Shown: positions 1 through 43,282 of the stretch, piece after piece
Numbering within the stretch: position 1 is the stretch's first letter
Layout: every line of letters starts with the position of its first letter
DNA from: Candidatus Poseidoniales archaeon
GTDB taxonomy: Archaea; Thermoplasmatota; Poseidoniia; Poseidoniales; Thalassarchaeaceae
Direction: 5' to 3'
Assembly: GCA_028821675.1 (NCBI GenBank)
Contig: JAPKFG010000003.1
Location: 1-43,282 of the forward strand
Length of the DNA: 43,282 bases
The notes under the pieces: model-generated
Told to the model about the DNA's origin: nothing
The model's input: only the letters and a program-made list of their open reading frames with translations
Databases searched by the model: none
Translations under genes and position numbers: made by a program

Positions 1-866
1 TCGATGTCCAACAAGGGATGATTCAGCGATTCGTGAACGACCTCTTCTGGGCCACGGTCACTCTCACCATACAGCATCATGGTGACGCCGCCACCCTTCA
101 TGATGGTTCGAACATCTGCGAAGTCGAGATTGATGAGGCTGGGCAGGGTGATTGTTTCGACAATTCCCTTGACGATTTCAGCAATCAATTGGTCCATGAT
201 GCTGAAGGCTTCGTCCAAAGGCAAGTTGGGCACATAGTGCAGGAGTCGGTTGTTGTCCAGAACCAGCACGGCATCTGCTTCTTGGCGCAGCGCTTCCAAT
301 CCTTCCAGAGCGCGCAGCATTCTCTGACGTCGCTCAACTTGGAAAGGCGTGGTCACTACAGCGACCACCAATGCACCGGAACGCTTGGCTTCCTCCGCCA
401 CAATCGGTGCGATTCCGGTTCCAGTTCCACCGCCTAGTCCAGCAGTGATGAAAACAAGGTCTGCTCCAGAGACAATCTGGGAAATGACGTCTCGTCCCGC
501 CTCGGCACACTTTCGTCCGGTGGAAGGGTCACCTCCAGCACCCAATCCTCGGGTGATGTGACGCCCGACCAGCAGTTTCTGCAGAGCTCGGGTGTGGTCA
601 AGATGTTGCTTGTCGGTGTTGATGGCGACTGTGATGGCACCTTCAACGCCAAGATGGGTGATTCTGTTCATCGTGTTGTTGCCTGAACCGCCACAACCGC
701 AGATGAGAATTCGTGGATCAGGGACACCAAAATTGGAGACATCCTCGTTGAGCAATGCTGTGGATTGATTGCTATTCAAGTCGCGCTTCAATTCGCCCAC
801 CAATTCTTCGTAGGCTGGTCCTAGCGGAGTCCCAGACCCCTTTTCAGTCACTTGTTCCCCATCCAT
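1..866 (-). CDS. ftsZ: Cell division GTPase FtsZ (C-terminus truncated by window edge)
   Basis: Manual reverse translation gives ...[119 protein letters not shown]..., with the tubulin/FtsZ signature GGGTGTG. Start ATG at 866 ([12 protein letters not shown]...). Open to the left edge. Confidence 0.95.
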
Positions 867-1029
867 GGTATCCACCACAGGTTACACCTGTTATGTCGAG
901 TTCGTCTTGCACCTCGTATTAACTATCGTGGTTCAAGCCTGCTTAGGGACCCCAATTTCCGACTCTGTTTGTAAGCCCAGAATTGTTGCGCTACGCACAA
1001 ATAGCCGTGGACGTTGGGCGGTTCAATAC

Positions 1030-1136
1030 CCGAGGTTAGCATAGCCTGGCCAATGCACCTGACTGTAGACGTGAAATCCACGGTTGTAGATAAGGCAGCC
1101 ATCAGGGAATCGCTGGTTCAAATCCGGCACCTCGGA
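1030..1136 (+). tRNA. tRNA-Tyr (anticodon GTA) with a 32-nt intron at 37/38 (1069-1100); CCA encoded at 1137-1139
   Basis: Acceptor CCGAGGT (1030-1036)/ACCTCGG (1129-1135), discriminator A1136 then CCA. D arm GCAT/ATGC. Anticodon stem CCTGA (1058-1062)/TCAGG (1102-1106). T arm GCTGG-TTCAAAT-CCGGC. BHB: CTGT (1063-1066) pairs GCAG (1095-1098), with 3-nt bulges AG^A and CC^A. Confidence 0.93.
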
Positions 1137-1144
1137 CCACTTCC

Positions 1145-1159
1145 CTCCCTACGGGAGGT
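1145..1159 (+). other. Stem-loop CCTCCC-TAC-GGGAGG just 3' of tRNA-Tyr
   Basis: Perfect 6-bp inverted repeat with a TAC loop, 5 nt after the encoded CCA. Confidence 0.6.
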
Positions 1160-1180
1160 CTTCGGATTCAGCGGGACGCT

Positions 1181-1190
1181 CATATAGGGG
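1181..1190 (+). promoter_or_regulatory. Possible TATA box for rpl15e (tcatataggg)
   Basis: AT-rich TATA-like element about 40 nt upstream of the rpl15e ATG (1227), between the post-tRNA hairpin and the gene. Confidence 0.4.
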
Positions 1191-1226
1191 GAGCAGGTCG
1201 GCGGAACGCTTCAAAGGGTGACTACC

Positions 1227-1817
1227 ATGGCTCGTTCACTATATCACGCCGTTCGCGAGACGTGGAAGCGTCCCAAAGATTCCATTCCTCAGGATTACCG
1301 CCGTAACCGTATGGCAGAGTGGCGTCGCGATCCGGTCATCAACCGAATCGAGCGTCCGACTCGCTTGGATGCTGCCCGTCGAATGGGCTACAAGGCCAAG
1401 CAAGGAGTTGTCATGGTTCGAACACGAGTTCGCCGTGGTGGATTGCGCAAGTCTAAGATCAACATGAAGCGAAAACCCAGCAAGATGGGTATGAAGAAAA
1501 TCACCATGGCCAAGAGCATTCAGCGAATCGCTGAGGAGCGCGTCGCACGCAAATTCCCGAACCTTGAGGTTCTCAACTCATACTGGGTTGGCGAAGACGG
1601 AAAGAACAAGTTTTACGAATGTATTCTCATCGATCCATCCCATCCTTCGATTCAGAACGACAAGCATCTCGGTTGGGTTACCGGAAGTCGACACTCCGGT
1701 CGCGTATACCGTGGCAAGACCAGCGCTGGCAAGCGCGGTCGTGGTCTGCGCAACAAGGGCAAGGGTGCTGAGAAGCTCCGTCCGTCCCTCAAGGCACACC
1801 AAAACCGTGGCAAGTAA
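1227..1817 (+). CDS. rpl15e: Large ribosomal subunit protein eL15 (L15e)
   Basis: [72 protein letters not shown] matches L15e. The ATG at 1227 is preferred over the upstream GTG. Confidence 0.96.
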
Positions 1818-1868
1818 GCCTGATTTCAGGCCGAAGGTTGATGGGCAGCCCCATCTCACCGCTCGTTG

Positions 1869-2132
1869 ATGGGAGAAGCCGTTGTATCCGAACTTCGCGG
1901 TATGCCTGTCATATTGCCTGACGGCCGATTTCTAGGCACAGTTCACGATACTGTGGTCGATTCGACCGAATGGACCTGCACGCATCTGTTTGTCACCAAT
2001 CCTCCCGCTGATTTAGTCGAGGATCGCATTCATGTTGCCATTCCTTGGCGATGGGTTAGAGCGGTCGAAGATGTCGTTTTATTGCGGTGGTTTCCACCCA
2101 CACCCATTCCTCGTGAACCAGTGAACCCTTGA
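1869..2132 (+). CDS. PRC-barrel domain protein
   Basis: MGEAVVSELRGMPVILPDGRFLGTVHDTVVDSTEWTCTHLFV... PRC-barrel-like pattern (G..V....G..LG.V.D...D). Confidence 0.75.
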   Translation: MGEAVVSELRGMPVILPDGRFLGTVHDTVVDSTEWTCTHLFVTNPPADLVEDRIHVAIPWRWVRAVEDVVLLRWFPPTPIPREPVNP

Positions 2133-2165
2133 AATGGGATGGGTTTCCCCAGAAGGTTGGGCTTT

Positions 2166-2181
2166 ACCTGCGAAAGCGGGT
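2166..2181 (+). other. Stem-loop ACCTGC-GAAA-GCGGGT (GNRA tetraloop)
   Basis: 6-bp stem (one G-U) capped by GAAA, in the gap between the PRC-barrel and MBL genes. Confidence 0.5.
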
Positions 2182-2210
2182 GTCGTTCTGTTGATGCGTG
2201 AGGGATATCA

Positions 2211-3317
2211 GTGTTTGAGTTGCATGTGCTGGGTACGTCTAGTGCCCGTTTCGCCCATGGCCGATCTGTCTCAGGCTCAGTGCTGAATACTCCCGGTGGC
2301 CTCGCTCTCATCGATTGTGGCGAAGGTATGCAGAAACGTATGTTGGATCACAATCGTACTCTCAAATCAAGTGGGTTAGAAAATCGAACTCGTATCTCTC
2401 GCGTGCGCGCGATTTTTCTGACCCACGGTCATCTGGACCACACTTGGGGCCTGTTGCCATTGTTACAGACACTGGATTTGGATGGTCGCCGCAATCGCAT
2501 GGTAGTCATGGGGCCATCCACACGGGCTGCCATTGATTGGGCCACGCAGCACCCCGGCGAAGCACCACCGGTGGATAGTGGAATATCTTCGACAGATTTT
2601 GCTATTCTATTTTCACAATGGCAAGCTATTGGAACCAAAGATGAGGATGCATCCTACAAGATTGATTGGGTTCTTCTTCCAATAGAGGATGATCAGCCGT
2701 TCAAATCTCCAATTCAACCTCTTGAAGGGGTGACCGTGACCATCGTTCCCACACACCACGGTGTCCCCTCGTGTGGCTATCACTTCGAGTCGAATGGGAA
2801 GGCGGGTCGATTTGATCGAGAGCGTGCAATAGAACTGGGGCTATCAGAGGCACAGATTGGTCAACTTGCAGGTGGTCAAGACGTGATTATTGATGATGAA
2901 TCTCTCTCCGCTGAGAGTTTCCGAGGAGAACCTCGGCCTGGATACAGTTTGATGGTGAGTGGAGATACGTCCCACGGCCCCATCGGATTTGATATCGCAA
3001 ATCTTCCTAGTGCTCCTCGCCTTCTGCTCCATGAAGCCACCTTCACGGCAGACAAGCAGGAAAAGGCGACGCAATATTACCATTCAACGGCAGCAGACGC
3101 TGCACGACACGCAACATCATGCAAGGCTAGTGCCCTTGCATTAACCCACTATTCCAGCCGAATCGAATCACTTTCCCCATTGGTTAGCGAGGCTCGAGAA
3201 CACTTCTCGGGTTCGGTCGCAGCCACTTTGGATGGCGATTGGTTTGAGATTGATGCAGAAGGTAACGTGTTCCATCACGTACAGGTGGAAAGCGGTTGGA
3301 ACACGATGAATCTGTGA
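2211..3317 (+). CDS. Metallo-beta-lactamase fold hydrolase, RNase Z-like
   Basis: FLTHGHLDHTWGLLPLLQTL (HxHxDH), VPTHHGVPSCGYHFE, LMVSGDTSHGP, LLLHEATF, LTHYSSR: RNase Z/ElaC-like motif order. GTG start. Confidence 0.85.
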   Translation: MFELHVLGTSSARFAHGRSVSGSVLNTPGGLALIDCGEGMQKRMLDHNRTLKSSGLENRTRISRVRAIFLTHGHLDHTWGLLPLLQTLDLDGRRNRMVVMGPSTRAAIDWATQHPGEAPPVDSGISSTDFAILFSQWQAIGTKDEDASYKIDWVLLPIEDDQPFKSPIQPLEGVTVTIVPTHHGVPSCGYHFESNGKAGRFDRERAIELGLSEAQIGQLAGGQDVIIDDESLSAESFRGEPRPGYSLMVSGDTSHGPIGFDIANLPSAPRLLLHEATFTADKQEKATQYYHSTAADAARHATSCKASALALTHYSSRIESLSPLVSEAREHFSGSVAATLDGDWFEIDAEGNVFHHVQVESGWNTMNL

Positions 3318-3366
3318 TACACTGTCATGGGCGACCTTCAAACGTAAAAGAATCGAGCGTGTGAAT

Positions 3367-5778
3367 ATGCGACGCGCACGTGTGGTATTCTTTCTCGTCA
3401 CACTTCTTGTGATGTCCACCCTTCCTCTGGGTGCTGCTAGTGAAGGACGTTCCACAAACTGTGACACTACCGATATGGGCTCGATGCCCGATCCCATCAT
3501 GATAGGTGACCAGGAATGTGAGAAAATCGCATTGGGCATTTTGGCACCCGGCACCATAGTTGAATTCGATGTGACAGGCGATGTAAATTTTGATTTCCTC
3601 ATCTTCCGAAACGCTGCATTGCAAGTCTATGCAAACAACCAATCCTATCGCTCACCAACGTATTGGGCTGAGGAAACAGTGTTTGAGGACATGGTGGGTT
3701 CAGCACGTTGGCATTGGACAGTGCCCACCGATGAGGGTGCGAAGAATTGGTATGTTGTTCTGGATAATCTCGATCATCCAGGTGATGATGATCAAGGCGC
3801 ACAGGGTGGCAGTATGCTCCAGGTCAATCTCGACATTTCCTTCCCCTCTCAGAGTTATTGGACCATTCACGACGGTTTGGTCAATCTGGGGGTCAACAGT
3901 CACACGAAACTGGTGGATGAGAATTCCCTAATTCTCGATGAAGGCACACAGATTTCGATTAGTGCGATTCCGATGGCAGGTGACCCTGATCTCTTTCTAC
4001 TCACTGAGAATCAGCGGCTCAGTTACCTCGATGGCAATCCCCCAGAGTTCCGCATTACCGGTGCAGACCTTTTACAGATCACAAGTGAAGATAGCGTAGT
4101 CTGGACTGTCGATTCGACCTACGCAAATCAGCCTCTCTATCTCTACGCCGACAATGAGGATGGACCAACCGGTGGAGGTGACGGTTCAACAGAAGCGAGT
4201 TTCACGGTCATCGTTACCCTGATGCCGATTTTAGATGCAACCATCACCAGTGATGCCGCAACTACCCTAGATGTTGGTGAAACTGTGACTGTTTCTGCAA
4301 ACAGTACCCCCAATCTCTCCAATCAAGTCGACACCTCATCCTATGAGTGGGATTTGGATGATGATGGAACTTTTGAGTTGACACAATCGTGGGCCGAAAT
4401 CTCTTGGGCCGCTGAAGGTACTTTCAACGTCAATCTCCGCATCAATGGGGTCGATAGTCGAACTGACACGTCGTCAATATCCATCGATGTTGATGACGCA
4501 ACCGTGCCTACGCCAATCATCAATGGTGGCAACAATATTGTTCGCGGATTTGAAGAATCCTTCACGGTAACCAGTTCTTCTTTGGACAATTTTGGAATCG
4601 ATCGTGAGGAATGGTATGCCGATGAACTCCTCGTCCAATCGGATTCAGGCACCGGTAATTCGTTCACCTACAGTTTCTCTTCAGTTGGAAACCACAGTGT
4701 TGACTTGCGGGTTTACGATTCTGCGAATTTGACAGCCTCTTTGTCTATCGTTGTGGTCATTCAGGACCGAACCTCACCGGAGTTGGATCTCATCACTGGG
4801 CCCAAGGACGTGATGGCTGGAGAAGAGAACACATGGCGCCTCAATGCCACCGACCCGAATTCACCCGGCCTAACATGGAGTTGGGATTTCGATCGTTCCG
4901 TCGATATTGATCAGGATGGTGATACGACGAATGATGCTCAGGCGACCGGCGATTTGGTGACTTGGACGTTTACCAAGGGCGGTGATTACTCCATCACCTG
5001 CACAGTTACCAATGAACAGGGATTGTCATCTACTCGTGAATTGAATGTTCACGTAGAAGCTCAACCTTCTACCAAATCATCGGCGATGACGATGGTGTTT
5101 GCAGGTGGTGCTATTCTGTTGTCTCTTGCAGTTATTGCTGGTGGGATTTTCCTATTCCGAGCGATGGGGCAAAGACGCGCTCATCAAGAATTGATTGATT
5201 TGGAAGATGCTCGTCAGTCCGCAGAGGAAGCCGCAGCGGCTCACCAACCTGAACGCGATGAGCAATTGGCGATGTTCCAGAATAGAGGCGGCGGTGCCTC
5301 GAGTGGATTCCAACGAAGCGGAGGTGGCGATGAGATGGCTCAAATTGCTGGTGTAGGGTCTGGATATGGTGCTCAACAAGAGCCAGTTACAGTCCAACCT
5401 AGGGCCAGTGTTGACGATGATCTGCTTTCAGCTTTCGAAGAACCCGTTGCGACCCCCGTTGCTGAACCCGAACCTGAGCCCAAGCCGGATCCGAAACCTG
5501 CGGGTGTTCCAGCAGAACGTGCTAGTGTTCTTTCGGGCGGTATTCAACTTCCGGATGTGTTGAATCAACCTAGTCAACAAACTCCTCCTGCCACCGCCCC
5601 TGAACCTCAGTCAGCACCTGTGACAATTGCAGCCGCTCCTGTAGCCCCACAAACCACTGAGGTCGTCGGGAGTTGTGGGGAATGCGGTCAACATTACGCC
5701 GTCGATATGCCCCTGGATATTGAACAAGCACAAATCGATTGTCCAAAGTGTGGAAATCGAAGTACCATACGGCGTTGA
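3367..5778 (+). CDS. Secreted/membrane protein with PKD-like repeats, C-terminal TM and cytosolic zinc ribbon
   Basis: Signal peptide MRRARVVFFLVTLLVMSTLPLGAASEG; PKD-like segments (YEWDLDDDGTFELTQSWAEISWAAEGTFNVNLRI); TM (MTMVFAGGAILLSLAVIAGGIFLF); terminal CGECGQ...CPKCGN. Confidence 0.85.
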   Translation: MRRARVVFFLVTLLVMSTLPLGAASEGRSTNCDTTDMGSMPDPIMIGDQECEKIALGILAPGTIVEFDVTGDVNFDFLIFRNAALQVYANNQSYRSPTYWAEETVFEDMVGSARWHWTVPTDEGAKNWYVVLDNLDHPGDDDQGAQGGSMLQVNLDISFPSQSYWTIHDGLVNLGVNSHTKLVDENSLILDEGTQISISAIPMAGDPDLFLLTENQRLSYLDGNPPEFRITGADLLQITSEDSVVWTVDSTYANQPLYLYADNEDGPTGGGDGSTEASFTVIVTLMPILDATITSDAATTLDVGETVTVSANSTPNLSNQVDTSSYEWDLDDDGTFELTQSWAEISWAAEGTFNVNLRINGVDSRTDTSSISIDVDDATVPTPIINGGNNIVRGFEESFTVTSSSLDNFGIDREEWYADELLVQSDSGTGNSFTYSFSSVGNHSVDLRVYDSANLTASLSIVVVIQDRTSPELDLITGPKDVMAGEENTWRLNATDPNSPGLTWSWDFDRSVDIDQDGDTTNDAQATGDLVTWTFTKGGDYSITCTVTNEQGLSSTRELNVHVEAQPSTKSSAMTMVFAGGAILLSLAVIAGGIFLFRAMGQRRAHQELIDLEDARQSAEEAAAAHQPERDEQLAMFQNRGGGASSGFQRSGGGDEMAQIAGVGSGYGAQQEPVTVQPRASVDDDLLSAFEEPVATPVAEPEPEPKPDPKPAGVPAERASVLSGGIQLPDVLNQPSQQTPPATAPEPQSAPVTIAAAPVAPQTTEVVGSCGECGQHYAVDMPLDIEQAQIDCPKCGNRSTIRR

Positions 5779-5810
5779 GAGTCCATTGTGAACGTCATTC
5801 CCTCGCGCAC

Positions 5811-5827
5811 AAGGGTCGAAGACCCTT
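5811..5827 (+). other. Stem-loop AAGGGTC-GAA-GACCCTT
   Basis: Perfect 7-bp inverted repeat directly followed by TAGGAGGAG, upstream of the 5858 gene. Confidence 0.6.
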
Positions 5828-5857
5828 TAGGAGGAGCAAGCGGCAGTGTGTACCAAC

Positions 5858-8800
5858 ATGGAGGATAGTACGCGTATCATTTTGGCAGCGCCCCGCGCTC
5901 GAGATCGAACCTCTGTGGCACTCGTCCTCGTCCTAATTCTTCCAATGCTGACTCCTTTCATGGCCGTAGAGGCCGCTCAAGTTCGGGCTGAAGATTTCGG
6001 GATTGTCGCTGAACTCCACGATGTTCTGGCGACCCGTGACTTGATGCTTGACAGTGACCAGATTGAATTACAGGCTGAGAATTCTCTTTCGCCGGTTCGC
6101 AATGGAGTACGTTCCATCGGTTCTCAGGATCCGTTAACTCACATAGATACAGCTCTGGATGGGTTGGTTGTCCAACCCTCCGCTCCAATGGGGGTTGATC
6201 ATCCCAAACCGATTGACATCTTGCTAGGTGATGATGCCCCACCCGGTTTGGTTGACACGATTTGGGGGACATTGGTCAATCTCACCGACTACATCATTTG
6301 GTCAGAATATCAAGCACAGAACAATGGACCCAACCACGAGAAATTCACGGTTGTCCCATTCTCATCGTCTCTACTGAGTCTGTTCAGCCAAGATCCATTG
6401 ATGCATGAAATCGATATCGATGGCGATGATGATCCGAATACACTCACTGTGGAAAACCCTGACATTCGTGTCGGTTTGACAATCGGTTTCGATGCATCCC
6501 CCGGAGTCGGGTGGGGTGTCATGGGCTCTCCACTCCCGACTCAATTGTGGTTGGAACCAACGATTGAATATCGAGTCGAAGTCATCAATCCATCCGCCCA
6601 AATTTGGAGTGTGATGGAAACCTTGGAAGTCGCTTTGATGAAACCCTTCGCTTACGGAATCAATCCAACTGCATCGGGTGAATCATACGTTTGGTTGATT
6701 GATTCACACTTCACCATCCCACCGACCGATTGGGCCCTCCAAGTAGGATTTGAACGATTCTGGTTTGATTTATCTTCAGCAGGAACTGAAGTATTGTCTG
6801 CATTGGCTTTGCTAGCCTCAGGATTTTCAGGTACGCCTGGTAACTCAACAGACACAGGAATCACTATTGCTGCACTCTCTGCACCTATTTCCATCCAAAT
6901 AGACAATGATGGACAAACTCAGTGTCCACCACATTACCAACCCAATGCGTATCACCTCAACGCCTCTTGGAGCCACGATTGTCGAATTGGTGTTGGGTTT
7001 GGTTACGGTCATTTCGCACCAGTAGACAGCAACAATAACAGGGAACTCTGGGAGTTGTCCTATCTTGAAGTCGGAGTCCACCCCAATTCAACTGCATACC
7101 GATTGCCAGCGATTGTTGATTTGACGATTCGAACGGACAACGTCCTTCCGACCGGTTCGGGTACAATCGGTGAAGATGGTCTTACATCAATCGAATATTA
7201 TGCTGATGAGCGTGCTGATTTGTGGCTGCATTTCCATGAGAATAAAAGTGCCTTCAGGGAGAGTTCATCCGAACCCTACGGCAATGTCAGTGAAACCTTG
7301 GTCTGGCTGCGTGGTATGCCTTCTGGGACGATGACACCGCTGGAAATTGAACGATGTTTCCAGATGTTGGGAAGTGCTTCCCAGCCCGAACTTCCAGGGC
7401 AATTGCCAAGTCGTCTATCGTTGATTCTCGGCATCAAGAATTTCACTCGCGATTCAACACCGAACGTCAATGACCCAACGCTCCCCATCGACCCTCAAAA
7501 TCCACCCAATACTTTGGTGCTGTTACGTTCAACACAATCGGTCACATCGTTGGAGTATGTTTCTTGGTTTCAACGCGAGGGTGTTGAAACAGATTATCGA
7601 ATGACACGGATGAATGCAGAAAATTTGCCCAAAGGTCTCCTTCTCTACGGAGATTTCTGGCTCGGTGGTAGCGATGAGCAAGAGGTGGGGACATTAGACG
7701 ACAGCCTCGATATTTTCTCCAAGATTCTCGATGTGACGATTCTCGCTGTTGTCGATCTCTTCATTGACGTCTCAAACATCATCAACAGCATCCCCAATGC
7801 TCTGGTCGATGTGATTAGTGGCAGTACGGGCAGTGCTACACAAGGGACTTCAATCCATCTAGAGTTGCTCACCCATTTCGAAGTGGGCCGTCAACCCATG
7901 CCCATAGGTCTTCTTCAATTGTCGATGGGTTCAACCGATTTTCCGATTGCTTATGGCCCACATTTGCTGTTGGCCGATGACAAGAGTACGACGGTTGTTC
8001 AAGGTCGAAATGGAGAGGTCGACAAACTGGTCCCAATCTCCATGAGTTTGCATCATGAAGGACTTCACTCACTCCACATCATCGATGATGCCGCGGCTCA
8101 ATCTCAGCAGATTTCGATGGGTGCAATTGGCGGCGACCCATTGCGAGTTATCTTCCTTGAACATCATGATGATGAATTTGGGAACATAGATATTCCAAAC
8201 AGCGATTTCCAATACGTCTACCTCTCTGACCATCCAGCTTCTCTTGACATCAACGTCACAGAATCCGAACTCACCTTCACCTCGGATCGGGACATCGTCG
8301 AAGTCGTTTATGCGGGTCGCGAAGGACAGCAAAGACAGGTCTTGGACATCGACATGTTGCCCGGCAATTTCACGATGGCAATTGGTGATGACGTCTCTTG
8401 GATATCTCAGACCCCAATCGGCTCTCTGTCTTTGATGATTTCAAACGCCACTGATCCCAAGACCATGGATGGTGATCATTTCCTCTTCATGCAAGACCAA
8501 GATGCTGGCGAAGCCACGCTATCTGCCCGCGTACACGGAATCACGGAAGTGGGCTTCCTCGGTGCGGAGATGCCCGGCGTTACTGGTGAAGCTGGTCGTG
8601 GAACTGGATTCCTCGTTGGACCGGGTGATTCTCCATTCCACGCGGTGATTTTGGATCAGACGACTCACGAATCACCAGCCGACGGATTGACAGCTCACGT
8701 TCTCATCGATCCTTTGCCCTCAAATATCGCACTTGAGGTGCCACAAGGTGGTGTTGGGGAAGCCAGTGCTCTGGATGTCCCACAATTCACCACCGACGAA

Positions 8801-10261
8801 GGCCTTGCAGGCATCGCATTCTTCCTTGCTGGATTCACTGATTTTGGACAAAGTGTGAATGGAATGCTTGGAGAATTGGTGACCAGCGTCACCGGTGGTG
8901 CAATCGACGATCAACGATCAGATTTCTCATTCGGCGTTGAACTGGATGCCGACCAGAGTTTCGATCTCGTCATCGATGCACAACAAGGTCGAATGGCGCT
9001 TGATGAACCGGAATGGTTGCATGGTATTTCGATGGAGGCAGACCTCGCAGAGGACAACCACACCGCCTTCAGAGCGCGTGTCTGGTTGCCTAATCTCGCG
9101 CCGACCATCGATCTTTCAATCAATTATCAGAATCTCACCGTGACAGATCGTTGGGATATCGACATCGAATTGGATGGTTGGGTTCCTGCGAATCCAGAAT
9201 TCATGATCGAGGTCAACAATTACAACGGTCGCGACCTACATCTCATGCTGCTCGGATTTGAACCGGGTCAATCCACTGATTTGAAGATTGAATCACAGAT
9301 TACCACCGATTATCGCCCAGTTGTCCCACAATTGTCAATTTTCAGCAATTACGAGATGAGCCGATCGTTGGATGCGATTCACGTCACATTGCTGGACCGA
9401 ACCGAATCCACTCGATACGAACTGCTACTGCAAGGCATTCCCGAGCAATTGGACATGACTGCATCTTTGGGGTCCACACTCTCAGTTGGCATGGAAGCAG
9501 AAGACCCCGGCCAAACAGGCCTTTCGATTGATTCACTGATGCTCCAGATGAACCGGTTCAATGCAGGGAAATGGTGGCCAGCAACGGTATTCTTGCATGA
9601 ACTCCCCCGGCAGATGAATCTGACGACTGCACCCTCCTCAGTATTCGACATCACGAAACCAGTCAGTTTCCAAGGAATGTCGACCTTGATTTTCTCATCA
9701 TCGGGCCCCGGAATGGATTTGTTCATTTCGACTACCGGTCGGGCGGTTGAATCTCGTGGCGATAGTTTGCTGCTGGCGCAGAACCTTGCCAGCCACATGA
9801 GCATTGAGCCGACCGAAGATTTCGGTCTGCGGGTGATGAGCAGTGGTGATGGTATTGAACGCCTCTATCTGCGTCAAAACGACGTTCCTACCCAGCCCGG
9901 GGTATGGCTGGAACAATTGGAAGCTGCAGGTGAGAATCTCAAGAGTGCAACGATTCACCTGAGTTATCTCGGTAGCGCGTACCCAATCGTCAAGATTGAG
10001 GATGTTCGTGGCGGTCGTATCATTGCCAATGCTCGGGCGTCCGTAGATATCGGTGAATTCTCATTTGACGGTCGAGCTGTATTGATTGATGCACAGGTCA
10101 CCGGTGGCATTCCAACAGGCACCACGCTCGGTGTCAATGGTTTGGCATCCGACCTCTCGCTACTCAATTTGATGGGCACGGATGCCCAAACCACTCACTA
10201 TCTCTTGCCTGAGCCGCTAACTACGGCCATCGCCACGGGAGTGGCCACATTGATGGGGTGA
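5858..10261 (+). CDS. Very large secreted protein (~1467 aa), unknown function
   Basis: Single uninterrupted ORF. N-terminal signal-like helix TSVALVLVLILPMLTPFMAVEAAQ. Beta-rich, acidic. The start could be GTG 5846. Confidence 0.8.
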   Translation: MEDSTRIILAAPRARDRTSVALVLVLILPMLTPFMAVEAAQVRAEDFGIVAELHDVLATRDLMLDSDQIELQAENSLSPVRNGVRSIGSQDPLTHIDTALDGLVVQPSAPMGVDHPKPIDILLGDDAPPGLVDTIWGTLVNLTDYIIWSEYQAQNNGPNHEKFTVVPFSSSLLSLFSQDPLMHEIDIDGDDDPNTLTVENPDIRVGLTIGFDASPGVGWGVMGSPLPTQLWLEPTIEYRVEVINPSAQIWSVMETLEVALMKPFAYGINPTASGESYVWLIDSHFTIPPTDWALQVGFERFWFDLSSAGTEVLSALALLASGFSGTPGNSTDTGITIAALSAPISIQIDNDGQTQCPPHYQPNAYHLNASWSHDCRIGVGFGYGHFAPVDSNNNRELWELSYLEVGVHPNSTAYRLPAIVDLTIRTDNVLPTGSGTIGEDGLTSIEYYADERADLWLHFHENKSAFRESSSEPYGNVSETLVWLRGMPSGTMTPLEIERCFQMLGSASQPELPGQLPSRLSLILGIKNFTRDSTPNVNDPTLPIDPQNPPNTLVLLRSTQSVTSLEYVSWFQREGVETDYRMTRMNAENLPKGLLLYGDFWLGGSDEQEVGTLDDSLDIFSKILDVTILAVVDLFIDVSNIINSIPNALVDVISGSTGSATQGTSIHLELLTHFEVGRQPMPIGLLQLSMGSTDFPIAYGPHLLLADDKSTTVVQGRNGEVDKLVPISMSLHHEGLHSLHIIDDAAAQSQQISMGAIGGDPLRVIFLEHHDDEFGNIDIPNSDFQYVYLSDHPASLDINVTESELTFTSDRDIVEVVYAGREGQQRQVLDIDMLPGNFTMAIGDDVSWISQTPIGSLSLMISNATDPKTMDGDHFLFMQDQDAGEATLSARVHGITEVGFLGAEMPGVTGEAGRGTGFLVGPGDSPFHAVILDQTTHESPADGLTAHVLIDPLPSNIALEVPQGGVGEASALDVPQFTTDEGLAGIAFFLAGFTDFGQSVNGMLGELVTSVTGGAIDDQRSDFSFGVELDADQSFDLVIDAQQGRMALDEPEWLHGISMEADLAEDNHTAFRARVWLPNLAPTIDLSINYQNLTVTDRWDIDIELDGWVPANPEFMIEVNNYNGRDLHLMLLGFEPGQSTDLKIESQITTDYRPVVPQLSIFSNYEMSRSLDAIHVTLLDRTESTRYELLLQGIPEQLDMTASLGSTLSVGMEAEDPGQTGLSIDSLMLQMNRFNAGKWWPATVFLHELPRQMNLTTAPSSVFDITKPVSFQGMSTLIFSSSGPGMDLFISTTGRAVESRGDSLLLAQNLASHMSIEPTEDFGLRVMSSGDGIERLYLRQNDVPTQPGVWLEQLEAAGENLKSATIHLSYLGSAYPIVKIEDVRGGRIIANARASVDIGEFSFDGRAVLIDAQVTGGIPTGTTLGVNGLASDLSLLNLMGTDAQTTHYLLPEPLTTAIATGVATLMG

Positions 10262-10265
10262 TATC

Positions 10266-10940
10266 ATGGCGAAGAAGGACGAAGAGATTGAGGGTATGTA
10301 CACCCTAGTTGGCGACCCAGATAATCCCGAACTTGAAGCGGCGGACGATTCGAAGATTAGTTTGACTGATCGAATCAAACGGATTAAGAAAAAGGTGTTC
10401 AAGGATGACTTTGAACCCTCAGATGAACAACGCGAAATTGCCGATCAGGCATACATTCGGGCGCGGGAAGTCGTCGGCATCGTGACGCCGACTCGTGTCG
10501 TACTTGCCTCCGTATTCATGGCTGCCTTGATGTTCAGTATTTTCGCATTCGGGTTCTGGGTCGTTCCTCGAGATGCAGTCAATGTGGATGTCGTCTACAA
10601 ACAGGGCGGCCCCGGGCACGTCGTTCTTTTGGAACTCCACAATTATGGTAGCCGTCCCATCGCCAATGTCGAAGTCGATGCTTCCTTTTCCAATCAGGAT
10701 GGTGAAGTTCTGAATTCCACACACTTTGAGGTGGGTTCTCTGCTGGCGCATACATCGATTGCTGGAGACACCCTTGAATTGGTGATTACTGGTGAATCAA
10801 TTTGGGAACTCTACAACATTGAGGTCACGCTTGATTACGACAACTATGATGGCGCTGTTTCCAAGCAATCTTGGGTCATCGAAGTTGGAGAATACACCTT
10901 TGAGAGACATACCCTCGATGCAGAGCGCACATGGCTGTAA
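10266..10940 (+). CDS. Single-pass membrane protein, unknown function
   Basis: ATG 4 nt after the previous stop. Cytosolic acidic/basic N-terminus, one TM (VVLASVFMAALMFSIFAFGFWVV), then an extracytoplasmic beta-rich domain. Confidence 0.8.
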   Translation: MAKKDEEIEGMYTLVGDPDNPELEAADDSKISLTDRIKRIKKKVFKDDFEPSDEQREIADQAYIRAREVVGIVTPTRVVLASVFMAALMFSIFAFGFWVVPRDAVNVDVVYKQGGPGHVVLLELHNYGSRPIANVEVDASFSNQDGEVLNSTHFEVGSLLAHTSIAGDTLELVITGESIWELYNIEVTLDYDNYDGAVSKQSWVIEVGEYTFERHTLDAERTWL

Positions 10941-10959
10941 ACGACACCATAGGTGTCGT
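10941..10959 (+). other. Stem-loop ACGACACC-ATA-GGTGTCGT
   Basis: Perfect 8-bp inverted repeat immediately after the TAA of the 10266 gene. Confidence 0.65.
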
Positions 10960-11014
10960 CAAGAGTAGGGAAGATAGAAAGTGGTCTCGGCAACCCCCAC
11001 CATTAGGGAGTCGT

Positions 11015-14000
11015 ATGCGGCATCGAATTGTATTCTGTATACTCGGTATCCTTCTGCTGTCTGTAGTTGCTCCTATTTCGACCCCTCCATCATCCGTTTC
11101 CGCAGTTGATGAAGATGGTACATCTGGCATTGAACGTATCGAAATCCATCTGGATCCTGACAGCATTGGAAGTGCACATCCCTCTGCGAGTTGGGATGGC
11201 GAAGAGGAACTTCGAGAAACCACCGCTGACACTCATATCGGGGTGTTCACCATCGATGGATTGCAATCAGATGTCGAGGTGCCAGAGATATTGACCACAA
11301 TTCGCACCGACATAGCCCTCGTTCTCATCGATGGAGATGTCGGGCTATGGCCGGGTCGTGTGGCATTGACCGAATTGCCAGGCATCGAAATTCGGGCCCA
11401 TATTCCTCCATCGGGGTTCCTGATTCAAGGCAACCCTCAGGCTATTGCTGCGGCTGCTGAACTGTCCGTTGTGGCCGCTGTCCATCCTCTTCCATTGGCT
11501 TTCATGGTCGATTACCACTTGAGCGATCTTCTTTCTGAAGCCTCCAGCCTCTCACTGGATGCCCATCCCTCTACTGCGGTTCAACTATCAGGATGGAGAT
11601 TGGCGGATTTGTCTACACCACAGGATCATGTTAGATTGCCCGGATTGAGGGGTGATTTGGACCAAACAGCTGCCACTTACCTTACATCGTACCGTCCGAT
11701 TGACACCGGCCGACATCACGGTCTGCTTTCGCTTGAGGACATAGCAACGGTCGCTGCTGAACCCGCCCTATCATGGCTTAGCCTTGAACCAATCTTCAGT
11801 ATTGACAACAACGTTGCAGTGGGTCATATGAGGGCCGATGATGTCTCGAATTACTTCGTCGTTGGATTGAATGGTAGCGGTCACACTGTCACTGTAGCTG
11901 ATTCGGGTATCGACCGTGATCACGGTGATTTCGATGGCCGCATTCAACACGTTGAGTCGGTTATTTGGGGTGATACCTCAACCGAAGATGTACATTCAGG
12001 TCATGGCACACACGTCGCCTGTACGGTTCTTGGCAACGGCAGTAAGGGTGGATATGCAGGTGTGGCACCACAAGCCAGTCTACGATTCCAAGCAATGGAG
12101 GATGATGACAGTGGTAATTTCGGTGGTGTCAGTATGGACACCCTCCTTCGAAAAGCCTACGAAGGAAATTCACATATTCACACTAACTCTTGGGGCATGG
12201 CTGGTTACTATGGTGAATACACCACCAGTAGCGAAGATACCGACAGCCGAACAAACCAGTATGATCAGTTCTGGTCCTACAATGGCATGCTCGTTCTAAT
12301 TTCTGCTGGCAATGACGGCTCAGATCCAGATACGATTACTCCTCCTGCAACGGCAAAGAACGCCGTTACTGTGGGCAATCATCACAATCGAGGCGGTGGT
12401 GCTCCAAGCACCCTCTCAGATAGCAGCAGTCGTGGCCCAACAGACGATGGTCGCATCAAACCGGATGTTACTGCACCCGGTGCGTGGGTCCGCTCCTGCT
12501 TGAGCCAAGATGCCACGGAAACCAGTGGCTCGTCATGGACTAGTCAGTGGTATCTGGAATACAGTGGAACATCGATGGCTGCACCCAATGCAGCCGGGGC
12601 CTCTGTTCTCATTCGTGAATATCTGATGGAAGTGGCGGGTCGCCCATCACCACAGGGCGCTCTCATCAAGGGAATGCTCATTCTTGGCGCAGAGGACACC
12701 GGTTCTCGAGATATACCCAACATGAATGAGGGCTGGGGTAGGGTGAATCTCGCCAATTCCCTCATCCCCGGAACGGATACGGGAATTTGGGTTGATGATC
12801 GGAACACTGTTCGTAGTGGACAGACACGCGAATACCAATTCAATCTCAGTCGTGGAAATACACCATTCAAAGCTGTACTGACATGGTCTGATTATCCAGG
12901 TAGCACTTGGTCATCCACCCAATTACAAAACAACCTCGATATGGTCATCACTGCGCCTGATGGGACGATATACAAGGGCAATGATTTCGCCAATGGCCGT
13001 TCGACAACCGGTGGGGATGCTGATGATTTGAACAACGTCGAAGTCGTCCTAATCGACCAAGCTGATTCGGGAGTTTGGACGGTTCAAATTACCGATGTCG
13101 CACACGGTGGACAGCGCAGTGATCAGCCATTCGCTCTCGCAGTCCGAGGGGCCGGCGTCAATGATTTGAGGAGCGACCCACTTCCCATTCCGCTATCTTT
13201 TGAATTATCAACTGCCATTCCTCAAGTGAACGAAGTTTGCCAGATTTCAATCCAGATTGAAAATCAGGGTGGCGGTCGTGCCGATGACCTTCGTATCGAA
13301 GCGATTGCTGGTACTCAAAATCTAGGAGAAGTTACCATGGACATCGGTCCCGGAATGATTCGCTGGGCAACTTGGGATTGGACACCCATCAACGAGGGTA
13401 CACAGGCTATCACCATCGTCATCGACCCTGACCAGCTTGAGGAGGAGATTGATGAAGACAACAACCTCTTCGAAATACCCGTTGCTGTCAGTGCTCCTGG
13501 AGTAAGAGTCACCACATCACAGACCGTGCTAGAAATTGATGAGGCGAGTCAGACAAGTACCTCTTGGCAGTTGGAGATTCGCAACACTGCACTAATATCG
13601 ACCAATGCTTCAATCAGCGCATCAACACCGATGCGGATTAACAATGGACAGATGATGACCGCATGGTTCACTTCTTTCACTCAGACGAGTTTCGCTCTCA
13701 ATGGTTCGCAATCATCGTCAATCGGTTTCACCATGGTTCATGATGAATCACCCCCTCCAGGATTGTATCAATTGACAATCACCGCGACCGATGAAGACAA
13801 CGACATTGATTTCCCTCTGACTTTATCGCTCGATGTTCCTCTCTTGCCCGACATATCTTTCCAAGCGCCCTTCTCGGTCTTGCAAGTTCATCCCTCAATC
13901 CCGACCATGTTTGAGGTGGATGTTCTCAATGGGGGCAATGGCCTACAGGGTTACAATCTGTTCATAGAATCACCCATTGGATGGTGGGTGGGTCTCGACA

Positions 14001-15544
14001 ATCTTGGCTCTTCAATCGGCACTGCTTCTGGTTCAACAGGTGCCATCCCACTCAATGGTGCCCGCACCGTCGAAATGACTGTGACACCGCAACTTGGTAC
14101 TCCGCCACCTGCAGGTCAGGTCATGGAGGCAATGCTGCGCGTCACTTCTCAGATTGATCCAATGCAATCGTGGTCTTATCCGATTCAGATGGAGGTCATC
14201 GAATTCGATTCAGCCGTCATCGAGGCAGAATCAACACCTGATGTTCTCCGCCCAGATTCAATTGTTTACCTTCAATACACAATCACGAATCTAGGCAACA
14301 CAGAATTGACACTCTATCCAAACGTCGACGCTAGACCCGGAGGTTGGTCGGTTATCGCCGGCTCAAATTCAATCACTATTCCGATTGGTGAATCCGCATC
14401 CTATATGCTCGGCCTTGAAGGAAATGGTCTAGCAGTGGGGGGCTCGTTGACGCTTCATTTGACGACACAGGGTGGTTATCGAATTACTTGGGATGGAGAA
14501 TTGGATGTGGTCGAGGAAGCCAAACCTGTACTGACATTCACTGGAATTACCGATTCACTGGGTACAGCATTGTCAGAAATTCCCATCGGCACGCCGGGTT
14601 TCTTGGGGCACTGGCTGATTATCAACGATGGGAGTTCCGCTTGGACTCCAGTTCTGAGCATCGATTTACCCGATTCTACTTGGATAGGTGTTTGTGATCC
14701 GGTGTCAGAAATTGCTCCTGGTGGATCGGCTGAAGCCAATTGCATCATCACAGCGCCAAACTTTGCCATGGCAGGTTGGCAGCCGGAAATTGGCTTGACC
14801 ATCGATGCTGATGGTATAGAGCGTTCCGCAAGTGCCCTCATTTCAGTCGCGGCTGAACCCAGTGTCATATGGACAACTCTTTCAATTGAAGAATCAATGA
14901 CAGATCAATCTTCACGGTTGCATTTTGAAATATTGAATACTGGAAATACTGTCATTCAAGAGCGTGTTATAATCGAATCTCCTGAAGGATGGACCGCTGA
15001 AGTCGAAGATTCAGATATTATCGATTTGGCTATCGGTGAATCACAGGGCCTTCGAATCCGCATCGTGCCCGATACACCCGGTGAGGCTTTGGTTTCACTC
15101 AGTTTTGAAGGCTCCAATATCCACGGTTCCACCCATTCTGTAATATTGGATGTCGCCAGCGCTCCGTCTCTTGTCACAGAAGGTGGAAGTGGAACAACGA
15201 TGACAGTCGTCTTCTTGCTAATATTCATCGTGGTCGGACTTGTCGTTGCCGGTATGCTCATCGTTCGGTTGAGGAAAAATCAGGCCTCTCCAACCTTGAC
15301 TCCACCCCCGCCAACAGCATTCTCCGGTGCGCCCACTCCTAGTCAGACCAGTCAGAGTCAGAAAGCAACCACACAAGTCGTGTGTTGGGGTTGTAACAAA
15401 CCGATTTCTGGCATCCGTCGAGCTTGCCCTGGGTGCGGTGCTCGATATCATGAATCGGCGTATGGGTGCAGTGCATCCGCCTTGACCGTGTGCCGCAATT
15501 GTCAGGCAGATGTCAGTACCTTTGTTGAAGAGGTGAGTTCCTGA
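11015..15544 (+). CDS. Subtilisin-like (S8) serine protease with CARDB-like repeats, C-terminal TM and cytosolic RING-like/treble-clef Zn motif
   Basis: Triad motifs intact: VTVADSGIDRDHGD, HSGHGTHVACTV, YSGTSMAAPNAAG. Signal peptide MRHRIVFCILGILLLSVVAPIS. TM near TVVFLLIFIVVGLVVAGMLIV. Terminal CWGC..CPGCGARYH..C..CRNC. Confidence 0.93.
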   Translation: MRHRIVFCILGILLLSVVAPISTPPSSVSAVDEDGTSGIERIEIHLDPDSIGSAHPSASWDGEEELRETTADTHIGVFTIDGLQSDVEVPEILTTIRTDIALVLIDGDVGLWPGRVALTELPGIEIRAHIPPSGFLIQGNPQAIAAAAELSVVAAVHPLPLAFMVDYHLSDLLSEASSLSLDAHPSTAVQLSGWRLADLSTPQDHVRLPGLRGDLDQTAATYLTSYRPIDTGRHHGLLSLEDIATVAAEPALSWLSLEPIFSIDNNVAVGHMRADDVSNYFVVGLNGSGHTVTVADSGIDRDHGDFDGRIQHVESVIWGDTSTEDVHSGHGTHVACTVLGNGSKGGYAGVAPQASLRFQAMEDDDSGNFGGVSMDTLLRKAYEGNSHIHTNSWGMAGYYGEYTTSSEDTDSRTNQYDQFWSYNGMLVLISAGNDGSDPDTITPPATAKNAVTVGNHHNRGGGAPSTLSDSSSRGPTDDGRIKPDVTAPGAWVRSCLSQDATETSGSSWTSQWYLEYSGTSMAAPNAAGASVLIREYLMEVAGRPSPQGALIKGMLILGAEDTGSRDIPNMNEGWGRVNLANSLIPGTDTGIWVDDRNTVRSGQTREYQFNLSRGNTPFKAVLTWSDYPGSTWSSTQLQNNLDMVITAPDGTIYKGNDFANGRSTTGGDADDLNNVEVVLIDQADSGVWTVQITDVAHGGQRSDQPFALAVRGAGVNDLRSDPLPIPLSFELSTAIPQVNEVCQISIQIENQGGGRADDLRIEAIAGTQNLGEVTMDIGPGMIRWATWDWTPINEGTQAITIVIDPDQLEEEIDEDNNLFEIPVAVSAPGVRVTTSQTVLEIDEASQTSTSWQLEIRNTALISTNASISASTPMRINNGQMMTAWFTSFTQTSFALNGSQSSSIGFTMVHDESPPPGLYQLTITATDEDNDIDFPLTLSLDVPLLPDISFQAPFSVLQVHPSIPTMFEVDVLNGGNGLQGYNLFIESPIGWWVGLDNLGSSIGTASGSTGAIPLNGARTVEMTVTPQLGTPPPAGQVMEAMLRVTSQIDPMQSWSYPIQMEVIEFDSAVIEAESTPDVLRPDSIVYLQYTITNLGNTELTLYPNVDARPGGWSVIAGSNSITIPIGESASYMLGLEGNGLAVGGSLTLHLTTQGGYRITWDGELDVVEEAKPVLTFTGITDSLGTALSEIPIGTPGFLGHWLIINDGSSAWTPVLSIDLPDSTWIGVCDPVSEIAPGGSAEANCIITAPNFAMAGWQPEIGLTIDADGIERSASALISVAAEPSVIWTTLSIEESMTDQSSRLHFEILNTGNTVIQERVIIESPEGWTAEVEDSDIIDLAIGESQGLRIRIVPDTPGEALVSLSFEGSNIHGSTHSVILDVASAPSLVTEGGSGTTMTVVFLLIFIVVGLVVAGMLIVRLRKNQASPTLTPPPPTAFSGAPTPSQTSQSQKATTQVVCWGCNKPISGIRRACPGCGARYHESAYGCSASALTVCRNCQADVSTFVEEVSS

Positions 15545-15566
15545 ATCGAGAAGCATACGCCCTTTT

Positions 15567-15589
15567 GAGGGAGCCACTACGTGGCCCTC
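15567..15589 (+). other. Stem-loop GAGGG(AG)CCAC-TAC-GTGGCCCTC ending 2 nt before the ATG
   Basis: 9-bp stem with a 2-nt bulge and TAC loop, directly abutting the start codon at 15592. Confidence 0.6.
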
Positions 15590-15591
15590 TC

Positions 15592-18279
15592 ATGCGCCCA
15601 TCCGCGCGTCGCCGCACCCTTTCGGTTGTCGCACTGATGTTGTTCGTGATTGCGGCCCCCCTTGCTGCTGCCGAAGCTGATGTCACACTGACATCTGATT
15701 CATCTTCTAAGGAGGCCACTCCGGGGGAACCTGCAGAGTATACAATCACCGTTCGAAACACTGGAGATGAGGACATCACGGTTCAATTGGCGACTAGCCA
15801 AGAGGCCGGAGGATGTCAGGGTTACACCAGTGCGATTGAACAGATATCGGGTACCATTGCACCCAATTCCAACGAGCAGGTGACACTCACGGTTAACGTG
15901 ACTGAGGGCGAACAGACTTCAGATGAATGCGACACGACGGTGACTGCAACAGCCTCGCCGGCTGGAACACCTGGCGCCCCGGCTCAAGCAGATGTCGTCG
16001 TGACGACCACTCTTGGCGAGGGTTCAGGTAACGCAGCTCAGGGCGTTGAACTCTCAACCAGCCAAGCCACCAAGAATTACAACAATGGCGAAGAAGAGGT
16101 CGAATGGTCGGTCACGGTCAAGAATACAGGGCAGACACAAGAGACAATATCAATTGAGATGGACGAAGATTCTAGTTGCCGTTCTGATGGTTTAGAAGCC
16201 AATGTAGATCCCGCTCAAGTGCAATTGAATGCCGACGATGAGGAAACTGTCACAATCACCGTTGAGGTTCCAGACGGGGAACAGACAGAAGCCGGTTCTC
16301 ACTGCTTCATCATCCGTGCGACCGTCACCGCTCCTGCGCCACCCCCCGGCACAGATGCAGCACAAGACAATCTCTCAGTGACACTGAACATTCCCGAACT
16401 TCACGAATGTGAAGCCACCCTGTCTCCCACCTCGATGACGATTGCACCCGGAGCATCCCAATCAGGCAATTTCATGCTATCCAATGCAGGCAACAGCGAT
16501 TGGACCGTCGGCTTTGGGAAATCAGGTCCGAAATCCAACTGGGTCACTCCTGAGGTTAGCCAGCGAAGTTTGCCTTACGATAACGGAAATGGACAGGCCG
16601 CCATCTCATTCGATGTTTCTCCTGACGACAGCATGCCTGCTGACAGCACCACAGAGATCCGCATCCGTGGCTTGGATGGAAGCAATGAGCGATGTTACGC
16701 AATTCTACAAGTCACGGTGGGCCAATCATACGGTGGCACGGCTTCCCTCAGTAGCAACTATCTCAACAATGTCGAACCAGGAACAGCTCAATCTACTGGG
16801 TTGACAGTTACCAACCAAGGCAATGGCGCCGACACTTTTGCCATCGGACACACACCCGTACCCAGTGGGTGGACAGTGACATTGAGTTCATCCTCGGTGT
16901 CGTTGTTGGGCAAGCACGAGTCGCAGCAGGATCATCAGACCGAAGTGTCTGTGGAGGTTTTCGTTCCACTCGATGCTCTTGCAGATGATACGGTGACCAT
17001 CACTCTCACTGTGACCAGTAGTGGTGATTCATCCATCGAGATTACCGATGATCTTCAGGTATCCGTCGCCGAGCGCCACGATGTTGATGGGACCGTTCTC
17101 TCCACCGATCAGACCGGTCGAAGCGACCAGACAATCGATTTCCCGCTGACTATACACAACAATGGCAACGTTCAGGATTCATTCAGATTGCGCGCCTGTG
17201 ACCCGAATCAACCAGGTTCCTGTGCCACACCTTCATGGCAATCTCTATTCGTGGATACTTCAGACAATGAGGTTACGCAGATCTCTCTGAATGCCGGGCA
17301 ATCACAACAGGTGTACTTGCGAATTCACATCCAGAGTGAGGATGAGGGTGATTACCTACAGGTTCAGATGAAGGTCAACATCGTTTCTTCGCCATCCAAT
17401 GAATTCATCAAGACCGTGACCGCACGCGTCTCAAATTATGATTACATGATGCAGTTGATTCTGGCTGACCCGCAAGGGGCGCCTGATTCCATGAGTGTCA
17501 CCATGCCACCCGGCGGGCAGATGACCGTTGCAATGCTCTTCAGCGATATAGGAACATCACCATATGTCGAACAGGCACTGTTCACAATCGAAGGAATGGA
17601 TTCGACGATTTCAACATCGCTTAGTTCGGACACAGAAGAATTGGCACCAGGCGTTTTCACACTCCCTGACGATACACGAATCTATTACGCCAATATCACC
17701 CTCACAGTAATGGGCACAGATCAGAGTTTGAACGGGGAAGCTGGTGTGGTGCGTGTATGTGCCGCATCGATGCGAAACACAGCCTCACCTTCTTGTGTGG
17801 ACATTGTGGTCTCCATCGCGACTGTACACGACCTAGATGTCGTGGTTGAGGGTGGTCCGATTCAGAATACAACTCATCCCGAATTCACTGATTTCATGGT
17901 ACTGATTACCAACAGTGGCAACATCGAAGAACAAATTGAGATTTCATCGACTGAAGGATTGAGGGGCTGGACCATCGACATTGAGCAAACCGATCTATTG
18001 CTACAGCCAGGCGAATCATCGACGATTCGAGTTCGAGTCAAACCTCCTGTTCAGATGCCTGTGGAGGATGAGTTTGAATTCACCCTAATCGTCACTCCAG
18101 AGAGTGCACCTGTGGCTGCGCAACCTGTGGATATGACCGTTAGGTCCACTCTTGATGACAGTGTCTTGGGGTTGTCTGCAGAAACTTGGAACATTGTATC
18201 TTGGTCGGTCATCAGCGTTCTCGGCATCATGATATTGACGACTATTTGGCGTAACCGTCGTCGTAGTATTGGTCTGTGA
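15592..18279 (+). CDS. Secreted membrane-anchored protein with NEW3/CARDB-like Ig repeats
   Basis: Signal peptide MRPSARRRTLSVVALMLFVIAAPLAAAEA; repeated 'YTITVRNTGDEDITVQL', 'VTNQGNGADTFAIG..P.GWTVTLS' units; C-terminal TM plus RRR. Confidence 0.85.
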   Translation: MRPSARRRTLSVVALMLFVIAAPLAAAEADVTLTSDSSSKEATPGEPAEYTITVRNTGDEDITVQLATSQEAGGCQGYTSAIEQISGTIAPNSNEQVTLTVNVTEGEQTSDECDTTVTATASPAGTPGAPAQADVVVTTTLGEGSGNAAQGVELSTSQATKNYNNGEEEVEWSVTVKNTGQTQETISIEMDEDSSCRSDGLEANVDPAQVQLNADDEETVTITVEVPDGEQTEAGSHCFIIRATVTAPAPPPGTDAAQDNLSVTLNIPELHECEATLSPTSMTIAPGASQSGNFMLSNAGNSDWTVGFGKSGPKSNWVTPEVSQRSLPYDNGNGQAAISFDVSPDDSMPADSTTEIRIRGLDGSNERCYAILQVTVGQSYGGTASLSSNYLNNVEPGTAQSTGLTVTNQGNGADTFAIGHTPVPSGWTVTLSSSSVSLLGKHESQQDHQTEVSVEVFVPLDALADDTVTITLTVTSSGDSSIEITDDLQVSVAERHDVDGTVLSTDQTGRSDQTIDFPLTIHNNGNVQDSFRLRACDPNQPGSCATPSWQSLFVDTSDNEVTQISLNAGQSQQVYLRIHIQSEDEGDYLQVQMKVNIVSSPSNEFIKTVTARVSNYDYMMQLILADPQGAPDSMSVTMPPGGQMTVAMLFSDIGTSPYVEQALFTIEGMDSTISTSLSSDTEELAPGVFTLPDDTRIYYANITLTVMGTDQSLNGEAGVVRVCAASMRNTASPSCVDIVVSIATVHDLDVVVEGGPIQNTTHPEFTDFMVLITNSGNIEEQIEISSTEGLRGWTIDIEQTDLLLQPGESSTIRVRVKPPVQMPVEDEFEFTLIVTPESAPVAAQPVDMTVRSTLDDSVLGLSAETWNIVSWSVISVLGIMILTTIWRNRRRSIGL

Positions 18280-18324
18280 GTCTACTCTCTCAGCCGATGG
18301 CTTGCTGGATATGCTTATGATGCC

Positions 18325-18348
18325 TCTTTGAGTCGAAGGACTCAAGGA
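18325..18348 (+). promoter_or_regulatory. nuo leader stem-loop A (TCTTTGAGTC-GAAG-GACTCAAGGA)
   Basis: 10-bp stem including one G-U; its 3' arm overlaps the 5' arm of stem-loop B. Confidence 0.6.
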
Positions 18349-18368
18349 ACCCTACGGGTTCCCTTGAG
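18341..18368 (+). promoter_or_regulatory. nuo leader stem-loop B (CTCAAGGAACCC-TAC-GGGTTCC(C)TTGAG)
   Basis: 12 bp with one bulged C; ends 8 nt before the nuoA ATG (18377). Confidence 0.65.
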
Positions 18369-18376
18369 GCTTCCAA

Positions 18377-18847
18377 ATGCCCTCTGTATCAGCAGCCTAT
18401 CTCTCGCTGGCTTTGATGACCCTTGTCGGCATTGGATTTCCTCTGGGTGGCTTCGTTCTTTCGCGGTTTTTACGTCCGATGCCAGACCCCAATGACCCAA
18501 CTAAACTTCGCAGTTTCCTACTCGAGGGATACGAGTCAGATCAATCCCTGTATGTTCGTCGTTTGAGTACCTATGAGTGCGGTTCAGATCCGGTTGGAGA
18601 TGCGATGATTGATTTCCATTTTCAGTATTACTGGTACGCCATTATCTTCCTCGTTTTTGACATTGCGTTCATGTTCCTCGCATTTGCTGGTATCGTCGCC
18701 ATGAATGCAGACCATACAGCCGCTCCCGGAGCGGATGGAGGCGTTGAGGCAGCCACAGGTGCTTTGGTAACACTCCTCGTATTCCTTACCTTGATGGGTT
18801 TGGGCGTTTGGTACGTTTTCAGAAAGCGAGGTCGGATTTACATCTGA
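18377..18847 (+). CDS. nuoA: NADH-quinone oxidoreductase-like subunit A
   Basis: STYECGSDPVGDAMIDFHFQYYWYAIIFLVFDIAFMFL is a NuoA signature; first gene of the operon. Confidence 0.93.
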   Translation: MPSVSAAYLSLALMTLVGIGFPLGGFVLSRFLRPMPDPNDPTKLRSFLLEGYESDQSLYVRRLSTYECGSDPVGDAMIDFHFQYYWYAIIFLVFDIAFMFLAFAGIVAMNADHTAAPGADGGVEAATGALVTLLVFLTLMGLGVWYVFRKRGRIYI

Positions 18848-18857
18848 GGTGATTGTG

Positions 18858-19451
18858 ATGGATGAAGGACAGAATTACACAGCGTTCAGTAGTCGAGGTT
18901 TGCTCGACATGATTGGTGATCTAAACAGCAAGGCGTTGGAAGCTTCTCGAATGAAGGATTTCATCGGTATTCTTGGTGGGCGCTTCTTGAATTGGGCACA
19001 ACGAAAATCCCTGTTCCCACTCCATCTCGGCATCAAGTGCTGTGCCCTAGAAATGGCCGCAGCAGGCGCATCACGATTCGATGCTGAGAGTTTTGGTGTC
19101 GTCTTCCGAAGCAGTCCACGTCAATGTGACGTATTGCTGGTCAATGGCCCGATTTCCAAGAAGTTCGCCGACCCCATCGTTCGATTGTGGGAGCAGATGC
19201 CAGAACCTAAGTGGTGCATCGCCATGGGAGAATGCGCGATTTCAGGCGGACCATACTATCAGTCTTACAACATTCTCGAAGGTGTTGACACGGTCATTCC
19301 GGTCGATGTTTACATTCCAGGTTGTCCACCACGACCCGAAGCCCTAATCGATGGGTTTGGGAAGTTGCGTGAGAAAATCATTCGCATCGGTGCAGTGCCG
19401 AGTGGGGAGACCGAAGCGCGCGGTGCACCAATCATCGTTGCCGATGACTGA
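18858..19451 (+). CDS. nuoB: Complex I subunit B (Fe-S)
   Basis: LFPLHLGIKCCALEMAAAGASRFDAESFGVVFRSSPRQCDVLLVNGPIS...MGECAISGGPYY...VYIPGCPPRPEAL. Confidence 0.97.
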   Translation: MDEGQNYTAFSSRGLLDMIGDLNSKALEASRMKDFIGILGGRFLNWAQRKSLFPLHLGIKCCALEMAAAGASRFDAESFGVVFRSSPRQCDVLLVNGPISKKFADPIVRLWEQMPEPKWCIAMGECAISGGPYYQSYNILEGVDTVIPVDVYIPGCPPRPEALIDGFGKLREKIIRIGAVPSGETEARGAPIIVADD

Positions 19452-19460
19452 GGGGTTGAG

Positions 19461-20120
19461 ATGGGAAAGGAAGTCACTGCAGAACAGGCCCTCTCCGCGG
19501 CAAACGAAATCGTCAACGATGTTTCAGATTTCGGCGACGCTGTCAAGGCAGAGGTTCGTCACCATACCGGCGGTCGCCGCAAGCACGCCTACGTGTACAT
19601 CGAGGTGGTTGCTAGCGAATGGCGTGAACTTGCCCTATGGCTCAAGAAATCCAAGCAAGTCGATTACTGCTCGATGATTACGGGTATTCATTGGCCCGAA
19701 AATACTGATGCATCTTGGCAAGTTGTCGTCCACCTGCTCCGAACAGGGGTCGTCAACCCGCCGGTTGTCAAGAAGCGTATCCATGAGACCAAGGTGGACA
19801 TTGGCGCTCTGTTTGGCAACTCTGTCCCGATGGAATTTGAGATTTCAATGACTCTCCCTGACATGCGAGACCCCAGCGTACCCAGTGTGTCCGACATCTG
19901 GGTCGGTGCAGATTGGAACGAGAAAGAGACTTGGGATCTTGTTGGAATCGAGTTTGAGGGTCATGTGGGGATGCGCCGCGTTCTCCTTCCACACGATTCA
20001 CCAACCGGCTATCATCCACTACAGAAGCAGCACAAGTTGCGTTACCACGATTACAATGAAATGTATGACGATCCACAGGGCTTTGGAAGAAAGCCCGAAG
20101 ATTCTGGGAGGGTGAAGTAA
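19461..20120 (+). CDS. nuoC: Complex I subunit C
   Basis: SVSDIWVGADWNEKETWDLVGIEFEGHVGMRRVLLPHDSPTGYHPLQK; position between B and D. Confidence 0.93.
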   Translation: MGKEVTAEQALSAANEIVNDVSDFGDAVKAEVRHHTGGRRKHAYVYIEVVASEWRELALWLKKSKQVDYCSMITGIHWPENTDASWQVVVHLLRTGVVNPPVVKKRIHETKVDIGALFGNSVPMEFEISMTLPDMRDPSVPSVSDIWVGADWNEKETWDLVGIEFEGHVGMRRVLLPHDSPTGYHPLQKQHKLRYHDYNEMYDDPQGFGRKPEDSGRVK

Positions 20121-21256
20121 TGGCAGAAATGTGGATTTCCATGGGCCCTCAACATCCCATGACGCATGGTTTGTGGACTCTCAAGGTCAAGGTTGACGGT
20201 GAGACCGTTGTCGATACCGAACCGGATCTCGGTTACATCCACCGGGGTGTTGAGAAAATCTGCGAGGCCCGTGATTTCACTCAGATTACCACCTATTGTG
20301 ATCGCCTCTGCTATGCTAGCGCCAATACTTGGTCACATGCTTACATCTACGCAGCTGAAGATCTGCTTGACGTTGAAGTGCCTGAGCGCGCAGAATACAT
20401 TCGAATGGTTGCTGTTGAACTACAACGCATCGCCAGCCACCTGATGTGGTTGGGTGCTTACTGCCCCGATGTTGGTAATTTGACGGGCATGGTTTGGTGT
20501 CTACGCGAGCGCGAGATGATGATGGATCTCTTGCAGGAACTCGGTGGTTCCCGAATGCACTACAACTTCCCGCGCGTGGGTGGCGTCAAGCGCGATCTTC
20601 CCATTGGATTCGCGATGCGCTGCCGTGCCAAACTCAAACTCTTCCTTGATCGCATCCAAGAGTACGAAGCCCTGTTGGATGAGAGTACCATCTTCCTCAT
20701 TCGCACGCAAGGCGTTGGTTATGCCAAGGCAGAGGAGATGATTAATCACGGTGTTAGCGGCCCCAATGTTCGTGCAGCTGGCCACAATTACGACGTTCGC
20801 TGGGCACATCCATACTCCGTTTACGATGAATTAGATTGGGAACCTTCAGTAGAACGCCCTTCCATCAAGGGCAGTGATTGCTATGATCGATATCGAGTTC
20901 GTGTTGAGGAGATGCGCCAGAGCGCCTCGATGGTTCTCGAAGGTCTTGACAAGATGCCCGGTGGTTCTGAAACCTATCACGAACCGGGTGACCCTGCAAT
21001 CCTCGCCAAAGTGCGAGAGCGTGCTGCTGAGGGTAAGACGGGCTATCACCACTTTGAGGACAGTCGCGGAGAATCGATGTTCTATCTTGTAGGTGGCGGG
21101 GAAAAGCGTGGCAAGCACCCCTACCGCGTTTCCATCCGCAGTCCGATGTTTATCACAATCCCCTACGCTGCCAAGTGCATGATTGGTTACAAGATTGCAG
21201 ATATCCCTGCAATCATGGGTTCATTTGACCCTTGTATTGGAGAAACTGACAGGTGA
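20120..21256 (+). CDS. nuoD: Complex I subunit D
   Basis: SMGPQHPMTHGLWTLKVKVDGETVVDTEPDLGYIHRGVEKICE and C-terminal FDPCIGETDR. Confidence 0.97.
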   Translation: MAEMWISMGPQHPMTHGLWTLKVKVDGETVVDTEPDLGYIHRGVEKICEARDFTQITTYCDRLCYASANTWSHAYIYAAEDLLDVEVPERAEYIRMVAVELQRIASHLMWLGAYCPDVGNLTGMVWCLREREMMMDLLQELGGSRMHYNFPRVGGVKRDLPIGFAMRCRAKLKLFLDRIQEYEALLDESTIFLIRTQGVGYAKAEEMINHGVSGPNVRAAGHNYDVRWAHPYSVYDELDWEPSVERPSIKGSDCYDRYRVRVEEMRQSASMVLEGLDKMPGGSETYHEPGDPAILAKVRERAAEGKTGYHHFEDSRGESMFYLVGGGEKRGKHPYRVSIRSPMFITIPYAAKCMIGYKIADIPAIMGSFDPCIGETDR

Positions 21257-21261
21257 TTTCC

Positions 21262-22707
21262 ATGACTGAAGACATCATCAACATGCGTGGTTGGGTTCGC
21301 ACTGCCATGGATTTCGTGTCGGAGAACACGATTGGCATGTCACGTCACTGGGAGTACACAGACAGTGTGGCTTGGTTTCTCACTGAGTTCATGATGTGCG
21401 TCATGGTTTTTGGTGGCATCATGACCACGCTCCTAGTCCTTCTTTGGATGGAACGAAAGTTGCTCGGTCGATTCATGGATCGCCGTGGTGCCCGCACATC
21501 GCTGCGAAGTTTGTGGGTTGGGGAGAATGGTGTGACTGCTGGTGAATGGTGGACTCAACTACCATTTGGTACTGGTATTCCCATTGGCATGCTCAACAAA
21601 GCGCTGAATGAAATCGCAGGGAACGACCACAAACTCGAAGCGGTATCCCGTGTCAAGAATCGCTCATACCACGGAGTGTGGTGGCTTCTACCTGGCTTCT
21701 TCCAGAATTTGGCGGATGGCATGAAGTTCCTGACCAAAGAGCACATGGTCCCGGAGAAGGCCGATCGATATGTGTTTGAGATTGCCCCATTCCTCATCAT
21801 AGCGACCACTGTGATGTGCTTCACATTCATCCCCCTCGGTCCGAATTTCCATTCGAATAATTCCGAGATGTCAATTCTATTCCTGATGGCTGTATTCAGC
21901 GTTGCGCCCCTCGGCGTATTCTTTGCCGGTTGGTCATCCAACAACAAGTACACCTTGCTCGGAGGTATTCGTTCCGCTGCTCAACTCACTGCATACGAAA
22001 TCCCACTTCTGGTGACTGTTCTGAGCGTCGTCGTGTTGTCCGGTTCATTCAATCTGATTGAAGTCATTGAATTCCAAGTCGACAGCGGTGTATGGAACAT
22101 CTTCCTTCTCCCATTGGGTGCTGTCCTATTCATCGTCGTAATGGTCGCTGAAGTCGAGCGAATTCCCTTCGATATGCCAGAAGCTGAGGCTGAACTGGTC
22201 GAAGGTTGGTGGACAGAATACGGCGGTATGCGTTGGGGATTGATGTTCGCATCCGAATACCTACGTACATATGCGGCCTGTCTACTATTTGCGCACTTTT
22301 TCCTCGGTGGCTGGGAAGCGCCATTTGAGGACACCATACCATTCATCCATTACATTCCACATATCACCTGGGTCTTCCTCAAGGCTTGGTTCATCTTCAT
22401 CTTCTTCGTCTGGTTCCGTGCCGCTCTTCATCGCGTACGTACAGATCAGATTCTTGAATTTGGGTGGCGCTGGTTGCTTCCATTGAGCCTTGTCAATCTC
22501 GCCATGGCCACCGTACTGCGTTTGTGGGTGTATGATGGTGTCAAAGAAGAATGGCCCATCCTCGTCCCCATCCTGATTACATCCATCAGCCTCGCTCTAT
22601 TCGTCTTGTTATCGATTGACGAAGACCCAAAGGCATTGGAAGCACAAACGCGCCCATTCAGTGTACAGACAGTTGACGTGGCCAGTCCAGGCCAACACAG
22701 GAAGTGA
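21262..22707 (+). CDS. nuoH: Complex I subunit H
   Basis: WMERKLLGRFMDRRGA...NLADGMKFLTKEHMVPEKADR...RIPFDMPEAEAELVEGWWTEYGGMRWGL. Confidence 0.96.
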   Translation: MTEDIINMRGWVRTAMDFVSENTIGMSRHWEYTDSVAWFLTEFMMCVMVFGGIMTTLLVLLWMERKLLGRFMDRRGARTSLRSLWVGENGVTAGEWWTQLPFGTGIPIGMLNKALNEIAGNDHKLEAVSRVKNRSYHGVWWLLPGFFQNLADGMKFLTKEHMVPEKADRYVFEIAPFLIIATTVMCFTFIPLGPNFHSNNSEMSILFLMAVFSVAPLGVFFAGWSSNNKYTLLGGIRSAAQLTAYEIPLLVTVLSVVVLSGSFNLIEVIEFQVDSGVWNIFLLPLGAVLFIVVMVAEVERIPFDMPEAEAELVEGWWTEYGGMRWGLMFASEYLRTYAACLLFAHFFLGGWEAPFEDTIPFIHYIPHITWVFLKAWFIFIFFVWFRAALHRVRTDQILEFGWRWLLPLSLVNLAMATVLRLWVYDGVKEEWPILVPILITSISLALFVLLSIDEDPKALEAQTRPFSVQTVDVASPGQHRK

Positions 22708-22712
22708 TTCAG

Positions 22713-23693
22713 ATGGCATACCACAAGCACGCAACTCCGAACTTCCGAAACCTCATTGTTCGTCCAATGTGGATTACGCTCAAGGCGGCCCTTCGAACTA
22801 TTCCGTACATCGGTCGTCTGAGATTCTTGAAATCACATGGAACCAGCAAACCATATCATGGCCAGAAGACGGAGATGCTTTCCGATGCTGAGCGGGAGAT
22901 GTACACTGCACAGGCCCATCCTGTGATTGGTCAAACCTATGCCCCCGACCGAGAGACCACCGAATTGTTCCCCTACTTTGAGCGCCCAGTCACCGTGATG
23001 TATCCTTACGAACGTCTTGAGGAGATGGAGCCTTGGCTCTTCGTCCCGGGCAATTACAATGGTCGAATCGGTGTGATTTGGGAAACTTGCACCGCGTGCA
23101 AAGCCTGTGTGAATATCTGTCCCAATGACTGTCTTCACATGGAAACTGAAACCCGCGTTAACGTTCTGGACATGACCGAAGAAGGAGATGACGACCACGG
23201 CTTCGGCGTTGAACTTGAAGTCGGTGGAATGGCCGCGCGTCGACTTGAAGGCAGTGAAGAAGCAGCAGAAAATTTCCAACTATCGACCGCCCACGAAGCT
23301 CCACCCGAAGAGTATGAATTCGGCGAGGTCATCAATCTGACAGGAGATACAATCAGTGTCCGATGGAATACTTCCGGTTCAGTTGAGGACGTTGCGGCGA
23401 ACGACTTGGTCGGCGCCGAGGTCGACATTGTATCCGGACGAATCGATATTGGTCGCTGTATGTTCTGTGGTTTGTGTATGGAATCATGCCCATTCAATTC
23501 TTTCTTCATGACTAACGAATACGATGGTATGTCCGCTTTCTCCCGTGAAGAACTCTGGTACGATGCAGACCGTACCCGGGTCTTGCCAGTACAACATGCA
23601 GAAGCGGTGGACCGCGAACTCGCAAAGCGTGCTGATCAGGCTCGAAAGAAGGCCGAGAAGGCTGCAGCAAGAGCGAGCAAATCGGAGGCTTGA
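22713..23693 (+). CDS. nuoI: Complex I subunit I (2x[4Fe-4S]) with large inter-cluster insertion
   Basis: CTACKACVNICP and CMFCGLCMESCP motifs separated by ~112 residues; position in operon. Confidence 0.93.
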   Translation: MAYHKHATPNFRNLIVRPMWITLKAALRTIPYIGRLRFLKSHGTSKPYHGQKTEMLSDAEREMYTAQAHPVIGQTYAPDRETTELFPYFERPVTVMYPYERLEEMEPWLFVPGNYNGRIGVIWETCTACKACVNICPNDCLHMETETRVNVLDMTEEGDDDHGFGVELEVGGMAARRLEGSEEAAENFQLSTAHEAPPEEYEFGEVINLTGDTISVRWNTSGSVEDVAANDLVGAEVDIVSGRIDIGRCMFCGLCMESCPFNSFFMTNEYDGMSAFSREELWYDADRTRVLPVQHAEAVDRELAKRADQARKKAEKAAARASKSEA

Positions 23694-23695
23694 AC

Positions 23696-24004
23696 ATGGA
23701 ATTGCCCGGATTTCTGATGGACCCTATTGGCGACATTTTCGGCTCTATTGAGGGCATTGCCTTCGGTATCATGGCCATCATCGCCATTGGGGGTGCTCTG
23801 GGCACAGTTTATTCGAAACGAGTCGCTCATTCGATGCTATCCCTCATCATGTGCTTTTTTGCGGTTGCAGGAGTGTTTCTAATGGCCAATGCTGAGATGC
23901 TTGCGGCCATTCAGATTCTGGTGTATCTGGGCAGCGTGATGCTGGTCTTTGCTTTCGGTGTGATGCTGTCTCGACGTCAAATCATGGAGGAGGATTTTGA
24001 ATGA
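23696..24004 (+). CDS. nuoJ1: Complex I subunit J, N-terminal part
   Basis: GTVYSKRVAHSMLSLIMCFFAVAGVFLMANAEMLAAIQILVYLGSVMLVFAFGVML is the NuoJ core. Confidence 0.9.
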   Translation: MELPGFLMDPIGDIFGSIEGIAFGIMAIIAIGGALGTVYSKRVAHSMLSLIMCFFAVAGVFLMANAEMLAAIQILVYLGSVMLVFAFGVMLSRRQIMEEDFE

Positions 24005-24276
24005 GGTTGATCAGTACTTTTGCTCGCCTCGGCGTGGTTGGCTTACTCGGTCTACTACTTGCGGTTCTCATGGATCCAGAAAATTGGACTCCAGTGACCG
24101 GGGCAGACAGTATGACTACCCTTGAATTCGCTACATCGGTCCTCAATGATTGGGCTTTCACTTTGGTTGTTCTCGGAGCATTGTTGGCTATGGCCATGGT
24201 CGGTGCGGCCTACTTGGTTCGCGATGAGCGCAAGACGAACCTCATGTGGGAACTTCACGGAGGTGAAGAGGAATGA
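24001..24276 (+). CDS. nuoJ2: Complex I subunit J, C-terminal part (split nuoJ)
   Basis: Small two-TM protein, ATGA overlap with nuoJ1 and nuoK. Confidence 0.75.
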   Translation: MRLISTFARLGVVGLLGLLLAVLMDPENWTPVTGADSMTTLEFATSVLNDWAFTLVVLGALLAMAMVGAAYLVRDERKTNLMWELHGGEEE

Positions 24277-24575
24277 TCGAACCCAGTTGGATTGCCGGCT
24301 TGGGCGCATTCTTGTTCTGTATCGGCTTGGTGGGTGTTTTCACACGCAAGAATGCCATCATTGTCCTAATGTGTATCGAGATTATGCTCAATGCGGTCAA
24401 TCTGAACTTCGTTGCAGGAGCCGCCCATTACGAGAACATCGACGGCTGGGTATACACTTCGATTGCAATTGCAATCGCAGCCGCCGAGGTGGCTGTTGGC
24501 TTGGCCATTTTCTTGGCATTGTACAGTCAACGAGGTACGATTTCATTGGATGAGGTAACGCTGCTGAAACATTGA
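24273..24575 (+). CDS. nuoK: Complex I subunit K
   Basis: LGAFLFCIGLVGVFTRKNAIIVLMCIEIMLNAVNLNFVA...AIAIAAAEVAVGLAIFLALY. Confidence 0.96.
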   Translation: MIEPSWIAGLGAFLFCIGLVGVFTRKNAIIVLMCIEIMLNAVNLNFVAGAAHYENIDGWVYTSIAIAIAAAEVAVGLAIFLALYSQRGTISLDEVTLLKH

Positions 24576-24588
24576 GGAGGTGAGATGA

Positions 24589-26865
24589 ATGGAAGAACAG
24601 AACAAATCTGAGTGGAATCTTGTGCTCCCCATCCTCGCCTTGGTTTCGTTCCTTTTCGTCGTTCTTAGAATGAACCCCGACTCGTTTGGATTCGATGCAA
24701 GTACCAGTTCATTCCTCATCGTCGCGGTACCTCTAGTCGTTTTCCCTGCGATTTTAATCATCGGCCAAGTCTACAAAGGCAAAGATTTGTGGAAACATCA
24801 ACTGAAAGAGGGTGGAATCATTGCTCTGGCTGCACTGGCCATCACATTGGCATTGACAATTTGGCTAATTGTCGAATTCTTCGCACATCACGCACATTTC
24901 GATGAACAGGGGACAATTTTCGATTGGATTACCTTTGACATTCTCCTTGAAGACAAAGCCCTGACGGAATCCGTATTCAGCTTCGGTATCTGGATTGACA
25001 GTGTCTCTCTGACGGTGTTATTCGTTGCCGCCTTCCTGTGTTTCCTCATCTGCTGGTTCGCAATCGGTTACATGAACACAGATCCCATCAACGAGGATCG
25101 AAACCATCGATTCTTCGCAGAATTTTTGTTATTCAGTATGGGTATGTTTGGAATGGTTCTGGCGGACAGTTTCCTCTGGTTGTTCATCTTCTGGGAAATC
25201 ATGGGGCTCTGCTCATACCTGTTGATTGGATTCTATTGGGAAAAGCCCAGTGCTGCAGCCGCTGCGAAGAAGGCATTCCTCACCACTCGTGTGGGCGACG
25301 TTTTCCTGATGATTGGTTTGTTCATGCTCTACGATTTGTACCACAGCCTTGAGTTCGCCGTTATCTTCGGTGATCCTACTCTGGGCGGCGCTGTTCACGG
25401 AGTCGATCTTCAATGGCCTCTCTTCTTCATGTTCATCGGTTGTGTCGGCAAGTCCGCTCAGTTCCCACTCCACGTATGGCTGCCTGACGCTATGGAAGGG
25501 CCGACCCCAGTATCCGCTCTTATCCACGCGGCAACAATGGTGAACGCTGGACTCTATCTGGTGGCCCGTATGTTCCCTCTATTCAGTGAGCATCATTTCG
25601 AAGGTGATCTTTCAGATCTTGCGATGCTGATTGTATGGATTGGTGGAATCACCGCATGTATGGCTGCGTTCATTGCCTTCGTCGCTAACGACATCAAACG
25701 AGTTCTCGCATATTCGACGATGAGTCAACTAGCCTACATCTTCACTGGATTGGGTGCGGCTTGTTGGTTTGCAAATGAAGGTTATCACCATCTGGCAACA
25801 GTTGCTTTTGGTGCGGCCCTCTTCCATCTATTCAATCACGCCATGGCCAAGGGAATGCTGTTCATGGCCTCTGGTTCAGTAATCCATGAGATGCACCACG
25901 CGCACGACCATGTACACTTGTACGACGATGATGACGACCACGATTTCGATCCACAAGATATGCGAAACATGGGTGGCTTGGCTAGCAAACTACCCGTTAC
26001 CAGCACTGCGATGATGCTGGGTTCAATGTCGATTATCGGCATCCCACTCATCGGTGGATTTTGGTCCAAGGAAGGCATCATTGGGCAAGCATGGAACGTT
26101 TACCTACACGGCGGCGAGATGATTCTCTTCCCCGCACTGTTGGTTCTAGCGACCGCTGGAATGACCGGTTTCTACATGTCGAGAATGTGGTTCATGACCT
26201 TCGCCGGTAAGCCGAAGACAGAGGCCGCCAAACACGTTCATGAGGATACACCGTGGATCAAGACACCTCTGGTTACCCTCTCTCTGGTGACCGCATTCGG
26301 AGGAATACTTCTGGCTATGTACGGCTTCCAGCATTTCCTCGGAGAAGACCCGGATACGGCCCATCTCTCCTCACACGGCTTACTCTACACCCTTAGGCAT
26401 GCCTTCTTGCCTGAGGAGATGACGTTGAAACTTGTTGGATGGACTGCCATCCTTCTCTCTGCGGGTTTGGGACCATTCATCGCTGCTCGAATGCACGGCG
26501 GGCGCCTTGATGATGGTGAGAATGCCACACCGATGGTTGCCTGGTTGGTCGATCTTTCTGGAAGCGTGGGTCGAACCGATGTGGGTGAACTCGCGGAAGG
26601 TGGCTTCGCACAAGCACTTCACAACCGCCTTTACATCGATGATTTCTATGAATATTTGATTGCCAAGACAATTTTACCATTGGCGAAGATTTCCGCATGG
26701 ATTGACAAGAATTGGGTGGATGGCGTCATCAAAGGAATCGAATCGGGCAGTCAGTCGACAAGTACCTGGTTGCGCCAATTCACAACTGGACGTGCAAGTG
26801 ACTACCTGCTCATGGCCGCAGTGGGCATGCTGGCCATCGTTGGAATCCTATGGGGGGTGGTGTGA
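24589..26865 (+). CDS. nuoL: Complex I subunit L (antiporter-like)
   Basis: FIFWEIMGLCSYLLIGFYW, GKSAQFPLHVWLPDAMEGPTPVSALIHAATMVNAGLYLVAR, LAYSTMSQL. Confidence 0.97.
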   Translation: MEEQNKSEWNLVLPILALVSFLFVVLRMNPDSFGFDASTSSFLIVAVPLVVFPAILIIGQVYKGKDLWKHQLKEGGIIALAALAITLALTIWLIVEFFAHHAHFDEQGTIFDWITFDILLEDKALTESVFSFGIWIDSVSLTVLFVAAFLCFLICWFAIGYMNTDPINEDRNHRFFAEFLLFSMGMFGMVLADSFLWLFIFWEIMGLCSYLLIGFYWEKPSAAAAAKKAFLTTRVGDVFLMIGLFMLYDLYHSLEFAVIFGDPTLGGAVHGVDLQWPLFFMFIGCVGKSAQFPLHVWLPDAMEGPTPVSALIHAATMVNAGLYLVARMFPLFSEHHFEGDLSDLAMLIVWIGGITACMAAFIAFVANDIKRVLAYSTMSQLAYIFTGLGAACWFANEGYHHLATVAFGAALFHLFNHAMAKGMLFMASGSVIHEMHHAHDHVHLYDDDDDHDFDPQDMRNMGGLASKLPVTSTAMMLGSMSIIGIPLIGGFWSKEGIIGQAWNVYLHGGEMILFPALLVLATAGMTGFYMSRMWFMTFAGKPKTEAAKHVHEDTPWIKTPLVTLSLVTAFGGILLAMYGFQHFLGEDPDTAHLSSHGLLYTLRHAFLPEEMTLKLVGWTAILLSAGLGPFIAARMHGGRLDDGENATPMVAWLVDLSGSVGRTDVGELAEGGFAQALHNRLYIDDFYEYLIAKTILPLAKISAWIDKNWVDGVIKGIESGSQSTSTWLRQFTTGRASDYLLMAAVGMLAIVGILWGVV

Positions 26866-28497
26866 ATGGAGATTACAGAAATGATTACATTTCTTGGCAA
26901 TCCGTTAACCGTACTCACGCTACTGCCAATCACTGGCGCACTCCTGCTGATGCTCGTTCATTGGATGGCAGATGATGAGAAGCGTGAGATGCTGGCCAAC
27001 CCGATTCGCTACGTCAATCTCGGAATCGCCCTGTTGATGTTGCTTATGGCGACCCTCATCGGCCTAGAGGAGACCTTTGGATTGGCGTGGGGAGAATACC
27101 TGTATCAGAACTGCGAAGTTGGTGCTGTGAGTACCGGTTCCTGCACTTTGATCAGCAGCATCGGAGTCTCATGGCACGTCGGTATCGATGCGCTATCATT
27201 CCCGATGGTTTGGTTGACCACACTGTTGATTCCGATTACCATGGTGGTCGAGTGGGAGGCCAAGAAAGATGGCCCCGATAGAGCCTACTTCCACAGCCTC
27301 ATCCTGATGATGGAAGGTGCGCTCATCGGTGTATTCGTCAGCCTCGATTTGTTTGTCTTCTACGTCTTCTGGGAATTGACTTTGATTCCGATGTTCTTCC
27401 TCATCTTGTTGTGGGGTGGAAGTGACCGCCGGTACGCTGCTCAGAAGTTCTTCATCTACACCTTCACGGCCAGCGTCTTCATGCTTGCAGGCATCCTTGT
27501 GATGTATTTCAACAATGATGCGAGTTGGGTTGGCAACATCACAGGGAAGTCGTTTGATTTCATTCTGATGGAAACCAGTACGAACTTCATCGCTTCTGAG
27601 GGATTACGAAGCGTTGTTTTCCTATTGATGCTAATTGGATTTGCAACCAAAATGCCGAGCGTACCCGTTCACACTTGGTTGCCTGACGCCCACGTCGAGG
27701 CCCCCACTGCAGGCTCGATGTTACTGGCTGGTGTCATGCTAAAGATGGGTGCATATGGTTTCCTTCGCCTCGGAGTGACGCTCTTCCCCGATCAGGTCAT
27801 CCAATTCCAGACACTGCTGCTCGTTCTCGGTATGGTCAGCCTCGTCTATGGCGCCGTTGTCTGCCTAGGGCAGATTAATCTCAAGCGCATGGTCGCTTAC
27901 TCTTCAGTGAGCCATATGGGTCTCATTTTCCTCGGTGTGGCTACACTTCAGCCACTTGGAATCGCCGGCGCCATCTTCATGATGTTCGCTCACGGAATCA
28001 TCAGCCCCCTCTTGTTCGCAGTTTGTGGTTCATTCAAGCATCATTATCACACGCTGGAAATTGATTCCATGCGTGGTCTGGCCCATAGCAGTCCGTGGAT
28101 GAGCGCCCACATGATGGTTGGATGGATGGGCAGCCTCGGTCTGCCCCTGATGGCTGGCTTCGTTGCTGAGGTTGCAATCCTCATCGCCTTCTACATGACC
28201 TTCGGTTGGTGGGTTGTTCTACCCGCTCTAACACTCATCATCACCGCGGCTTACTACCTGTGGAGTATGCAGCGCACAATCTTCGAAGGTGGTGGCGATG
28301 TTCAACTTCCACCGACGATGCGTGATGAAGAGCCTCGTGACATTACATGGCACGAGAACACTGGCATGCTCATTTTGGGCGCTCTCGCTGTAATCTACGG
28401 CATTTATCCAGACTTCTTCGGTATGTTCGAGATGATGTCCAATTGGGCTTCTCTATTGGTCGAGAACGTCATTTACCCACCTGAGGTGAATCCATGA
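26866..28497 (+). CDS. nuoM: Complex I subunit M (antiporter-like)
   Basis: FYVFWELTLIPMFFLILLWGG, FATKMPSVPVHTWLPDAHVEAPTAGSMLLAGVMLKMGAYGFLR. Confidence 0.97.
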   Translation: MEITEMITFLGNPLTVLTLLPITGALLLMLVHWMADDEKREMLANPIRYVNLGIALLMLLMATLIGLEETFGLAWGEYLYQNCEVGAVSTGSCTLISSIGVSWHVGIDALSFPMVWLTTLLIPITMVVEWEAKKDGPDRAYFHSLILMMEGALIGVFVSLDLFVFYVFWELTLIPMFFLILLWGGSDRRYAAQKFFIYTFTASVFMLAGILVMYFNNDASWVGNITGKSFDFILMETSTNFIASEGLRSVVFLLMLIGFATKMPSVPVHTWLPDAHVEAPTAGSMLLAGVMLKMGAYGFLRLGVTLFPDQVIQFQTLLLVLGMVSLVYGAVVCLGQINLKRMVAYSSVSHMGLIFLGVATLQPLGIAGAIFMMFAHGIISPLLFAVCGSFKHHYHTLEIDSMRGLAHSSPWMSAHMMVGWMGSLGLPLMAGFVAEVAILIAFYMTFGWWVVLPALTLIITAAYYLWSMQRTIFEGGGDVQLPPTMRDEEPRDITWHENTGMLILGALAVIYGIYPDFFGMFEMMSNWASLLVENVIYPPEVNP

Positions 28498-30251
28498 ACT
28501 TAGGCACGCTGTTCAGCGGCCCTGACATGGCCACGATACTGATGCCTGAGTGGATCCTTCTGCTCGGCATCGTGGCGATGATTCTCGTGCCCAATCTGGG
28601 CAACGCGACCTTCCGTCTACCAATTCCTGGTACGAGCATCCGAATTCCCTACCTCATCGGTGGGAAGCGCTTCTCTGTGACAGGAGATCCTCGGGTGCCA
28701 GCCGCTATCGCGGCCTTCACGCTCTTCGCCTCCTTCATCACTGCTCTGTTGAGTCAGATTCTTGATTCAGGCGTCGGCATGGCTGAAGCCTGTGTGACGA
28801 TGAACGGATTGGTTCAGGACTGTACTTCAGATGGCACGCATATCCTGCGTGTTGATGCCTTTAGTCGTCTGATGGAGATGATCTTCACGGGTGCACTACT
28901 TCTCGCCCTTATCGCCAATTGGGACCGATTGCCTGCGACCCCTCATCATCGTATACCCCTCAAGCCCGAAGAAGACGAAATCAAAGAAACTCGACGCCTA
29001 TTCCGTCTGTTGAACAATCGTCGTCAGGTTGACTTCGCATTACTCGTTCTGATGGTCGCTCTGGGCATGTGTACTGTCGCTCTTTCGACCAATCTGTTCA
29101 TTCTATTCGTCGGTCTTGAATTGGCGAGCATGGCTTCCTATGTTCTCATCGCATTCAACAAGGAGACACAGGCGGGGCCAGAAGCTGGTGTGAAGTATTT
29201 CATCGTCGGTAGTGTGGCCAGTGCCATCGGCCTATACGGCATCTCAATGCTGTACATTTGGAATGGTGATTTGGCGATTTACGGCTCAGGAGGACTTGCT
29301 GCAAAGTGGGCGGCCGAAGGACCCAATGGATTGGCGACCATCGGTCTTGGAATGATGTTAGTAGCGTTCGGATTCAAGGTTAGTGCAGTTCCATTTCACT
29401 TTGCGGCACCCGATGCATATTCTGGGGCCAGCGGACCGGTTGCTGGTGTTCTAGCGACCGCGAGCAAGGCGATGGGATTCGTCGCCCTCATGCGTGTACT
29501 CATCGGCATTACATTGGCTGATGATGGCAGTGATTGGACCATACTCATTGGTGCGATTGCCGCGATTACCATGACATGGGGTAACATTGCTGCATTGGGC
29601 AGTCGAAACCCGAAGCGAATGTTGGCGTATTCCAGTGTTGCTCACGCGGGATACATCCTCGCGGGTATTGCAGCCATCGGTGCGCTTGGACCGGGTGATG
29701 GAAGCCAGTTGATTGCTACTGCCATCATGTTCCATCTAGCTGTGTTGGTCACGTTCAAACTCGGAGCATTCCTTGTCATCGCTCTGCTAGAGTGTGAGGG
29801 CCGAGGATACGAACTCGAGCACTACCATGGCCTTGCTCGCCGCGATCCGTTGATTGCCATCTCGATGTTGATATTCATGTTGGCACTGGCCGGTGTTCCA
29901 CCTCTCGCTGGCTTCCTTTCGAAGTTGATGATGGTCAGCGGCATCATCTCAAGCACGGTCGGTGATGTCTCCGGATCCAGCCTTTCCGAGGCCATGGGTT
30001 CTCTATCCTGGGTATTCTGGTTAGCCATCCTCATCTTCATCAACAGTGCGATATCGTTGTTCTATTATCTGCGAATATGTGTTGTCATGTTCTATGATGA
30101 ACCCGATAGAAATCTACGGCTTTCCAGGGCGCCCATGCTTCGAATCGCCATCATGCTCTGTACCATGGGCGCGGTTGTATTTGGCTTCGGCGTTTTGGCA
30201 GATGTCCTCGCATCGGCCGCTGCAGACGCTGCGACGGCCTTGTTCAGTTGA
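28494..30251 (+). CDS. nuoN: Complex I subunit N (antiporter-like)
   Basis: FVGLELASMASYVLIAFNKE, GFKVSAVPFHFAAPDAYSGASGPVAGVLATASKA, LAYSSVAHAGYIL. Confidence 0.96.
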   Translation: MNLGTLFSGPDMATILMPEWILLLGIVAMILVPNLGNATFRLPIPGTSIRIPYLIGGKRFSVTGDPRVPAAIAAFTLFASFITALLSQILDSGVGMAEACVTMNGLVQDCTSDGTHILRVDAFSRLMEMIFTGALLLALIANWDRLPATPHHRIPLKPEEDEIKETRRLFRLLNNRRQVDFALLVLMVALGMCTVALSTNLFILFVGLELASMASYVLIAFNKETQAGPEAGVKYFIVGSVASAIGLYGISMLYIWNGDLAIYGSGGLAAKWAAEGPNGLATIGLGMMLVAFGFKVSAVPFHFAAPDAYSGASGPVAGVLATASKAMGFVALMRVLIGITLADDGSDWTILIGAIAAITMTWGNIAALGSRNPKRMLAYSSVAHAGYILAGIAAIGALGPGDGSQLIATAIMFHLAVLVTFKLGAFLVIALLECEGRGYELEHYHGLARRDPLIAISMLIFMLALAGVPPLAGFLSKLMMVSGIISSTVGDVSGSSLSEAMGSLSWVFWLAILIFINSAISLFYYLRICVVMFYDEPDRNLRLSRAPMLRIAIMLCTMGAVVFGFGVLADVLASAAADAATALFS

Positions 30252-30327
30252 GTTTTGACTCTGAAAATGAGACCCTCTTTGGCGCCTCCGTGTTTATGTA
30301 GGGCGGTCGATTCGGCGGCTTGTTACC

Positions 30328-30933
30328 ATGGGACGACGTCGAGAGGAAACAGTCGATGAGGAGTTGCTGGCGCAGCTTGAAGGCGACTCCAGCGACAAAA
30401 TCAGAGTCCCACTTCCCAAAGAAAGAATCAACGAAATGTTCGCCATTGCCGACCAGATTTTGGGCGGTCGAAGGGTCCGGGTCATCTGCGCGGATGGCGA
30501 GACTCGTTTGGCTCGAATTCCCGGCAAGATGCGACGACGCCAATGGGTGCGTGAAGGTGATTTAATCGTCGTCCAGCCTTGGGATTTCCAAGATGCTAAA
30601 GCCGATGTGAAGAAGCGTTACACTAAGACTCAATCTCTCTATCTGTCCCGGAAAGGAGTCCTGCCTGAAGTTGTAGACGTATTTGGCAGTGGAACCGATA
30701 CTTGGGATGATCTTGACGATGCGGGTATTTTCGGTGGAGGCGATGATGTTGAAACCGAGGCTGCCCCTGTTGAAGAAAAGATCGTGGCTGTCGAAGAAGA
30801 GGACAAAGCCGAAGAAACCACTGAAGAAGAACCCGTTGCGGACGAACCTGAACCTGCACCGGCGGCTGAACCAGAGCCAGATGACGTAACCGACGACGAC
30901 GACGACATCGACAGCCTGTTCGGTCCAGCATAG
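30328..30933 (+). CDS. eif1a: Translation initiation factor aIF1A with long acidic C-terminal tail
   Basis: QILGGRRVRVICADGETRLARIPGKMRRRQWVREGDLIVVQPWDFQDAKADVKKRYTKTQ is the IF1A OB fold; about 80-aa acidic tail follows. Confidence 0.95.
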   Translation: MGRRREETVDEELLAQLEGDSSDKIRVPLPKERINEMFAIADQILGGRRVRVICADGETRLARIPGKMRRRQWVREGDLIVVQPWDFQDAKADVKKRYTKTQSLYLSRKGVLPEVVDVFGSGTDTWDDLDDAGIFGGGDDVETEAAPVEEKIVAVEEEDKAEETTEEEPVADEPEPAPAAEPEPDDVTDDDDDIDSLFGPA

Positions 30934-30944
30934 GAGGTGTAAGC

Positions 30945-31934
30945 ATCGCCCGACGCCGGAAGGCTCGTCGCGAAGGCGACTCTCGAGATTGGACCGAATT
31001 GGGAGATTCTGAGAATGTCGATCTCGATGCGGACCCCACGGAAGTAGAACTTTCGATTGAGGCCGAGAATATCGCCCTCGCAGAAGAAAAATGGGATGCC
31101 GCTGAGGCTGAGATGGACCTCCATTCTGAAATGGACAAGAAACAGGATTCTTGGTCATGGATGAATGAGAAGAAATACGCCAAGATATTCAAAGAGATTG
31201 AGCACCGATTAGAGGGCGTTCTTGGTAAGGGTAAGTTTGAGTGGGCCGATCGTCGTGTTTTCGATCAAGTTTTCGATCAGCGCACACTTCTTGCCATCTA
31301 CAAACTCATGCAACAGGGACATATCGACACTATCGATTGGCCAATTGCTCGGGGCAAAGAGGCCCATGTATTCCATGCGACGACACTCAATGGTGTGGCT
31401 GCGGTGAAGATTTTTCACACCAGTAATGCTGTGTTCAAAGGGCTCATGCAATACATTGAGGGGGATCCAAGATTCGGTGGTTTGCGCCGCCGTCATCACG
31501 AACTGGTCAACGTATGGGTCAGGAAAGAATACCGTAATTTGATGCGGATGTCCAAGCATGGATTGCGTGTTCCAGAACCACATGCCATCTTCCGAAATGT
31601 CTTGGTCATGGATTATCTCGGAGAATCAGAAGGACCAAGCCCTCGACTCCGCGATGTCGAGGTTGAGGATGCCGCACCCATCTTCGATGAATTGTTGAAT
31701 TGGTTGAGAGTATGTTGGCAGGAAGCTGAACTTGTTCATGCTGATTTCAGTGAATACAACATCCTTTGGCATCAGGGTGAGCCCCGAATCATCGATGTCG
31801 GTCAGGCGGTCACGAAAGGTCACCCAAATGCCGAGGATTTCCTCGTTCGTGATGTTACTCGATTGGTTGAATGGGCACAAAGACAAGGTGTCGATGTTGA
31901 TGTGGCCGAGGCCATGGCCAACGTACTATACTGA
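30945..31934 (+). CDS. rio1: RIO1-family serine protein kinase (start codon possibly AUC at 30945; alternative TTG 30999)
   Basis: IDWPIARGKEAHVFHATTLNGVAAVKIFHTSNAVFKG...ELVHADFSEYNILWHQGEPRIIDVGQAV. SD-like GGAGGTG lies 5 nt upstream of ATC; the frame upstream of TTG encodes IARRRKARREGDSRDWTE. Confidence 0.9.
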   Translation: MARRRKARREGDSRDWTELGDSENVDLDADPTEVELSIEAENIALAEEKWDAAEAEMDLHSEMDKKQDSWSWMNEKKYAKIFKEIEHRLEGVLGKGKFEWADRRVFDQVFDQRTLLAIYKLMQQGHIDTIDWPIARGKEAHVFHATTLNGVAAVKIFHTSNAVFKGLMQYIEGDPRFGGLRRRHHELVNVWVRKEYRNLMRMSKHGLRVPEPHAIFRNVLVMDYLGESEGPSPRLRDVEVEDAAPIFDELLNWLRVCWQEAELVHADFSEYNILWHQGEPRIIDVGQAVTKGHPNAEDFLVRDVTRLVEWAQRQGVDVDVAEAMANVLY

Positions 31935-32657
31935 TCATTCTTCTTCGTATCCAATCGATTCGTCTTCAGCGAGTTCCATCATATCCTCGACTGCTTCATC
32001 ATCCTCTGGATTGACTTGCGCATCTTTGTATCGACGTTCTCTCTTGCGTCGAGCCGCATCAAGTCCAGGTACTAGCACCTCAAATCGATCGCCATCATCT
32101 CGAGTACCGATGGATTCCAAATTACGCGAGGACATACGTTTCTTGCGACGTTGGGTTTCAAGATGCTTCAGAACAGACGAATGCTCGGCACCCTGCAACA
32201 ATCTCTCAATCGCTTGACCGGCCAATGGTAACGCCTCTTCGTCGCCGATAATCACAACGGTCGAACCATAGATTGCGATTTCTGCACCCGAATGCTCTTC
32301 AATCAATTCTCGAATTCTCCCATTACGTCCAATCAATCGACTTCGGATTCGTCTTTGCTGGTTCGGACTCTTTCCGACATACTCTCGCATATCATAGAGC
32401 CTGAGGTGTTGATCGTCCTTGAGCAACTCTAGAGCACGTTCCGGATTCATCCCCCTTCCGATGGCACGAATGACATCAGGGAGTTTCATGCGCAGAATCG
32501 GGTCAAATTCCTCATCCCATACCACGGATACATCGCCACTGCTTGAATCGATGTGGAGTGATGATTTAGTGGCCTTTTCAAGCGCTCGACGCGTGGCGCC
32601 CTTACGTCCAATCAATACCGCAATGCGGTCTTGGGGAATTCGGGCGAGGCCTTCCAT
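31935..32657 (-). CDS. KH-domain ribosome biogenesis protein, Pno1/Dim2-like
   Basis: IPQDRIAVLIGRKGATRRALEKATKSSLHIDSSSGDV and SRLIGRNGRIRELIEEHSGAEIAIYGSTVVIIG: two KH motifs as in archaeal Pno1. Confidence 0.92.
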   Translation of the reverse strand: MEGLARIPQDRIAVLIGRKGATRRALEKATKSSLHIDSSSGDVSVVWDEEFDPILRMKLPDVIRAIGRGMNPERALELLKDDQHLRLYDMREYVGKSPNQQRRIRSRLIGRNGRIRELIEEHSGAEIAIYGSTVVIIGDEEALPLAGQAIERLLQGAEHSSVLKHLETQRRKKRMSSRNLESIGTRDDGDRFEVLVPGLDAARRKRERRYKDAQVNPEDDEAVEDMMELAEDESIGYEEE

Positions 32658-32684
32658 CGGCCACCGCGACCGGGGGCTCCTCTT

Positions 32685-34469
32685 TCAAGACGCCGATTCC
32701 CGATGTTTGAGTACTCGACTGGCAAACAAGCCTGCGATGAGCAAGAGCACCAGGTCTGGTGCAAAGCCAGATACTGAGCCAATGACCTCTGGGTTCGCTG
32801 CCCCGATTAGGAGGAATGCCTCATTATTACCCTCGTCACGTTCAGAAATCGAGTCATCAGGGTCAACCATGACACGTATGTCAAATTCTCCCGCCGTTAA
32901 CAGTGTGATATTCACAACAACTCGCTCTTGTTGATCAATGAGGGACCCCGTACTGATTGCAACCGAATTCAAGGTTGTCCATTCAGTCATTGAATCACGA
33001 CTCGCTGGAGCACTTTCAACTCGAACTACGACGCTTCCAGAGTAGACTTCGTTGGTGTCGATGTAGGCTTCAAGTTGAACTGAATCTTGCGAACCAGCTC
33101 GTACAACGAGACGGTCAAGCGATGCATCCGATATGGAGAAGTCAAGCCCCGGTAAGATGAGGAAATGTGAAGCCGGCGTAGTGACCGTATTTCCCGCAGT
33201 ATCGACAAGTGTTGTTCGTAGAGAAAGGAATTGCCCGGCCCGAGTCGTCCAATCGATTGCAGCGGAGAGTGAGTTTGAGGTCCCTGAACCTACACTGAGC
33301 CAATCAGAAGAGATGTCAGGTATTGTACCCGCTCCATTGGAATCAAATCCATATTCGATACTACATGAGGCGACGTCAATTCCAGAATTCGCATCGGTTG
33401 CATCGATGCTAATCGCCACTTGGCCACTCAGGGAATCTGTGAGTTCCGGAAGAATCCATCCCCCAGCTACAGGTGCTGAACGATCAATCATCATTGTTAC
33501 ATCGAGTGAGTCCCCGATATTGCTGACTCTATCCACGGCACGGAATTGAATCGTTCTCACACCTTCGTCCAAACTCATAGATCCAGAACCTGCAGACCCG
33601 ATATCAGTCCATTCATCGGTGCTATCGCGCACGTGGTAGGTAGCAATCCCCGATCCATCGTTATCGGTTGCTCCACTGGATAAACCGTTGAAAATTAGGG
33701 TTGTTGCATCATTCCAACTTCCTGGTGCCACTGAAAGCGAAGGCGTTCCGACCTCAGGCCCGCTGCGATCGATTCCAATGTGGATGGAGGTCTGTGCTGA
33801 ATTCCCGCCTTCATCAAACACCGATAGAACCGGATTCCATGTTCCCTCTGTCAAGTCACCGGGAGACCATGCCCAAGAATTGAGAAGTGTACTTGGCCCA
33901 TCTTGGGGGGGATTTCCTGAACCGGGGACATTCGTGAGCGTCGCATGAGAGAGGTGAGAATCTGAGCCATTCCAATCGAAATTCATGGTTCCAGTTTCCG
34001 CTGTGGTGAACCATGCTCGGCTGATTGTCGAAGAACCATCTCCAATCACCGCTCCAGTTGTACTCAATGAGAGACTGGTGGGTGCTGTGTTGTCGATGAT
34101 GAAGGTTGGGCTCATCACCCATCCCGTTGTGGTTGAATTGGTAAAGGTCCCTTCAATTCTCAATTGATAATCGCCATCACTGTGTGAACTGGTGTCCCAA
34201 GCGGATAACCAAGGCGCATCGGTCACATTGGCGACTGGGGACCATGTAGCCCCATCTGAGACCTCGATATTGATGTAATCCATGTCGATAACATTGGTCA
34301 TGAGAATCGTGTATGTTCCAGAGACAACCTGATTGATATTAGGTCCTCCACTGAAGTCCAAATCATCGCTTCGACCTGACGATGCATCAACTGTCATCCA
34401 AGCCCCATGAGGAACCGCACACAGCAGAATCACCACGAAAGTGGAGACAAAGACACGGCGAGAAAGCAT
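32685..34469 (-). CDS. Secreted membrane-anchored protein with Ig-like/CARDB domains
   Basis: Signal MLSRRVFVSTFVVILLCAVPHGAW; Ig-like 'GPEVGTPSLSVAPGSWNDATTLIFNGLSSGATDNDGSGIATYHVRDS'; CARDB-like end; C-terminal TM APDLVLLLIAGLFASRVLKHRE. Confidence 0.82.
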   Translation of the reverse strand: MLSRRVFVSTFVVILLCAVPHGAWMTVDASSGRSDDLDFSGGPNINQVVSGTYTILMTNVIDMDYINIEVSDGATWSPVANVTDAPWLSAWDTSSHSDGDYQLRIEGTFTNSTTTGWVMSPTFIIDNTAPTSLSLSTTGAVIGDGSSTISRAWFTTAETGTMNFDWNGSDSHLSHATLTNVPGSGNPPQDGPSTLLNSWAWSPGDLTEGTWNPVLSVFDEGGNSAQTSIHIGIDRSGPEVGTPSLSVAPGSWNDATTLIFNGLSSGATDNDGSGIATYHVRDSTDEWTDIGSAGSGSMSLDEGVRTIQFRAVDRVSNIGDSLDVTMMIDRSAPVAGGWILPELTDSLSGQVAISIDATDANSGIDVASCSIEYGFDSNGAGTIPDISSDWLSVGSGTSNSLSAAIDWTTRAGQFLSLRTTLVDTAGNTVTTPASHFLILPGLDFSISDASLDRLVVRAGSQDSVQLEAYIDTNEVYSGSVVVRVESAPASRDSMTEWTTLNSVAISTGSLIDQQERVVVNITLLTAGEFDIRVMVDPDDSISERDEGNNEAFLLIGAANPEVIGSVSGFAPDLVLLLIAGLFASRVLKHRESAS

Positions 34470-34525
34470 CGGCACCAATCCTCGCACAATATGCACCGCC
34501 CTTCAAGGCTTTCCAATGGGGCCCG

Positions 34526-34550
34526 TAACCCCGTCCCTTGCACGGGGTTA
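34526..34550. promoter_or_regulatory. 9-bp inverted repeat TAACCCCGT-CCCTTGC-ACGGGGTTA in divergent intergenic region
   Basis: Perfect 9-bp inverted repeat with a 7-nt spacer between divergently oriented surface-protein genes. Confidence 0.6.
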
Positions 34551-34602
34551 TCAGGTGATTTCGGAAGCAGGTTTGAAGTGCCTTGGCTGCTCTCATGAAC
34601 CC

Positions 34603-37296
34603 ATGGAGCGGCCCCCGCTAGCACATATCCTGTGCGCTCTCCTCTTCGTTGCGCCGTTATTGGCAATCTCCACTTCAGTTAGTGCTGAATTGTCCGGCGA
34701 GGTCGCTTTCAGCACTGAGGGCCTTTCGATGAGCCCTTCAACTGCTGTTGAAGGAGGTGACGTCACATTCACACTTTCACTACAGAATGTCGCTAATATC
34801 ATCGCTGAAGATGTCGTTGTCGAGTTCCACAAGAACGTATTCCAAATGGGCAGCCCTTCTGCGTTACACACTGTAGACATCGATGCAAGTTCGTTTGAGG
34901 ATGTCAATTTCGTTTGGACGAATTTGGCATGGGGTGATGGCGAACAGACATTGATCATCCGTGTCAATCACAACGATGATCCAAAAATCATCTCTCATGA
35001 TTTCGATGTCGAGGGTTTGGCCAACCTTCGATTTGCACATTTTGAGTTGTCTCCCGCATCAGGCGCACACGAGGGTGATTCGATTCAAATTCAAGTCAAA
35101 GTCGAAAATTCTGGACATGCGGATGCTCCAGCCAGCCATCTTGATCTGACGGTAGCAGGCAGCGCAAATCTACTCCCTGTATCTTCTCTACAAGCAGGTG
35201 ACAGTCTTTGGATGAACCAGACGGCGACAGCGCCGGTTGCGGGTACATACGATGTCACTGGTGTTGTCAATGCCGACAGTGGCGACAATATCGTTGAATC
35301 GACCACTGCTGATAATTCTGAATCACGATCTATGATTATCGATACATTGCCTGATTACCGACATGCTGACGGCCCCACTATCGTTGCAGATGCCGGTTTG
35401 TCAGGCCCTTGGACTGTTAGTGGAACCATCGCTCGAGATGGTGGGGCCGGCACTACAACCGCTCCACTTGACATTCGAATCCAGAATGGAATTACTTTGG
35501 AAATCGTTAATCTATCATTCACTGATGCCGACGCCTTTGCTGAGTATTCCGTCGTTATCACAACCGGTGATTTGACAGACCCCACACCGGGCGATACGCA
35601 CCTCGATTTGGAAATCGACCCTTCTTCAAGCGTTGCCCAGTCGAATCCTTTCAATAATCTGGAATCAGCTGTTCTCACCATCTATCAGGAACCTAACGTC
35701 GTCGTGACAGGAGCCTCACCGCAAACGCCGACAACCACACCGGGGAATATGGTCACATTCACAGTGACATTACAGAATGTAGGCATGGTCACTGCGACCG
35801 GAGATTTGACAGCGACTTTTGATGGCGAAATCATCGAAACAAAGTCAGGCCTCATCATTCCAGCATCCAATACTGGCAATCAAGGCCAGATTAGTGTGAC
35901 CTTCGACGCAATCGCAGAAGGAATTACCCGTGATATTCCCTTTGAGGCAAGTTGGACCAAAACCCCAGGATCTTACGATCGATTGGGAACTGATAACATC
36001 GTGACCAGTTCGGTTAGTCTCATTTCCGACCTCCAATTGCGATTCATCCTTGGCACTGAAGGTTGGTCTGCAGGGCCACCACTTTACGCCGGGTACACAT
36101 ATGTCTACTCGATTGATGTCAATGCTACGAGTGGTGCAGGCGAGGAAACTTTCGATTGTGTCGACCGTTCAACCGGAACGACTCTAGATACCACATCTTC
36201 ACTCGTGTTTGATACCGGTGGACAACAGACCATTCGTTGTGAGATTGATGTGGGTTTGCCTGGAGAAATTGAACTCTCTATTACCCCACGTGGAACCAGC
36301 GTGACACCGCATGCTAAGGTATGGGATGTCGAGCGTGAGGGAGGTGTAGATATTGAAGGAGAGGACGAATCCAAATCAATCGTTCTCTTCGCAGTTGCCG
36401 GATTTGTAGCTTTGGTTGCTTTGATTGGTGCCGTTATTCTCACTCGCCGTGGATTGGCTGATGCCGAACGTGAAACATACGACCTCTGTCCTGCGTGTGA
36501 TGGTGATATTGAAGGCGATGAAGACATTTGTCCACATTGTGATTTTGACCTTCGAGTTGGACGAACAAAATTCCACGATTGTCTCGAATGCAATTCCACA
36601 ATCCCTTCGATGTTAGAACATTGCCCATATTGTGGTTCTGAGCAAGATCTCAGCACTCATTACTCGCGTCGTGAACGCAAATTCAAGCCACTCCCTGCAG
36701 TGGCTGAAGTTGAGCCTGAGCTTGAAGAAGATGATGAAGACGAAATTGTCCGAGGCCACGAAGGCTTCGACAAGCATGTAGGTTCTCTCGGTTTCAAAGA
36801 GGAGCAATGGGAAGGTGAATGGGATGAGAATATCACAGAAGCAGAGGAGTATTTCGATTCCCAAGAGGTAGAACGTATCAGTACGGAAGTGGCCGCCACC
36901 GCAGACGTCGAAGCTGAGAACACCGTGACATCAACTGAACTGGGTGAAGCAATGGAAGAAATGCCAAGGCACGACCTAGATTCTTTCCTTGGCGATGTTG
37001 AATCACGCCGTCACTTGTCCGATGCTGATGTTGAATTAACTGCCTCAGATGCCGATTATCGTGAAGAGATCTTTGAATTGACTGGCGAAGACGGCGTCCT
37101 ACCTGGACAACAGGTCAATGTTGATGCAATGATTGACAATACTGTGGTTGGGAATGAAGTCCGTTCTGCAAGCAGTGATTTCACCATCCCCGATGAACCT
37201 GAACCAGCCACCAAGGTTGAGCCTGAATCGGAATCAACCGAGGCAGATTCTGGTTCAAAGCGGCGTGGCATTCGCCGTCGCAAGAAGGAAGAGTGA
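34603..37296 (+). CDS. CARDB-like surface protein with TM, double zinc ribbon and long acidic cytosolic tail
   Basis: MERPPLAHILCALLFVAPLLAISTSVSA signal; CARDB repeats; TM SIVLFAVAGFVALVALIGAVIL; CPACDGDIEGDEDICPHC ... CLECNSTIPSMLEHCPYCG. Confidence 0.85.
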   Translation: MERPPLAHILCALLFVAPLLAISTSVSAELSGEVAFSTEGLSMSPSTAVEGGDVTFTLSLQNVANIIAEDVVVEFHKNVFQMGSPSALHTVDIDASSFEDVNFVWTNLAWGDGEQTLIIRVNHNDDPKIISHDFDVEGLANLRFAHFELSPASGAHEGDSIQIQVKVENSGHADAPASHLDLTVAGSANLLPVSSLQAGDSLWMNQTATAPVAGTYDVTGVVNADSGDNIVESTTADNSESRSMIIDTLPDYRHADGPTIVADAGLSGPWTVSGTIARDGGAGTTTAPLDIRIQNGITLEIVNLSFTDADAFAEYSVVITTGDLTDPTPGDTHLDLEIDPSSSVAQSNPFNNLESAVLTIYQEPNVVVTGASPQTPTTTPGNMVTFTVTLQNVGMVTATGDLTATFDGEIIETKSGLIIPASNTGNQGQISVTFDAIAEGITRDIPFEASWTKTPGSYDRLGTDNIVTSSVSLISDLQLRFILGTEGWSAGPPLYAGYTYVYSIDVNATSGAGEETFDCVDRSTGTTLDTTSSLVFDTGGQQTIRCEIDVGLPGEIELSITPRGTSVTPHAKVWDVEREGGVDIEGEDESKSIVLFAVAGFVALVALIGAVILTRRGLADAERETYDLCPACDGDIEGDEDICPHCDFDLRVGRTKFHDCLECNSTIPSMLEHCPYCGSEQDLSTHYSRRERKFKPLPAVAEVEPELEEDDEDEIVRGHEGFDKHVGSLGFKEEQWEGEWDENITEAEEYFDSQEVERISTEVAATADVEAENTVTSTELGEAMEEMPRHDLDSFLGDVESRRHLSDADVELTASDADYREEIFELTGEDGVLPGQQVNVDAMIDNTVVGNEVRSASSDFTIPDEPEPATKVEPESESTEADSGSKRRGIRRRKKEE

Positions 37297-37322
37297 CGAG
37301 TTCCGAGGCCGTCAGACAGAAA

Positions 37323-37358
37323 TGCCCTCCCCTGCACCCAAGGGGTAGGGGAGAGGGC
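37323..37358 (+). other. Strong GC-rich stem-loop ending 1 nt before the ATG
   Basis: GCCCTC-CCCT-g-cACCC-aag-GGGT-AGGGGA-GAGGGC: nested inverted repeats. Confidence 0.55.
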
Positions 37359-37359
37359 G

Positions 37360-37983
37360 ATGTCCGTTCTGCGCAGTCAAAAAACGATGAGCGTTGTCAT
37401 GGCGATACTTTTCGTATCGATGGCCATGCCAGGGTGTCTCTCTCTGGTGATTGGACGGGAAATGATGGAAAGTGCCAGAGGATTTCCGGAGGTCCGTGAA
37501 ATGAGTACACCCTTCGATCTTTCACACACATTCGTCATCGATGGTACTGAAGTAATTCCCACCCAAGTTCAGAAAACGATTACTGAACAGATTTCGATTG
37601 ATCACACTGTTCAGGAAATCATTATCAATTTCCAAACATCTGTAAATTATTACGCAGGTGAGTCAGATCAGCGTTATGTCCATGTTGAACTATTGTGGTG
37701 TGATGACAGTGGCGCCAATTGTGATACGTCCGATCCGATTTACGAAGTGCTGGCCGACAATGGCTCCTATCCGCAGACACGGACAGAATTGAATTGTAAT
37801 TTGGATTCATGCGACAGCGGTCTGTGGCGCTTGACTGTAGATGGTCGAGGTATGGGCACAGATACGGGCCTTGGTTTGCTTGATTTCCAAGATTCCTGGG
37901 TGCTTCGCGTCACCGTGATACGTCCCTGTCTCGCTTTCCCAGAAAGCCCTGAGGAATGTACACCCACGGTCGACTTTGAGTGA
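37360..37983 (+). CDS. Putative lipoprotein, unknown function
   Basis: MSVVMAILFVSMAMPGCLS lipobox-like (MPGC) after a hydrophobic stretch. Confidence 0.75.
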   Translation: MSVLRSQKTMSVVMAILFVSMAMPGCLSLVIGREMMESARGFPEVREMSTPFDLSHTFVIDGTEVIPTQVQKTITEQISIDHTVQEIIINFQTSVNYYAGESDQRYVHVELLWCDDSGANCDTSDPIYEVLADNGSYPQTRTELNCNLDSCDSGLWRLTVDGRGMGTDTGLGLLDFQDSWVLRVTVIRPCLAFPESPEECTPTVDFE

Positions 37984-39231
37984 TTAGACCAAACTCTGCG
38001 GACACATTTTCCGTCGCGAACAATTGCGACACTTACCTTTTCTTTCGTGGTTACGCTGTGCTCCACCCTCAACCATAAGGCGCTGAATTTCTTGTATTGA
38101 ATTCGCTAAATCAGCCTTCGCTAAATCATTCCATGGAACCGTAAACAAAGCCTCGCCCCCATAGCGTAGAATCCCATACTCAGGCATAGTGTCAGTCGTA
38201 GTACTCACCAGATGAAGATAGGCCAGTAATTGCATCCGATGACTATCATGTGGTTCGGCAGGAATCTTACCGGTCTTTTGTTCGACCGGGATGTATTGAT
38301 TGTCAATCTTCACGATTTGATCTGGTCGCCCTCGTACCCCAATCTCTTCATCGACGAGTAACGCAGCACTTTCTCCCGCATCATCACTGTAGGCTAAGAT
38401 GTCATTCTTTGCCAATCCAGTGTTTTTTCTTGCATCATCAGCCCCTCGTTCCGATGTCAGCACCCTGTGTAATTGCCATGATGTAAACAGCAACCATGCC
38501 AATGTGGCCACTATGAGAGCAAACGTCATAATGGTTCTATTTTGCGCCCAGTAAATCGCCAAACCGTGCAACGCAACGGCAATTGACGCCAATAACAATC
38601 GAGCTTCTGTGACTCCGCCTTTCCCGAAGTCACTGTCTTCTTCTGAATCAAACCCTGGATCGAATGGTGACATTATTTCTTCACTTTGCAATCCACTATT
38701 GCCGATGATTGGGGGTTGGGCCAATCCAAAAGGCCACCCTAACCATCGTCGCCAAGGCAAGGAGATGAGTATGATTGCCAACACCAGCCAAACCGCAGCC
38801 AACATGATGAGATAACGCCCCATGTCCTGAATGAATTCCTCAGGAATCGTGCCTTCACTGACGAAGAAGAAGGCTGCGGAATCGGCCGAAAGTGCGCATA
38901 ACACTGTAATCCACCAGGACCAAATTAGCAACTCACGCGAAACGTGCTCTTCGGATAGTTTGTATTCCTGCATTTTATTGTGAATTTGGTCGTGTGCAAG
39001 CATGCCTTTCTCAATCGCTTCACCTTCTCCACTAACACCGGCTTTCGACAATTGCCACGACACTGGGCAGTAGGTGTGCCGTTCCAGATCGGATGCAGAA
39101 ACGGGTAGAGGAAATCCCTTCAAATTCGTCCAATAACCGTCCTTTCGTTGTTTTCCTTCAGATATTGTTCCTGAAAGGTCCAAGGCGACTTCAACCGATT
39201 TATTCCCGCCCATGGGGGAGAGAGAATCCAT
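37984..39231 (-). CDS. Cas4/Dna2-like PD-(D/E)XK Fe-S nuclease with multi-TM insertion
   Basis: VSASDLERHTYCPVSWQL (N-terminal Cys), KGMLAHDQIH (His), GVRGRPDQIVKIDNQYIPVEQKTGKIP (D..ExK), HRMQLLAYLHLV (QxxxY-like), CRNCSRRKMCPQSL (C-x2-C-x5-C). Hydrophobic helices between the His and Asp motifs. Confidence 0.88.
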   Translation of the reverse strand: MDSLSPMGGNKSVEVALDLSGTISEGKQRKDGYWTNLKGFPLPVSASDLERHTYCPVSWQLSKAGVSGEGEAIEKGMLAHDQIHNKMQEYKLSEEHVSRELLIWSWWITVLCALSADSAAFFFVSEGTIPEEFIQDMGRYLIMLAAVWLVLAIILISLPWRRWLGWPFGLAQPPIIGNSGLQSEEIMSPFDPGFDSEEDSDFGKGGVTEARLLLASIAVALHGLAIYWAQNRTIMTFALIVATLAWLLFTSWQLHRVLTSERGADDARKNTGLAKNDILAYSDDAGESAALLVDEEIGVRGRPDQIVKIDNQYIPVEQKTGKIPAEPHDSHRMQLLAYLHLVSTTTDTMPEYGILRYGGEALFTVPWNDLAKADLANSIQEIQRLMVEGGAQRNHERKGKCRNCSRRKMCPQSLV

Positions 39232-39382
39232 CGAAAGATAAGCATTCTTCCGTCATGTCTCGCTACTGCACTTTCTATTCACTATCGACCTTCTATTCGT
39301 GTGACTGCGTTGAAAAATCTCTCGTGCGCGAGCGAAGCGGTTATGAATAGGGGGTGGGTGGCGAGGCCGCTGAGGCAACATC

Positions 39383-39991
39383 ATGACCGATTCAATGCTA
39401 GTTCCTCATGAAACCTACGAGGTTCACAAGGTTCACATTGGTGCACTCCAGAAGAGTGCGGACATGAAACCCTTCCTCAGTGATGAACAAGGAGATGGCT
39501 CAGGTCTACATTTGATTGATTTGGAACATACCGATTCTCGAATGCGCATTGTATCCCAATTCCTCAATCGATACGACCCAAGTCGTATTCTTGTCGTCAG
39601 TGCACGACAGTATGGTCAGCGCCCTGCTCGTATGTTCGCTCAGTCAATCGGCGCCAAGCACATTGTTGGCCGATTCATTCCAGGCACGTTGACCAACCCC
39701 CTTCTTCGAACTTACATCGAGCCCGAACTCATCGTAGTGACCGACCCACAGGCGGATCAACAGTCACTCTCCGAAGCGGTCAGCAGTGGCATGCCAGTCG
39801 TCGCCATCTGTGATGCTAACAACACCCTTCGAAATGTTGATCTCTGCTTGCCAGCGAACAACAAGGGTCGCCAGAGTCTCTCCTTGATTTACTGGCTTCT
39901 TTCCCGTGAAGTTCTCAAGGCTCGCGGCACTATGGATGACGACACGTGGGCTACCATGCAAGACGTCGCCGATTGGGAATCCACTTTCTGA
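39383..39991 (+). CDS. rps2: Small ribosomal subunit protein uS2
   Basis: VHIGALQKSADMKPFL...RILVVSARQYGQRPARMFAQSIGAKHIVGRFIPGTLTNPLLRTYIEPELIVVTDPQADQQSLSEAVSSGMPVVAICDANN. Confidence 0.95.
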   Translation: MTDSMLVPHETYEVHKVHIGALQKSADMKPFLSDEQGDGSGLHLIDLEHTDSRMRIVSQFLNRYDPSRILVVSARQYGQRPARMFAQSIGAKHIVGRFIPGTLTNPLLRTYIEPELIVVTDPQADQQSLSEAVSSGMPVVAICDANNTLRNVDLCLPANNKGRQSLSLIYWLLSREVLKARGTMDDDTWATMQDVADWESTF

Positions 39992-40013
39992 GTCGACTCA
40001 GTGAGGTGGAATC

Positions 40014-41060
40014 ATGCCCAAACAAGTTCCATTGTTCCTCGCACCGATGTCTGGTGTCACCGATGTTGCATACCGATTGTTAGCACGAGAGGCTGGTGCT
40101 GATTTCACTTCGACAGAATTTACTGCGGCCAGTGGCCTCAGTCGTCAAGATACCAGATCGTGGGCCAAAGTTGAAACCCACCCTAGAGAAGCCCCGTTCA
40201 TTCCCCAAATTTTTGGTGGCATCGAAGATGAAATGGTCGAAACCGCTCGCTTACTATCGAAGAATGCTGACGTTATCGACCTCAATTTTGGCTGTCCAGC
40301 GCCCAAGGTCACCAAGACCTGTGCCGGCGCGGCGATGATGGCTAATCCAGACAATCTCATTTCGATGGTTGAACGCTGTATGGAAGCCAGCGAAGTCCCG
40401 GTCTCAGTGAAGATGCGATTGGGAACGAGTCAAGATGCCATAACTGTCTTTGAGATTGCTGAACGTTGCGCTCAACTCGGTGTCTTGCGTATTTGCGTTC
40501 ATGGCCGCACACTCTCTCAGAAATATCGTGGAGATGCCGATTGGGATATGATTCGTCAAGTGGTTGAGATTACAGAACCCTATGGAATCCCTGTCATCGC
40601 GAACGGTGACATCGTCGATGCAAATAGCGCAATCCGTTGCTTGGAAGAGACCGGGGCGTCAGGATTGATGATTGGCCGCGGTGCCATTGGCGATCCCTGC
40701 ATATTTGGGAGAATCAAGACCGAATTGGGTTGGGGTGATTTCGATGCACCTTGGGGTGATACAAATGAGGCTGGTCAGAAACACTGGGCTTGGAACCGCT
40801 ACGTCGAATTGGTCGACGAGATTGGTGGACCCTATGCAGCTCGCAACATGAAGCAACATGCCATCTCATTCACCAAGGGTCTGCCCGGTGGTCGTGAGTT
40901 GCGCCCGCACCTTCATGCCATCAAAGATTTCCGTTTGATTGGAAAACCTTTGAATATCGCCTTGGAGGCATTCTCCCAGCGCCGTCACAACACGTTGAAT
41001 GTGCCCGAAGCAATTGAAGCGGCAGCAACCGCTTCCGAGGCTGGAGGATGGCGTCGATGA
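40014..41060 (+). CDS. dus: tRNA-dihydrouridine synthase
   Basis: FLAPMSGVTDVAYRLLAREAGADF, VIDLNFGCPAPKVTKTCAGAAMM, VSVKMRLG, ICVHGRTLSQKYRGDADWDMI, MIGRGAIGDPCIF. Confidence 0.95.
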   Translation: MPKQVPLFLAPMSGVTDVAYRLLAREAGADFTSTEFTAASGLSRQDTRSWAKVETHPREAPFIPQIFGGIEDEMVETARLLSKNADVIDLNFGCPAPKVTKTCAGAAMMANPDNLISMVERCMEASEVPVSVKMRLGTSQDAITVFEIAERCAQLGVLRICVHGRTLSQKYRGDADWDMIRQVVEITEPYGIPVIANGDIVDANSAIRCLEETGASGLMIGRGAIGDPCIFGRIKTELGWGDFDAPWGDTNEAGQKHWAWNRYVELVDEIGGPYAARNMKQHAISFTKGLPGGRELRPHLHAIKDFRLIGKPLNIALEAFSQRRHNTLNVPEAIEAAATASEAGGWRR

Positions 41061-42160
41061 GTGGCACCCTTCGGGGGTTGAAGGGAATCGGAACACTGTC
41101 GTTGATTTTCGTAGTGCTTCTGATTGTCCAGATGATATCTCCCTTTCTTGGTTGGGATGTTCCCGAAGTTGAGGAGGGTTTCGTGATTGATGAAGTGACT
41201 AACGGCCTTGGGGGCCCTGCCTGCCTTGAGTGGGTCTCCAATTACGACCTACTGGTTTGCGATCGTGATGGCGGCACAATCAAACTGTTGAATTTCGACA
41301 TCGATTCAAACGGTTGGAACTGGACACCGACGGACAGTAGTTTCACACTGCTTACGAACCTACACGAGCCCCATGACATTCTCATCCTTGATGACCACAT
41401 CCTCATCTCTGAGCGGGGCAAATTAACCCGCATCAATCAGACTAGCCTTGATCAAACTTTGAACCAGGCATCGCGTTGGGCGGTCATCGATGGTGTACCT
41501 ACGGGCAATCATCAGACGAACAATCTCGACATCATGCCCAATGGGACTGTGATTTGGCACGCAGGCTCAACCTGCAACATCTGCGATGAGGTCGATGAAC
41601 GCAATGCTGCACTGCTGTGGGTGGATTCGAGCACGGGAGAGCACGGCATCATTGCAAGTGGTGTGCGCAATTCGTTCCATGGTATATGGGTGCCCGACAT
41701 GGGTTACGTTTTCAGCGACAATGGTCGCGATTGGGAGGGTAATCATCCCCCGGAGGAGGTAAACCTCTTGATTGCTGGAAAGGATTACGGTTGGCCTGAC
41801 GATGACCCCGAACACCCGGTTCCGGAAGGAACCATTGGGCCGATTGCTACATGGACGCCTCACTCCAGCCTTAACAATCTGGCACACCGTCCACTGGACT
41901 CCCCGTTCCCTGGCGGCAATCACACCGTCTATGCCACCGTTTACGGCTCGTGGAATGCCATCAAACCCGTGGGTCATGAAATCGTCCGCATTGATTTCAC
42001 AGCGAATACTAGCGCCCCACAAGGTTGGGCATCCGAAACCTCGGTATTTGCATCAGATCTTAGTGCACCGCTACCGATTGCATTCCACCCCAGTGGGGAC
42101 CATCTGTTTTATGCGAACTTTCTAGACGATGGGACGCTATACGTAATTTCACAAAATTAA
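41057..42160 (+). CDS. Membrane-anchored glucose/sorbosone dehydrogenase-like beta-propeller
   Basis: N-terminal TM (LSLIFVVLLIVQMISPFLGW); GLGGPACLEWVSNYDLLVCDRDGG; DNGRDWEGNHPPEEVNLLIAGKDYGWP; VYGSWNAIKPVGHEIVRI; ATGA overlap with dus. Confidence 0.83.
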   Translation: MSGTLRGLKGIGTLSLIFVVLLIVQMISPFLGWDVPEVEEGFVIDEVTNGLGGPACLEWVSNYDLLVCDRDGGTIKLLNFDIDSNGWNWTPTDSSFTLLTNLHEPHDILILDDHILISERGKLTRINQTSLDQTLNQASRWAVIDGVPTGNHQTNNLDIMPNGTVIWHAGSTCNICDEVDERNAALLWVDSSTGEHGIIASGVRNSFHGIWVPDMGYVFSDNGRDWEGNHPPEEVNLLIAGKDYGWPDDDPEHPVPEGTIGPIATWTPHSSLNNLAHRPLDSPFPGGNHTVYATVYGSWNAIKPVGHEIVRIDFTANTSAPQGWASETSVFASDLSAPLPIAFHPSGDHLFYANFLDDGTLYVISQN

Positions 42161-42171
42161 TTATTAAGAAA

Positions 42172-43260
42172 CTACTGAATTGCCTTTTCAAGTGTTTCTG
42201 CAACTCGCTTAATTCGTCTGAAAGTACGATCAGACTTTGCCAGCACACGCTCACAAACTTGACTGGACTTGGCACCACACAGGCGCCATCCGATTGGAAG
42301 TTTTCCACCTAGCATGTTGAGTAGAATCATTTGTTCGTTAGGAGCAATATCGGCGAATATTTTCTCACACTTCGCTACATTAAATGAATCATCGTTGAGA
42401 GCCTTGATTACTTTCTTGGCAACCTTCTCATCGATGCGAGAAAGTCCACCTTTTTTCATCAACCAATCACTACCTCGCCGTCCATGTTGTGCCTGAAGTG
42501 CAGACCACAAGGTGACTGGTAATCGGTCCAACCGTGGCACTCGCTCTGCAAGACCTGCGGCTCTGAATCTGTCCAAAGTACGTGTCAGTCGTGGCCTCGT
42601 TGTCCCCCAGTGCTCTAGGGCCTCGTCCAGTGAGAGGGGTGTATGGGCTGCTAGCAGATGTTCGAACATGAGGCGCCCCAGTGGTGCGCTACCATCTGCG
42701 GGTCGACGCACGCGATCACCCAGCAGCCCGAGATCGACTAGGAACGCATCCATTTCATCTTGGCCTTCAGTGAGTGGCACTCTTCCTCGAATTTGGATGT
42801 GGAACGGTGCATCGTCTTTCTTCTGTGAGGCGATGGACATTCTCGCTTCGCTCTCTGTCATCCATCCTTCAAGCGAGCGAAGACGTTGTTCTAACACTAG
42901 TCGCGCTTCTGCAGTCATAATCTCAACCGCATTGGAGAGTGATCCGTTGCGAAGATGATGTACTCGCCAACCATCTCGATTCACAGCCGCAGTGAGTCCA
43001 CATTCGTTGAGTTTGCCGAGCTGGTATTGGGTTGCGGTAGGTGACAGACCCAACTCATCACCCAATGTTTGGGCATCCCATCCTTGTCCTGGATTGGCAA
43101 GCATGTGTTCGCAAAAAATTCGATGGATGGGAGAATGCACTCCTTCACCAGTCCATTCGTCTCCTGTTCGTCGAACGAATTCCAGTGTATCCAACAACCA
43201 ACTGACCAGTTGATTGACGTCTCGGCTGCCCGCAGGTGCAGGTTGCTCGGCCAATCGCAT
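42172..43260 (-). CDS. Winged-helix transcriptional regulator (two wHTH-like segments)
   Basis: WDAQTLGDELGLSPTATQYQLGKLNECGLTAAVNRDGWRVHHL and LSLDEALEHWGTTRPRLTRTLDRFRAAGLAERVPR. Start is either GTG/ATG near 43260-43269. Confidence 0.65.
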   Translation of the reverse strand: MRLAEQPAPAGSRDVNQLVSWLLDTLEFVRRTGDEWTGEGVHSPIHRIFCEHMLANPGQGWDAQTLGDELGLSPTATQYQLGKLNECGLTAAVNRDGWRVHHLRNGSLSNAVEIMTAEARLVLEQRLRSLEGWMTESEARMSIASQKKDDAPFHIQIRGRVPLTEGQDEMDAFLVDLGLLGDRVRRPADGSAPLGRLMFEHLLAAHTPLSLDEALEHWGTTRPRLTRTLDRFRAAGLAERVPRLDRLPVTLWSALQAQHGRRGSDWLMKKGGLSRIDEKVAKKVIKALNDDSFNVAKCEKIFADIAPNEQMILLNMLGGKLPIGWRLCGAKSSQVCERVLAKSDRTFRRIKRVAETLEKAIQ

Positions 43261-43282
43261 GTTCAGCATAGGTCATGCCCGG

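Follow-up and report, generated by a model that had tools for sequence, protein, structure and literature searches.

A Cas4-type nuclease with an insertion of predicted transmembrane hairpins in Poseidoniales and other Thermoplasmatota

The nuclease gene and its Cas4-type core

This study analyzed a 43,282-nucleotide stretch of DNA (hereafter, the window) from a Candidatus Poseidoniales archaeon of Marine Group II, with Thalassarchaeaceae and Poseidoniales as its nearest kin, and focused on a nuclease gene that is present in a single copy in this genome. The initial annotation had given the correct span of the open reading frame and had left out its strand, which is the minus strand. The gene and the parts of its predicted catalytic core are listed as follows:

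37984-39231, minus strand: nuclease open reading frame; 415 aa, ATG start, one intact frame; Cas4-type, predicted to be membrane-embedded
38932-39114, minus strand: N-terminal core half (aa 40-100), carrying the first Fe-S cysteine and the His helix
39067-39069, minus strand: Cys55 (YCP), predicted first Fe-S ligand; invariant in 63/63 Poseidoniales rows and 26/26 phylum rows
38992-38994, minus strand: His80, predicted active-site His, on a helix (71-125) that continues into TM1; 63/63 and 25/26
37987-38376, minus strand: C-terminal core half (aa 286-415), carrying GRPD, PVEQKTG, QLLAY, and C-x2-C-x5-C; the Pfam, NCBIfam, and PADLOC Cas4 models match here
38320-38322, minus strand: Asp304 (GRPD), predicted metal ligand; 63/63 and 25/26
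38275-38283, minus strand: Glu317-x-Lys319, predicted catalytic E-x-K; invariant in 63/63
38002-38031, minus strand: Cys401-x2-Cys404-x5-Cys410, predicted remaining Fe-S ligands; 63/63 and 26/26

The Pfam search of the window protein returned only two matches above the cut-off, Cas_Cas4 (PF01930; 1e-9, 39.1 bits against a cut-off of 22.7) and PDDEXK_1 (6.5e-10), and both were located in the C-terminal half. The NCBIfam model TIGR00372 (cas4) was narrowly passed (65.5 bits, cut-off 65), and some Poseidoniales members scored below its cut-off (58.1 and 50.9 bits). The library models match only the C-terminal half because the nuclease is split by an insertion. When aa 101-274 were removed in silico, TIGR00372 aligned in one piece, from position 2 to position 179 of its 180 positions, at 69.2 bits; when the N-terminal half of this insert-less protein was shuffled as a control, the score fell to 58.1 bits and the alignment covered the C-terminal half only.

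All the Cas4/Dna2-type landmarks claimed by the initial annotation were present. The residues C55, H80, D304, E317, K319, Q334, Y338 (the last two in QLLAY), C401, C404, and C410 were invariant in all 63 Poseidoniales homologues, and the N-terminal half of the same alignment contained the invariant set S45, A46, S47, E50, Y54, C55, and P56. Across the 26 phylum rows, the Asp, E-x-K, and Q-x3-Y motifs were retained in 24 to 26 rows, and the exceptions comprised K for His (one row), T for Asp (one row), and D for Glu (two rows). These findings strongly support the identification of the window protein, by homology, as a Cas4/Dna2-type PD-(D/E)XK nuclease with a conserved active site. Judging by these residues, the protein would possess nuclease activity and bind an Fe-S cluster.

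We modeled the window protein with AlphaFold2, using the 63-row Poseidoniales alignment as input, and obtained a mean pLDDT of 78.8 and a pTM of 0.62. The model contained helices at 71-125, 131-157, 202-228, and 232-271, which were placed beside a Cas4-like core with strands at 292-366, and only residues 1-9 and the acidic linker region (165-203) fell below 50. In this model, the helix carrying His80 appears to run unbroken into TM1, and TM4 appears to be prolonged into the cytoplasm. A Foldseek search against the PDB placed Cas4 of the type I-C Cas4-Cas1-Cas2 complex at ranks 1 to 3 (probability 1.00, best E 7.4e-4), with Dna2, AdnAB, another Cas4/Cas1/Cas2 complex, and MGME1 at lower ranks. 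The initial annotation had staked its reading on structure prediction recovering a PD-(D/E)XK core, and AlphaFold2 and Foldseek together recovered one.

The predicted transmembrane insertion

The window protein exhibited four hydrophobic segments (aa 107-125, 140-158, 212-230, and 233-251), whose Kyte-Doolittle means ranged from 1.6 to 2.8. On the basis of hydropathy and the AlphaFold2 model, we assigned the transmembrane (TM) helices and their connections as follows:

38857-38931, minus strand: predicted TM helix 1 (aa 101-125), from hydropathy and an AlphaFold2 helix
38758-38820, minus strand: predicted TM helix 2 (aa 138-158), hydropathy 2.82; the TM1-TM2 loop is probably extracytoplasmic
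38608-38757, minus strand: TM2-TM3 loop (aa 159-208), probably cytoplasmic; invariant P159-W160-R161 and the Poseidoniales acidic linker, low model confidence
38545-38607, minus strand: predicted TM helix 3 (aa 209-229), from hydropathy; shares homology with the hairpin found in other Thermoplasmatota
38470-38532, minus strand: predicted TM helix 4 (aa 234-254), from hydropathy and the AlphaFold2 helix 232-271
38419-38469, minus strand: predicted extension of the TM4 helix toward the C-terminal core (aa 255-271), from the same AlphaFold2 helix

The active-site His and Asp are 224 residues apart in the window protein, whereas a manual count gave 27 for a CRISPR Cas4 from a haloarchaeon; the difference indicates a net insertion of approximately 195 aa. 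A transmembrane insertion between these two motifs was correctly recognized in the initial annotation, although its size of approximately 215 aa was slightly high and its composition of tandem hairpins was missed. The acidic linker described there was also found, at aa ~180-203, within the only long low-confidence stretch of the model. We looked for homologues without the hydrophobic insertion, and every aligned member, from Poseidoniales and from the other Thermoplasmatota, carried it at the identical point. This shared position, together with a dN/dS of ~0.1 within the insert, places the insertion far beyond chance. The recurrence of this architecture, which was found in 86 or more genomes of the order and also throughout the phylum, the invariant active site, and the selection on the insert refute an assembly chimera or a dead gene, either of which would be extraordinarily improbable.

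The spacings between the motifs were nearly fixed elsewhere in the core (Cys1-His 21-26; Asp-Glu 13 in all 26 phylum rows; Glu-Cys3 81-86), and the His-Asp spacing changed stepwise, being 115-121, 172-189, or 215-224. Hydropathy identified four TM segments in 104 distinct proteins, two in 13, eight in two, and three in 23; the three-segment calls probably represent proteins whose fourth helix was missed, and in the rows inspected TM4 lay just below the threshold. The insert therefore varies in size by one TM hairpin per step, with two, four, or eight helices. A profile comparison of hairpin 1 with hairpin 2 in non-marine four-TM members yielded E=2e-15 (98.5%), whereas the reversed control reached only E=0.01 (4%), and the eight-TM protein L186 contained four matches to the hairpin profile. 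When the Poseidoniales hairpins were compared with this module, the second was clearly homologous (95.5%, 1.5e-8) and the first weakly similar (82%, 1.1e-5); the mutual resemblance of the window family's own two hairpins is gone (4%). These results strongly support the hairpins as tandem duplicates, two in the window protein and one or four in relatives. The homology of the hairpins and the stepwise insert sizes suggest that the module grew by copying a hairpin of ~60 aa, and because the number of helices was kept even, both core halves would lie on one side of the membrane.

To which side the core belongs was indicated by genus g20 (L042 and L043), in which an extra soluble domain of ~105 aa lies exactly between TM1 and TM2. 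The only other relatives of this domain in the same genomes (E 2e-17 and weaker) were repeats within a 2,524-aa protein, which has a hydrophobic signal-like start and, near its end, a hydrophobic segment followed by charges, an apparent C-terminal anchor; by its look, it is a putative surface protein. The loop domain is of the DGWNG type and lies at L042 9080-9397, and the 2,524-aa protein is encoded at L252 3454-11028. The homology of the loop domain to surface-protein repeats suggests that loop 1 is outside the cell and that both nuclease halves are cytoplasmic. An acidic loop 1 (net charge -1.7) is a feature of the family, and the invariant PWR comes after TM2. For the predicted inner loop (159-208), the net charge is -0.5, owing to the acidic linker; with an inner loop that is neutral to slightly negative, the positive-inside rule alone is not decisive, and the statistics are mixed. 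The number of TM helices, the g20 ectodomain, and the AlphaFold2 model together point to a membrane location with the nuclease on the cytoplasmic side.

Distribution, inheritance, and genomic context

Within the class, 196 of 294 genomes carried the gene, and they represent 18 of 25 genera. It was present in every genus of f2 (the second Poseidoniales family, Poseidoniaceae by named records), in all three genera of f3 (which we take to be MGIII), and in four genera of the family to which the window belongs, so that all genera were positive in two of the three gene-bearing families. The seven genera without the gene are all small-genome members of the window's family; seven search matches in small-genome genera (e.g., L047 and L048) were rejected, as they resemble an unrelated DUF58-type protein. 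At the corresponding locus of the nuclease-less genera, only ~70-150 bases separate the lipoprotein gene from that for ribosomal S2, and the junctions are clean. The nine nuclease-less genomes grouped as one clade (SH-aLRT 99) when a tree was built from four flanking genes, and a single loss within the order therefore explains the pattern. The loss in seven genera also shows that the function is dispensable. Partial second copies were observed in two genomes: a broken copy near a contig end in a Poseidoniaceae genome (L045 8700-9906, G022:C6) and another in L046 (G013:C164).

The initial annotation had overlooked the spread of the gene across the phylum, in which matches were obtained in 256 of 393 genomes and 112 of 156 sampled genera; at most 40 of these loci were aligned, and the insert was verified in those only. 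A core tree separated the Thermoplasmatota group from three plasmid-borne Cas4 proteins of other phyla (99), with long outgroup branches. Phylum-wide conservation and vertical inheritance are thus strongly supported. The search covered Thermoplasmatota genomes, and the group may be wider than this phylum. One Thermoplasmatota member (L190 7642-9384) carries an apparent C-terminal TRAM-type (nucleic-acid binding) domain, and its N-terminal half seems to be cut or to begin upstream.

The gene is under purifying selection, with a dN/dS of 0.05-0.13 overall, although dS was saturated in the more distant pairs; the two closest pairs showed 0.10-0.13 for the whole gene and ~0.1 for the insert alone. 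Median identity to the window copy was 47% for the nuclease, 53% for the tRNA-dihydrouridine synthase (Dus), 64% for ribosomal S2, and 28% for the lipoprotein, and the nuclease thus evolves at the rate of an ordinary gene.

Comparison of gene neighborhoods revealed that an opposite-strand lipoprotein gene, a CARDB/zinc-ribbon protein gene, ribosomal S2, and Dus are conserved around the nuclease within the order and that this conservation ends at the order, outside which no conserved functional neighbor was found. No same-strand or operon partner consistently adjoined the nuclease in this comparison. The neighbors are housekeeping and surface genes and are uninformative on function. In the window, the lipoprotein-like gene (37360-37983, opposite strand) has a frame that abuts the nuclease stop codon and no Pfam match; it is fast evolving and is retained even where the nuclease was lost.

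No cas genes were seen near the nuclease in the window or in the compared neighborhoods, and Cas1 was detected in only one of 146 genomes of the class, which rules out a CRISPR-associated gene and bears out the view in the initial annotation that no CRISPR lies nearby. The sole Cas1 (L227; G158:C17:4258-4923) is in an f3 genome and may be a casposon, a CRISPR remnant, or contamination. No defence island was seen in the neighborhood comparison, and no repair gene or helicase adjoins the nuclease in the window. Scans of IMG/VR and a tblastn search of a phage collection found no viral relative, and a viral origin was rejected on this basis.

Relation to known enzymes and possible roles

The closest known counterpart is solo-Cas4 (COG1468/PF01930), defined in the survey of Hudaiberdiev et al. 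(2017, PMC5704561), whose main text suggests uncharacterized defence or repair functions. The window gene likewise carries the Cas4 motifs, lies outside CRISPR loci, is mainly vertically inherited, and is under near-ordinary selection, but it differs in that a large TM-hairpin insertion separates the His from the Asp. In the main text of that survey, "membrane" occurs once, for an unrelated gene, and "insertion" and "hydrophobic" do not occur. Our literature search returned no description of a transmembrane Cas4 of Thermoplasmata, and only a casposon paper matched. An editorial refers to work by Rentz et al. (2025) on the Solo-Cas4 of M. mazei.

CRISPR-associated Cas4 (PDB 8d3q and 7mi4), the soluble accessory protein as which Cas4 is mainly known, shares the core fold, and its model TIGR00372 is passed by the window protein, whose gene in contrast has no cas1, cas2, or effector genes beside it. 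Dna2, AdnAB, and MGME1 share the PD-(D/E)XK fold as weaker Foldseek matches; none of the three is known to be a membrane protein. Helicases are fused to Dna2 and AdnAB or work together with them, whereas the window nuclease has no adjoining helicase in the window. A "Dna2/Cas4 domain" protein of a B. subtilis plasmid (L232 1381-1866, NZ_OX419581.1) resembles the window protein in carrying a GRPD/ExK half core after a hydrophobic helix at the N terminus, but it comprises 162 aa, lacks the Cys1-His half, and has a simple N-terminal anchor. As to its molecular nature, the window protein is well supported as a variant of solo-Cas4 of unusual design, probably embedded in the membrane.

Taken overall, the explanation that we consider probable is an integral-membrane, solo Cas4-type nuclease whose core closes around tandem TM hairpins and which acts at the inner face of the membrane. 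The hairpin module follows the helix of the active-site His, which is predicted to continue straight into TM1, and the two core halves (Cys1-His and Asp-ExK-QxxxY-Cys3) would meet on the cytoplasmic side around the module. Held by the membrane, the nuclease would stay at the inner face of the envelope and apart from the bulk chromosome. Taking the enzyme to be a Cas4-type exonuclease or flap nuclease, we suggest that it may trim or degrade the ends of DNA that reaches the membrane or rests on it.

Two possible roles, defence and housekeeping, appear about equally likely. The membrane location favors defence, and the single loss and the absence of defence islands favor housekeeping. A defensive enzyme would constitutively clear incoming viral or plasmid DNA independently of CRISPR and spare the chromosome, in the manner of SNIPE, a membrane-bound nuclease that cleaves phage DNA during injection and whose membrane helix shields the host chromosome, removal of the TM segment making it host-toxic (PMC13190303). 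This is a tentative reading with a precedent in SNIPE, and the membership in the Cas4 family where CRISPR is essentially absent, the probable membrane location, and the external domain added in g20 are consistent with it. SNIPE and the window protein would share a nuclease tethered at the cytoplasmic face of the membrane. However, SNIPE is an accessory system in at most 10% of a clade's genomes, with a GIY-YIG nuclease, DUF4041, and usually one N-terminal TM helix (PMC13190303), whereas the window nuclease is unrelated, is a core gene, and has neither GIY-YIG nor DUF4041 among its Pfam matches. Vertical inheritance with one loss within the order, a moderate rate of evolution (47% median identity to the window copy, with Dus at 53% and the lipoprotein at 28%), and the lack of a defence island and of viral relatives also argue against a role in defence.

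The housekeeping role, to which we give the same tentative credence, would be the processing or repair of DNA ends on the membrane-proximal chromosome or on replication intermediates. It accords with a core gene that is present in every searched genus of f2 and f3, was lost once, in streamlined genera, and is under purifying selection, and with a fold whose nearest relatives include Dna2, AdnAB, and MGME1. NurA (PF09376) was found in none of the 89 genomes of the order, and another end-resection nuclease could thus be needed. Nevertheless, these 89 genomes include the genera without the nuclease, which is therefore not a required replacement of NurA; moreover, no repair gene adjoins it in the window, and a membrane anchor would be odd for general repair. 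End resection in Poseidoniales may, given the NurA result, differ from that of other archaea.

A receptor-like enzyme, in which the hairpins would sense the state of the membrane or an external ligand and switch the nuclease on, for example in an abortive response, appears unlikely. The predicted single helix formed by the His helix and TM1, together with the predicted extension of TM4 into the cytoplasm, could couple sensing to catalysis, and the variable number of hairpins (one, two, or four) and the external domain of g20 agree with this idea; however, no conserved ligand site or partner is known, and the extracytoplasmic loops are very short in most members. The role in DNA uptake (natural transformation) suggested by the initial annotation draws on the topology of a membrane nuclease only and is highly improbable, since ComEC (PF03772) was found in none of the 89 genomes of the order, against 10 of 14 control genomes, which argues against competence-type uptake, and the active site is probably cytoplasmic.

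The preferred reading, a membrane-held solo Cas4-type nuclease, can be carried further to an inherited immunity at the membrane wall of Thermoplasmatota, whose marine groups are nearly devoid of CRISPR; in this scheme, the nuclease, held by a duplicating hairpin module, would cut entering DNA and be gated through the TM1-His helix. We regard this extension as doubtful. If true, it would constitute a second independent origin of nuclease defence at the injection site, besides SNIPE, and would place Cas4 in immunity without CRISPR.

For solo-Cas4, the findings provide an anatomical clue to its role, namely a membrane module that is integrated into the catalytic core and whose hairpin is present in one, two, or four copies, and this module makes the question of that role experimentally testable. 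They also indicate that the equivalog name of TIGR00372, "CRISPR-associated protein Cas4", is misleading, as several CRISPR-free membrane proteins are so labeled. In Marine Group II and many related archaea, the nuclease points to an unstudied, membrane-bound handling of DNA.
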